64,000 bases of DNA. Source: Circinella minor. Taxonomy: Eukaryota > Mucoromycota > Mucoromycetes > Mucorales > Lichtheimiaceae. Both the position numbers and the translations under genes were made by a program. A model generated the notes under the pieces. That model ran no database searches and was not told the DNA's origin. It saw only the letters and a program-made list of their open reading frames with translations. Each line of letters opens with the position of its first letter. The stretch's first letter is position 1. The DNA lies in NCBI GenBank assembly GCA_016758965.1, contig JAEPRB010000005.1, positions 186,001 to 250,000 of the forward strand, written 5' to 3'. Positions 1 through 64,000 of this stretch are shown piece after piece.

Positions 1-608
1 GCAGATCTATTTTGATATTATGACCTGTTGCCTTTATATTTTCAGCCACCGTATCACCCCAGTGGAGTATGGTTCCGGAGCCTCGAAACAAGGTTTCGAA
101 CAATGGCCCCCCCCAGACCTTCACTACGTAATCGGCCTCCGACAAAAGCTTGGAGGTTTTTTGATCGAAAATATAATCATCATAGAGCATAAGCTCCAAT
201 ATTATAACGTAGAGCTTTTTCGTAGTACCATATTTCTCCTTTGTCTTGAACGGGTGCACTAAATTTTTGGGTAGTAAACCTTCCTTATTTGGATTTTTGA
301 GTACTTGGCCACTGAACGAGCCCAGAAGTACCCAAAAACTACCCAAAAGTGCCTGAAAGGAAGGTACCTTTTTTTTTTTTCTTATTAGATTTTTGTTTAT
401 TTTTTGAGTACTATGATGTACCTCATTCAGCTTAATAATAATACCCTATACTCTAGTCAACATGATCAGTTATGAATTTTTATATGATATTGAAATTTTA
501 ATAACAAAAAATAACAAGAATAAGAGTAAAGCTATAAGGCCCAAAAGGACTCAAACATTGACTTCATCTATTTTACTTATACCAGAAAAATTGACTGCTT
601 CACTTTTA
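1..608. other. Gene-free left edge with related inverted motifs
   Basis: No convincing coding region is visible. The stretch holds several copies, in both orientations, of a motif like TTTTTGGGTAGT / AGTACCCAAAAA (about 264-276, 326-350 and 622-640), plus poly-T at 367-380. A segment at about 244-276 is roughly inverted relative to 621-657 (shared cores ACGGGTGC and TAATTTTTGGGTA), suggesting an old inverted-repeat element around the downstream end of the adjacent decayed coding fragment. This is seen by eye only. Confidence 0.4.
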
Positions 609-1392
609 TTACCGAAAATGGAAGTACCCAAAAATTATGGCACCCGTCTTGAACATGTCAAGCTTTTCGAGGTACCTCTTGTAATACCGTCCATTGTCAT
701 TTGATGTATGTTGAATCTTCTGTTGAATTTCTGCATATTTTTGATCGATAGGTGGCGTCGTGACAGTGGGAGGAGGGAACAGATATTTGATTTCTTTTTG
801 TACTTCAACAGAAAATTTGGATAATTGAGAGTTTTTGGAGTTGTCGGACAAGTCAAGTGTCCCATTCATTCCCAGAGCATTGAAGTATCTAGTCTTATTC
901 TATCAACCACAGCAAGTGGCTCTTCCTTCGCGACCAACCCAAGTTGCCACAGACTCTTCCAAACCTTCAACGCGTAAGCTATCACTTTCGTCAAAGCTGT
1001 TGATTTCTACTGTTGTGGCGGGACTTGTTATTGGTTTCCTGCTCTTTCTTTTGCCTGGAGGAGAAGGATTGACGTATTGCTCTTTGGTTTCATTAATAAA
1101 AGTTACTTGATTGAACAGATTCAAACTTGCGTCTCGACGTTCTGCGTCTAGCATTCTGTCCCAAAATCCTTGGGTATCTTTATTATTCAAAACCTATATA
1201 TATAAAATATTGATAAAATACACCACAAGATTACTAAGATGTCTCTCGTGTAAATGTTTTTAATAAATGCACTACTTGGTTGAGAAACTTACACTGAAGC
1301 TATTCTCAATTATCATTTCAGACCAACTAGAGAATAATGTGTTTTGCGGTTTGGTTGAAACTTTTACAGCTTCAATAGCCTCGATTTTTGCA
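609..1392 (-). pseudogene. Decayed coding fragment of unknown function
   Basis: Minus-strand coding-like sequence in at least two exons. The upstream piece (about 1293-1392; ...SSWSEMIIENSFS) ends at a good GTAAGT donor. After a 99-nt intron, the next exon starts at 1193 (VLNNKDTQGFWDRM...). That frame stops at 903-905. Plausible protein sequence then continues in other frames, for example LDTSMLWE and then NGTLDLSDNSKNSQLSKF down to about 650, which implies at least two frameshifts. The upstream side runs into a relic hairpin repeat at 1393-1520 that resembles the MITE at 58.4 kb. I recognise no family. It could be the relic of a transposon-carried gene; base composition is richer in GC than the flanks. 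Confidence is moderate that it was coding and low for any identity. Confidence 0.45.
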
Positions 1393-1520
1393 CACCCCCT
1401 CTTTTTGCAAACCTTTTGGTCACAGATCCCACTTTGATTTTACTATGTTTTCAACCCCACTTTTTGCACACCCCCGGTTTTTGCACTACTTTTGAGTCTG
1501 TGCAAAAAGCGGGGTTCTTT
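1393..1520. repeat. Relic MITE-like hairpin (TTTTTGCAC family)
   Basis: Contains repeated TTTTTGCACACCCCC blocks and an imperfect hairpin: ACCCCACTTTTTGCACA near 1452-1470 pairs with TGTGCAAAAAGCGGGGTT near 1499-1516. The sequence class (CCCCG + TTTTTGCAC termini) matches the well-preserved 101-bp MITE at 58410-58510, so this looks like an older, degenerate relative. Terminal CAGTAAA and TA duplication are not clearly kept. Confidence 0.55.
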
Positions 1521-2252
1521 TATTGCTGTATTTTTGTTTTTGTAAGAATAGTTTCCTTGGATAAAAAAAGATGGTAGACCATTGTTATTGAAGAAGTTTT
1601 TTTTCGAGCCATTCAGTACAATTCCTAAGTTAAAGTAGAGTAATTTGACTGTTAGAATTTTATTCAGCTAAAAAAAAAAAAAAAAAAGCTATTCCTATTT
1701 ACCAAGTGAGCATTATGGTGAACTGAACTCGTTTATTATGTCTTGAAAAATGTTGGTGATTTGGTACTTTTTTTTTTTTTTTTTTTTTTTTTTTGTAGAA
1801 GAAAGTGATTTAATACTGAATAGAATAAAGTTTTGATTTGGGTTATTTGGCTTTAGAGATATAAAGTTTTGTTGAATAAAATATGATAATGAATTAACTT
1901 GAAATAGCTAAAGAAAAAGAAAAATGTTTATACTTAAAAGGAGAAGACAAGAAGTGGTTTTGATATTTTTCGCTGCATGAGCAAACGTCATCGTAGTTTG
2001 AAATAGGCTGACACACTCAAGGCTATGTTTTTTTGCTCACTGGGGCTTCCTGGCCATAAGTGTACACGTTAAAAATAAAATTGATAAAAATAGGAAAAAC
2101 AAGTGATAAACCAGTTTAGTAAAAGCTATAATTTGTACAAGATGTTATAGTGAAGAATGAATAGATAATAAGAAATAAAAAAATAAAAAAATACACATAT
2201 AATAAATGGTAATTAACTACTATTAGAGCAAGTGCAGCGGTGGTGGTGATGT

Positions 2253-2490
2253 TATATTGTCAGTTTTTTTCGCTTATGATATGCGTTATTTTTCGCTTAT
2301 AATACGTATATATTTTTTTTTACTTATAAGGTTCAAGAGATTCACTTGTGAAGATTAGAGATTTACACAAATAATAGGGGGAGTTTTTCGTACCCCAATA
2401 TCTAATACTCTTTGTTTCGTATTTGCTACACCTGCTTTTATGTGATTAACCAAATATCACCTTTTATAAGCGAAAAAAACTGACAATATA
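2253..2490. repeat. Inverted-repeat (MITE-like) element, 238 bp
   Basis: The two ends are perfect 25-bp inverted copies (2253-2277 and 2466-2490; core TTGTCAGTTTTTTTCGCTTA at the left). The interior has no coding potential but repeats the TTTTTCGCTTATAA theme just inside the left end. The outermost bases are TATA on both sides, so a TA target-site duplication is possible but cannot be separated from the repeat itself. The size and ends fit a non-autonomous DNA transposon. Confidence 0.6.
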
Positions 2491-4761
2491 AACGAACAAA
2501 ATCACATTTATAAACGAAAAAATTGAGAGTTGCGTCCGGAAATGAATGCAAAATCCTGTATTTCCGCCAGTACCACCAGCAATATCACGATGAAAATCCT
2601 GGGCAAGCACTACCGACATGGATCAGTCCTCCTCCTCCTGAGCTCACTAGGTAAGAAACCTAACCCGCTACTGCTTCCCAAGTATACTCACCCATTGATC
2701 AATAATAATAATAATATTAAAAAAAAAACCAACTTTCCCTCCCTCTCCCCAATAAGAACGCACCTGCCAATAGCAAACCTGTAACATATATTTCTTCTGA
2801 ACCTACCCAATCCCTCACCAGTACCTTCTTCTTTCTTTCTCTGTCTTTTTCCCTGCCATCCCAACAGAGTTTTTATTTTTTCTTCTATACGTGTATGAGT
2901 TGTCTCAAACAAATATGCCAAACCTGGGGCTGTGTTTAACAGGAGACTTTAAATAAAATAACGTATTTCCGCCAGTTTCCGACTGTGGAAACATGGAAAG
3001 TCAGAAACTGCCAAGATTACCATGTGTATATGTTTTAAAAAAAACCCCCCATTTGTTTACTTTCTGATTCCCTATTAGAATAGCTAGTAAATTTGACTTT
3101 CATGTATTGTTCTCTTTTTTGGTGTGTACATCCCTGTAATGTTATGGGTAATATAAAAATAGAATAGACCAAACGAAAATTAAGAGTACTTTATATCAAA
3201 TCAATTGTTCTTTATGTTATTTAATAAACTGCTTATATTTATACTAATATTTAATTTAAGAAATCCTTGGAAAGATATATATATTGTTCTGCCTTCTTTA
3301 TTATCTTATTCTTGGCTGTGGTATAAAGTTGAATGATGTCAAAACATTTTTGAGCAATAGAACAAAGGGATTGTAAGACAATACTTCGACGTCACATGAC
3401 CTCACAAGCAATCCAAGAAATCTAAACTCAATGGTTGGTCTGAAATTTACCAGGGCAACGTAGACCTTTCTAATAAACCACCTGTAATGTGAACTTTGTC
3501 AAAAATGTGTAGTCAACGGAGGAAGTTCTTAACAATGATAGGTTACAAGAATTGGATTATTCTGCTTATTGACTATTACTCAATCTGTGTAATCATAAAA
3601 CTGAATTTTCTTTGCCTTGAAACTACAAGTGTAACCCTCTATCGTATTTCTCCCTCTGAAGTTTAATGTAAAACATTTGAATACAATCAGTACTATTCGC
3701 AAGATTACGACCACTAAGGCATCGTAGGCTGGAGATGCTGCAGTGCCTAATACTCTCGGAGCTCAGTAGACAAGCCAAATATTGCAGAACTTGCTCTGAC
3801 CGGAGATTCTAGCTACCGGAAGTGTTGCTTGGGTATTAGTGACATTGTGGCATCTGATATATAACTATGGTTTTTTCTTTTCACTTGGTGGTACAAAGCT
3901 AGTAGTTGCTGCCTATTGGCAGTTGGCAGCGAAGTCCCTAGAATGGTTGCCAATTGGGCTAGCTTTGTCATCGACTCTTGTTTCTGATCCTTTTAGTGCA
4001 CCGTCATAAACTAAGCACCCTTTCACAAAGGTGTGCAGGGAAACCCTTCATTTTCAAACTGATGCAGCATCAAAAGTCAACCCTCGTATTTTTTTTTTTT
4101 AACTTTTCCAAGTCATATGAGCAAGTTAGTAGCTTTTCAACAATATCAATTTATTTCATATATTTGAAACCGCAAGTACAAAACGTGTCACCGATAAGAA
4201 AACGCTTTTAAAATGCTCAAATCTGGTATGAAATAGTTAAAATCTAGTCAAACTGGTTTACAATCAACAATGTTTTGATGTAGTCCATTTTAGCATGACA
4301 AAAATGTAATAAAACATTCATTTATTTCATATCTTGGTAAAATTTTAGTATACATTAATTTTATAAATTGATAGTTAAAGACGTTCATTGAGCTTATTAA
4401 GTCTTTAGGAGTATTATTTGTTACTAGGATTTACTTCTATATATTTTCTTGTTATTATCAAATACCAATAAGATATGACCTATATCTTTTTACATAATAT
4501 ATTTATAGAATTCTTTTATTGTTTTATCACTCTCCTCATTTTTCTACTCTACTACTCCCTATCTAAATATACTAAAATTTGTGTAATTAATAAGATATAA
4601 TGTGGCGATAGAAAAAGAAAAGGCACAGACCCTACTACTACTGTTGTTTCCTAGTTAACCTCCCTCATCAGAGTTATTAAAATAACATGTTGTTGCACCC
4701 ACATATGTCCATTATTATTTAATTATTAACAAATAGAGGGATTATATTACATATTATATGT

Positions 4762-4928
4762 AATTATTTTTTCATTTTGCATCCGCTGTACGTAATTTTA
4801 TGTTTGCGCTTGATTATTTTCAACTTTGCAGAAAATTCCTTGTATATTTAGTACTATAAACAGCGCAAAATTGAAAATAATCAAACGCAAACATAAAATT
4901 ACAGCGGATGCAAAGTGAAAAAATAATT
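4762..4928. repeat. Foldback element, near-complete palindrome
   Basis: Two arms of about 65 nt (4762-4829 and 4863-4928) are near-perfect reverse complements, separated by only about 33 nt. Shared blocks include GCATCCGCTGT / ACAGCGGATGC, TAATTTTATGTTTGCG and TGATTATTTTCAA. Such a structure would form a long hairpin in single strands. It has no coding potential. It could be a foldback MITE or an inverted-duplication scar. Confidence 0.65.
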
Positions 4929-7900
4929 CGACCGCGAATCATTAGGAAAAAAAAACAATATATTATTATATAAAGAGCATTATTTGGTATAATAATAAAT
5001 ATACTTCTTTATCTTCTCATTTTATTATTTACTTGTTGCTAAATATTAAATGTTTTCTAAATCATAAAACTTTAATAAAAAAAAAAAATTAAGTGAAAAT
5101 AATTATAATACATACCAAAAAAGAACGTGCGTAATTAGTTACAAAAGTATTTTTGGGTAAGTACGTAATAAGATTTTTAGTTAAGTTACTAGTAAGTAAA
5201 AAAAAAAAAAGGACCCTGCATAATATAAAGTTTCAACATATTTATAAATATACGCACAAGCAAAAAATTATTCTACTTTATTATATAAAGCTAAAGACAT
5301 AACTTTGGGTCAGATTAAAAGAAAAAAAAGTTTTTTTTTTTTTTTACCTTTTTATGATCAAACGTCCGTTCATAACACATTGTAAAAAAAAGAGAGAACC
5401 CTGATTAATGCAAATAACACATGTACACTAATAAGTATATCCTATTTTCTCCTTTTTTCTCACTTTCATCCTAATTCATCTCCCCCTTCATTTAATAATA
5501 ATATCGATCAAACTTTCGTTAGAAAAATAAAAAAGGAGAGGGTTATGTTTTGTTTTACATGTATTTACATATTATATATTCATACATATCATACGTACGT
5601 ATCTCAAAAAAAAAAAAAGATTTACTGTTATTACTATAAAGATTTTATATTTAGGTACGTAATTCTATTTCATTCATAAGATATTAATTAAAATAAAATA
5701 GATGTGATGATCGTATTACACATTTATTATATTTATAGAGTAAAACCGCATAAATAACTTTAATCAATTAATTCGATCATCCAAACATGTTTAGTCAATT
5801 CATGCCTTGAAACCTGTTTTTTTTTTTTTTTGACACGTAAAATAAAATAAAATCGATCAAACAAAGTATGTATGTACTTAAAAATTATTATAAATCGAAA
5901 AAGAATAAGAATAAAACATAAGATTCTTGGAGTATATATAAAGAAAACTTTGATATTTATTTAAAGTATACATCTATATAATATATGTTTGAGTGTGGTG
6001 AATTCATAATAGTATATATCTCCCCTGTGTATTAATAAATGCTTTAAAATGATAAAGGGAGAAGGAGGGAAGGGGGAGGGGGACAGGATAAATAATTGAA
6101 ACAAGCGCACGATCCTCTTTTTTTTTTTTTATTATTATTTGGTTCACTATATCATATAAAGGAAAAAAAAAAAAGGTGGTAAAATGCAAGGATTTTCTTT
6201 TATTCTATTACGTAGGAGAATATTATTAAAAAAAAGAGGATGTGTTATATAACAATAGAATTAAAGGAGTGGGGGGAACATGGGAGAGGAAAAAGATAAA
6301 TTATTATAGAAACGATAAAGTCGTGACTTATGTTATATACACACAAAACTTAATGAGTGAATTCAATAGAGAAAGTATTTAAGGGAGGAAGAAGAAGAAG
6401 AGGAGAAGAAGTGTGGAAGAGGAGAAAATAAACTCCTCAATTGTTTTCAGAATTAGATCTGCAACAAAACGATATAAATTAAAGTAGGTGGGATAGTTGT
6501 TATTATCTTAATGTGTGCTATGTGCCAATTAAAGCAATAAAAAAGAAGAAGAACATTGCAGATCATAATGTGCGCGGTTATTTACTTTAGGAGGTTAAGT
6601 TGGAAATAACAAAGAGGAAAAAGAAACATGGTTTTTTATTTGATCATTGGGGGGGGGGAGGAGAGGGGGAGGAGGAAAAGGGAGAGAGAAATGAGGCACA
6701 CACATAAAAACATTTTAAAATGGGTGTTAGCCCGCGCACAACAAACGGGAGTTGAAGTTCCAAAAAAGATCAGCAATTGTGCAACTACTAACCATGCGTT
6801 ATGTACGTGCGGACGCTTTGTGTTACCCCAAAAATGAAAATCGGGAAATGTAGTTCGTCACTTTTTTTTTTTTTGTCTTTTCCAAAATAAAATGTGTATT
6901 ATATGTTAAAGGAGATTTTGGGGGGGGGGAAGAAAAGAAGAAGAAATTTGACTATTTTACTATATAATAATTCACCTTATAAAAATTAAGGTGGCAATAA
7001 AATAATATATATCCTCAAATGTGGTTTAATAGATTTTATTTAAACACGCGGTTAATACATTTTGTTTAAAAAACATATAACAAACACCCGCGCGCGCGCG
7101 CACGACCTCCTTTTTATAATAATTATTTTTCACAGACATACGTAAAATAACAATATGTACAATATGTATGATATAATACATATAGAATCTATTATATACC
7201 CCCTCTTCCTTATTTTTGTTCACTCTCCTAAATATTTATGTAACATATTAAAATAAACTTTTTAAACTACAAAATGTCTGACCTCTAGTTTGTTCCCTCA
7301 TTGTTATTATTATTCTGTTATTCCCTTAAAATTCATTACAATAATAATATTATAATGTTTCTCCTTTTACTTTTCTTTTTCTTCTTCTTTAGTGCTTATG
7401 TATGTAGTGTATATAGATATATATATATATATATATATCTCCTTCTCCCCCGGAAAAGTTCCGACCAAAACGAGTATTGTTATACAAGATTGATCAAAGT
7501 AGAAACGATTGACAAGTAAAGACACACGCATGCTTTTTTGATCGGCAGTTGTACAATATCGGTGAGAGAACAGACAATTGAATTCATTATGTCGTTCTTT
7601 ACTAGAAACGGTTTAAAATTTTAGTGTAGGACAAAAAAAAAAGAGTTTAGAAAGTGCGAAAAAAAAAAAAAAAAAAGACAACAAAAGATTATTATTATTA
7701 TTATTATTATTATTTTTATAGCAGATCGATTTTTTTTTCCCTTATAATAATAATAATGAATGATGAATGATATTAGTAATAATAATAGGTGATACATGTT
7801 ATGCATATATAAAGTTTTAGCGTAGTCTAAAAGAGGAGTTATTATTCTTTTAAGTTTCATCATAAAATGATACTTGAAATGATATTCAAGGCACACACGA

Positions 7901-8853
7901 TAAAAAAAAGGGATCAACAAAAAAAACATCCTTTTTTAATCATATTCATCAATTATTTATTTTATTTTTTTCGAAAGAAGATTTGTATTTTCAATAATAA
8001 TGTTGTTGTCTTTATCAAAATAGGAGTGACTATTTTTTTTTGATAAATATTTTCATATTCTATATTCATGTACCCTTAAGGACAAAAAAAAAGGATATCC
8101 TATGTACAAAACGTTAGGGAAAAGTAATAAGAAGATCTGCTGCCATTAAATTTAATAAACACACTTTACACATTTAACAACTGGCGTATTATTTATTATT
8201 ATTATTATTATTATCATGTACCTCTTCTTTCCCCTCATTGTAATAACTCCTTCGTTATCCCTTTCTTAAATCCTCTTTTTCCCTCCTCCCCCCCACACCT
8301 CCCCGAATTAAGCACATTAACCCCCTTACTGCACACATCTTTTTTTTTTTTATATATTATCTATTCAATGCAATTACTTTTTAAAAAAAAATAACTTTAT
8401 AATTCCTCAAAAACACATATCCCTTTAACATATAATATTTTATAATGAAAATAATAATTATAATTATAATTCTTTTTATTATAAATGATGGATGGGGCGA
8501 TAAATGAATATGAATGATTTTTTTTTGTGTGTGTGTGGGGGGAGGATTAGAAATAAAGGGTTCAAATGCATGCTTTTAACCAGATTCAGACCACACTTTT
8601 TTTTTTTTTTTGGTCGCTTCCTTCCGTTAAGAAAAAAAAAATTGATGAACATACTTTTTTTAACTTGATTACATGCCTAAAAGAAAAATAAAGATCTGTT
8701 GTGTGTCTGCGTGGATAAATGTGTGTAATGATCCTTTCAAATAATAATTTTTTTTTTTTGGGGGGGGGAAAGGGAAGAAAGGGGTTTTTATTGATTGTAT
8801 ATATGTGAGAGAAGAGGGGGGGGAGGTTGAAACAAAATTATAAGGAGGAAGTG

Positions 8854-8890
<37 letters not shown>

Positions 8891-9447
8891 GCGTGTGTGC
8901 TACAGATGTACATACACACATTATATCCAACTATAGAGAGGATAAACATAGGGGTTGTGCACGTACCTTTCTACGCTTGTTTATCGTGTAATTCTTATGC
9001 TGCTGCACAAGTGGCTGTCTGATCTGCCTTTATTTTTTTTTATTTTTTATTTTTTTGGTCCTGTCTATATAAATAAGCTGATCAATTGACATTTTTTTCT
9101 TTTTTTTTTTTTTGTTTGTTCTTTACCAGATTTTTTCTTTACTTCTTTTTTTTTTTTATTACTTCTTTGTGTGTTTTATCTAAACTTCATTTATATATAT
9201 AAAAGAAGCCTTGTTACATATTTTTATATAATTTCTTTTTTTTTTTTTTTTTTTGCACGAACCAAAATCAAAAAAAAAAAAAAAATTAACGTTATAAACA
9301 AAAAAAAAAAAATCCACGTTTACACAAAGTACAACAAACAAATAAAAAAAAAAAAAAAAGTCGTCAGTAACGAACAATAAACAGTACATAATATACGGAT
9401 TATATCAACTTCATTTGGACATTTTAAAATACTATTAATTTATCACT

Positions 9448-10709
9448 ATGGAAATTCTCGAACTTGTACATCAAGAACATGCTCCAACTGAAGAACGACC
9501 TTTTGCTTGTTCAGTTCTTAATTGCAATAAAACATTTGGTAAATAAAATAATATAATTAAAAAAAAAAAACAACAACAATAACAATAACAATAACAATTA
9601 ATAATAAATAAATAGGTCGACGTTCAGATCTTGTACGCCATTCTCGAATTCATACAAACGAACGGTAAATATAAATAATATTTATATATAAACAATAAAA
9701 AAAAAACAAGTTTTTATTTTTTATTTTCATTATTGTTTACAAGATGTATACTTACTTTTTTATTATTATTTCGTTCTGTTAAATAGACCATTTAAATGCC
9801 GAGAACCCGACTGCGGCAAAAGCTTTATTCAGGTAACATATAATATTATTTTGGGAAAAGTGTAGCGCAGATCCTTACCATGCTTGTCAACCTTTTTTAG
9901 CGTTCCGCCCTAACTGTACATATGCGCACACATTCAGGTGAAAGACCGCATGTCTGTGAATATCCTGCCTGTAACAAGAGTTTTAGCGACAGTAGTTCTC
10001 TTGCAAGACACAGGTAAATAATTTTTTTTAAAAAAAAAATGATCAGCATAAAAATTTCCAAAATTGAATTTGACATATTTTTTTTTCTACTTCTTATTAA
10101 CGTGCAATTATTATTATTATTATTATTTATAGACGTACACATACTGGCAAACGACCTTATAGATGCCCATTTGATGATTGTACTAAAAGTTTTGTTAAAA
10201 AAACAATGTTGACAAAACATATGAAACATGACCATGCTACGAATGGAAAACGACCTCAAGTTCAATGGCGTCCATTTATTGAAGAACGTCGAATGGTTCA
10301 ACAACAACGTGAACATCATCATCATCAAATGCAACAAGTACAAGTACAGCAACAACAAATACAAATACAACAACAACAACAACAAATGCAACAGCAACAG
10401 CAACAACCGTGCACGTGTGCAGAATGTTGGCAACAACAATCACCTCCACCATTGATGGCAACTGCTGAAAGTCCTTGTTCTTCTTCAGATGAATATCAAC
10501 CTACATCTTTTCCATCATCACCTTCCAGTGGTTCTTGGTCTCAATGCCCTCCATTGTTACCAATGCCATATCGAAGATCTTCTAGTTTCTCTTCAACCTA
10601 TAGTCAAGATGCTACCGTATTGCCTAGTTTATCAACATTTATGTACTATCATGATACCAATGATAAAGATTATAGACGAGATAGTGGCATTTCATTATTT
10701 CCAGCATAA
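9448..10709 (+). CDS. C2H2 zinc-finger transcription factor, four fingers
   Basis: Spliced gene with exons 9448-9538, 9616-9664, 9787-9832, 9901-10013 and 10133-10709 (291 aa). All junctions are GT..AG and keep the frame. Four consecutive C2H2 fingers of the C-x4-C type lie at residues 21-43, 51-73, 81-103 and 111-134, joined by TGEKP-like linkers (TNERPF, SGERPH, TGKRPY). The tail after residue 140 is rich in Gln and His (poly-Q from CAA/CAG runs) and then in Ser and Pro, as in activation or low-complexity regions. The introns interrupt the fingers. The protein is expected to be a nuclear sequence-specific DNA-binding regulator; its target genes cannot be told from sequence. Start ATG 9448 begins [11 protein letters not shown] large minus-strand open frame over the CAA repeat is a shadow. 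Confidence 0.88.
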
Positions 10710-12422
10710 ATAACAAATTCTCGACATATTTCAAAAGAAAAAAAAAACGCGTGCGTTTTTTTTTTAAAAAAAATATTCTTTTTTTTTTTTTATTCATATA
10801 TCAGTCAACAACAAAAAAAAAACCCGTAACCATAACAACCCAACATTTTCACCATTAACAACAACAAATTCATCTTCACTCTCATTATTATTGTCACTCT
10901 TTATCAATGTTATTACAAACATATTTTACCCAGTGAAAAAAAAAAAAAGAAACCTTATAATTACATATACATACACCCCAACACTATATCATTCCACCCT
11001 TCAATAACGAGAAAAAAAAATTCTTATTATAATTCGATTCATTTGATTTTTTTTTTATTATACCGTTTTTCTCCTCTATTCTCCTTCCTCCTGATTTTTC
11101 CTTAAGACTTTCTTTCATTTTATTTCAACGACATTCCTCCAATTTTCTCCTGTTTGATAACTCCATCCTTCTTCATCTTTATCATTATTATACAAGGAAG
11201 AGCCAAAAAAAAAAAAAAAACAGATGTTTCTTATCCCTTTCTTTCCATTCTCTTTTATATCTTCCGTTACTCATCATACAACATTATTCCTTTCTTAACC
11301 TTCACAAAAGCTGCTTGCGGTGATGCAATGTATTTTTTTTTTCTTTTTTGATTTTCCCTTTTTTTTTTTGTTCTTTACTTCTTTATTCTGTTTTTCTTAT
11401 GGGCTTTTTTTTTTCATTTTAATGCACACATCTTCTTTTTTTTTTTCTTATGAAACAAACTATCATTCTATCACTCTTTATATATACATTTTTCTTTCTT
11501 TCTATGCTCCATTTATTATTAGTATTTTCATTTCATACCCTAAACCTTTTTTTTATACACTCTCTATTCTAATCGCAAATATTACTTTTTTCTTGTCACC
11601 TCACCGCCCCTCAATTATGTCGTTTTTCTCCTACCACCCGCACATGTAAATATATTTATTATATACCGTCGTCTTTCATGACAAAACAAAACAAAAAATA
11701 CTTTACAAAAATCCCATTAAAATATTCTTCCCCCCCCCACCTCCCTTCCTCTTATTTCTATTATATACAAACCTACATCACATATTATTCACACATCCAT
11801 TCAATTTCTCTATTATTATTTTTTATCTATATATATATATAGATAAAAAAACCACAGAAATATAATAGTAATGCATATAATAATCATATTATTTCTTTTC
11901 TTTTCTTTTCTATTATTATTTATTTATTTATTCATTATAATTTTTATAAAAAATAAAAAATTAGCAAAAATGATACACAATAATTTGTTAAATGGGGGTG
12001 GTTTTTTTTTTTTTTTTTTTTGATGAATTGATTAAAATAAATAACGTTTATTGTATTATCTTTTATGCAATGTGTATATGTTGATACGTTTGTGGGGGAG
12101 GGAGGAGAAAAAATTTAGTTTTTTTTTTTTTTTTGCATAAGGTACAAGATGGTTTGGGCGTTCCAATAAGATGGTACGTGCTTTCACTAATAATACTAAT
12201 AGGTCATTTCTGCAGGGATTTAACAATCGTTTTGGAAATAATAAAAAAACAATTGAAGGGGAGAGGGAGAGAATAATGAAGGAGATATATAATGTAAAAT
12301 GAACAAGTTATTAATTTTAATCTTTTTTTGAGGGGAGAGGGGAGAGAAACAAAAGAAGAAAGGAGTGAAGTTAAAAATAATGATACGTACGTACGTACGC
12401 ACTGTCATTATTATTATTATTA
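10710..12422. other. Gene-free convergent intergenic stretch
   Basis: Lies between the convergent zinc-finger and coiled-coil genes. It is pyrimidine-rich on the plus strand, with many T runs (T20 at 12002-12021), a perfect TATCTATATATATATAGATA palindrome near 11825-11846, and GTAC repeats near 12384-12398. Open frames here are low-complexity Phe/Ser artefacts. Confidence 0.5.
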
Positions 12423-13660
12423 TTATTGAGATGATAAAGTATTTGAAAGAAAATCTTCATTATTATCAATTGATACTAAATCAATTGTAACAACATTGTT
12501 ATTGTTATTATTTGATTCTTGTTTTAGTTGATTAGTAGATGATAATCTTGATTCAAGGTTTGAATATTCCAAATCTATCAATAGTTGTAATTGTGGTTGT
12601 AACCTATACAAGCAACAGATAAATAGGTTGGTTTTTTTTTTTTTAGTCTATCCAAAATTACCAATTTTAATTACTTTTCCCTCTCTTTATATATATTTGT
12701 TTATTCCTATTTATGTTTATGTACTTTAGTTGCTTTAGTTTATCTATTGACTCCTTAGATTTCTGGAAGATATCAATCATCTCTATTACTATATAAAATA
12801 AATTACATGTTAGTCATTTTGTTTAGTCAAATATAATAAATGGATTATATTCTTTACTTGATGTTTGTTGTATATTAATGCACTCCTTCTTTAGTTTTTC
12901 CATTTGATATTCTTCATCACGTAATAAGACTAGACTTTTATCCACGCTTTTTTGTCGATCATCTCGGATAGCTTCCGAATCTATCAGCGTTGATTCAATC
13001 GATTGGATCTGACTTCTTGCTTCAGCTGCTAATTGCAATTGTCTCGTTTCTACTGCTAACTTTTTTTGTCGATTTAAACTATTTAATTGACTTTTAAGAT
13101 TTTGAATTGTCGATTCTTGATCTTCTAATCGACATTGTGCAGTATATAATTGATGTCGTTTGGTTTCACTTGATTTGATTTGATGTGTTACACTATTATG
13201 TGCTCTACATGCAATAAACCCATTATCATCATATTAGCAAAAAAAAAAAAAAAAGGGTTTATACTTTTTTTGGTGGTTGTGTCGCGATGATCGTTTCATC
13301 TCTTCCCCCCCCCCATTTACTTGTTATAGACTACATAGTTTATCAAATAAAAAAAAAGAACTACTAACTGAATCATGGCTTGCTTTTTATTTATTACAAG
13401 ATCATCCCTTGATTGTATATATTCATGAAATATGTTAAGAATTGCATCATGTTCCTCTTGACCTTGTTCTAATTGTTTTGTTGCCATAGTGATTTGTTCT
13501 TGTAAAGAATCCAATTCATTTTTTCCTCTTTCTTCATCTTTTGTAAGCTGTTCCATTTCACGATATAAATGTTCATCTTCACGATCTAATTGAATCTATA
13601 TTGTATATTATCATATTCAGATCGTATCATTAGAATCTACTCTACTTATTCATATTTCCT

Positions 13661-13708
<48 letters not shown>

Positions 13709-15531
13709 ACCCTCGATCCATCCATCCATTTATTTATATTTTACCGATTTTTTTTCAATGGTATGTTTTCGTTGTTGTACAAGTATATGATCATTCTCAA
13801 GAGCTTCTTTTTCAGGAACATATTGATTTGTTGTTTCATGCATTGTAATATCCAATTGATGAATTTCTGCTTCATACTCATCTCGTTTTTGTTGTAATTC
13901 ACCTAATCGTTCCATTAATTCATCAATTTCCATTTGTACATTTTTCATTTTTAGAGTCACTTCATTTTTTTTGGATTTTTCTTTATGAACTAATTCATCC
14001 ATTTTATTCTTGAATTCAGTATTGGATTGTTCCCACATTTCCATATCAAAAGCAATTTCACTAAATATTATTATCATCATAAATTATATATTAATAACTT
14101 TATATATATATATAATAGAGAGAGAGAGAAAATGTCTGTGTGGAAAAAAAAAAAAAGAACACTTCATTTGTTCCACCTTTACTCTCATACTATAAATTTT
14201 TCTATACCTTTTTTCTTCGTCAAGTTTTCCTCGCTGTTGATTAATTTGTTGAAGTTTTTCTTCATATTTACGTTCATTATCAATATGATATTTAAGTAGT
14301 TGACGTTCTCGTTCATCCTAAATTATATATTATATATATATATATATACAAATGCATTGATTTCTCACCCCTCTAACAATAACAAAAAAAATAAAATGGA
14401 TAACATGAAAATCTGTATAATCATAATACCTTAGTATGTTTACAAGCATTAGCTAATTTTTTAGCAGCTTCTGTCTCTTTTGCTAACAAATCTGCCAATG
14501 TTTTCCAACAAGTATGAATTTGTTGTTCTACTTGTTCTTCTGTATGTCCAAAAACATCCCATAATTTTTCTGTTAATTTAGTTTGTTGTTGTTCAAGAGT
14601 TTGTGCTTGTAAATAATCCTCTGAATCCATGGCTTCTTTTGTTTTGATTTCGATATTTTTAATTTCTTTTTGCAACTATAGGATGATCATCCCATAAATA
14701 ATTTTTTTTGTTAATATTGATCTTCCCAACATTATTATCGCCGCAAAAGTTTCCTTACTTGGATCATTTGCTCGTGAATTAATACACGTTTATTGTAACA
14801 ACGTTGAATCTTGTCTTTTTCACGCTCTTTCTCTGCTTGAATTCGTTTCCATGTGGTTTCTGCAGATAATTGATTTATTTCTTTTGATTGTTGTTCTTGT
14901 TTCTTTTTATTATTATTTATGATAAGCATGGATTGTTTTGGACTTTGAGGTCGAGGTGTAATACTATTATCATCATCACTATCATTATCATTAATTTCAT
15001 TTATTTCTTTTCCTTGATTGATTTTTAAAAGGTTTACACTATTAGCTGATATAAAAAAAAAATATCAATATATATACATATATATGATTGTTATTCTTCT
15101 TTTTCTATAGTTTTTATGGAGCAAAAAAAAATAAAATAAAATAAAAACTTACATGGAGTACTAATGAATGAAAATGCAGATTTTTTTACTGGTGATAATA
15201 GTACTGTAGAACTTGTTGTTATCTTATTATACTGACGTTGCTGTTGCTGTTGTTGTTGTTGTTGCTGAGATACTGAATTCATTTCTGCATAACGAGAACT
15301 ACTCTCATTACTATTAGTTCTACCATGAAAATTGAAATAATGTTCTTGTTGTCCTGGCGAAGAGAAAGAGGATGGTGATTGATTTACAAAACTTGCGAAT
15401 TGGTCACTGAAAAAGTCATCGGCTAAAGATGCTGATAAATTATTTTTTTGTCGTTGTTCTTGTCGAACTGATTGTTGGGATGGTGTTGTCTTCAATGACT
15501 TTTTCGTATTCATAAAATGGAATGCTGACAT
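12423..15531 (-). CDS. Long coiled-coil protein with UVR-like motif
   Basis: Nine-exon gene reconstructed on the minus strand: 15153-15531, 14759-15045, 14430-14675, 14208-14317, 13745-14060, 13369-13595, 12858-13204, 12725-12788, 12423-12603. Frames join without breaks to give 718 aa. The N-terminus (MSAFHFMNTKK...) is disordered with a poly-Q tract (about residues 90-100) and Ser-rich stretches. From about residue 165 to 690 the sequence is almost wholly heptad-like Glu/Lys/Gln coiled coil. Residues about 233-258 (KTKEAMDSEDYLQAQTLEQQ) resemble the UVR (UvrB/UvrC) motif found in some fungal coiled-coil proteins. The C-terminus has a poly-Asn patch. The role is unknown; a structural or vesicle/cytoskeleton-associated scaffold is a guess from architecture only. 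The 9-exon density is much higher than its neighbours. Confidence 0.8.
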
Positions 15532-15689
15532 TATTTATTTGTTTATATGTAAAACTGGATATATATATATAATTATTATGGTATAGAAAGATACTAGAAT
15601 TTTTTTAAAAAAAAATAAAGTACAAAGAAAGAGAGAGAGAATTTTTATTATTATTACGTATTTACTAATTAAATAAGATAGTATAATTA

Positions 15690-17974
15690 TTATTTTAAAG
15701 ACTTGAAGCTATTGGTTATCATATGCCACATCTGATAATATAAAGTACCATAAGTAGCAAGATTTAAATCAGCAACGGCTCTTATACGTAATCCAAGTGC
15801 TAATAATTCGCGATCTAAAGGCATCAGGGTATTGTTATTAAAATCGTTATGTTGTAGTTGGCCTTGTGAAACGCGTCTCAACACATGAAACACCCGGTCA
15901 TGCATCATTTTATAGATTTCCGACGAGGTATCCATGTGCCTTTTTAACCATTCTATCCATTTGGTAGGATCACTTAAACTTTCTAATTTGTGCTTGTTCT
16001 TTTTACTATTCGTGTTATTATTATTATTATTATTGTTGTTTCTTGCATGTGTGGTCATGGCTGCTTCACACGCACAAATGGCAAAATGATGGAATTGACG
16101 ATAGGAGGATGCAGAAGAGCTAGCAGTATTATTATAGGTATTAGTGATGCCTACTTTTTTTAATTGTTGGGCCAATTTAAGTTTTAAGGTTTGAAGATCT
16201 GTTTTGTTCCACCATTTACCAACCAGATAATAATAGGGTATCAAAAGTATGGCTAGTGTGGTTATATAGATAAATTCGGCACGAAATTGATGTACCAGAC
16301 GATGTTGATCATATTGTAACGTACATGGAAAAGGTGTATGTTCCATTGTAATTAATCGAACCAAAGCTATAATAATATAAAAAGAAGAAAAAGAAAATGC
16401 TTTTTTTTTAATATGCTGAGGGGTTTTGTCTTTAAAAAATAAAAGATGATATTCATTCCCACTTATCATATACTTTTATGAAATTGTATATATATATATA
16501 TATATATATACCTGTATGATAAACACGAAGAAAACTCCAGTCTAAATGATCTCTTGAATTTGATAACCATGTTTTGATTGAATCACATTTATGTGGATTT
16601 TTAGATTGTTGAAATGTTTGATATTCATAATGTGCACATGTTTGAACTAAATAATTACGTTGTTCTCGTAAAAATCTATTGGCTTGATCCTATATATAAT
16701 TTTCATTTAGTAAAAAAAAAAAAAAAAAAAAAAAAACGCATATATTTGAATGAAATGAATAAAAAAAAAATCAATTATTTTTTTTTATTTACCAATTGAA
16801 TTGCTTCAAGAATAGCAAAACATTGTCTAAAAGCTTTTGCATAACATTTTTGTGAAAAATAAAGTATAAATAGTTGGATCCTTGGTTTATGTTCAGTAGG
16901 GCACATGGGTTCAAATATTGAAATAAGAAATTCTACTTTTTCTTCAAGGTCGAATGTATAATTAAATAATTCACGTAAAATTAAATCGGGATTAAACATA
17001 CTGCGTACTGTATCCATTGTAATATGATGTGGCCAACAAAAATTATTATTATTATTACTGTTATTACTTGTTGTTGCTATTGGCGATGTAGGTATATCCA
17101 TAGTAATAGTAGATGTTGATGTTGATGAACGATGGTGTAATAATTCAAGAATCTCCACTATTTGATCCAATAGGATAGGTAAAAATGCGTCGTAATGAAG
17201 TTCATGTTGGAATGCTCGATCCAAGCGAGTCCAATAGCGTTCGGCTTTACGTTGTTTGGCTTTACCTGAAGCACCATCAAAATTAGGTCGAAAACGTAAA
17301 TTACGATCAAATAATAAATCGTGGCGTAATTGAATATTGCTTATAATTTGATCTACTGATAGTTCTTGAAGGGTTTCAGCTGTAATAGGTGGAGTCCAAG
17401 CATTTTGTAATACCATGGGTCGATCCCCTTCATCGTCGCTATCACCATTATTATTACTATTGTCGTCATAAATATTTTCTTTAAATTCATGCTTTTGTTG
17501 ATGATGCTGTTGCCGTAAATGATCATTGGTGCTATCATTATCTCTTCGTTTAGTTGATTTGCTTGTATGCCCATCTTGATTAAGGTCAGTAAAATGAAGA
17601 TGATGAAGACTTCGACGACGCGTTTTATAAATACGACGATGTTTAACTATATCATTATCTGTCTTTGTCAATGGTGTTGAGGTGGAAGATATTGATGATG
17701 AACAGGAAGAGAAGGAACAAGAAGTTGTTAGATTACTATTTGGACGTCGTCGTCGTAAACTATTATTTCTAGTTAAAACACGATGTTGCTGTGTGATTCG
17801 TACCCAACAAAATCGATTTCGACAGGTGCCTTTCTTTTTGATTTTATTAGGGCGTTTGAGTTGTTGATCCGGTGACAAAGGTGTAATAGTGGATGATGTT
17901 GTACAACTGTGCCATGATTTTTTCCAACTGCATGGTGAAGAAGATAGATCATCGAGACACTTATGTTGTAACAT
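15690..17974 (-). CDS. SOK1: TCP11/Sok1-family protein
   Basis: Three exons: 16793-17974, 16512-16689 and 15690-16366, joining in frame to 678 aa. The first 190 residues are basic, Ser/Thr-rich and probably disordered. From about residue 200 the sequence fits the T-complex-11 family: TLQELSVDQIISNIQLRHDL, then RFRPNFDGASGKAKQRKAERYW (from about 227), then a helical domain to the C-terminus (ILRELFNYTFDLEEKVEFL; RVYHTGALVRLITMEHTPFP). In budding yeast, Sok1 is a multicopy suppressor of loss of cAMP-dependent kinase, and TCP11 proteins are linked to cAMP signalling. Two low-complexity Asn/Ser inserts interrupt the conserved part. An ATATAT dinucleotide run sits in intron 2. The start ATG at 17974 is the first in the open frame; a further upstream exon cannot be excluded. 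Confidence 0.85.
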
Positions 17975-20092
17975 CCTTGATTACGTACAAATTAAAAATA
18001 AATAAATAAAGAGAAGGATAGAAAGAAAAAAGAAAGAGAGAAAGGGTTAAAACCTAAAGTCCCATGTTTATTATGAATTGCTTCTTGGTGAAATTAACTA
18101 CTACTACGGTTTTGTACAACTTTTTTTTTTTTTTTTTGTAAAGTAAATCTATAAATATAAACGACGATTTCAAACTAATAAAACAAAAAAAGAAAGTTAG
18201 AAGGGGTGTTAAAGGGTGGCAAAAAAGAAAAAATGCACCCCTGGACGGAAATTTTATATACCATTATTATTATAAACATACATAATATATAGTCTACTTA
18301 TACTCACACCAGCCTCACATTAAAAAAAAAAAGAAACCGAATGATTTACCGATTTATCTTAAGGGTAATTGTAAAAAAAAAAAAAAAGTGGCTCAAGAGG
18401 GGGTTCTTAATAAATTTAATTTGTTTATCCGAACGAGACGCTGGTTTATTTATATGTGTTATAGAAAGTAAATTTAATCGAATCGACTAGAATTTTACCC
18501 CATTTTCGGGCTGGAAGAACATTTTCTTGACTTATCGTTTCTCCTACAACCATTAATTTTCTGATTCAAAGGAAACTTCATATATAACCCACGCAAAAAA
18601 ACACGTAATTTCCTTTCTGTTTTCTTTTTTTTTTTTTCTACTTTTTTTTTTTATATTTTTCATTTATTTAACCTGTAGTTATTCTTTTTTTAAATGGTGA
18701 TGTAATAAATATCGATTTCTTAAGGGAAAATATTGTAAAAATCTCTCTAATATTAGGAACAAAACAAATACAATAAAAAAAAATAAAGAAAAAGGAGGCG
18801 TTGTTTTATTATCTTTTGTATCAATAATCATGTTGATTTTTTAAACATTAAAAAGTTGTTTCTTTTCTCACAAAGAAAATATATCTGAATTATGTTATAT
18901 ATACATTAGTATAATAAATATCCGCCTTCTCCCAAAAAGTGGTATTCGGGAATCTTTCGGCTTAGAAATTGTTTACAAACAAATATAAATGCAACGTAAT
19001 GAAAAAAGACTTTCTAGGAGTAACATGGATATTTTTTTTTATATTTTCAAAAGTAAGGCTGATGATGATACTTATTGACAAACTTAGTACAATATAGAAT
19101 ACATATATACATACTGACTTTTTTTGGCTAAAAGAAAAGCGTCATACGTTGTTTTTTAACCGAGAGATATGGGTAACAATACAATAATAATAATATAAAA
19201 GGCAGCCAAACCATTTTAGGATAAATCCGAGATCCCCGCATTTAAAAAAAAAAGTTAACAGGGTAAAAAAGTATATTTTATTAGGTAAGCATGATTCATA
19301 AATTTTTTTATTACTATTTTTTGCTTGACAACAACAACACATTGTCATTTTCACCATTCCCATTTATTTCAATAAAATAAAGAAATTATTATACTACTAC
19401 CATTATTATCAATAATAATAACAATGATACTTTAATCAGTTGCTCATGGTGCTGCACGTTAAATTGTAGGATGATTTCTTAATAACTTTAAAAATTTCAT
19501 ATGTAAAAAATCCACGCTATACTTTTTTTTTTTATTTATTTCAGAACACAACAGAAGCGGACTCTAATGCTTATTTGGTTTTCAAACTTAGTAATAAAAA
19601 ATGTCTTGACATCTCCCACACAAGAATCCCTTGTTGGTTTACTAATAAATCACCGCGATCCTTTTTTTTTTTTTAAGATTCGAACTTTAACAACTTTTGA
19701 AAAAATCACTTTTAATATCATTCAAAGAATACATGACATTAAAAGTATTCAAAAAAAATAGAGCATACGTATAAAAATTATTATTTATTGTAGAATAAGT
19801 CATGTTATCATTTAAGAAGTTTTGTGGGAGGTTTGCATGATAAAAAAAAAATTAATATAAAACAAAACTCAACGTTATTGGTGACACCTTTTTGTACAAC
19901 ATTTGTTACTATCAAAAAAATGTTACAATTTGGGCCTCAAACATATTACATTTGTTGATGTCTTTACATGTATAAAGGCATATTTCTCTAAAAAGAAAAG
20001 ATATACGTAACATACATAGAGAATTCTTAATGTATATAAATAAAAATAAAAAGTTGATATAAATGTTATTATATGTACATATATTTCTTTTA
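17975..20092. other. Gene-free intergenic stretch
   Basis: About 2.1 kb upstream of the TCP11-like gene and downstream of the SMYD gene. Only short A/T runs and low-complexity sequence are seen, with no frame longer than about 70 codons that looks coding. The presumed promoter of the TCP11-like gene lies near 18000-18400. Confidence 0.5.
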
Positions 20093-21910
20093 TTACTTCT
20101 TTAAATTTTGATCACGGATAAAAATCCATTCTAATTCCAATACTTCACGCCACATTGTACTTTGTTTTCCAAAAGTATATAAAATAGCCTCTTTAGCAAG
20201 CAAGATCCACCTTCGAACACCTCGTTCTTGAAACGTTTCAAGTTTACGACCTTGAATTTCATTTTGAATAATTGAATTCCAGGCTGATTTGGCCAATAAG
20301 AGTAAATGTTGAGCTAGCATGGGATGATAAGGTGGATAAATGATAGAATATTGCACCAAAATATACATGCCCAATTTTGTCGCTTGTCGCCATTGTCCTT
20401 CCATCATGGTATCAAAAAACAATCGTGTACATGTTGCCAATGTGGTGATTCGAAATGGAATAATGTCAGCAGGAGGATAGGTAGATAGTTGATCGATAGC
20501 AGATTCGAGGATTTCACGATACGATCCACCAGGGTAAGGTAAAGCAGCATGCGCTGGGGGGTCATCAAATTCAGTCAGGTGTTTCAGTGTCGCGGAACTA
20601 TTTGCCGACGATGATGATGAACTATTAGGTGGAGAACGGGTGCCAACAAATTGTATAGCTGGGTTACTTGCAGACCAAAGATAGGGCGTGAGAAAGGGGA
20701 GTAAGAAATGAACATAGTATTGTAAAGATAATGGTTTAGATTGATCTGGTATTTTGCCATTACGTCTGTTATATGTTTTCGTCATTTCTAATAAATCCCA
20801 ATCATTGTTTATTAAATCCATAATTTGTTGACTGATATCTTGTTTCTTGTTGTCACCATGGTTATTATTATTTAAAAGTCTTTCGGCCCGATCCCAATCG
20901 GACTCTTCTTCGCCCAACATGGCATCGATCCTTCCTATGATGTTATCATCCCTACAGCGTTCACAAGTACATTTAAAGAAGTATTTGTCACGTAATATCT
21001 TTTGTCGTTCTGTTCGACTATGTGCAATGTCCACATAGGCAATAGTGATTTCTTCATTTGGTTCAATAGTGTCAATCGCTTTGATCACGAGTAGTGATCC
21101 ATCAAATAAAACTGCTGCGTTGGGTCGACATGAGTGGTTAAAAAGAGATGCTATAGGGTAAGTTCCTTCACCAATCGTAAATAGTTGCTCATCATAAATG
21201 GCGAAATTATTGCATTTAAATCGTCCCAGAAACTTGACCAAATCCTTTTCTTGCAATGGTGTGTCGCATAGATATGGTTTTTCTCTGACTGTCTTAGCAA
21301 TGAATTGATAATGATCCAATAAATAACGAGGATGATTATCCAAATGATCCATTAAAGAAGCAAACGCTTCCATGGTAACTTGTACTGTTTCTTCATCATT
21401 GGGTTCCGGTTGTGATTCTTCTTGTTGTTGTTGTTCTTTGGATTGATTACGTTTCATAAATCGTGAAACGTTCAAGGCAACCCGTTCTGTCATTTCCAAA
21501 TCCAATTGTGAGTCGTCTTCATCATCTAAATTATCATTTTTGTCATTATCGTTGCTTGGTGGACGGCATACAAATTGATGATAACTTAACCAAGCATTCT
21601 TGAAACATGCCATATCACAAAAATAAGCCGATTTACAACGTGAACATCGTTGAAGAGGGGGTGGTGCGTTGCTATATTGTACTGCTGCTGTTGCTGTAGC
21701 TGTTGCTGAACCTAGTTTTCGAAAACAATAGTTGCAAAATTCATGTCGATTGGCTTTTAATGGTACTGTTCCAAGTGGTTGTGATGTAGTGATAATAGAT
21801 CCTCTTTCCAATGGTGCTGTTGCAATGACACTTCTTCCTTTTTCTTTATCTTCTATTAGTGCAAGCTGATAACTAGCAAGATATTTTCTTAATGATTCAG
21901 TAGTTGACAT
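20093..21910 (-). CDS. SET-MYND (SMYD-like) lysine methyltransferase
   Basis: Single-exon gene of 605 aa, start MSTTESLRKY. The N-terminal half-SET segment (residues about 13-50) is followed by a MYND zinc finger: Cys59, Cys62, Cys89, Cys92, Cys98, Cys102, His111 and Cys115. An alanine-rich insert (ATATATAA) lies between the first two Cys pairs. The SET core follows: GEGTYPIASLFNHSCRPN with NHSCRPN at 258-264, EEITIAY at 286-292 and the post-SET cysteines C314, C316 and C319 (CTCERC). These are the S-adenosylmethionine and substrate-site signatures of SMYD proteins, which methylate lysines on histones or other proteins. The C-terminal half (about 330-605) fits the helical TPR-like domain of this family, with an Asn/Ser-rich insert. 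Substrate is unknown. Lack of introns in an 1.8-kb gene is unusual here. Confidence 0.92.
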   Translation of the reverse strand: MSTTESLRKYLASYQLALIEDKEKGRSVIATAPLERGSIITTSQPLGTVPLKANRHEFCNYCFRKLGSATATATAAVQYSNAPPPLQRCSRCKSAYFCDMACFKNAWLSYHQFVCRPPSNDNDKNDNLDDEDDSQLDLEMTERVALNVSRFMKRNQSKEQQQQEESQPEPNDEETVQVTMEAFASLMDHLDNHPRYLLDHYQFIAKTVREKPYLCDTPLQEKDLVKFLGRFKCNNFAIYDEQLFTIGEGTYPIASLFNHSCRPNAAVLFDGSLLVIKAIDTIEPNEEITIAYVDIAHSRTERQKILRDKYFFKCTCERCRDDNIIGRIDAMLGEEESDWDRAERLLNNNNHGDNKKQDISQQIMDLINNDWDLLEMTKTYNRRNGKIPDQSKPLSLQYYVHFLLPFLTPYLWSASNPAIQFVGTRSPPNSSSSSSANSSATLKHLTEFDDPPAHAALPYPGGSYREILESAIDQLSTYPPADIIPFRITTLATCTRLFFDTMMEGQWRQATKLGMYILVQYSIIYPPYHPMLAQHLLLLAKSAWNSIIQNEIQGRKLETFQERGVRRWILLAKEAILYTFGKQSTMWREVLELEWIFIRDQNLKK

Positions 21911-24014
21911 TATACTTTATAAAGTGGTTGTTCCTGTGTATAAATGTAGAGTTGGAAAAGGAAAAAAAAAATATAGTAAAAAAAAAAAAAAAAGTACGGG
22001 AAAGTTTCCCTTTAAAGTGAGTTGGAAAAAAAAATTGACAGTCTTATGTTTAAGGTCGTGTTAAGACTTTTTAAAAGTTTCTGCTGGTTAAATACACACA
22101 CACGCTCACTCACTCACTCACTCACTCACGATTCTACTTGTTCCTTTCTCACACTCCATTTTTTTTTTAAAAAAAAAAAATGAAAAGTTTGTGTTACTGT
22201 ATTAGGAAAAAAAGTCCGTAAATTTAGGCTTTGCTTGATCAAAATGGCTTGCTTTGGAACAAAGAAAGTGCGAGAAAATAGTAAATCGAATGACACACAT
22301 CTGGGTGGAGGATATAAAGTCCCTGAAATTTGATATGTTTGTGTAATATTATTTTCTTTTTTTGAGCGATTTTTTCTTTTTAATCTAGTAATTAATGATC
22401 TGAATAGTTTATAAACTGGGAATGTTTTGGAACATAAAGTTTTGCATTATCGATGACAAAGCAATATTTTTTTTTCTGGACATACGTATTGGAAATAAAA
22501 AAAAAAGCATCACTTATTGCTGCCCCACAATTTATTATAATATCTAACCTTTTTTTTTACGTACCCTTAAAAAAACTAAACCTTATATTGACATGTGCTT
22601 TTTTAAGTTTTTCTCATTTACTTCTTGGTGTGGAAAAAAAAAGATTACCTTTTTCTTTTCTTTCAAATCATTATAGTACATATGGCTGAATATTTTTTTT
22701 TATTACATATGTCAGATTCTAAAGAATAATGTATCAAGTAGAATATTTGACAAAAAAAAAAAAGAACAGCATCCTTTTATTGTTTATCGATGAACTCCAA
22801 ACCTTATACATCATACGCTATCATATTTCTTGATTGTTCTATACAGTCAAATATCAATACCTACTGAAAAGGAGTCACGATGTCTATTTTTTAATGGCTA
22901 GAGTTTGTAATTTTTCAATTCTTGAAAATATTATACTAAAATTGAAAATATATTATTATTTAGTAGGTCCATTTTTTTTAATGTGCTGCTTATTACTAAT
23001 TTTGCTATATTGTACATGTTCAAGGTTATTCCATCCACAGAATTGATAATTTAGCAAAACAATTGATATTACCATCCCTTATATATTAAGATATTATTGA
23101 TGAATCTATGATATCTATATATGATAAGGAGCATTACAAAAAAAGAAAAGAACATTGACAGATCAATATAGTCGGAGTGATGAGAGAGAGAGAGAGAGAT
23201 GTTTAAAATACGGTTCGTTACAACATAATGAATCGATCGGACTCTTCCAGAACCGAACATTTGTATCAATCAACATTAATAATAACAAATAATGCAAGAT
23301 GCACTATTAATCATAATATAATGTTTCTTATTGATAAAAACATACTCAAATTCGTTTATTTCAATTGCAAAGCTTATTTAAAGATGAACATAAGTAAAGT
23401 TGATAAGGGGACGCGTGTTTAAAATTTCCACTGACTACCAAGAGCTATGTATACTGCTAATAAGCTTCTTGAAATTCCGTATTTATGTGGAACCCAAAAA
23501 AGTGTATTCGTTCTCCTCCAGATTTTTTTTATTGTTTTTTTTTTATTTGTATATTAAAAATAAAAATTAAAAAGACGGAAGAAGTATATTATAATATAAC
23601 AATATGAAAGAATGTTAAGTGACAAGGGTAACTGAACTCCATACATCATTATGACTATTATTATTGTTTATTATTATTATTATTTATCAAATAAAACTTG
23701 GTTAATTAAGATGATGGTAACCTCAAATATATAAAAATGGTAACTGAAGGATTATAGGTATTACAAGAAAAAAAGACCGTGTATCCTCACATTATTTAAC
23801 TCAGTACTACTTTTTTTTTTTTTTTGCGCGTGGTACTACTCCCCAATTACCATAGAAAGCCAAGAATACAACCGAAAAGTGAGACCTTCTTCGCTCTCCT
23901 CACTTAACCTCTCTCTCCCTTTCCTTTTTCTTTCTTTATTTTGTCTCCCCTTTTTTTTTTTATTCAGAACTCCAATCCTTATTTTTTTTTTCCTTTATAT
24001 ATAATTCAACATTG
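21911..24014. other. Gene-free divergent intergenic stretch
   Basis: About 2.1 kb between the divergent SMYD gene and the membrane glycoprotein gene, so it must hold both promoters. It contains a (CACT)n tandem repeat at about 22106-22128 just upstream of the SMYD start, (GA)n at about 23183-23199, and a pyrimidine-rich tract at 23890-24000 directly before the glycoprotein ATG, as is common in fungal core promoters. Confidence 0.5.
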
Positions 24015-25875
24015 ATGAAGTCGCAGCCGTTCATTGTCGGCTTACTTTTTTCTTATTTTGTCACCATTATAAAAGCAACCACTGACGATTTAGTAAAGCG
24101 TCAAGGTAACGTGACATATATGTATTTTTATTACTACTTATTTTGTTACCATGACAATTTTTTTTTCAGCTGTTGTTTTATTTATTGAAATGACACAATT
24201 ATACTTATTGTCAAATATTTCTTTATATATATATATATATAGTGGTTGCTTCTCCAGCATGTGCACGTTTAGAAAATACACAAGGAATATGTTCACCAAG
24301 TTCGTCTTCAGTATGGTATAATGGTACATACCAAGAACTAACGTGGAAATACAAGTATGTAGAATTCTTTTTTTTTTTTTTTTGGTTTGTTGGACACTAA
24401 AAAAAAACTTTGGGAGTCCTAAAAAAAACTCAACTAAAAAAAAAACTTATTTTTAAATATTTAATCTCCAAATCTGTTTCTAAAGTAACCCAAATTATAT
24501 GACGAGTGAGGTAAGCTAAGCTATCAAGCTAATATATATATATATATATATATACCCGTGTGCATGTGTATATAATGCACCTTGAAATAATATGATTTAA
24601 TAAACTATTTATATGTAGGGTACCGTTAATGTTCACTTACTTTATATGATCGATAATGAATACACAAGTATCAAAAATTGGACAAATCAACCTTTACAAC
24701 CGGGTACCATTGTTCAATTGATTGATGATACTTGGTTTCCATCTTTACTTCCTGAGAACAGCGCCAATAAAACTTGGGAACCTTATGTTTATGTTATAAC
24801 CAATGGTCATGATTATCGAGAAGAAATAGCATACGATTATAACTTCCCAGCACCTGTTCAATTTAAATTGATTCGTATGTCTTTTTTTTTCCCTCTTATT
24901 CTTCTATTTTATTCTTATTAAGGAGTTCCGGATTTTACTGGGAAAAAAAAACTTTATTTTAAAGGGATAAGAAGGGGAAGAAAAAATAACAATAATGATA
25001 ATACCCGATCTGACAATTATTTTATTATTTATTTCATTTTAGAAAACGCACCTGATACAACATCAACTTCAGACGATGACAATAATACGAATAAATCAGA
25101 AAATAATAACGATTCTAGTGGATTAAAAGGTTGGATGATTGCCGTTATCGTTATAGCGTGTGTTCTATTTGTAGCAGCACTGATAGCACTATTTTGGTTA
25201 TTCCGTCGATTACGGAGAAACAAAGCCGCGGCAGCAGGAACAACAACAGGAGAAGGTGGAGATCAACGGAATCTCATTCAAGGTAAAGATGGTACATATT
25301 CTTCTCAAATGAGTAGTGTACCTTCAACACAAGCTGCTATTGCACGACCTTTTGCAGGATCTGTTACCAATGCATCCTCTGTAGGTGGCGAACGAAACGA
25401 CATGTCATCTATTCATTCTTCTACACCTATAGTACATCATGCACAACATCAACGCGTGCCTTCGTTGCCACAATCACCTTCTTCACCAAAAAGCACAACA
25501 GCAGAGAACTTTGAAAACAAAGCACCTACATCACCTGCCGTGGCTCAAATTATGCAACAACAAGAAGCAAGACAGTCGAGCTCCATTTTGAGTTCAACTG
25601 ATGCTATTATGATTGCAGATACGTTCAGACAATTCATGCGTAAACCTGAATGGAATGAACATCATGATGAAGAAGATGAAGAAGCTTTTAAATCATCTCA
25701 ACAATGGTCCAATAATAATAATAATAGTGATGAACGTAAACGAGTAGGTGATGAATTATTGCGTAAAGAATTAGCTCAAGAAGGTACATCTGTCCAACAA
25801 ATAGAGCGAAGGTCACCGTCCCGATTAAAAGACGATTCAATGACGACGAATAATGACGACGACGAAAAATCATAA
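24015..25875 (+). CDS. Secreted-type single-pass membrane glycoprotein
   Basis: Five exons by my model: 24015-24105, 24243-24354, a 25-nt micro-exon 24486-24510, 24619-24874 and 25043-25875 (438 aa). An N-terminal signal peptide (MKSQPFIVGLLFSYFVTIIKA) is followed by KR at about 28-29 and a short ectodomain with Cys and N-glycosylation sequons (NGTY, NWTN, NKTW). A linker rich in Asp/Asn/Ser (about 166-187) leads to one membrane span (about 192-214, WMIAVIVIACVLFVAALIAL) and a basic RRLRR stop-transfer. The cytoplasmic tail of about 220 residues is Ser/Gln-rich and probably disordered. This is the layout of a fungal cell-wall sensor or surface receptor, but I recognise no named family. The micro-exon is what keeps the frame (WKYN-NPNYMTSE-GTVNV). 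Confidence 0.78.
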
Positions 25876-26099
25876 TAATGACGATATACCCTCTCTTTTC
25901 TTTCACTTATTTTTTCGATTAACACCCAAGCATCTCAACATACTCTCACTCCCACAATTCTATTGGTTTTTTTCTTCTTTTATTGTTAATTTTTTTACTA
26001 TTATTTTTTATAACAAACTCTCCTCCACAAATCCATTTGAAAACTATTTTTTGTATTTGTTCCTTTTTCATCTAACATTTTGGCATTTGATATTTCCCC

Positions 26100-26133
<34 letters not shown>

Positions 26134-26776
26134 CACCACCAATTTCTCATAAAAACTTTCGATTCCCCTCAACTTCATTCTGTAAGAGTAGACTTTTTTT
26201 TTATCATAATAATTCTTCTTGCAGTTTCTAAAATTCTGGAAAACAACCACAGAAGAAACATCAATTTAGTTTATTTATTATATATAACATTCAAATATTT
26301 CAAATATTCACTTTATTGTTGTCAATGAGAAATCGACCCTAACAAAAAAGGAATATAAGTACATTTCTGTTGCCATGGAAAAACTTTTTGGTGGTTTGAT
26401 GACGAAGAGTTTTGACAGGATATATATACATATATATATATGTATAGAGAGGAAGCTTGGAATCGTTTTTCATGATTTCAAGATGAGTTATTTGGGTTGT
26501 CACACAAGATTTTATTAAAACTGATTGCGTTTGATAAACCTGTTATTATACTTTTTTTTTTCTATCTGAAGTCTATTATATAACAATGACGTAACGTTTT
26601 TTTAAGAAGGAAAGGAAAAGAAAAAGAGTCTTTTATTTATATAGGCTCAAATCATCCAATGAAATATGGATGCTAAAAAAATTATATGCTGATATGAATC
26701 GTGAGGGAATATTATTTACTCTTTAAGAGTAGTTAACTAATTATTGATCCATGAATAAGTAAAATATGTACATTAT
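25876..26776. other. Convergent intergenic stretch
   Basis: Between the 3' ends of the glycoprotein and CCDC174 genes. It has a (CT)n microsatellite at about 26103-26131 and a near-palindromic ATATATACATATATATATATGTATA at about 26420-26444. No gene is seen. Confidence 0.5.
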
Positions 26777-28019
26777 TTAAACAGTATCTCGAATTGATTT
26801 GATAAATTTCAGAATACTATCTTCATTCACATTCAATCCGTCTTGTTTTGCTGTTGATGATGATGATGACTGTGGTGGTGGTGGTGGTGGTGCACCATCC
26901 ACCTTTCTTCGTTTTGCCATCATTGCCTCTCTTCGTTCACGTACTTTAGCAGCATTCTTTTGAATAGCAGCTTTCCGTCGTTCTGATACAGTTTGTTTAT
27001 TCTTCCGTGCCGTTTCTGTTTCTTCTCTTAATTGATTGAGTCGCTCCATTTGTTCTGCACGTTTCTCTTCGTCTGTTTCAAATTGATAAAAACCAACACC
27101 GCGTGTACGATTTTCTCGAGTTGCATCGTAATGACGAATTCCTGCACGATCAGCTAGTTCGACTGGTTCACGAGGCATGGGTTCTGGTGAAGGTGAACGT
27201 GATGATAATTCTGCTGGTGAAGGTGATCTTGAAGGTAATTGACTACGTCGAACTGTTCTACTACGTCCAAATTCATCTTCATATTCAACCCATGGGTCAT
27301 CGTCGTCGTCGTCCTCATTATCTCGATCACTTTCTGTTGATTTTTGAATACGTTTTTTATTGCTTGTGTCATTTTGTTTTCTTTCTTGTAGTTCACGCTA
27401 TAAATAAAAAAACAAAAATCAGTATGTCAAAATACTTTTAATGATTTTAAATTTTTATATTTATTACCTCTTCCCAGTATTTTCGATCAAAATCAATCAA
27501 AGCTTCTTCATCTTCACTTTCATCATCTCTTCGTACTCGTGTTTTTAATTTTTCATATATTTTAGCTTTACGTTCAAGTGCTTCTCTACTACGAGCATAC
27601 GAATGACTATCCACTTCTTCAAGATGTTGTATTTGATCGCGTTCTGCTCGTGAATTTACTCCTTTATTTTGCCGTGTCCATACTGTAGGTTTCTGAAAGA
27701 AAAAGAATTAATATATAATTGAAATGAATATTCCCCAACTTATAAATTTGCTTGCGGTATAACGAATAAATAAATATATTTACTTTGTCACTACGTCGAT
27801 CGGATGCAGGACCATGCTTAGCACTTGATCGTACTCTTTCAAATTGTTCTGTTTGTTGAGCAAGTTGTGCTTTTAAATCAACCAGCTATCAATAATACCA
27901 TCATGATATTAAAATATTAAATTAATTATTAACCATTCTATTCTTGTATTGAGTGTTTCAATTATAAAAGAATCATTTACCGATGAAGCACTGTAATCAA
28001 TAACTTTTTTCGGTGGCAT
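26777..28019 (-). CDS. CCDC174: CCDC174-like nuclear coiled-coil protein
   Basis: Four exons: 27981-28019, 27784-27885, 27468-27692 and 26777-27397, joining in phase 0 throughout to 328 aa. The N-terminus MPPKKVIDYSASSLVDLKAQ matches the start of the CCDC174 family (SSLVDLKAEL in the human protein), followed by KPTVWTRQNKGVNSRAERD. The C-terminal block RHYDATRENRTRGVGFYQF with ERLNQLREETETARKNKQ matches the family's IRENEARQLGVGYFAF region. An acidic DEDDDDDDPW stretch and a WVEYEDEFGRSR segment lie in the middle. The metazoan protein is nuclear and associated with the splicing/exon-junction machinery; the same role here is inferred from orthology. A poly-Pro run (PPPPPPP) and poly-Ser run lie near the C-terminus. 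The gene is divergent from DCAF13/Sof1, with about 770 bp between starts. Confidence 0.85.
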
Positions 28020-28790
28020 AACATCAACAAGAAAAAAGAAAGATTAGAAATTTTTAAACAAGTCAAACAGGATTAATTATTAGAAGCGGATTAAACTATC
28101 TTTGCATAATATCCTAGACGTCGTTTTTTCTTCCTGTACCCCCCTTTTTTTATTATTTTTGTCAATTTTTTAAATACGCAAGATGTCAAGTGCATTACTA
28201 ATGAAATAGTGTTATAAGTTTATATTATTTGATAAAGAATGATTATTATTAGGTACGTAACAAAAAGGTCATTCTTTCTTTTAAAGTATATTCTATTACT
28301 TTTCGACGAGATAGAATCCTAGAATATATTCTCTTTATAGTGTTTATTTATTTATTTATATAAACAATGCGTTAAAAGGGTGCTACATAAGACATGACAC
28401 TGTAATTTAGAAAAGATAAAGGAATAAACAAATTCTCAACTATATTTACTTTAGTCCCATCTTTCTAATTTACAACTTCATTGTCAGTTGTTTTTTGTAA
28501 AGTCAATAAGGGATTTGACTAATAAAGATTGAAAGCATAATATGACAGTACCAAGATTTGATGTTCATATGTAAATTCTCAAAAATTAAAAATTGATTAC
28601 ATAACAATTTGATATGCTTATTAGGTATGTATATATTTTTATCTAACTTCATCGATAGCCGACTTGTAATTGTATTCATTTTTGACAAGCTCATGCATTC
28701 CTGAGACTGAAATCTTTTTTTTTTCTTGTGCTTCCAAATTCAGCAAAACTTTTTTATTTTATTTTTCCTCTTTGACAATAAATATATACT
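28020..28790. other. Divergent promoter region CCDC174 / DCAF13
   Basis: About 770 bp separating two start codons on opposite strands, so both promoters should lie here. It is AT-rich and has no clear coding potential. A short TTTA repeat sits at about 28346-28361. No specific binding site is claimed. Confidence 0.45.
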
Positions 28791-30553
28791 ATGGTAATAA
28801 TTTAGATCGTTTTTGTTTGACTTGTGAGCAAAAAGAAAAAGTTTTGTATTCACTAACTTTTTTTCAATTAATATTGGTCTATTAGAAAATTAAAGCTCTT
28901 TCACGTTCTTCTAATGATTATGTTCGTGAACGATCTCAAGATCTTCATAAAGTTCAACGCAATTTGAACCCAACAATTCATCCTTTTGAACAAGGTCGAG
29001 AATATGTTCGTGCCTTAAACACTGTTAAATTAGAACGCATGTTTGCTAAACCATTTGTTGGTGCTCTTGGTGGTCATATTGATGGTGTTTACAGTATGGC
29101 AAAACATCCTACTCGATTAGCCAGTATGATTTCTGGTAGTGGTGATGGTGGTAAGTTTTTTAGAATCAATATATTATTAAAAAAAATCAAGCCACATGAT
29201 ACACAGGACATAATATACTCACTTATTTAATTATTTGTTTTATTTTACAATATTATATAATCGAATATTATAGAAATTCGAGTATGGGATATTACGGATC
29301 AAAGAACAACATGGAGAGCAAATGCACATAATGGTATTGTTCAAGGTGTTTGTGCTGGTGCTAATGATACAACACGTTTCTTATCTTGTTCACAAGATAA
29401 AACTGTCAAAATTTGGGATACAAGTAGTGGATCGGATCCTGTCAATACTTATGTTGGCAAATATGCTTTTATGGGGTTGTCACATCATCGTAAAGATCCA
29501 CTTTTCGCAACAGCAGGCAATTCAGTCGATGTTTGGGATGAATCTCGATCAGAACCAATTCATGAATTCGAATGGGGTGCTGATTCTTATCAAAGTGTTA
29601 AATTTAATCCAGTTGAAACAAATATTTTGGCAAGTACAGGTACGGATCGTACTATTGTTTTATATGATTTAAGAACAAGTCAACCTATTTCAAAAGTGGT
29701 TATGACGATGCGTACAAATGCTATTGCTTGGAATCCAATTGAAGCATACACTTTTGTTGCTGCCAATGAAGATCATAATACTTATCTTTTTGATATGAGA
29801 AATATGGAGAGTGCTCATAATGTTTTCAAAGATCACGTTTCAGCTGTGTAAGTAGTAGAAAAGAAATAGAAGATGATCAAGAGTGGGATAAAGGAGTACA
29901 GTAGTTTGGAAAAAAAAAAGAAGATATACTAATGGTTGTATTTTGTTTTGTTTTTCTAGTATGGATGTTGATTTTGCACCAACAGGTCAAGAGATTGTTA
30001 CTGGTTCATACGATCGTACATTACGTTTATACAATATTAATCAAGGTCATAGTAGAGATGTATATCACACAAAACGAATGCAAAGGTAAAAATAAAAATA
30101 AAAAAAAGCGACAATTTCTTTGTGTGTACGTGTGAAATAGAAAAATAAAATTGAAAAATACGGTATAACTAACTAGTTTTGGGTAAATATAGAATCTTTT
30201 CAGTACAATTCAGTATGGATAGTAAATTTGTTCTTTCCGGATCAGACGATGGTAATATTCGTTTATGGAAAGCCAATGCTTCTGAAAAATTGGGTGTTAA
30301 GGATTGGCGAGAACGTCATCACCTTGCTTATGCAGCTTCGCTCAAGGAACGATTCAAGCATATGGATGAAATTCGAAAGATTGATCGTCATCGTCCTTTA
30401 CCTGGTGATATTCGACGTGCCGATAGAATGAAGAAAACACTTTTGGGATCTGAAAAGAGAAAGGATGAAAATCGACGTAAACATAGTAAAAAGTATGATG
30501 AGGAAAAACGGATACCAGAACGAAAGAAAGCAATTATTGGTGTTGCAAAATAG
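28791..30553 (+). CDS. SOF1: DCAF13/Sof1 WD40 rRNA-processing factor
   Basis: Five exons: 28791-28793 (ATG only), 28886-29150, 29274-29847, 29960-30085 and 30193-30553; 442 aa. After splicing the protein starts MKIKALSRSSNDYV, followed by QRNLNPTIHPFEQGREYVRA and KLERMFAKPFVGALGGHIDG, which are hallmark Sof1 sequences. WD repeats end in typical dipeptides (IRVWD, VKIWD, VDVWD, IVLYD, LRLYN, IRLWK). The C-terminal Sof1 domain follows (KLGVKDWRERHHLAYAASLK...HRPLPGDIRRA) with a lysine-rich tail. Sof1/DCAF13 is a component of the small-subunit processome and is needed for 18S rRNA maturation in the nucleolus. The ATG-only first exon is inferred from the conserved MKIK start and a GTAATA donor right after the ATG; no other in-frame ATG exists upstream of exon 2. 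Confidence 0.93.
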
Positions 30554-33117
30554 AAAAAAAAAGAAATCACTTCATTATTATTATTATTATTACTATAATC
30601 ATTCGCATGACAACATTCATTTATCATTTTATCCTTTTTCTTCTCTTCCTTCTTCCTCTTTCCTTTTTGCCTTTTTGCCTTTTTCTTTTTCTTAATTCTT
30701 TTTCCTTGTACAAATAATATACATTGTTTTTTCTTTTACTGTTTTAAGTATTACTTTGTTACGTTATTTCAAACAAACAAAAAAAAAAAAGTATAGTGCT
30801 TTTTCTTATTTTGTGATACCGGGAAAGAAATATCTGTCATTTCATTAAACCAAGACATTATTGTTGTTGTACATAACGTTGTGAAACCAGAATTTTCAAG
30901 AAATATCCAGTTATCATAAACTTGAATGATTTAAATTATATTATAGATCTGAAAGTGTAGTTGCCATGGTTTCCAAAGCATTAAATATATTTACATAAAA
31001 AAGAAAGAGAAAATAGCATTCCAAAATTCAATTATTGAGTAGTACTACTATCAGGTAGATAGTTATATTGAAACATTTTGATGAAAAGCTTTCATGTTTA
31101 CAGATACTTCAAATTATCAATATATGAAGAAATTTCAGCCATAATAAAAATGGTAGTTGGTTTGAGAAGTGAAAGTGTTTTCATTTACCGAGAATACAAA
31201 ACACACGCGACAAATAATATACATGGTATAATGATCTAACATTGTATAACGCCACTGAAAACTGTATACGTACTCTATATGTATTAAAAAAAATCCAAAA
31301 ACTGTGGGAATGAAATATATATATTGCTGTTACTTTATTGGTGTTATGTATATTCTGTACTTTTGAAAAATGCGGGGAAGTGTTTTTCCTGAGAGTAACA
31401 ATTTGGTATTGTATTACCATCTCTTTAATCCTCTTTGGAGCATTGTAGAACCTCCAAGGTAGGTTTTTTTAAGGTATTACATACAATTATTATATGCAAT
31501 GAACTGGAAGTTATGCTATTAAGCTATTTGTGTATGACAATGGTAATATACGGGTTTATGGCTTAGTATTCTCATACTGCAAACATCAAACAAAAAAAGA
31601 AGTACGTTATTTTTTTACGTACTGACAACTACTTTTTAAAGACCAGATGTATCGGTAATATATTATTAATGATTGATATATAGCTATATGAAAAAAAAAA
31701 GGTCAATATGTTTTTTCCCACTGGTAATATAATATTGAATTTGCAAGCCATCATTATTAATTATTAGTTTACGATAATTTATATATTATTATTATTTTGG
31801 GTATTCCTTCGAGTTCATCTTTTTTTTTGTGTATGTGAAGTTGGTTCCAATATGTCCGAGATCATCCAACAATATTATAAAATATATTTTAGGCAAAGGA
31901 AAAAATATTATGTGTATATGAGAGTTAGAGAGAGAGAGAGAGAGAAAACGGACATGATTTTGTTGAACAAGTGTATACTAGAAATTGAAAGCATCTAAGA
32001 AAAATGAATTCTGCTTCTCTTCTGGGCCCCATATCTTCATTACTAACACCACTATCACCAATATTCCTATCAAATGGCAAACATTTCTTTTTTAGCATAT
32101 TCTTTTTTTGTTAAAACATTCATAGAAAAACAGGGTCATAACACATTTCTGTCATACCGTGCGCCATAGTAGTTGTATAAAGTATTTTAGCTGGGATGAT
32201 GCGGGTGTGCGACATTGATAATTACAAAACCGCGGGGTAGATTTGTTATTTCCCACAAAACTGTCCGCAGGAATATTTTTTAGATTTCTAGATTCGGTTT
32301 AGCGATGAGATATAGTGAAAATCGACCACTATCCCACCCCACTAAATCTTACTTTTCTTTGGCATTTTCGATGCTAAAATAGCCTAGTCTGTCAAATATT
32401 TTCAAGAAGTGTATACTTATGGATAATATGCAGCTTTTTTTTTATTTCATAAGTGAAGTTGAAGTTATATTGATAGATGTCGGAACTGCTTATATAAAAA
32501 GTAATCGATCAAAGGATCGACGGTACAATTTTTTTTTTGATCGTTACATTAAGTCCTTTGATTGTTCATTTACGCTCTAATTTACACAGTACCGTTTATT
32601 TTGGTCCCACATACACACACACACATGTATACTATAATATATATCTTATTATTATTTCAGTTCAACAGTAGGACAAACGTTAATGCTACCGCCTTCGGTA
32701 GTAGAAAAATAAATAATGAGAAACGAAGAACTTGCTTTTCACATGAATCTATCATCATCACCTCATAATATATCCCTTTTTTAAGTTTATCTTCTTCCCA
32801 TTTTCTACATTTTATAATATATTTTTTATAGGTACACATGACTTCCCAAGTCATGTCAGTATCAATGTGATGAGATTTGAATTATAAACACGCGAGAGTT
32901 CTTAAGTTCAGTGAAAACAACCCAGTATTATACGTAAAGATGTGTAAGTAGCTTTTTTATTATTAGTTCTTGCTGTTATTATGAAAAGAAGTATGATAAA
33001 GCGATTCATGTCGTCGAGTATAAAAAAGGAAAAAGATCTCATCTAATATGATCGATCACTTATGACGTACGTACTGAAATGAACAGATTTCAATAAATAA
33101 AAATGCAGCATATACAT

Positions 33118-33136
33118 ACACACACACACACACACA

Positions 33137-33192
<56 letters not shown>
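33118..33192. repeat. Compound (CA)n(CT)n microsatellite
   Basis: About a dozen CA units are followed without interruption by about 26 CT units. It lies about 410 bp upstream of the amylase ATG, so length changes could alter promoter spacing. Confidence 0.9.
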
Positions 33193-33197
<5 letters not shown>

Positions 33198-33486
33198 ACA
33201 AAGAAAGAAGCGGCAACAAGCTCTTTTTATTATGGTGAAACAACGGGAAAGCTGAAGCAGTGCGGGTAGAAATAAATTTTAATTCAGGTAACACATCAGT
33301 AATTTACCAATAAATGTTTCCACTGTTACCAAACGAAACAAAACTTCTTTATAACGTTAATATCATAAATCAAATTGGGGAAAGACAAAAAAAAAAAAAA
33401 AAAAAAGAATAACTACGTAATTAAAGTGTAAGGAGATCATACGTAAGAAAGAAAGGAGTAAGGTGAATGACAAAAGACACAAAAAA

Positions 33487-33501
33487 TATATATATAAATA
33501 G
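33487..33501 (+). promoter_or_regulatory. Probable TATA box of the amylase gene
   Basis: TATATATATAAATAG lies about 105 bp upstream of the ATG, followed by a pyrimidine-rich tract (33510-33600), a typical fungal core-promoter arrangement for a strongly expressed secreted enzyme. The role is inferred from position and sequence. Confidence 0.5.
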
Positions 33502-33604
33502 GAACGGCTATTTCCTTTTTTCTTTTTTATTTTTCATACACTTCATCCATTCAATCTAAAAAAAAGCATTTCTTTAGCTATCTTTTTTATTTTCACTATT
33601 AACA

Positions 33605-35148
33605 ATGAAATTTTCTACTATTACCCAGTCCGTTCTTTTGGCCGCCCTTAGCACTGCTGCTTTGGCTCGACCCCTTGCTGAAAATAAGACCATTGTTAAG
33701 CGTGCAGGTGCCGACGATTGGAGAGATCGTTCCATTTACCAAATTTTGACTGATCGATTTGCCACAGGAGGTTCAGACTCTGGTGATTGTGGTAGTTTAT
33801 CTGGTTACTGTGGTGGTACTTTCAAAGGTGTTGTTTCACAATTGGACTACATTGCCGGTATGGGTTTCGATGCCATTTGGATTTCTCCTATTCCTGCCAA
33901 CAGTCCAAATGGTTATCACGGTTATTGGGCCACTGATTTCAATGCTATTAATGAAAATTTCGGTTCATCTGAGGATTTGAAGGCACTTGTTGATGCTGCA
34001 CATGATAAGGGCATGTATGTCATGTTGGATGTCGTTCCCAATCATTCGGGTCCTACCAATGGCGATTATTCTGGTTATACTTTTGATTCCCCATCTGACT
34101 ATCACACTGAATGTTCAATTAACTATGACGACCAAAAATCTATTGAACAATGTTGGGTTGCTGATGAATTACCTGATCATAATACTGAAGATGATGGCGT
34201 TGTTGGCAAGTTGAATGATATTCTTTCCAACTGGATTACTACCTATGGCTTTGATGGTATTCGTATTGATACTGTTAAGCATGTCCGCATGGATTACTGG
34301 GGTCAATATCAAGCCGCTGGCGGTGTATTTGCTACTGGAGAGTGAGTATATATATAACATTTAAAACAATGGGGAGTAAGATTGTAGGATGAGAAGAGTT
34401 GAAGGATTATTTTCAGCTAGTACCAATACTCAGATAATTAATTATTAATTTATAATATTGTAGAGTTTTCCATGGTGATCCCAAATATGTCGGTCCTTAT
34501 CAACAACAACTCGATTCTCTTCTCAATTTCCCATTATATTACGCCATTCAAGAAACTTTCAAGTCTGGAGGTAGCATGAGTCGTTTGTCTGGCGCATTGC
34601 AAAGTAATCGCGACTCTTTCTCAGATGTCAGCGTACTTACCAACTTTGTCGACAATCATGACGTAGTTCGATTTTTGAATACCAATAAGGATATTAGTCA
34701 ACTCAAGAACGCTCTTGCCCTCGTCCTTTTGGCTGAAGGTATCCCTGTTGTCTATTACGGTACTGAACAAGAATATGCTGGTGGAGCAGATCCAGCCAAC
34801 CGAGAAGTTTTGTGGACTTCAGGATATAATACCGATTCTGATCTTTACAAGTTTATTGCTACCATTAATAACAAGGTCAGACAAAAGAGTGGCAAGAAGG
34901 TTGTGATGGATGTTGACGTTGGTGATAGTACTTATGCATTCGTTCACGGTGATGCGTTGGTCGTTCTTAATAACCTTGGTAGCGGTGGTAGCAGTGAAGT
35001 GACTGTCAATGTTGGTTCTAACATTGCTGATAATACTGCATTGACTGATGCTATCAGTGGTACGGAAGCTACTGTGTCAGGTGGTAGCGTCAAATTTGCC
35101 ATCAAAGATGGTCTTCCTGCCGTTTTTGTTTCTGGTTCCTCTAAATGA
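33605..35148 (+). CDS. Secreted GH13 alpha-amylase
   Basis: Two exons (33605-34341 and 34464-35148), 473 aa. It hydrolyses internal alpha-1,4 bonds of starch outside the cell. A signal peptide (MKFSTITQSVLLAALSTAALA) is followed by a short propeptide ending in KR (32-33), a likely Kex2 site. The (beta/alpha)8 barrel shows the four GH13 regions: DVVPNH (142-147), GIRIDTVKH with the nucleophile Asp222, GEVFHGDP with the acid/base Glu246, and FVDNHD with Asp312. Calcium-site and fungal-type residues (HGYWATDF, CWVADELPD) are present. The C-terminal beta domain is complete (about 385-473) and there is no starch-binding module. The single intron splits the codon of catalytic Glu246 (GA|A). Expected to be carbon-regulated, but no operator was identified. 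Convergent with LYAR. Confidence 0.95.
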
Positions 35149-35626
35149 ACATCATCATCAACTTAGATAACAAATTTAAACACGGATTAATATATATATA
35201 TATATATGACCTGATATTATTATGTATGGATATTATTATATATGGATATTATATATTTAGTACTATTTAGACTCTGTATAATATCTACATCTACATTTAC
35301 TATATTTTAACAAAATAAAGCCGGCTCATTTATTTTTACTATTATCTTTAAATGATGGGATTGACATTGATTGTGGAAGAGTTATTATTGAACAAAAAAA
35401 AACTGTCTTTTATTCATTGATCATTATTTAATAGTATCTAGAATATTATTATGTGAAAAAGTAGATGCTTTTTTTGGGGGGTTTAAGTAAAATACAAGTA
35501 TGAAAGCTGGAAAAAAATTATGCTGATGAGTAGAAATGGCAAAAAAAAAAGATAATGGATGTTTAAATAACGTGTATGTGTATTTGATCGTTTTATGCAT
35601 TAAGGTATGGGCATTGACATTTAAAA

Positions 35627-36562
35627 TTATGCGGTCTTGACGGTGATTACATCATCTGAAAAATTAAGGATTAATCCTTCATCAAACTTTTCCTTAAGTT
35701 CTTTCTTGTCCTTATTCTTCGATTTGGGATGAGATGTCAAAAGTTTAATGGTCTTTTTACGAGCATCTTTTACTGACAAAGGTGCCTAATAATTTAAGAA
35801 AAATATATATATGTAAGTTAATATTCAATCCCATATGAGAAAGCACCTCTTTCTATTTCTAATTCCTATTACAAATAATATTTGAACAAATTATTACCTT
35901 GGAAGTACGAAGAGTTTCACGCAAAGCAAGTTCAAGAGATTTTGAAATATCATTTGGTAGTGTAGTTTCTTCCCATTTCTTATCATCCTTCTTGGTCTTT
36001 TTATTCGACTTGGTATCTTTTTCTTCTTCTTGCTTACGCTTTTCACCAGCAGCTGGTTCTTGAGTTTTCTTTTTCTTTAATTCGTCAACAAGAGATAATG
36101 GCTTTGAAGCTGGTGTATCTTTCTTTTGTTGTTGATTCTTATTGTTATTTTGTCCATTATTGTTGTTGTTCTTATTGCCCTTAGAGAAACAAAAAAAAAG
36201 AAGAGAGAGAGGTTGAATAAGTTATCACATAAGAACAACAGCATATTTATTTATTCATTTTTTAACCAAAGTTACCTTCTTTCCCTTATATAAAGCCCCT
36301 TGATATTTTTCAGCTTCAGAAATACAAGAAGTATGGGATTTATAGGATGTATCTTGGAATGTAGTAGAGCAATCAATACAAGTAAATGTTGAATGGCAAC
36401 GATTACGATGTTGATCGAGTTTAGGCTTCTTGACAACGTCTCCACAAAAATCACACTGAAAGCTATAATAATAAAAGTGACGATTTTCAAGATTAAAAAT
36501 ATATTCAATTACACTAGTACACAAATATAAAATTAAAAGGATAAATGTTCGTACCTGACCAT
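35627..36562 (-). CDS. LYAR: LYAR-type nucleolar zinc-finger protein
   Basis: Four exons: 36555-36562 (8 nt, ATG GTC AG), 36276-36462, 35898-36179 and 35627-35785; 211 aa. The spliced start MVSFQCDFCGDVVKKPKLDQH and HSTFTCIDCSTTFQDTSYKSHTSCISEAEKYQG are the two C2HC-type fingers of the LYAR family (MVFFTCNACGESVKK in animals). The middle is basic and low-complexity (poly-Asn/Gln/Lys). The C-terminal part (LSVKDARKKTIKLLTSHP) resembles the winged-helix-like tail of family members. LYAR proteins are nucleolar and linked to pre-rRNA processing and ribosome function. The tiny first exon is needed to give the conserved MVSF start; the donor is GTACGA. Confidence 0.87.
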
Positions 36563-38891
36563 AATCTAATTTGACTTGAAAGGATAAAGTAAAAAAAAAA
36601 AAAAGTATAGTGAAACTCGGGGAATCGTTTATTAACAAAGAGGTCAGCAAAGCCACAAGTAAATTCATGCAGGCTGCATTTTCTTTTAGGTTGAAATCTT
36701 TTATTGTAAAGGAGGACTAGACTGACCGATGCCTATAGGCGTCGTCTTCTTTTGGTACGAAGAGAATTTTAAGTTGTATACAAATAAAAAAAATTGGCAT
36801 TGGTTCAATACCCCCCCCCTAGTGGGGGGAAAGCTAAGCTTGTACAGAGAAGAAGTATTTTCTTTTAACGGAGAGATAAAATTTGTTTTGCAGACCACGT
36901 ATTTTGGCATGTCCATAACCCTCAACGAAATATGGGTAACCCGGACATCAAGGAATTTTGCATACGTAAATGAAATTCATTATGTTTACCAGGAAGTACA
37001 GCGAACTTTGGCTTTAATTAGAAGCGACAAGAGTTGTTCTTTTTAAAAGACGCTTCAAACTTTAAAATCTTGAATCTGAAATTACGAAGTTTATATTATT
37101 TTTGTGTAATACAGAACACTGTATAGAAATCGAGCGTCAAAAGAGAAAAAAAGAAAGTATGTGTAGAATTTATAACAGTAGATAAGACTTGGTGTCTTTT
37201 TAGTTATATCGGTAGAGATCGTTTTAATGTGATAATAATGCTAATGACAATAATAGTGATGGTAACACACACACACACACATATATATGTATTAGATTAT
37301 CGATATGCTATAAAATACGGCTCAGAGTATAGTCAGATATGATGTAAAGTGTATCAGTAATCCCATAAATTTTTTATATAGAATGAGATTAGTATCGTTG
37401 TATTAGTGACCTTGTTACTATGGCAACGAGTTTTACCCTCTTGTTTTTCTACAAAAGGATTGAATTATGCGTTCAGATCCAGTCTCAACATTCTTTGAAA
37501 ATCCCAATATTGATTACAGAGTGGGTTATAACCGTTTTGGATCGATCTCAAAAAACGTACAAAATGACAAGTACCAGATCATAAAAACCACTGGAGTGCA
37601 GTATTTCCTACAATTCGACTTGACGAAATATGTACGTAGCATCAAAATTAACATATACTATCCTATTTTTGCTACTTGTGCGTAGTATATACTTACTACC
37701 CCATATTACTAACTGGATCCTATCAATCTTTCTCAAAAATCAATTTGTATTATTCCTATACATTCAAACATATCAATATTTAAACTTATTGATTAAATTC
37801 TTGAATATGTTAAAAATGTTTGAATTTAGTTTAAAAAGATTGTCGAGTAGGAGGTACAGCTTACATGACGAGCAGTTTCATCTACTAGATAAAATAACAA
37901 ACTTGAAATCTTTTGAAAAAGATCTAGACAAGATAATCTAAGACTATGACTGATGACTGATGAGTGTAGAAACTGATGCGATTAGATAGTGTCAAAGTGG
38001 ACTATCAAAACTTCATACTTTCAAATGTGCATAGCGGCTTAATCATTAAAAGAAAAGGATTTCTGCTACGTAATCAAACTTTTTACTCAAGTACTTTAAT
38101 ATGAGTCAAATAAAAAAGTTTCGAGCAGCAAAGATTACATCATCCGATTCTTGGATGATTTTCTGCATTTGCGCCACTTTTATGTCAGAAAGTATGGGGG
38201 TTATCCGGTGAGGATGGTAGTAATATCGGAAGAAATTATTGATGGTCTGCATAAAAGATAATATCAAAGGCGTTTATCTTCTTGATGAAAATTGGAGAAA
38301 GGATAATATTACAATTGAACATTATGATGTTGATATTTTCGATCGTTATTACAGACTACTTGAAGTATGGTAGCTATAATTATTTGTGCACCAGTTGCTA
38401 TTCTCAAAGTCCTACATTGTAAATTTTTGGAATCAATTGATTGATCGATTCAAAAGAATGAATATATTTTAATATTATTACAAGGAAATAAGAGATTTTT
38501 ACATAAGGCAACCCTCCTTTATATAAGTAAGGTGTTTAATACGTAATTAAAAGCAAAGATGGATCAATGAATATGTGGTGTAATAATAAACTATTATTAT
38601 TATTTTTTTGCGACTACTAAATATATTTATGTGTTAATGTATATTATTGCACATGTATTTTGCTAACTATCCATTAAACTATATATTCCAAACGTAATTA
38701 TACATTCTGATTCTCAAATGTCACTTTTATGGCTATGAAAACATGACTAGGGTGTTAATAAACGAAATACAAAAATAGAAATTGAGAAAATAGATTCTTA
38801 CCAAGGCTTTCAACAATCCTGTCGCCGCAGTTGGGAACCTATATCATTCTAATTAATTCCCTTGAACCTTTAAATGTAATATCATTTTATA
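36563..38891. other. Gene-free stretch between LYAR and Fanzor copy A
   Basis: About 2.3 kb. Several open frames of 70-105 codons exist but none shows conserved sequence or splice-consistent extension. A C8 run close to TAGTGGGGGG (about 36810-36828) forms a short GC hairpin, and a (CA)n run lies at 37265-37280. Because this is downstream of a Fanzor gene, the 38.5-38.9 kb part is where a transposon end or guide RNA would be expected. Confidence 0.45.
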
Positions 38892-41258
38892 TCATTTTAC
38901 ATATAAATTGGTATACACATATACACATACCAATTGGTGCAACTGCGATATAAAAATTTTCTTCAAGTTGTTTTCTTGTTTTCTTGGGACCTGGGGTGCA
39001 CTTCGACGAAGTGGAGGTAATGCTAGTCCATCTTTAGCTAGAATACCACATACACCGTTGAGACCAATATTATGACTGCCTACACCATCACGGTTCATCG
39101 TCGTCCAATGTTTTGATCTACTAGGGCACAAAGGATTAGAACAGCATTTTGATCCATTTGAAATTCGGATCTTTCCATCACGTTTATATGTTTGACAAGT
39201 AAGTCGTGCAAAGCAATAAGGACAAATAGTCGAAGATAAAAACTCGTCAACTTTTACAACATGATCCCCTTGAGGCTTGTCGAGAGCCTCTACAACTTTT
39301 CTTGAACTCCTTCTCGCATGTCCCTTAATAGGGGAGTTTCTATACAATGTATGAAAGGAAACGTTTTGGGATTGTTTAATTTTTTAAAAAAATTATATTA
39401 AAAAGGAGAATACAAAAAAAAGATAGACTAACCTCGGGACCCAACTGCCTACTACGTGAAAAAATGACATTTTGGAACTGCCAAATGATGTACGAATTTT
39501 TGCTGCTAATCTTTCATGTGCTTTTCTTGTTCGTAATTCTCGTGTCTTTCTATCTCTTTCAAGCTTTTCACTCTTGACGTTCTCTTTCTTTCTCTTTTTA
39601 CGTTCCCTGTAGCGAGCATGTTTACTAGAATGAGTAATTGAATTCATCCAACGAGGTGAATTATTGACAGGCTTAACAAGTTTGGTAATGTTGGAAACAT
39701 TTTTTGAACTTGATGAGGTTTCTTCAACCCCCTCCATTACTACATCATCATCCTCTGTATCCGTGCCAATATCGGTATCTGGGAGTGCATATAATGCAAT
39801 ATGGCGGTTTATGTCGGTATAATATTCTGCTAAAGTTTTTCCAGTGGTTGTAGTCGTCGTAACGATACCTGGATCAGTACCAGTAATACACGTGCCTTTT
39901 GGATCCGATACAAGAATCTTGAACTTTTTCAAATCGTCAGTACTCTATATATATATGAGTATATTTTTTCCTTGTGAGAATACATATCTGATAAACTACC
40001 CGGATTTATCTTAACATTGTTAATATTTGATAATACTTACCAGTAACTTCTTCAGTCCTGGTATCGTTTGATTCTTATTTTTCTTGTTAAGATAATACAA
40101 ATAAGATCTTTTCTCTCTCAAATTACTATGCGTACTTGACACTTTTAACCATTGGTCGTCCACTTTTTTTCTAGCTTCTTTGAGGGCCTTCGATAAAACA
40201 TTCTTTTCTTCTTCGACATTAGATAACCATTGTTTATCTTGGTTTTCGATAGGTTTCTTTTTTTCTCGTGACATTTTTTTCATCAATGTGTTGTATGGAG
40301 ATGATTTCACCATGCGTTCCGATACATGAGAGGCTAGTATTTTGTTTTCTTTGGTATATAGTGATGCAAGACGACTTACTTCTTGGCTCAATTTTTTTAT
40401 CTCTTTCTGTAATTCTTCTTTATCTCCATCGTCGTCGTCGTCGTCGTTTCTCACCTTTGATGATGATGATGACGATGATTTTTGTTTTTTTGTAATGCGA
40501 TAGCCTATCCAACAAATCTGAAGCTTGTTTACGTACTCTAGAATTAAATGAAAACGAAGACGATGCTCTTCCAAAATACGTTGAATACTTGTCATATTAA
40601 AAAAAATTGATAATACAGCTAGACGATGTCTACCTGCATGCATTCTGTCACGAACAACAGCTTCATCTGAACCATACATTTCATGAGATTCACGAAATAT
40701 TTCATATATACCTCTTGCTGATAAATGTAATGATTGCTTTTCTTGTAATACAGGATACATTGCTATTGTTTGTTTATCCAACTTCACTGCTTCGAGAATT
40801 TTATTTGAGAGAAAAACGAATGGTGCCAAATTAAAAACTGTTACATTAGGATCGCTATTATCATTTTTTTTCTTAGGAACGAATGGTCGGATAAATTTGA
40901 TGATACATGACGCAACTTCGCAAGCTTGTTCTGGTATTTTTGTTGAAGAATAAATAGCTTTTCGAACATCGTTAGCTGTAACACGCTGGTCAATCTTGGA
41001 AGACATACTCATCATTGTAATAACAGCCTCTAAACATCTGATGGTAGTGCGCGAAACGTCTGTTGTTGGTGTTGACGGAATAGATAATGAACTAGTGGCC
41101 ACGGTGCTAGAGGATGTTTCTATAGATAATGATTCTTGTTCTGCGCTACTACTTTTCTGACTCTCCTTATAAACAAGTTCTTCTTCAAACGTATGATCAC
41201 CATCGTCATCATTATTATTATCGTCATCATCGAGATTTTGTACTTCAGCCTCAAACAT
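38892..41258 (-). CDS. Fanzor/TnpB-like RNA-guided nuclease, copy A
   Basis: Three exons: 40041-41258, 39433-39944 and 38892-39339, with clean GT..AG introns of 96 and 93 nt; 725 aa, no internal stop. The C-terminal third is the RuvC/zinc-finger core of the IS605-OrfB/TnpB/Fanzor family: RuvC-I GTDPGIV (Asp430), RuvC-II VDEFLSSTICPYC (Glu609), a zinc ribbon with Cys616, Cys619, Cys643 and Cys648, and RuvC-III NRDGVGSHNI (Asp661). The basic arginine helix before exon 3 (RYRERKKRKKENVKSEKLER) fits the bridging/nucleic-acid-binding part. The first 400 residues are helical with acidic and Ser repeats and align with copy B (ACEVAS..IIKFIRP; SLHLSARGIYEIF). Fanzors are transposon-borne eukaryotic nucleases guided by an RNA encoded near the gene's 3' end; activity here is inferred. 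The ATG lies exactly at a position homologous to a splice acceptor in copy B, so upstream exons may be missing. Confidence 0.85.
38906..38935. ncRNA. Stem-loop at the 3' end of Fanzor copy A (candidate guide-RNA region)
   Basis: AATTGGTAT and ATACCAATT form a 9-bp perfect stem with a 12-nt loop, overlapping the last codons and lying 14 nt from the stop of the Fanzor gene. In TnpB/Fanzor loci the guide RNA overlaps or follows the 3' end of the nuclease gene and the transposon end. This is only a positional suggestion; no promoter, boundary or second copy supports it. Confidence 0.2.
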
Positions 41259-41962
41259 CTATATGTTCCTTATACGTACAACATGATTTTTTTTATTTTT
41301 ATTTTGTGAGCTTCTTTTTTTATTTTCAATAGATATTCTCGAACAGCGCCGAGGGAATCCTTCTTAGTTCTTGCTTTGTTGGTGATTTGATGAACTATCA
41401 CTACAACTGTTATTACCAGGTAAACTTTAGCTCAGTACCTGTGTGTTGTCATTTAAATTTACATGGGAATATTGAACACGATCATTTCTTTGTTATGTGA
41501 TGTAGTGTGTGGGGTAGTGAGAAAATATTTATTAATAAGGTTCTTTACAGAACGGGTAGACTTCATAGCTTTTCCCATTTTTATTATATCAAATATAATG
41601 ATGCATGGATACGACCCTTCCTATAACAAAAATAACTGCCAAAATGTTACACATGTATACAACTCTTCATATATTCCATACAATGTAACATATCTCATAC
41701 AACATAACATGATGATGGTTCATATTTACTGCCAACCACTTCTTTTTTACTCACACGGCAATAAAAAAGCATTTGATTGGCTCCCTATATAGCGTTTTTA
41801 TTGGCTAAAAAACCCCCTGGACATTGTAGGGCCGCCTTCAAATAAAAGATCCGCTGTAATTTAGAAAGGCACACAGACTACCACCGACAGGGTGTAAAGC
41901 TTGAGAAAAGCCACCTGCTACTGGCTCGTTTCTTTGACAACCTTCACCTTTATACAACACAA
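41259..41962. other. Divergent intergenic stretch, Fanzor A / bL21m
   Basis: Upstream of both genes. A minus-strand open stretch at about 41280-41410 (...ITNKARTKKDSLGAVREYLL) lies where copy B has an earlier exon but is not convincingly similar, so I do not call it. The right half carries the bL21m promoter with two inverted CCAAT boxes. Confidence 0.4.
41776..41804 (+). promoter_or_regulatory. Paired inverted CCAAT boxes upstream of bL21m
   Basis: ATTGG occurs at 41776-41780 and again at 41800-41804 (24-bp spacing) about 160-190 bp upstream of the bL21m ATG. CCAAT boxes bind the HAP/NF-Y complex, a known regulator of fungal mitochondrial genes. The link here is inference from motif and position. 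Confidence 0.4.
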
Positions 41963-42677
41963 ATGTTCTTGACAGCAATGAAGGGCCTGGGGGCTTTACA
42001 GTCCCTGGCTACACGAGGTACATTATTACTACAATTATTGTTTTACGCTACATGTGTAGAACTCAATATTAATTAAATTGATTTATATATCATTATTTTT
42101 ATTTATTTATTTTTTTCACTCTATTTATAATGGATATATTATATCAGCCATGCCAACAAAAAGTACAGTGTCATTATCTTTATTTTATTTTATTGTTATA
42201 ATTAACATAGCATTATTCAATCGGCCCTGTCAAAAATAATACAAAAAACTAATGAACAAATATTAATACATAGGCATCGTTCGAAATGTCCAAACCGATG
42301 CAACCACCAAAGACTTAGTAACGAAATTACGAAACCAACTACGATATTATGCGATTGCAGAAATTGCCGGTCGTCCGTTCCTTATTACAAAGAATGACCA
42401 AGTTATTGTAAATCGATTAAAGGATGTCAAAGTTGGTGATGTATTAAAATTGGATCGTGTACGTGAACTTGGTAGCAAGGATTATACCATCAAGGGACAA
42501 CCTTTTGTCAACGAAGGATTTTATGATATCAAAGCTACTGTTATTGAACATCCTAAAAGTAAATTGATTCAAATTGTTAAAAAGAAGAGAAGAAAGAATT
42601 ATAAGCGTACGATTGAACATAAACAAACTCATACTGTACTTCGAATTTCTAAAGTGGATGTAAATGCATTGGATTAA
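41963..42677 (+). CDS. Mitochondrial ribosomal protein bL21m
   Basis: Two exons (41963-42017 and 42274-42677), 152 aa. The first exon gives a short basic amphipathic presequence (MFLTAMKGLGALQSLATR), typical of mitochondrial import. The rest matches the bL21 family: RYYAIAEIAGRPFLITKNDQ, then VGDVLKLDRVRELGSKDYTI, then GFYDIKATVIEHPKSKLIQI and the basic KKKRRKNYKRTIEHKQTHTVL signature near the C-terminus, which contacts 23S-type rRNA in the large subunit. It works with bS21m (51.4 kb) in mitochondrial translation, but the two genes are not adjacent. The 256-nt intron is longer than most here. Confidence 0.93.
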
Positions 42678-43963
42678 ATAATATTAAAATAATAAAAAAA
42701 AATAAAAAAAAAATTATGTATCATAGACTTTTCATTATCTTTATCTTTTATAACCATAATAAATATAAAGCAAATGCATAATAATTTTGATTAATTATTA
42801 ATAGGTGATTATAAAGATAATTAAAATGGTTAGTATAGGAAACTATATGTGAATAAGTACATATATTGAATACTCAAAACGAATTGACATTTTATGGATA
42901 CACCGATTGTCGGGAATTATACATTTGTCCAAGTCATTGGACTTTTTATCTGAAAAATGACAAGTCTATTGTACAAAGTGTACTATAACTGTATTTTATT
43001 TATTTACCAATTATGTAGTGACAGTAAGAAAAATAAACCTGGATGAGGTACTTATGGGCCACGATAATTTTTTTTCTATCTTTGATGTTTTTGCCATATG
43101 TGGAAATTATTCTAGTTCTGCTTGACACGGGAATCTCATCTATTTTTTTCTTGTCAAAACTCTTAAAATTAACCATTTTTCATACTAAATCAAAAAGCGA
43201 TTCTAAAGGGTTCTATTTCATAAAAGATAAAGTTTTCGCTATTTAATGATATGAAAAACTCAAGATGAAAGAAAAACACGCAATATAATGTTATTCTATT
43301 TAATCAGCTGATAATGAGATGTATATAATAAGGATATACAAAATATACTAGACAAGCATTATATATCTTGGCATATTTCTTCTTTTTTTTAAGGAGCTCA
43401 TGACTCAGTTCCGTGCTTAAAATAACCGTGTGTAAAAAAAAGTGTATATCCCTCAAAGTTTTTTTTTGTGTTCCCAACAATATGGGATTAAATACCTCAT
43501 GCGTTATTATTCTCATTAATATCATGTAATGCTTATCTTGATTAGAAACTTCATTATCTATTTTAATAAAAAGGGGATCAATATATTATTATCATCGTCC
43601 ATTCTACAAGATGTCGTGACATAAAAAAAAGTACCTGAAAAGACAAGTGAAGGCACTCTTTTTTTTATACACACAAGCGAAGCAAGGTTACACAGCCGTG
43701 AACTGACTTGATAAGAAAAAAAGACATAACGAATGAAAAGGATCGCCAGACGGAATTACTTGTTATTTTGGCGCATGACACTATGTTTTCTTTTACATGA
43801 CATCAAACCAGCTGATAAACAAAGTGGAATAATAAGGTAAAACAAAAAAAAAATTAGTCTCAAAAACATTCTCATGCGTCCTTCTATTTTCTCTCATTTG
43901 TTTTTCTTCCTCCGACAAACTTTTTTTTTTGATATTTAAAGGGATAAGGTAGGACGGAGGGAT
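42678..43963. other. Gene-free stretch before the PPxY cluster
   Basis: About 1.3 kb of AT-rich sequence with no supported gene. The last 400 bp should hold the promoter of the first cluster gene and includes a GTGACATAAAAAAAAG stretch and short A runs. Confidence 0.45.
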
Positions 43964-44423
43964 ATGATTAACCAAGCTCTTATCGTTGCTATTATTATTG
44001 TCATTATGCTTGCAGTAATCGCCCTTTGCTTTCATGCCTATGCTTATAAGGACATGAGACGAAAAAGTAAAGTTTTCTTTCAATACAGCTGATCAATCAA
44101 TGACCATATATATATTATATCCTAGAACATACCCAACCTAACAATGATTATTTATTATTATTATAGAGAAAATAAGACAACAACAAGAACGTCGCCAACG
44201 TCAACAGATAGAACGATGGCAAGATATTGTAAACTCACAAGTCATTTATCGGTACGATACAGATACAGCCGTGATGAATCGACCAAGAACAGAAGATGAA
44301 GAAAATGCTCTTCCTCCATGTTATACTGAAAACAGTACCGATGATCCGGAACAATCAACAAGCGTATTATCACCACCACCACCAACATATAAAAACCACC
44401 ATCTTGATACACGAATTCGATAA
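43964..44423 (+). CDS. PPxY small membrane protein 1 (RCR-like)
   Basis: Two exons (43964-44066 and 44167-44423), 119 aa. Residues about 5-27 form one hydrophobic span (LIVAIIIVIMLAVIALCF), directly followed by a basic Gln/Arg-rich segment (MRRKKKIRQQQERRQRQQ). The intron is phase 1 and falls at the end of the first basic block. The C-terminal half has two PPxY motifs: PPCY at 84-87 and PPTY at 106-109 in SPPPPTYK. PPxY binds WW domains of Nedd4/Rsp5-type ubiquitin ligases. A single N-terminal span plus PPxY tail is the layout of fungal RCR (resistance to Congo red) proteins, which route membrane cargo for ubiquitination. First of five co-oriented genes with the same layout. Family assignment is inferred from architecture, not from alignment. 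Confidence 0.72.
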
Positions 44424-45226
44424 TTTTGTTTCCTTTATATACATTATAACTTATTTTATATTTATTACAACGCCTTTTCCATATTTTTTGTTTACAAAAA
44501 AAAAAAAAATCAAAAAAAATCCTGGAAAAATAATTTCTCCCCGCCTTATACTTGTTCTATATATATATTTATTCTTCTGTGTTTTTCATACTTATACATA
44601 TATAACAACAGCATGTGACTTATATTTTACTCACACATTCTTATATTTTAATAATATATTCTGTATAGCCTATCTATAAATTTTATTTTGCTAGTACTAT
44701 GTAAATAATAATTATAATAATAATCATAATTTTTAATACATAATTTATTCATACTGTTAGTTATATTAATGATCACAATAGTAGCAAGTGCTCCGAATTT
44801 GCTTCCGTTTTATTTTAACACTTTTGTGTTACTTTGAAACGAACAAGGAAAATCAAATCAAGAAATTCAATTTGGTTTTTAAATATATCTATGTATGTAT
44901 TACTTGTCTAATGCCTGTTTCCTTTTTATTTAATTAACTTCTTTTATATTTTAACTTATCATACCACAAAAAAAAATAGAAAAATGCATTACTATTGTTA
45001 TTATATTGACATAAGTATCAGTAATAAAGAGAAATTATACCATAAACTACCTTTTAGTATCGTGTTACAACGAAACCATTGATCCAAACTTGAATCCGTG
45101 TCACACAAAAAGAAAACTTGGTATTATCTCTTTTTTTTCTTTTCTCTTTTTATTTCTTTTTCTTTCTTTCTTTTTTCGTTCTAATATTATACACATACAA
45201 AAACAATTGTAATTATAAAAATAAAC
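44424..45226. other. Intergenic stretch, cluster genes 1-2
   Basis: About 0.8 kb, AT-rich, ending in a long pyrimidine tract (45127-45180) just before the next ATG. No gene is seen. Confidence 0.45.
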
Positions 45227-45702
45227 ATGCTCAATGATAATAATGATATTGTAATTACCATTATTGCTCTTGTTATTGGATTAACACTGGTAGCTGTATG
45301 TCTTGTATGTTTTCATGTTAAAAAAGTACGAGAAGAGAACAATAATTCACTAGATTCGTGTGAGGGCTCTGGTAAAAATCCATTTTTATTTTTCTATTCG
45401 CTACCTAAACAAAGGTTTTGATGTTGTAAACGATTTTTTTTTTATTGAAAAGAAAAAAAATTGCATAATTCACAATGATAGCTAACGAACGAAATCGTCG
45501 ACCAGCACACTATCGAAGACTATTACGACAGCGTATGGAGCGAGAATTACCAATGCAACAAAACCTTAACTCGCAAATTGATCCACCATCTTATCATGTT
45601 GCTATTGATATAATTGATCCTCGGCCTCCTCCTCCGACTTACGGTCAGCATCGAAGAGATACACGAATTGCTTCTTTAACTCAACAGCAGCAGCAACAGT
45701 AA
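45227..45702 (+). CDS. PPxY small membrane protein 2 (RCR-like)
   Basis: Two exons (45227-45371 and 45482-45702), 121 aa. The hydrophobic span is at about 8-30 (IVITIIALVIGLTLVAVCLV) followed by HVKKVREE. The phase-1 intron comes after SCEGS, and exon 2 opens with a strongly basic stretch (NERNRRPAHYRRLLRQRMER). The two motifs are PPSY at 83-86 and PPTY at 99-102 (RPPPPTYG). The protein ends in a poly-Gln run encoded by CAG/CAA repeats. Layout, orientation and intron phase match cluster gene 1, but almost no sequence outside the motifs is shared, so divergence is old or fast. An in-frame alternative start inside exon 2 (45475) would lose the membrane anchor and is less likely. Confidence 0.72.
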
Positions 45703-47819
45703 CAGCAACAATAGTAATTATCATCTACGTATCATAGTAATAGCATTATAATAAGCATTCCCCTGTAATCATAATATAGTAGTAACAATAGTAAGAATAT
45801 TAGTAGCATCCCAACAACAATGCAGCAATAATATTTATCATGTATATATATATATATATATTTGTATTTATTTTGTCGGTGACGACGAGTACGTAACAGT
45901 ATTTCATCAATTACATATTACCAAATTTTCTTTATGAAATATTATATAATGTAAATCATCAATTTCATCGAAAACAGAGAAGCAACATGATACCATTGCC
46001 AAACTTCAATTGGATCAGAACAAAAAAATAAAAAATAAAAATTAAACTCAACGAGCTTTCCATTTTTGGATACGTTTTTGCAGACAGCGTTTTTTTTTTT
46101 TTTTTTTTTTGATTACATGAGAAGGGAAGATATTCCCCAGCAGTTACCAATTTTTATTAATTCGTTAATAACATCCAAAATGCTTAATACATCAATATTG
46201 ATATTCACATTCTGATTGCAATTTTCTTATATCTCAGATTTTGAAAATATGGTATTAGATCCAACCTGTTACTATGGGAATTATTGAAAACGGAGTGCTT
46301 AATCTTGAAAGCACATACATGCAAAAGGATTATGTCATAGCAACAACAACTTTACGAGATGGACAGGATAAATAGCAAAAGTGTTGAATTATTAGTAATA
46401 GCATTATCGCTAAAAAGATGAAATAAATTATTACACTTTGACGTTTAGATTATTATTCGGCAACAAATAGAAACAAATTAGGCTAGTTCGAATACATACT
46501 CTTCGTAAAATAGATCGACTTAGTCACTTTGACGAACGATTCGATAAAGACGACCAGACCCAGAAGATGTATGACATCTCCCATCATCTCATCACTCACA
46601 AACAACTGGTACTACGTAGAAAACGTTTTTGCTAAATTTACGTACGTACCCCATCTTCTCTTTCTGTTTATTTACTCTTTTTTTTTTTTATAAATCCTTC
46701 TCTTTCTCTACCACACTAGCTTAGCTTCCCCCTTACTAGAGTTTTTAAAATAATGGCACATTCTTTTTATTATATGCATTTTCAGAAATACGTATTTCGT
46801 ATATAGTCTCTTTTAATAACAACTTTTATTAATTGTTTTATACAAGTTTTGAGCTGTTATATGATACTATCTGCATAACGAGTGATCTACGTAATACGTA
46901 AAGGCACCTGGGAAAAACTATCTATATATTAAATAAGCTCCTACTAGTAATTTATGTAAGTGATTGTTCAGATATATAAGCATTATGTTCTCAGCCAGTT
47001 GCTATATGTATTAATAAGGAACAATATGTCAAATCTAAACTATTTTCAATCTGAGAACAGCTTTCCTACTTTTAGTAAAAAGCGTCTTGCTTTAATCTGG
47101 TCTACTTCCGAGAAATATTTGACTAGAAAAGAAAAACAAGAACGCTGTTTGATGATTCTTTTTCGAGACGAATATTAGCTCTTGAAATGATGTCAATAAT
47201 ATCATCACCAAATGTAAATAAACATCACTGATGATTTATTTATTTATTTTTGCTTCAATCTATTCTTGTTCGACATGCTAAAGAATATTGATAAATACAT
47301 ACACATTTTCAATGCTTTATATTATTTCACCATTTGTTGTTATTATAATGTTTTTTTTTGTAATAATCGATGATCATAGTAATGGTAATACAATAAAATT
47401 ATTTTTCGTGTGTAACGCTATGTAACAAGATAATAAATACGTGTTATGGGTTTATATGTATATATATATATATATAGCACGAGTAATTACTTATTATAAC
47501 GTCTGCATCAACTACATAAATGACACCATTACATTTTAGTAAATTAAAAAAGAAGAAATGAAAGTAACCATATTAAATAAGCTACTCAGCGAAAAAGCAA
47601 AACAAAATAGAATTGGGAAATAGTTGACATTTTTGTTAAAAAAACAATTTAGGTTTGGTCTCAGCAGTTATGTTGTTTAACTATAGTAAGCCACCTGTTA
47701 ATGTAATACAAACCGCTGCATTGTTCAAACAAAACATATAAAGTAAAATAGCTTTATTGATTTGGTTTTTTTTTTCTCTCTATCTCTTTATTTACTACTG
47801 TATTAACGATTTGATCATA
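45703..47819. other. Gene-free gap inside the PPxY cluster
   Basis: About 2.1 kb, the largest gap in the cluster. I looked for a sixth copy and found no hydrophobic exon followed by PPxY. A CAA/GTA-rich degenerate repeat lies just after the cluster gene 2 stop (45685-45830), an ATATAT run at 45843-45860, and T23 at 46091-46111. A 72-codon frame at 46960-47178 has no support. Confidence 0.45.
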
Positions 47820-48240
47820 ATGGTTAGCGGAGTTGCCACTTATTGTATGATTGTAGGTCTTTGTATTGCAGTGATCATACTAGGATTTATTATTATGCGT
47901 ATTATAAAACACAAACAAGCAAAGAAAGAAACGAATCAAGAACACCCATTAGAAGAAAATAATTTTGGAAGACGAGGTATATATCGTTTTTATATTTGTA
48001 AAGACAAAGAAGCTCCAAGTGAAAGTGTTTTTTTCAGGAATTCTTCCAGCTAATGATAAGAATATCTTTGATTTTATGAAAAAAAAAATACCTTTATCTT
48101 TTTATTTATTTATTTTTCAAGGCGATGACCCGCCGATTCAACAACAACATACATCTGTTCAAGTAGATAGACCTCCTGCCTATGAGGCTGATACTAAAGG
48201 TCTTTCACCTCCGCCTAAATATATCACCAAGAACTCATGA
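47820..48240 (+). CDS. PPxY small membrane protein 3 (RCR-like)
   Basis: Two exons (47820-47976 and 48122-48240), 91 aa, the shortest of the five. The span is at about 6-28 (ATYCMIVGLCIAVIILGFII), followed by the basic block MRIIKHKQAKK. The phase-1 intron follows NNFGRR; exon 2 begins GDDPPIQQQHTS. The motifs are PPAY at 70-73 (DRPPAYEAD) and PPKY at 83-86 (SPPPKYITKNS), only five residues from the C-terminus. The PPxYExD form is often seen in WW ligands. An upstream in-frame ATG at 47757 would add hydrophobic residues; ATG 47820 is chosen because it gives the same short N-terminus as the siblings. Confidence 0.72.
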
Positions 48241-49681
48241 AATAAGAATTCGTATACCAACAACACAGATTGATTATCGATTATTAATCGTTCACCATGG
48301 TTTTCATAGTTTATTTTTTTTCCATGGGAAAAATGATGAACAACTATATGCATATAATTCGCTATTATGACTCATTTTTTTTAAAATATTACTGTATTAC
48401 TATATTATATATTATTACTTGCTTTCCGAATGAAAAAAAAAATAGTAAAACAATTTCTTTTCTCTATCGACAATATTTTATCATTATTAATATTATTATT
48501 TTGGGCTGTATATATAAAATAGCAAAAGAAAAACATATGGGGTCGATTTTTTTAGATGAATAATTTATACAGAAAATATAATTAGCTGTCCCAGACCATT
48601 TGATGGTCTGGTGAACTAAATACTGTATCATCTTATTGGCACTACCAAAGAGATGTTAGCTTAATTTGGTAATTTTTCCTTCTTTAGGATTTTTTTTTTT
48701 TTTTTTTGCTACATAAAATCCAAAAATAACATAGAACCCTTTCCTTCTTTTTCTTTACTTATCTTTCCATTTTTCAATAGCTATGATCTGTGTGTGTGTG
48801 TTTGATTCTTAAAATAATTAGAAAAAAAAATAATATAAAAATAACTTCTTTATTTTTTCTTCACTGTTTCACTTGTCTCCCTTTTATAAGCAATTTGTTA
48901 TTGGCGATGTAACTCTTCTTTATCCATACGTAAAATCCTATTTTTTTTTTGGGCAAATAAATCTCTTTCAATAAAATAAACGAATAAAAGGTCAACGTCC
49001 AACATTTTACATACTAAATGCGGAAACTATGACAAAAGTTTATTTTTGATCCGCTAAACGCAAATATGTGCATAGCAACGAGAGACAATATTTTAATTAC
49101 TTGTAACAAGAGTGACATGAATTATCGCCAATTCTTATTTTGAGAGCATTTGCACGTTCCTGAAAATTAAAAATGTACAGTGAACGATATTATCTGTTTG
49201 TTTCATATATACTTTCCAAATAAAAGATGACGTCAGTTTTATAAATTTTATATGATTAAAAGCTTGTCAAAAATGTAATTCAACTCGTTTTCTTTCAAGT
49301 AATTTTTTTGTTCGTCTTGAATAATTAATGTGAAATATATAATACCACATACATATTCATTATTAATACAAAGATACCTGTTTTTTTTTTATTTCAATTG
49401 GATAAAATATTGTAGTATAGGACTTGTCATTATGATATCATATTTTATATAAAACAAAAACCTTAAATGTGTAAATGATTGATCAGTATAAAGAAGTGAA
49501 ATAGAAGCACTGGGGATCATGTAGAAGAATTATGTAGAAACAAAACAAAAGTCCGCATTTCAAGGTAGTACAAAGAAAGGCACTGATTAACGAACGCAGA
49601 ATATATAAAAGTAGTCCATTTTTTGTGGTTTCAAGAAATTTATTATAATTTTTATTTTTTTTTATTTTTTTTTATTTTTCA
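48241..49681. other. Intergenic stretch, cluster genes 3-4
   Basis: About 1.4 kb, AT-rich. It contains a perfect hairpin CCAGACCAT-TTG-ATGGTCTGG at 48591-48611 and several T runs. No gene is seen. The tract TTTATTTTTTTTTATTTT before 49681 is a typical pyrimidine-rich leader. Confidence 0.45.
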
Positions 49682-50152
49682 ATGAATTTGCGTATTATAA
49701 TTCTATTTATTGTTGTTGGTCTTTTATTGATATTGGGTACAATAATTATACGACATATAAAAATGAAGGAATTAAAAGAGAAAGAACACAAATCTTTAAG
49801 TAAATATAAATTATTTTTTATTATTATTGATTTAAACTCAAAAAGAGATGCTACGCAATTGACTAACCAATTTTATATTCATTGAATAGTGTGTACTTTT
49901 ATAGTAAGTGATGATCATATAACACGAAGAAGAAGAAGAAGAAATAATAATCATAATCTTCGAAGAAATTCTCATATAACTATTCAAATGGATCCACCGC
50001 CACCTCCTTATGGAAGTGATCTAATTGGACCTGCTCCACCTGTTTATTATCAAGATCAATCTAGAATTAATAACAATTTATCATCAGGAACCACTTTAAT
50101 AACAACCGGATCAACTACTACCGCAGCAGGGACAGTAACAACAACATATTAA
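49682..50152 (+). CDS. PPxY small membrane protein 4 (RCR-like)
   Basis: Two exons (49682-49799 and 49905-50152), 121 aa. The span starts almost at the N-terminus (about 4-23, RIIILFIVVGLLLILGTIII) and is followed by RHIKMKELKEKEHK. The phase-1 intron is in the same place relative to the basic block as in the siblings. Exon 2 has a run of six Arg (TRRRRRRNNN) then PPPY at 72-75 (MDPPPPPYGSD) and PPVY at 84-87 (APPVYYQD). Unlike the siblings it has a further 34-residue Ser/Thr/Gly-rich tail. The hexa-Arg run is encoded by a pure AGA/CGA-like AGA repeat. Confidence 0.72.
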
Positions 50153-50609
50153 AAATCGACATTATACCATTTATATCTTTTTCTGTTCTCCTCCTCCTCC
50201 TCTCTCTTTTTTTTTTCTTTTTGAAATATATTGTAATTATCTTAAAATACATTTATTATGTATATATATACCCTCTTCTTTAATTGTATTAAATAAAAAT
50301 AACAAAATAATTTGTAAATATATATATAAGATCTACTTTGTATATTAATTTCTTTATATATGGAACGCATAAAATGATATCATCATTTTTCTTCTTTGAG
50401 ATGCTTAGCACAGAACAAAAAGGTTTATGCAACAGCAGTAACCAATAATAATAATAATAATAATAATAATTACTTTTCTTTTTTTTAAGGTAGTACAAAA
50501 AAACTAATAAGAAATGAATGTTCGAAAACCTTCTTTCTTTTCATATATGAATATGAATATATATATATATATATATACTCTTGGTTATTGTTTTATAATA
50601 TAATTAATA
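50153..50609. other. Intergenic stretch, cluster genes 4-5
   Basis: About 0.46 kb with an (AAT)n repeat at about 50445-50470 and an ATATAT run at about 50559-50576. It must hold the promoter of cluster gene 5. No gene is seen. Confidence 0.45.
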
Positions 50610-50993
50610 ATGGAACTTTATCATATATTTTTAATTCTTATTGGTATTGTTATTATTTTATTATTTATAAATGTTATAAGATATAAAATATTACAAAAAA
50701 GAAAAATTGCTAAAAGAATTAAAATACAAGAAAATAGAAGAAGATATTATGGTAAAGATGATACTAAATGATAGTTTTTATTATTATTATTATTATTATT
50801 ATTTATAGTTATTAAAAAATATTTATATATTATAGAATATATAGAAAATCAAAACAGACAAGAGAATTGTAATAATATATCGAGTACGATGATTCAAATT
50901 GATTTGCCTCCACCTACATATCAACTAACAGATCCTCCACCACCTGTATATCAATCTCCATCAAAATCCTCATTACCAAGTATATCAAGATGA
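50610..50993 (+). CDS. PPxY small membrane protein 5 (RCR-like)
   Basis: Two exons (50610-50751 and 50836-50993), 99 aa. Neither exon is long enough to stand out as an open frame; the gene was found by matching the pattern of its siblings. The span is at about 3-22 (LYHIFLILIGIVIILLFINV), followed by a basic block (RYKILQKRKIAKRIKIQENRRR). The phase-1 intron joins YY to EYIENQNRQ. The motifs are PPTY at 73-76 (LPPPTYQ) and PPVY at 83-86 (PPPPVYQ), ten residues apart. The introns and third positions are extremely AT-rich, with Ile coded mostly by ATT/ATA. Last gene of the co-oriented cluster; next downstream is bS21m on the other strand. Confidence 0.68.
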
Positions 50994-51407
50994 ATATAAA
51001 TCATTATATTCTTTTCCAATTGTACATTAACTACATATTAAATATCCATATATAATTTTCTTCTTCATATATCTGATTCATCCTTTTATTCCATTTTTTT
51101 ATTCCATTTCCATTCTAAACCTCCTATCAAACAAAATCATGTATATAATAATAATAATAATAGCTGGAATCAATTTTTAATCGAAATCAAAAATAAAATG
51201 GAAAGGTGGAAGAAAGAAGCTGTCAAAAAAAAAAAATTCTATGATACAATAATAAAAAAAAAAGAGAAATGGCTGTGTATGTTGTATATTTAGGGTGAAT
51301 GTGTAAAATGGTGTATATAATGATTTACAAGCCCCTAAAATAAATAAATATAAATAATTAGTTCATTAACAATAATAAAGTTTTTCAATAATTAAAGATA
51401 TTCAAAC
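50994..51407. other. Convergent intergenic stretch
   Basis: Short AT-rich region between the 3' ends of cluster gene 5 and bS21m, with an (ATA)n tract near 51146-51162. No gene is seen. Confidence 0.45.
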
Positions 51408-51794
51408 TTACCGTTGTTTCATTTGCATAATAAGAGCAACCTTCTTTCCAACCATAGCACCAAACAATTTACGATTACGTTCAATATTTTGTCTTCTTCT
51501 TGCAACAGTAGGTTTTTCATAATAACGATTGGCTCGTACTTCACGACGAACCTTGTTTTGTGCCAAAATGGAGTTCAAACGACGATAAGCAACATTGGGG
51601 TTAGCGACATTAGCAATCGATCGACCAGAATAAGGTTCCAAAGAAGTGGCTAATTCATTTTTTACATCCCATTCAGCAGCTGGAAGAGCCATAGATGGTG
51701 TATTTTTTTCTGCTTGTAAAAATGTTGAAGTAGTGAATGAACGTGCTGTTGTTAAACTACGAGTCCAGCCTAATAATGTTGATCGTAATGCCAT
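51408..51794 (-). CDS. Mitochondrial ribosomal protein bS21m
   Basis: Intronless, 128 aa. The N-terminus (MALRSTLLGWTRSLTTARSF) is basic and Ser/Thr-rich, a good mitochondrial presequence. The C-terminal 70 residues match the bS21 family: NVAYRRLNSILAQNKVRREV, then RANRYYEKPTVARRRQNIER, then KLFGAMVGKKVALIMQMKQR. The RYYEKP..RRR signature is characteristic of the eukaryotic mitochondrial form. It is part of the small subunit of the mitochondrial ribosome. The start ATG at 51794 is the first ATG in frame and is followed by the expected presequence. Confidence 0.9.
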   Translation of the reverse strand: MALRSTLLGWTRSLTTARSFTTSTFLQAEKNTPSMALPAAEWDVKNELATSLEPYSGRSIANVANPNVAYRRLNSILAQNKVRREVRANRYYEKPTVARRRQNIERNRKLFGAMVGKKVALIMQMKQR

Positions 51795-54700
51795 TTTTGA
51801 TTTATTATTATTATTGTTGACACCAAAAAATTGTTATTTCTCAAAAAAAAAAAAAAACCACCTGGAAAACAAAAAAACAAAAATTTTAAATTCCGAATAT
51901 TGAACTGTGAGGGATGATGGGGTTTTATTTTTCGCAAGGTCAACCAACAAAGAAAAAAAAAAAAAGGGTTCAAATATTATATGTATTACAAATAAAACTG
52001 GCTTGAAATTCAAAAAGTTGTTTATTTGTGTATCATTAACAAGATTATGTTAAACTATTTTATTTCAATAATATGTTAAGATATAGATGTGGTTTAAAAG
52101 AATAAATATATTCTCCATGTATATGTGTATGGGGTAGCACGACATAATCATACTTCTTGTCTATCACTTTTATTTTTAACTTCTAAAGATGTGTAAAAAA
52201 AAAAAAACGCCAAACAGAAGAGATAAAAAAAATAAAAAATAAAGGTGTGTACCACTCTCACCTGACTATTTCTTCAGGGGCGGGGCAGTAAAAATAAAAG
52301 TAAGTATGATGGTTATATTTATATTGATAAAAGAAAAAAGTCCACTTCTTCTTTATACTTAAACACTTACAGTTATACATGTATATATATATATATATAT
52401 ATACATTAAAAGAATAGCTATTAAATATATAAATAATTTTATTATATCAAAGAATAATCACATAGTCAGTGATGTGGGATAGTCATACAAAATGTATTAT
52501 TTTATTATGGAAATCAAAAAATACACACAACAACAAATTGTTTCATTTATTGTCATACATGACTAAAAACTTAAGACATTTTTAACTTGACATACGTACA
52601 TGTGTATGTCTGTATAAAACATGTGTATAGACATGTGTGTGCATAATATGCATATCAAAAAAAAAAAGTATTTGTAGCAATATATAATAAGTTCAGACAA
52701 CACTTCTTTATCTATAATCATATAAATCAAATAATAATGCCACGTTTTTTTTTTTTTATTTATTTTTCTCTTTTATTTTGTTGTTGTTAATATTTAATAT
52801 GAATATTTTGCATATCTATTTATTATTTTTCATAACTGAACCTATTTACACATAAATTAAACAGAGTTTTCACTAAAGAATCAAATCTAATATATGCAAA
52901 GTGATAATCAAAGTTTTTCGTTGTTTCACATCTTTTAACTGTAGGCGTTTTTTATGTACAACTATATGTGGCGTCATTATTGTTGTATCCATTATTATTA
53001 CTATACTATAAAATCCAACGTCATTGGATCAACCTTAAAATAAAGAAGCGTCGTATATATATACTATTACTCATCCATAAAGAATACAAAACATCATCAT
53101 TCAACTATATAATAAATTAGACTACGATTCCATGGTTACGCATTAAATTCGGAGACGATAAAAATATGCAGCAAATGCGGTGATCGCTGTTCTCTCTTTT
53201 TCCTTTTCTTATTGACAAAAAGAAAAGGGTACGTATGACAAACTGAAGCAAGAACAAAAGAAAGCGTAACTATCTTTTTTTTTTTTTAGAGAGCGGCGGA
53301 GTAAACATGCTTTGAAGCATGGCACATCTACATGTTGCATAACATTTTATCACCAGAAGAAGAAAAGAAGAGAACAAACGCTACCGAGTCATTCAAAACA
53401 AAGAGGAGCAGGAAGAACAATATTGTTATTTTTTTTTAAAGTTTTTTAATTAACTAACTGTATTTTGTATAAAGGGTTAGTTGATGTACTACAATAAACG
53501 ACGTAATGACATTTAATACTGATTGATCACCATGTCGTTTATATCTATCATCGCGTCTTATTATAATCATTATTAAATATTGAAAGGTAAGGAAGACAAA
53601 ATAAATCTAGTAAATGTTTTCAAGTGTTTTATTTTGATAACCTGTTTTATTTTAATAATGTTCTCCTTGTTATTATATGTTGCATCCTTGCCAAAAACAA
53701 AATAAAATTATGCTATCAAAAGAACCCGGTTTTTTTTCCCTCCGCGGGTGAGGTAGGGTGAGCGAACATATATCGTTAATAGTATAGAATTTCGAAAGGA
53801 CCCATAAAACAACATTATTATTAATAATTAGAATATTTTCTAAATGAATTCATATAAACATTCGTGAGTCATCTGAAGTCTTTGCGTGCTCCGCAACAAC
53901 GTTTGTCGTTGTTTTATTGTGCTACGAAACATATTTGTCCACTCAACAAAATACCGGCTCGTGGAACGGCATTAAAAACCTTTATTTTGATGGTTGTTTT
54001 TTATATTGATTTCGACTCCGCGCTCTTTTTTTTTTGGGTTTTTTTTTGGGGGGGGGGTGACAGTTTTTTCACACATTTAACAAAAAAAAAAGTTCATTTG
54101 AGCTTTAGGTGTATTACCTTTGCGGAGAACACAAGTTAAATCAAGTGGTGCGTTTTTTTTCAACGCATAAAAAAAAAGAGAGAAAGTGAGTCGGAGATGT
54201 ATGTATGTTGTTAGGGTGAAAAGAATAGATATAAAGAACAAAGATAATATGCATATTGATTTATATAAACATTTAAAACAAAAAGAATGCAAATAAATTT
54301 TATTGTTATGTTGGTTTTAACAAAAAAAAAGTATGTTTGGATGATCGACAGTAAGAGAAAAACAAGGAGATCTTTTTAAGATTTTTTTTTTTTTTATAAA
54401 AAGTGGCGAGATGGTAGGAGAAAAAAGAAAGTAGAGGAGTCTACCACAGAATAGAGAGCGGCGGAATAATAGGAGAAAAAAAGAGTAACAGAGGAGTTGT
54501 TATTATGGTGGGGGATGATAACGATATTAAACTCATCGTAATGTTATAGTGAATGTATATGAACCTTTTTTTTTTCTTATTCTTTCATGATGTTAAATAA
54601 AGTTGAATCAAGTCGGTTATAAAAAAATGGGGGATCATTTATATTTTACAATAAGATATGCTTGAATTTTTTTAGTGTAATGTAAGAAAAAAAAAAGGAA

Positions 54701-54864
54701 TGCCAACTCAACTAAACAGCTGACAGGTTCAGGGCCACAAAGAATATTTTTTTTTTCATATATAATAATAATTTTGACCAATTCGGTTCTAATATTTTAT
54801 CACATCCCTCTTTCTTTATTTTATTCTTTTTTTTTTAAAAAAAAACAAACTTATTACATATCTC
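51795..54864. other. Gene-free stretch
   Basis: About 3 kb with no supported gene. It holds an ATATAT run at 52384-52402, a perfect hairpin CATGCTT-TG-AAGCATG at 53308-53323, and a 13-bp direct repeat AGAGAGCGGCGGA at 53288-53300 and 54453-54465 about 1.17 kb apart. A slightly GC-richer patch at 53860-53990 reads as a short frame without recognisable similarity and may be a relic. Confidence 0.45.
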
Positions 54865-55909
54865 ATGTTGCGCGTTTACTCTATCATGCAACTCCAACAT
54901 GTTTGGACAAAACCTTCCATTGTTGAAGAAGATGAAGAACAACATACGCGATCTATTAATGATAATAATAACAAATATAATGATAATAATGAACAAGCCT
55001 TATCAGCTTCATTGGATGTTGTTCATGACGAACCCGAAGAACTTGCAGGTAAAGTAATATAATCATATGTTTATATTTTTTTTTTCATTTCTGTATAATG
55101 ATGAGATATATATATATATATATATATTGATATGGTGTGAGATTATTTTTATCAAAACTTTGGTATTTTTTTGTTCATTTGATTGCAATAATAAATGAAA
55201 AACTAATATATGATTTATCTTTCTTGTCATCTCTATAGTAACCACCGAACCATCTGATGAGGTTACCACTACAACCGAACAAAAAGAAGTTGAATCTTAT
55301 GTTGTTCCTGAAGAACAACCAACTACATCATCAGATCAAAAGAAGGAAGAAGTAGATGAGTCTGTGGTTGTTGATAAAGAATTACCAGCTGTTCCTGAAA
55401 CTGTCACACGACAACAAGAAAACATTTCTGACAAGAAAGAAGAACAGGTAGTTGAACCTACGAACAAGAGACAAGAAGAAGAAGAAGAAGAAGAAGAAGA
55501 AAAAGAAAAAGACCAAGAACCACAACAAGCACAACAAGCACAAAGAGATACTAAGCGTGATAGTAAAGTATCTACCATGAGCAAAGATTCCAACTTTGTA
55601 TTATCAACCATTACTGAGGAAGAAGGTGCTACAACAAAAATCACTCAAAAAGGACGTCGTACGAGTCAAAGTAGCTCCGAAAGGAGATTCTTTGCATCCA
55701 TTCGACCTCCTTCCATGACAAAATCTTCCTCCATTAATGATGATAATTCATCGGCTAATATCCCACCTACTCCCAAGCCAAGTCGATCTTCCCAAATTCA
55801 AGGAAAATTGAATACACAACGTAAAACCATTTCAAGAAAACTGAAGCGTGCTTTTTCAGTCAATAGTACAACTGGTGACACTAGTTCCAAGAAACGATTT
55901 ACTTTGTAG
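54865..55909 (+). CDS. Low-complexity acidic protein of unknown function
   Basis: Two exons (54865-55048 and 55239-55909), 284 aa. The first exon has MLRVYSIMQLQHVWTKP followed by Asn/Asp-rich sequence; the second is dominated by Glu/Lys/Gln (a run of nine Glu), then a Ser-rich basic C-terminus (RKTISRKLKRAFSVNS). A proline segment (IPPTPKPSRSS) could be an SH3-ligand type site. No domain is recognised and the protein is probably disordered. The long open frame, clean intron and phase continuity support it being a real gene rather than a repeat. The function is not assigned. Confidence 0.65.
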
Positions 55910-56828
55910 TTTTATTATTAATATATTATTACGTATTTTTCTTTTATTATTTATTATTTATTTGCAGAAAAAAAAAACCAATACCATTTTTTTTTCTTTA
56001 CATTTTTATATATAAATATTTATATACATAGCATATTTCCTTTTTATTAAACCCTTCTCCCCATCCCACTTCTTTTCTTCATCTCTCTATTTTTGTTCTT
56101 ACTCTCTTTCTTCATTAGTATTATATCTTTTTCTTATTATTGTATTATTCATATATTTTTTTTTTATATATATTCATCAATTTCTCTTTATATATAGCAT
56201 TTTTTTAACTATTTTTTTTTATATTATTATTATAAATATACACAGTAAAATCATTTTTCTATATTATCACAATTTTTTCTTTCTTTTTTTTATGTACATT
56301 ATATTATTACACGCTGTTATATGATTTAATCATGCATCAATCACGGGTTACTTTCTTTTTTAAAAAAAGAAAAGAAAAACCAGGTCTATGGTAACGAACG
56401 ATGAATAGATTTGGTAAAATTGACATTCACAAGAGTATAAACAAAGATTAGACCATGCATTTTTTCTTTTTCAAAAGATAAGAAAATGAGAGAAAAAGGA
56501 AAAGCTTTATTTATTTGTTGTGCAATGAAATTCAACAAGTTGTTACGTTCCTTAGTACATATATGAATAAAGGTCGTGATCATCATCATTCCTGTTTGTC
56601 ATTTCTGTCATACGTACCATTTATCATAATTTGAAAATAGTGTTCTCTCCATATCTTCATCATCGTCATTATCACCATGTGATTTTATTGCTTTTGATTT
56701 TTTTTTCTCTGTCCACTGTGATATAGTAATATATACAAAGTGATTGAAAAAATACAGGCGTTTCACAAAAGTAAAACTCTTTTAAATCCGGCTTCACGTG
56801 GGAGACAAATGAGAACCAAGAACTGGTA
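55910..56828. other. Gene-free stretch
   Basis: Convergent region of about 0.9 kb, strongly pyrimidine-rich at 56040-56120 and AT-rich after. It includes TTTTTTAAAAAAAGAAAAGAAAAACC near 56360-56382. As the region downstream of Fanzor-like copy B it would be the place for that element's right end, but no inverted repeat was recognised. Confidence 0.45.
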
Positions 56829-59800
56829 TCATGTCAACAATTTCTCCATGTGGGGAGCAAGCGAATATGAGGATTTACAACGGGAGAAGGGGGGAATCGG
56901 TGTATTTGTAAAAGATAAAGATTTTGATAGTCCAGAAACCGCGATGTTGAATCCTCCAACTTCATCACGATTAAAAGTACTTGAATTATGGGCAGGGCAT
57001 TGTGGATTGGTGCATCTTAACGCGCCATTGACAGACTTTAGCTTGTTGTTGCGTCTAAATTTTTGGTGCTTGGTGGGACTATGGCAAACCGGACAAGTAC
57101 GGCTACTCCTATGTTCGTTGGTGATATATACATGGTCATGTGCAGGAGCATCCAGTTGTTTGATTAATTTAGAATTTGCACCTCGTTTGTGTTTTTTAAT
57201 TCGACTGTTTGCTACCCTATACGATCCAAAAAAACACGACACTTCCCATTGAATTTTGAATTCGCCAGCTGGATCCTAGCTTTTGGTGGTAAATGTTGTG
57301 ACGAATTTCCCGTGTCCGGTCTTCTTTTTGGCGTTTTTGTTTGTCACCTTCATTATTTCCATGTTTTTGTTTATATTGTTCACGTCGTTTTTCATGTTTA
57401 GATGAAAAATTAGCTGCATTTTTTTGCTTGCCAGTATATTTCAGTGCTTTAGGTGGTCGGATATAGTTTGTTGTTATTTGTTGTGTACCTATAGTTGTTG
57501 TTGGAACTGATGATGACAATGAAAACGCTGATGGATCAGACGTTGAATATTTCCAATAAGGTTTTACTGTTTCAAGAAGTTGAGATGCTTTTGTAATTGT
57601 CACTGTCACTGCCACTACAATCCCTGGATCCACACCTACAATCACCAATGACCTCTCACTGTCAGTACTTGCGATCAGACTTTTCTGAATAGCCAACTGT
57701 AAATATATATCGTCATAAGTATCTTAATCGCATGATAGCATATATCTACATATAATATTGAATTTCGTACTATTATTTATCAATACCTGGTCTTCATCCG
57801 GTTTCGTTACTTTGTCAACATCTTTTCCCAAAAGTTTCATCTCCAAGGCATACAATTGTGATCTTGCATCTGCCAGATCCCTTCAGTTCACAGCTAAGTC
57901 ATGTTCGATACTATTAGCACGTTGTCTAACTTCTCGTAAGTCGGAATACAATTGAGTATCCCATAGCCCGTTTGCCTTCCCTTTGCGAAAAGAACGCCCT
58001 TTTGTCAGCTCGTTCTTTTTCCACGCTCGCTGATTCCTTGGCAAGTTTTGTAACTTTTGATTCTAAGCGCTTGACTCGATTGTGTATATCTTCTTTTTCG
58101 CACTTCAGCTTCTCTTCGGCTATAATATTGATAGGTCCACGCTTTGCGGGTGGATCCGTTTTACCTTGGCTAGTTGTTGCCTTTCGCTTCTTTGATTTCT
58201 GGCGCTTCTTGTGAGATTTCCCAGATTTACCTTTCCCCGCGAAACCCTTTCCAGCACGCCCTTTCCCTTTTTTCTTGTTGCTGATGCTAGTTTGACTCGC
58301 TTTTGATCCTCTATGAATTTGACTCTTCTTCTCACCAATATCAGCTTCAGCAAGTGTAGCTTCACCCTCATGTTGGCGTACACCCAGTATGCGAATTATA
58401 TATCGATTACAGTAAAACCCCGTTTTTTGCACCCCCGATTTTTGCACCCCCGCGCTTTTTGCACACTTTTTGGCCAAAATCGCATATGTGCAAAAAACGG
58501 GGGTTTACTGTAACAAAGGTCGTTCTATATTTCATTAAAAGTTTCTTTGTTTGTAAGGCCTTGAAGATGAGAGGAAGGTTAAAAAAAGCACCAAATACAT
58601 CACGTCTTCTGTGAGGATGCACTGAATCACTTTTGCTTGTTGTAATATAATAATCTTGGGATGATGAACTTGATGGGATGTTGAAAGTCTGTCCGAAGAG
58701 GGTGTACAATACATCGGAGGAAAGATGGATGGAATGATTATTTGGTTCTACCTCTGGATTCACTGTCCATTCTTCTTGTTGGGGAACCACCAATGAAACT
58801 ATCTTATTTGTAATATAAGCAAGCAGGGCACATTCAAATACAGACAACATCTCTTCTTCTTCGTCTTCTTGGTCATTATCAGCATTTTGTTCTTTAGGCT
58901 TTGGATAATAGTAAGGCCGAATTGAGTTTACCAACGTAGCAGCAACTTCACATGCCTTGTCAGTGAAAGCTGTATTCTTGAATGCATTGTTTTTAACATC
59001 CTGGGCATTAACGTCTTTTGTTTCAGTATTAAGCAAGCGATTCGCGATAGATACCAATGCTTTTATACGATGCTGTGGTGTTTCTTTTTCATTTGCTGTT
59101 TCTTCTTCCTGCTGCTTTTTATCCTCGTTTTCGTTATCTGCTAATAGCCGCAATGGATCTAGAAAACGAATATCATTCTTCAGTGTTGCTGTAGATACTA
59201 ATTTTGATGATGAGGCTATCAATTCACTAGTCGTTCTTTGCGCATGTGGCTCAAACCGTTCATACTATACAGTAGTTGATTACTCAAACAAATTAGAATA
59301 TGGAGATATTTATACATTCAGAAGATGTGATAAAAATTGAAATTAACCAGGTGTACCTTGTTATGGAGACTTTCAAGTTTGTTAAACAACATATTTGTAA
59401 CAGCAACATTTCTTCCTCGTGCAATTCCCCAAGCTAATTCATTTTTAGCCTGATGCAACCTTGTTTTCAAATACTTGACATCCCCTTCATCCTCTTTTTC
59501 TTCTTTCTTTTTTTCTTTGGCCGACTTGGATTTTTCCCGAAACTGCATCACCTTTTGATGATACCTTCTAACGCAATCAGGTGCCAGGTTGATTCGAAAT
59601 AATGCTGTTATAAGTACACGTAAATCTCGTTCATGCCGTTTACGAGTCCATAGGTTTTTTATGGCTGTATAGAATTCACGCAGTCCATTATTTATTGCCC
59701 CGGTAAAAGAAAAATCGTTTTGCGTCGTAACTCTTCCAGTGTTGTTGATCAATTCACGAACCTTTTTGAAGTTCGCTTGTTCTGTTTTTTCCCGCACATT

Positions 59801-60968
59801 TGAACCAACGCATCCTGTTAAATAAATAAATTTTTAGAGCACAAATTGAGAAAAATAAATGTATACCATCAATAAAGATAAAAAAAAAGTGAGAACATAC
59901 CAGAAAGAATATTTGGAATGTGAGAAAAAGAATAAAACGATTATTTGCAAGTTTTTGTCTATCACCTTCTTTTGGTATGGGTACAACATTCATCAAAGTG
60001 GCGACATCAGTACCAAAGTCAAACCTTGGGGCCAAAGATTTAATATCTAATGTATAATGTTCAACGTTTATGTCCACAAATGAACCGAGTTCCCCAGACA
60101 CGATTAGATCAGTCAATACGGAGACAGCCTTGGACAACTCGGAAAAACATCTTCCAACTCGACGTTGTTCGTTTTCTAGAACATTCAAAAAATCACTAAA
60201 ATTCATTTCTGGGCGCACAATGCTTCGTAAGGAGAACGTCATCGTTTCAATGACCTTTTTACCATCACTGTCCTCTTCCTTCTTTTCTTCTTCTTATATA
60301 TTATTGTCATCGTCGTCACTATTGTCATCATCATCATTCGACTGAACACCGCACACATGTTCCAATGTAGACACCTCCAAACGACCACGTACTTCAGCTA
60401 TACATTTATGTCCAGCTTCCTTGAAAATTTTTAATTTGTCATAGTCTTTGTAATCCTTTAAACGATCTGCCAACCATGTTCTGGATAGATTAACATTAGG
60501 GTTATTGAGCATAAACGTTTCTTGAATAGGTAGGAGGACAGTATGTGGTAAAGTACGACGTTGATCAAGGAAGTTTTCATACTTTCCTATATCCTTGGTT
60601 GCTTTTGTATGATTCGACGACTTTTTCAAGATCTTCATGATTTCATCATGGTGATAATTTGAAACACCAGCTTCATATGTGTCAATTATAGTGGCTCGAT
60701 TAATACCAGTCAATCGATGTTGACGTCGATGTTACTCTTCATCATCATCTTTTTTGGTCGCAGCTGTTGATGGTAATGGTGTGGCTCTTATACGTTCATA
60801 CTTGTAAGGCTTTGGTGTCTGTTAATGAAAGCATGTATTATAATTAGTAAATGATCTGCTATAAAATACATCTGTATATTTTTACATATAACCATCCCAT
60901 ATATATACACCAAAGTATAACTCACCTCGTATTTCATGACATCTTTTAAGTCAAACCATTGCGCTTCT
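56829..60968 (-). pseudogene. Fanzor/TnpB-like gene, copy B, decayed
   Basis: Minus-strand exons by my model: about 60926-60968, 59901-60818, 59357-59814, 57787-59264 (with the MITE), 56829-57696. The core is recognisable: RuvC-I GVDPGIV, RuvC-II NEHRSSRTCPVC, zinc-finger cysteines (CPVC ... RCTNPQC) and RuvC-III NRDEVGGFNI, so all three acidic residues survive. It aligns with copy A in the central part (ACEVA..LVNSIRPY; SIHLSSDVLYTLFG) and has extra upstream exons. Decay seen: in-frame TAA at 60732-60734 and 60294-60296, a frame change near 57955, TGA near 57892, a 7-T homopolymer frameshift near 57227, and a MITE at 58410-58510. Introns at 59265-59356 and 57697-57786 correspond to copy A positions. 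Almost certainly non-functional unless several are assembly errors. Confidence 0.82.
58410..58510. mobile_element. 101-bp MITE with TA duplication (pogo/Tc1-mariner type)
   Basis: Both ends are 23-bp inverted repeats with one mismatch: CAGTAAAACCCCGTTTTTTG at the left and its counterpart ending CGGGGGTTTACTG at the right. TA flanks each side (58408-58409 and 58511-58512), the target duplication of Tc1/mariner/pogo elements. The interior has further CCCCC and TTTTTGCAC blocks and no coding capacity. It sits inside a coding exon of Fanzor-like copy B. A worn relative lies at 1393-1520. The mobilising transposase is not in this window. Confidence 0.9.
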
Positions 60969-61447
60969 GAATTTAAGTAAGAATCCACATGTTAGATGGA
61001 GCACTCCAATGACCACCTTTCCCGATGGATTGATGATTTGGGCATGCCTTCTTGTCGAAAAATAATATACACAAAGATCGTGTAAATACGAATATCCCAC
61101 AAGTAAAAGGAGCCCTTTTACTACTATTGATACTGTAGAAGAAATGAGGATGACTTCTTTATTGTTTTCATTCAGTCTTTCAGCAATAGTTGTTCCTATT
61201 GGCTTTTGTTGTCCCTTTAATTCTTCTTTTTGGTGCTTTGATTTTTCTTGTTTTGGGTCTTGGTTTATGGTTCTAATCCATGACGTTTTAAAAGTTTCAA
61301 AAACTTTTGTAAATTTTCTTTACCAGGTACAAAAGAGTGAAGTTGCTTATACGCCATATCAAGTCTTTCTGGTGAACAAACGGGAACATTATCCCATTTT
61401 GTATCGCTTTTGCTTTCAAAAATAACATTTCCAATCTCGGTACGCAT
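60969..61447 (-). pseudogene. Upstream coding remnants next to Fanzor copy B
   Basis: Two frames look coding but do not join: MRTEIGNVIFESKSDTKWDN...LLKRHG (61270-61447), and a frame over about 60990-61270 reading ...LNENNKEVILISSTVS...VVIGVLHLTCGFLL, which leads with a frame change into NSEAQWFDLKDVMKYE of copy B. This may be the 5' part of the same decayed gene or a separate gene of the same element. No family is recognised for this part. Confidence 0.4.
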
Positions 61448-63101
61448 TTTTTTATGTAGGTTTAAATGGTTGATATCTGTTTAAAAAAATTAAAAGACAT
61501 TAGAAAGATTAATATTCACTTTGATGGATATTTGACTTGGCGTGTATATATTAAACTGTGAAAAAATACCAATGATAAGCTAATACGTACGTACGAAAAA
61601 AAATATATAATATATGTATGTCCAGAGTGTTTTTTTATATTATGAGAAAAACGAGGTTTTTTGAAGTGAAAAAGATAAAATAAAAGTGTGGGCGGAATGA
61701 GGGGATTTAAGTGAGTTTTTTTGACGTGAAGAAGATTATCCAAAAAAGTGAGAGAAAAAGAGGTGTATGTGGGTCAAAACGAGTTCATGTCAAATTTAAA
61801 TGATGGACAATATTTTATCAATAAAGACTTTATCATGCGACAAGGGAGTTTCTTATTGGATCGCCAGATGAACACAATTGTTCTGGACCGAAAAGATCAA
61901 GGAAAAAAAAAGACAATCAGAAAGTAAAATATAGATATTCATGCACCGGATCTAAAATAAAGTCTAACGCTATTTAATAATTATGCAAAATGTTTAATTG
62001 GTTGATATTAAACCATGCTTGTTAATGATTACCATGTGTTGTTCTATCAATACGCAGGAAATTTATCAATTGTTTGTATACTACATAGACCACATCATAT
62101 AATAACATTAGTGATATTTTAATAATGTGTTCAGATTTTATTGTTGTAATAATAGCCATCTTTATATCATAAACTTCGTGAGTTTTGTACTCTTGTTTTT
62201 TTTTTCAAGAATAAACAATTTATATGAATAGTAATATCCACAAATGGAATATTTGACGTAGAATAATGGATGCCTAGCCAGTGAAGGTAAATCCAAAAGT
62301 TTTGCTATTATTTCTGATACAATAGACCACCTAAAAAAGAAATGTTACTGATTTTATTCATGTAACTATATTGAAAGCGTGGCATGATCTACGGAAAAAG
62401 TGATTCACACTAACAATAGCTTTTTAACGTGGATCGATCAACTTCTCCTATCACCTCCTACCTCTCAAATTAATTCTTCACTGAGCTCTTTCTAATTTAA
62501 TTTATTTTATATTATATCACCATTATCTTCTCCTACGTATCCGCTCTCTATCCATACACCATATCATATCTTTCTTATCTCAAAAACCTTTTTTTCACCC
62601 ATTCACTGAACATTATAGTGCTTAAAATGCAGTAAGTTTGATCAAGACAAACATTCCAAGTATAGAAACATATTTAAATTGAGATCTTTTGAATGGAAAA
62701 TGGCGACAAAAGCTATTTACCATTATTTTATTTCATTTGGAGGAAATATATTTAAATCACATTTTCCATATATGGAAGGCATTACGTGACAGACAGACCG
62801 ACAGACAGACGGGTCAGACGAATCCTAAAGGCGCTTGTTTAAACTCCGTTATAAAACGCCTAAAAAGGGGATTTGTGATTAAGAGTGAGAATAAAGTATA
62901 AGATAAATATGTAATATGGATTTACGTAATAATAAAAAAATAATAATAAGGAAAATCGTACCTATATTCCGAAGAAAAAAAAAGCTATATGTTGTTTGAG
63001 TGAATCGTTCTTACGCTTTCAATTTATTATTTAAAATGTCAACGTTGATAAAAAGAGGTCGTTGCGGTTGTACTAGTAGTAGAAGGAAGAGAATGAGAAG
63101 C
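61448..63101. other. Gene-free stretch
   Basis: About 1.65 kb with no supported gene. An (ACAG/GACA)n short tandem repeat lies at about 62786-62815 (GACAGACAGACCGACAGACA) and pyrimidine-rich sequence at 62440-62600. The 3' untranslated region of the bZIP gene is at its right edge. Confidence 0.45.
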
Positions 63102-64000
63102 TTAAGTGGAAGAAGTAAAAGAATAACAATTGTGATTATTATTGGTGTTATTATTGCTATTATTGGTTGTATGAAGAGTGGTTGTGGAATGCTGCTGCTG
63201 CTGCTCTTGATAACGCTCCTGATTATTATTATTATTATTATTACTATTATTATTAGGTCGCTGATGAATAGTACTAGAATTACGTCGAGCCACCGAACAA
63301 TCTTTGTGAGCAATAATCAACGTTTTTAAATTTAAAATTTCTTCTCTTAATGTAGTAACTTCTGATTCCATTTGCTTATTGTTCTTATTTAAATATTCCA
63401 CTTGATTTTGTAAATTGGCAAGCCATTGTTTTTTACGCTGTCGACACTTTAATGCAGCTATTTTAAGAAATTATATGTGAGTATTTTAAGTATACAGTTT
63501 TTTTTTAAAAAAATACTAATATTGACCATGGTTTTTATTTACCTTGCCGATTACGTTCTAAAAAGTTCTTTCTTCGTTGTTCATCTTCATCATCACCTAA
63601 CTCATCATAAAGTGCCTCTTGTTGTTGAGAAGGTAATATTACATTGTCAGTATATCGCCGTTGTCTTGTATACCATGGCGGTGGAGTAACCATATTGGAA
63701 TTTGATGGTGTTACGGGTAAACTATTACGATGCTCAATTTGTGGAGGAGGAGGAGGAGGAGGTACTGTTTCGTGATAGTCCAATGGAGGATAAAAATTAG
63801 ATGGTATAAATTGAAATTGTTGTTGCTGTTGTTGTAAATGTTCTTGTTTTATATGTGAATGATGTTGATTTTGTTGAGCTGGAACCCATGGTGGTGGTAT
63901 TTGTTGTTCATTATTATGATTATTGACAGTGGTAGCACTAGGGTTAGGAGAAGTAGGAAACTCTACATGTTGAACACTGTTTTGTTCTGTATCGGTAGCA
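63102..64000 (-). CDS. ATF/CREB-type bZIP transcription factor (partial)
   Basis: The 3' part of a gene whose 5' end lies beyond base 64000. Two exons are visible: 63543 to the window edge and 63102-63457. The junction rebuilds the bZIP basic region: QRRKNFLERNRQ-AALKCRQRKKQWLANLQ, with the invariant N-x7-R pattern, followed by a leucine zipper (VEYLNKNNKQ...VTTLREEILNLKTLIIAH). RRKxFLERNRxAALKCRQRKKxW is the signature of the ATF2/Atf1 subfamily, which in fungi responds to stress MAP kinases. Upstream sequence is Gln/Pro/His-rich (PPPPPPPQ, QQQQQFQF), as in transactivation regions. The C-terminal tail is poly-Asn/Gln and ends SFTSST. An 85-nt intron splits the basic region, as in many family members. 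Partial only because of the window edge. Confidence 0.92.

What the first reader, a model, noticed from the sequence alone, without database searches (positions are those of the whole stretch)
43964..50993. Tandem cluster of five tiny membrane proteins, each with two PPxY motifs
Five co-oriented genes (91-121 aa) share one plan: short N-terminus, single membrane span, basic block, phase-1 intron, then exactly two PPxY motifs (PPCY/PPTY, PPSY/PPTY, PPAY/PPKY, PPPY/PPVY, PPTY/PPVY). PPxY is the classical ligand of WW domains in Nedd4/Rsp5 ubiquitin ligases, and the layout resembles fungal RCR proteins. A local array of this many highly diverged minimal copies would amount to a switchable set of membrane ubiquitin-ligase adaptors. 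The shared plan is visible in the sequence; the adaptor role is inference.
Basis: partly seen in the sequence, partly recalled or inferred. Interest (0 to 1): 0.85.

Follow-up and report, generated by a model that had tools for sequence, protein, structure and literature searches.

The report
Fungal family of tiny PPxY membrane proteins
A mould carries a row of five very small membrane proteins, plus three relatives elsewhere in its genome, each with a short tail bearing the proline-tyrosine tag that usually recruits ubiquitin-adding enzymes; the tags have been preserved during evolution, so these are probably tiny adaptors that help decide which membrane proteins are removed.

Summary
Five co-oriented two-exon genes (119, 121, 91, 121, 99 aa) each encode one membrane span, a phase-1 intron and exactly two PPxY motifs. 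Five such doublets occur in the window against a mean of 0.005 in simulated sequence. The genome is Circinella minor (Mucorales); two genes match its deposited proteins. Outside the window I found three more members, all with the phase-1 intron, bearing 3, 2 and 1 PPxY. Orthologues of single members exist in C. umbellata, Phascolomyces, Fennellomyces and unnamed contigs, so the copies are old. P, P and Y are kept in 16 of 17 aligned motifs, other X-X-x-X patterns in 141 of 436.

No member passes Pfam's cut-off for RCR, WBP-1 or Comm. One passes melan-A's (29.1 against 27 bits), but its orthologue does not. The family works like RCR/Comm/CYYR-type membrane PY adaptors but is not shown to be any of them.

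Against the Rsp5 reading, no Nedd4/Rsp5-type HECT or WW set was recognised in the held assembly, probably a gap, since related fungi have RSP5 (PMC5913265). "Switchable" has no support.

The parts
43964..44423 (+). g1, 119 aa; exon 1 43964-44066 (span residues 5-23), intron 44067-44166 phase 1, exon 2 44167-44423
   Evidence: matches deposited INT45_004748 from residue 15 (P0001)
44313..44390 (+). g1 PPxY pair: PPCY 44313-44324, PPTY 44379-44390
   Evidence: PPAY/PPSY in Fennellomyces P0006, PPSY/PPTY in P0007 and P0009
45227..45702 (+). g2, 121 aa; exon 1 45227-45371, intron 45372-45481 phase 1, exon 2 45482-45702
   Evidence: Phascolomyces orthologue P0003 has the same spliced plan
45583..45642 (+). 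g2 PPxY pair: PPSY 45583-45594, PPTY 45631-45642
   Evidence: both kept in P0003
47820..48240 (+). g3, 91 aa; exon 1 47820-47976, intron 47977-48121 phase 1, exon 2 48122-48240
   Evidence: identical to deposited INT45_004749 (P0002)
48172..48222 (+). g3 PPxY pair: PPAY 48172-48183, PPKY 48211-48222
   Evidence: the first kept and the second missing in the annotated C. umbellata product P0005
49682..50152 (+). g4, 121 aa; exon 1 49682-49799, intron 49800-49904 phase 1, exon 2 49905-50152
   Evidence: closest paralogue g7 on contig C89, 51% over the matched part of exon 2
50000..50047 (+). g4 PPxY pair: PPPY 50000-50011, PPVY 50036-50047
   Evidence: PPPY/PPIY in P0010, which matches g7 (199) slightly better than g4 (191)
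50610..50993 (+). g5, 99 aa; exon 1 50610-50751, intron 50752-50835 phase 1, exon 2 50836-50993
   Evidence: exon-1 homologues P0008 and P0012; no exon-2 homologue from another species was found
50910..50951 (+). g5 PPxY pair: PPTY 50910-50921, PPVY 50940-50951
   Evidence: conservation could not be tested

Best explanation
The five genes are the larger part of a gene family of at least eight minimal single-pass membrane proteins (N-terminus outside or lumenal, tail in the cytosol) whose tails are WW-domain ligands. Most likely each copy sits in a particular endomembrane or surface membrane, uses its span and juxtamembrane part to contact client membrane proteins, and uses its PPxY motifs to bring in a Rsp5/Nedd4-type HECT ligase, so that the client is ubiquitylated and sorted to the vacuole. 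Duplication gave a set of copies with one kind of recruiting tail and diverged client-facing parts. Shown: gene models that agree with deposited junctions, common descent, one span, orthologues elsewhere, selective retention of PPxY. Inferred: topology and, from the established PPxY-WW pairing, WW binding. Inferred by analogy with Rcr1/2, Comm and CYYR1: the ligase, the adaptor role, the clients and the outcome.
For: Gene plan and junctions, with the same junctions in independently annotated P0001 and P0002 and the same spliced plan in P0003 and P0014. PPxY kept in 16 of 17 aligned motifs against 141 of 436 other X-X-x-X patterns (Fisher 3e-7), and 4 of 4 against 19 of 116 for the two pairs between named genera; the x residue is kept in 10 of 16. 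Signature Q-[IVM]-D before the first PPxY in g2-g7, and PPxY..H..D.RI in g1, g2 and g8. One hydrophobic segment per protein in 8 of 8. The g8 tail has no lysine in C. minor, C. umbellata and the partial P0016 (3 of 3), which favours acting on others over being a ubiquitylated cargo for that member. Precedent: Comm, Rcr1/2, PRRG, CYYR and Shisa compared as short membrane PY proteins that control the location of cell-surface proteins (PMC5578492, passages); Rcr1/2 listed as membrane Rsp5 adaptors (PMC9105457, passage).
Against: No Nedd4/Rsp5-type HECT was recognised in the held assembly: the best match to yeast Rsp5's HECT (46%) is a TOM1/HUWE1-type gene, and none of 16 WW matches looked to my eye like an Rsp5 WW set. 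No expression, binding or localisation data. No sequence membership in a known adaptor family. In the fly assay of PMC5578492 the yeast Rcr genes did not act like Comm (abstract), so likeness of plan does not assure likeness of function. Net charge after the span is not clearly positive in g2-g4, so topology rests on weak ground there. g8 has only one PPxY; the annotated C. umbellata g3 orthologue lacks the second.
Confidence: 0.6

Rival explanations
1. They are PY-tagged cargo or self-sorting proteins like yeast Sna3: PPxY brings in the ligase to ubiquitylate the protein itself and send it to the vacuole lumen; no other client is involved.
For: Sna3's PPAY binds Rsp5 and is needed for its own sorting (PMC2171029, start of abstract and passages). 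Tails of g1-g7 have 2-7 lysines.
Against: The tail of g8 and of its two relatives has no lysine (3 of 3; chance 0.016 for the C. minor one at the pooled lysine rate of the other seven tails). Upkeep of many old paralogues only to be degraded is hard to explain (inference).
Confidence: 0.17
2. The tails bind other class-I WW proteins (scaffolds or Wwm1-like proteins), making these membrane anchors for signalling or cytoskeleton rather than ligase adaptors.
For: WW matches exist in the genome on contigs without a listed HECT match; one (C150:36174-36236, L028) has the class-I look YINHQTQTTTWEDPR in a Gln/Pro-rich protein ending in a hydrophobic stretch (class assignment and the likeness to Wwm1 from recall). 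No Rsp5-type WW set recognised.
Against: RSP5 is called the most conserved fungal HECT gene, with 2 copies in Rhizopus oryzae and in Phycomyces (PMC5913265, passages and Table 1), so its apparent absence here is more likely a gap in the held assembly.
Confidence: 0.13
3. They regulate the ligase itself, as CYYR1 does WWP1: PPxY motifs at a membrane drive the ligase's own ubiquitylation and removal.
For: CYYR1, a PPxY protein, does this (PMC11399591, abstract; that it is short and single-pass from PMC5578492, passage). Two or three closely spaced PPxY in 7 of 8 C. minor members would suit multivalent binding.
Against: No data here; g8 has one PPxY. Not exclusive of the adaptor role.
Confidence: 0.08
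4. Chance open frames or decayed genes without function.
For: Strong divergence between copies (18-31% identity to the reference row); three of the five gave no deposited gene model.
Against: PPxY doublets far above chance; orthologues elsewhere with the motif kept; shared intron phase in 8 of 8.
Confidence: 0.02

Closest known systems
Yeast Rcr1/Rcr2 (Pfam RCR, PF12273)
   Same: Fungal membrane proteins with cytosolic PY motifs that recruit Rsp5 (PMC5578492 and PMC9105457, passages)
   Different: No member reaches the Pfam cut-off (best 18.6 of 27.8 bits). Yeast has a pair, here at least eight with five in a row; Rcr1/2 motifs are PPSY and VPEY
Drosophila Commissureless (PF15957) and vertebrate PRRG/CYYR1/WBP1/Shisa-like adaptors
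   Same: Short single-pass proteins with PY tails; Comm and PRRG4 bind Nedd4 and CYYR1 binds WWP1; several change the trafficking of other membrane proteins (passages and abstract)
   Different: Below cut-off (Comm 16.8 of 27 for g1; WBP-1 20.7 of 28.1 for g2). No Cys-rich ectodomain: only 4-10 residues precede the span
Melan-A/MART-1 (PF14991)
   Same: Profile of 117 positions; g6 scores 29.1 bits over its 27-bit cut-off, aligned from span to PPxY. That melan-A has two PPxY and is handled by ITCH is recalled, not from a call
   Different: Only g6 passes; its own C. umbellata orthologue gets 21.3 and g4 15.1. Animal protein. Probably convergence on span plus PPxY
Yeast Sna3
   Same: Membrane protein with a C-terminal cytosolic PPAY that binds Rsp5 (passages)
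   Different: Sna3 has two spans and a PMP3 domain (recalled); here one span and, in 7 of 8, two or three motifs

Membership tests
RCR (PF12273) | Pfam gathering score 27.8 bits | tested here: not met
   0 of 13 proteins scanned (g1-g8, with g8 in its 101-aa form, and P0003, P0005, P0006, P0010, P0014); best g8 18.6, g2 15.6. A six-frame search of the genome with PF12273 found nothing, but its controls rang nowhere
RCR (PF12273) | Single span with cytosolic PY motif(s) | tested here: met
   One hydrophobic segment and 1-3 PPxY in 8 of 8; the cytosolic side is inferred
RCR (PF12273) | Rsp5 binding | not testable with these tools
   No binding data; no Rsp5 recognised in the held assembly
WBP-1 / Shisa-like (PF11669) | Pfam gathering score 28.1 bits | tested here: not met
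   Best 20.7 (g2) of 13 proteins scanned; 6 of 11 members of A3 match at E up to 1 with best E 0.00068
WBP-1 / Shisa-like (PF11669) | Cys-rich N-terminal ectodomain (named for Shisa-like proteins in PMC5578492) | tested here: not met
   4-10 residues before the span, at most one Cys, in 8 of 8
Commissureless (PF15957) | Pfam gathering score 27 bits | tested here: not met
   g1 16.8, g2 14.0, P0006 13.4; not listed for the other 10 of 13
Melan-A (PF14991) | Pfam gathering score 27 bits | tested here: inconclusive
   g6 29.1 (met), orthologue P0014 21.3 and g4 15.1 (not met); the other 10 of 13 scanned not listed
Nedd4/Rsp5 membrane adaptor (functional class) | Conserved PPxY in the tail | tested here: met
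   16 of 17 motifs kept against 141 of 436 other X-X-x-X patterns; g5 could not be included
Nedd4/Rsp5 membrane adaptor (functional class) | Partner ligase in the same genome | tested here: inconclusive
   Not recognised by HECT, WW or yeast Rsp5 HECT queries; the best hit is TOM1/HUWE1-like; completeness of the assembly unknown

The most novel reading that the evidence does not exclude
A lineage-specific set of at least eight minimal membrane PY adaptors (91-122 aa) in one group of Mucorales, in which one kind of recruiting tail has been joined to eight different spans and juxtamembrane parts, so that a single ligase is aimed at many membranes or clients by near-naked transmembrane helices; the partner may even be a non-Nedd4 WW protein.
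Probability: 0.3. Interest if true: 0.65.

Novelty: new variant of a known kind. Interest (0 to 1): 0.45.

Why it matters
How fungal HECT ligases are aimed at membrane proteins is known mostly from yeast arrestins and a few membrane adaptors. A set of paralogues that is little more than a span and a PPxY tail would be a minimal natural test of how much client choice a transmembrane helix can carry. It also suggests that short, intron-split membrane genes are missed by annotation: by the consecutive locus tags, g2 between g1 and g3 seems to have no model, and g4 and g5 gave no deposited match.

Tried and rejected
Recent local amplification: rejected. Homologues pair with single members (best against second-best score, e.g. 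P0003-g2 331 to 86, P0006-g1 315 to 93, P0014-g6 536 to 121; P0010 is undecided, g7 199 to g4 191). A tree of the eight members and 5 of the 13 homologues (P0006 cut to start at residue 35) pairs orthologues first, three of those five pairs starred; its deep branches are weak (73/77), g5 is a long branch, and no claim is made on branching order.

Chance PPxY from proline-rich frames: rejected. Similarity driven only by PPxY: partly true. With PPxY masked most exon-2 pairs lose significance; g2-g4, g4-g7, g4-g6 and g5-g6 keep it, and exon-1 support is clear only for some pairs such as g1-g2, g2-g4, g2-g7, g4-g8 and g5-g6. Common descent therefore rests on linked pairs plus the shared intron, not on every pair.

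Melan-A membership of g6: over the cut-off but not shared by its orthologue; set aside. Other weak matches (E 0.001 to 10) to the eight queries: C42, C77, C24, C85, C349 and C167 were read in translation and I saw no such gene in them; C17, C14, C21, C16 and C155 were only scanned for PPxY (one stray hit); C7, C419, C12 (two), C19, C103, C3 and C443 were not read. The best of them, C42 (E 0.0011 with g7), lies in a 475-aa open frame.

Rsp5: three searches showed none. Structure prediction was not run, since a lone span with a disordered tail would say little. dN/dS between species was not possible because only proteins of relatives were available.

One search had wrong start positions for g2, g3 and g5 and stopped with an error; one search replaces it. 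The 101-aa g8 model used was replaced by a 110-aa one after seeing P0015; both splice in phase 1. Searches returned errors (term too short; two papers not held). One search was a report that did not fit the schema.
Full report
Where it is. The window is G000:C5:186001-250000 of a 46.6-Mb, 619-contig assembly. Two of the genes match deposited Circinella minor proteins, INT45_004748 (g1) and INT45_004749 (g3, identical), on a contig of the same length, 459,674 bp. The taxonomy tool places C. minor in Lichtheimiaceae, Mucorales.

What is there. Five + strand genes, each with a short exon carrying the start and the membrane span, one phase-1 GT-AG intron of 84-145 nt, and a second exon with two PPxY motifs. 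Lengths are 119, 121, 91, 121 and 99 aa. Junctions agree with deposited P0001 (g1) and P0002 (g3), and the Phascolomyces g2 orthologue P0003 has the same spliced plan. The locus tags 004748 and 004749 are consecutive although g2 lies between, so g2 seems unannotated; g4 and g5 gave no deposited match either.

More than chance. The window holds five in-frame PPxY doublets within 40 codons, all in these genes; 200 Markov-simulated windows gave a mean of 0.005 and at most one. Since the genes are paralogues, the count is not five independent events.

More members. Each of the eight proteins was used in turn as a query against the genome; that tool scores only the best candidates and some weak matches were not read, so eight is a lower bound. 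Three further genes have the same plan: g6 at C5:174534-174390/174311-174109 on the minus strand, about 11.5 kb left of the window (115 aa, PPMY/PPAY/PPVY; first seen at E 0.008 with g5); g7 at C89:59708-59588/59476-59229 minus (122 aa, PPPY/PPVY; E 5e-18 with g4); g8 at C2:185201-185102/184972-184740 minus (110 aa, PPTY only; E 0.07 with g1). All three introns are phase 1. The g6 splice gives the same join as the annotated C. umbellata orthologue P0014. The g8 acceptor was moved after seeing P0015; another acceptor in the same phase is possible.

One family. Identity is low: 18-31% to the reference row of each alignment, up to 51% over part of exon 2 for g4-g7. Alignment scores against 300 shuffles link the members through a chain of significant pairs rather than all against all; with PPxY masked only some pairs remain. 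Two signatures reach beyond PPxY: Q-[IVM]-D just before the first motif in g2-g7, and PPxY..H..D.RI in g1, g2 and g8; g2 carries both. With the intron phase shared in 8 of 8, common descent is the simplest reading.

Old, not recent. Thirteen homologues from other sources (P0003, P0005-P0016) each match one member best, though P0010 is undecided between g7 (199) and g4 (191). They come from Phascolomyces (1), Fennellomyces (1), C. umbellata (3) and unnamed ENA contigs (8). Two C. umbellata proteins, orthologues of g3 and g6, report the same longest-contig length (1,350,852), and its g8 orthologue another (793,119), as in C. minor; two ENA pieces of g1 and g2 both report 2,515 bp. That these are the same contigs is inferred from length. 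No homologue outside these sources was found, but the search only reaches relatives that share short exact words.

PPxY is what selection keeps. In nine aligned pairs, 16 of 17 PPxY keep P, P and Y, while 141 of 436 other X-X-x-X patterns in the tails are kept (Fisher 3e-7). For the two pairs between named genera it is 4 of 4 against 19 of 116. The x residue is kept in 10 of 16, near the tail background of 0.69 (350 of 507). The nine pairs are not independent (three for g1, two for g8). The one loss is the second motif in the annotated P0005, which may be a gene-model error. Four of the thirteen homologues (P0008, P0011, P0012, P0013) were left out because they are exon-1 pieces, so g5 is not tested.

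Topology. Each protein has one hydrophobic segment that starts after 4-10 residues, too few for a separate signal peptide; basic residues follow it, though net charge over 20 residues ranges from -1 to +8. An N-out, tail-in orientation is inferred.

Known families. Of 13 proteins scanned, none passes RCR, WBP-1 or Comm; g6 alone passes a cut-off, that of melan-A (29.1 against 27), while its orthologue scores 21.3. WBP-1 is the family matched weakly by most members (6 of 11 at E up to 1), but unrelated span families appear in the same list (e.g. DUF4834 in 5 of 11, Ctr in 4). I read this as a shared plan, not shared ancestry.

Mechanism. PPxY is the ligand of class-I WW domains (established knowledge). 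Short membrane PY proteins act on the trafficking of membrane proteins in yeast (Rcr1/2), flies (Comm) and vertebrates (PRRG4) (PMC5578492 and PMC9105457, passages), and CYYR1 acts on the ligase WWP1 (PMC11399591, abstract). The adaptor role is the best-supported explanation here. A caution from the same source: yeast Rcr genes did not act like Comm in the fly test (PMC5578492, abstract). The lysine-free tail of g8 and its two relatives (3 of 3; chance about 0.016 for one) argues that at least this member is not a ubiquitylated cargo.

The main result against it. A PF00632 search gave 21 HECT matches and yeast Rsp5's HECT gave 12. The best, C32 (46% to Rsp5), scores 443 bits to TOM1, 349 to NEDD4-like and 343 to Rsp5 in the PDB comparison, so it is of the TOM1/HUWE1 type. 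The other eleven match Rsp5 only in pieces at 26-49% identity; they were looked at in translation in part and not compared with the PDB. Sixteen WW matches show no Rsp5-type set by eye. In print, RSP5 is the most conserved fungal HECT gene, with two copies in Rhizopus oryzae and Phycomyces and one in Mortierella alpina (PMC5913265, abstract and passages incl. Table 1). An assembly gap or masked stretch is thus more likely than loss, but this was not shown.

Literature. No paper was found that holds PPxY with Mucorales (0 papers); two hold PPxY with Rhizopus, and by their listing they concern Vps25 and yeast WW domains (passages of the second). A three-of-four search with Rsp5, adaptor, PPxY and Mucor listed 20 of 84 papers, and a five-of-six search with Rsp5, transmembrane, PPxY, tandem, paralogs and fungi 12 of 19; none is on such a family by its title. 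The library holds open-licence papers only.

Verdict. A real, old family of minimal membrane PPxY proteins that looks largely unannotated; a new variant of a known functional kind. The ligase-adaptor role is likely but untested, and 'switchable' is not supported.

Noticed in passing
G000:C89:59228-59160 (L054, minus strand): After the g7 stop codon the same frame continues for 22 codons with a stretch like the C-terminal tail of homologue P0010, so g7 seems to end earlier than its relative; both PPxY lie before the stop.
   Followed up: partly
window 38892-39932 (minus): Two neighbouring frames; the first has CxxC pairs and an NRDGVGSHNIG stretch that recalls a Fanzor/TnpB-type end (from recall only); Pfam gave no match at E 0.001 for either.
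   Followed up: no
window 51408-51794 (minus): Ribosomal protein S21 family (PF01165, 53.6 bits) directly beyond the array; a mitochondrial one by its N-terminus (inference).
   Followed up: yes
whole genome G000: No Nedd4/Rsp5-type HECT ligase recognised in the held assembly although a TOM1/HUWE1-like gene and HECT matches on seven other contigs are there.
   Followed up: partly
L028 (G000:C150:36174-36236, minus): Class-I-looking WW domain in a Gln/Pro-rich protein with a C-terminal hydrophobic stretch; a possible alternative partner.
   Followed up: no
g8 tail, G000:C2:185123-184740 (minus), and P0015, P0016: Cytosolic tail without any lysine in three of three relatives.
   Followed up: partly
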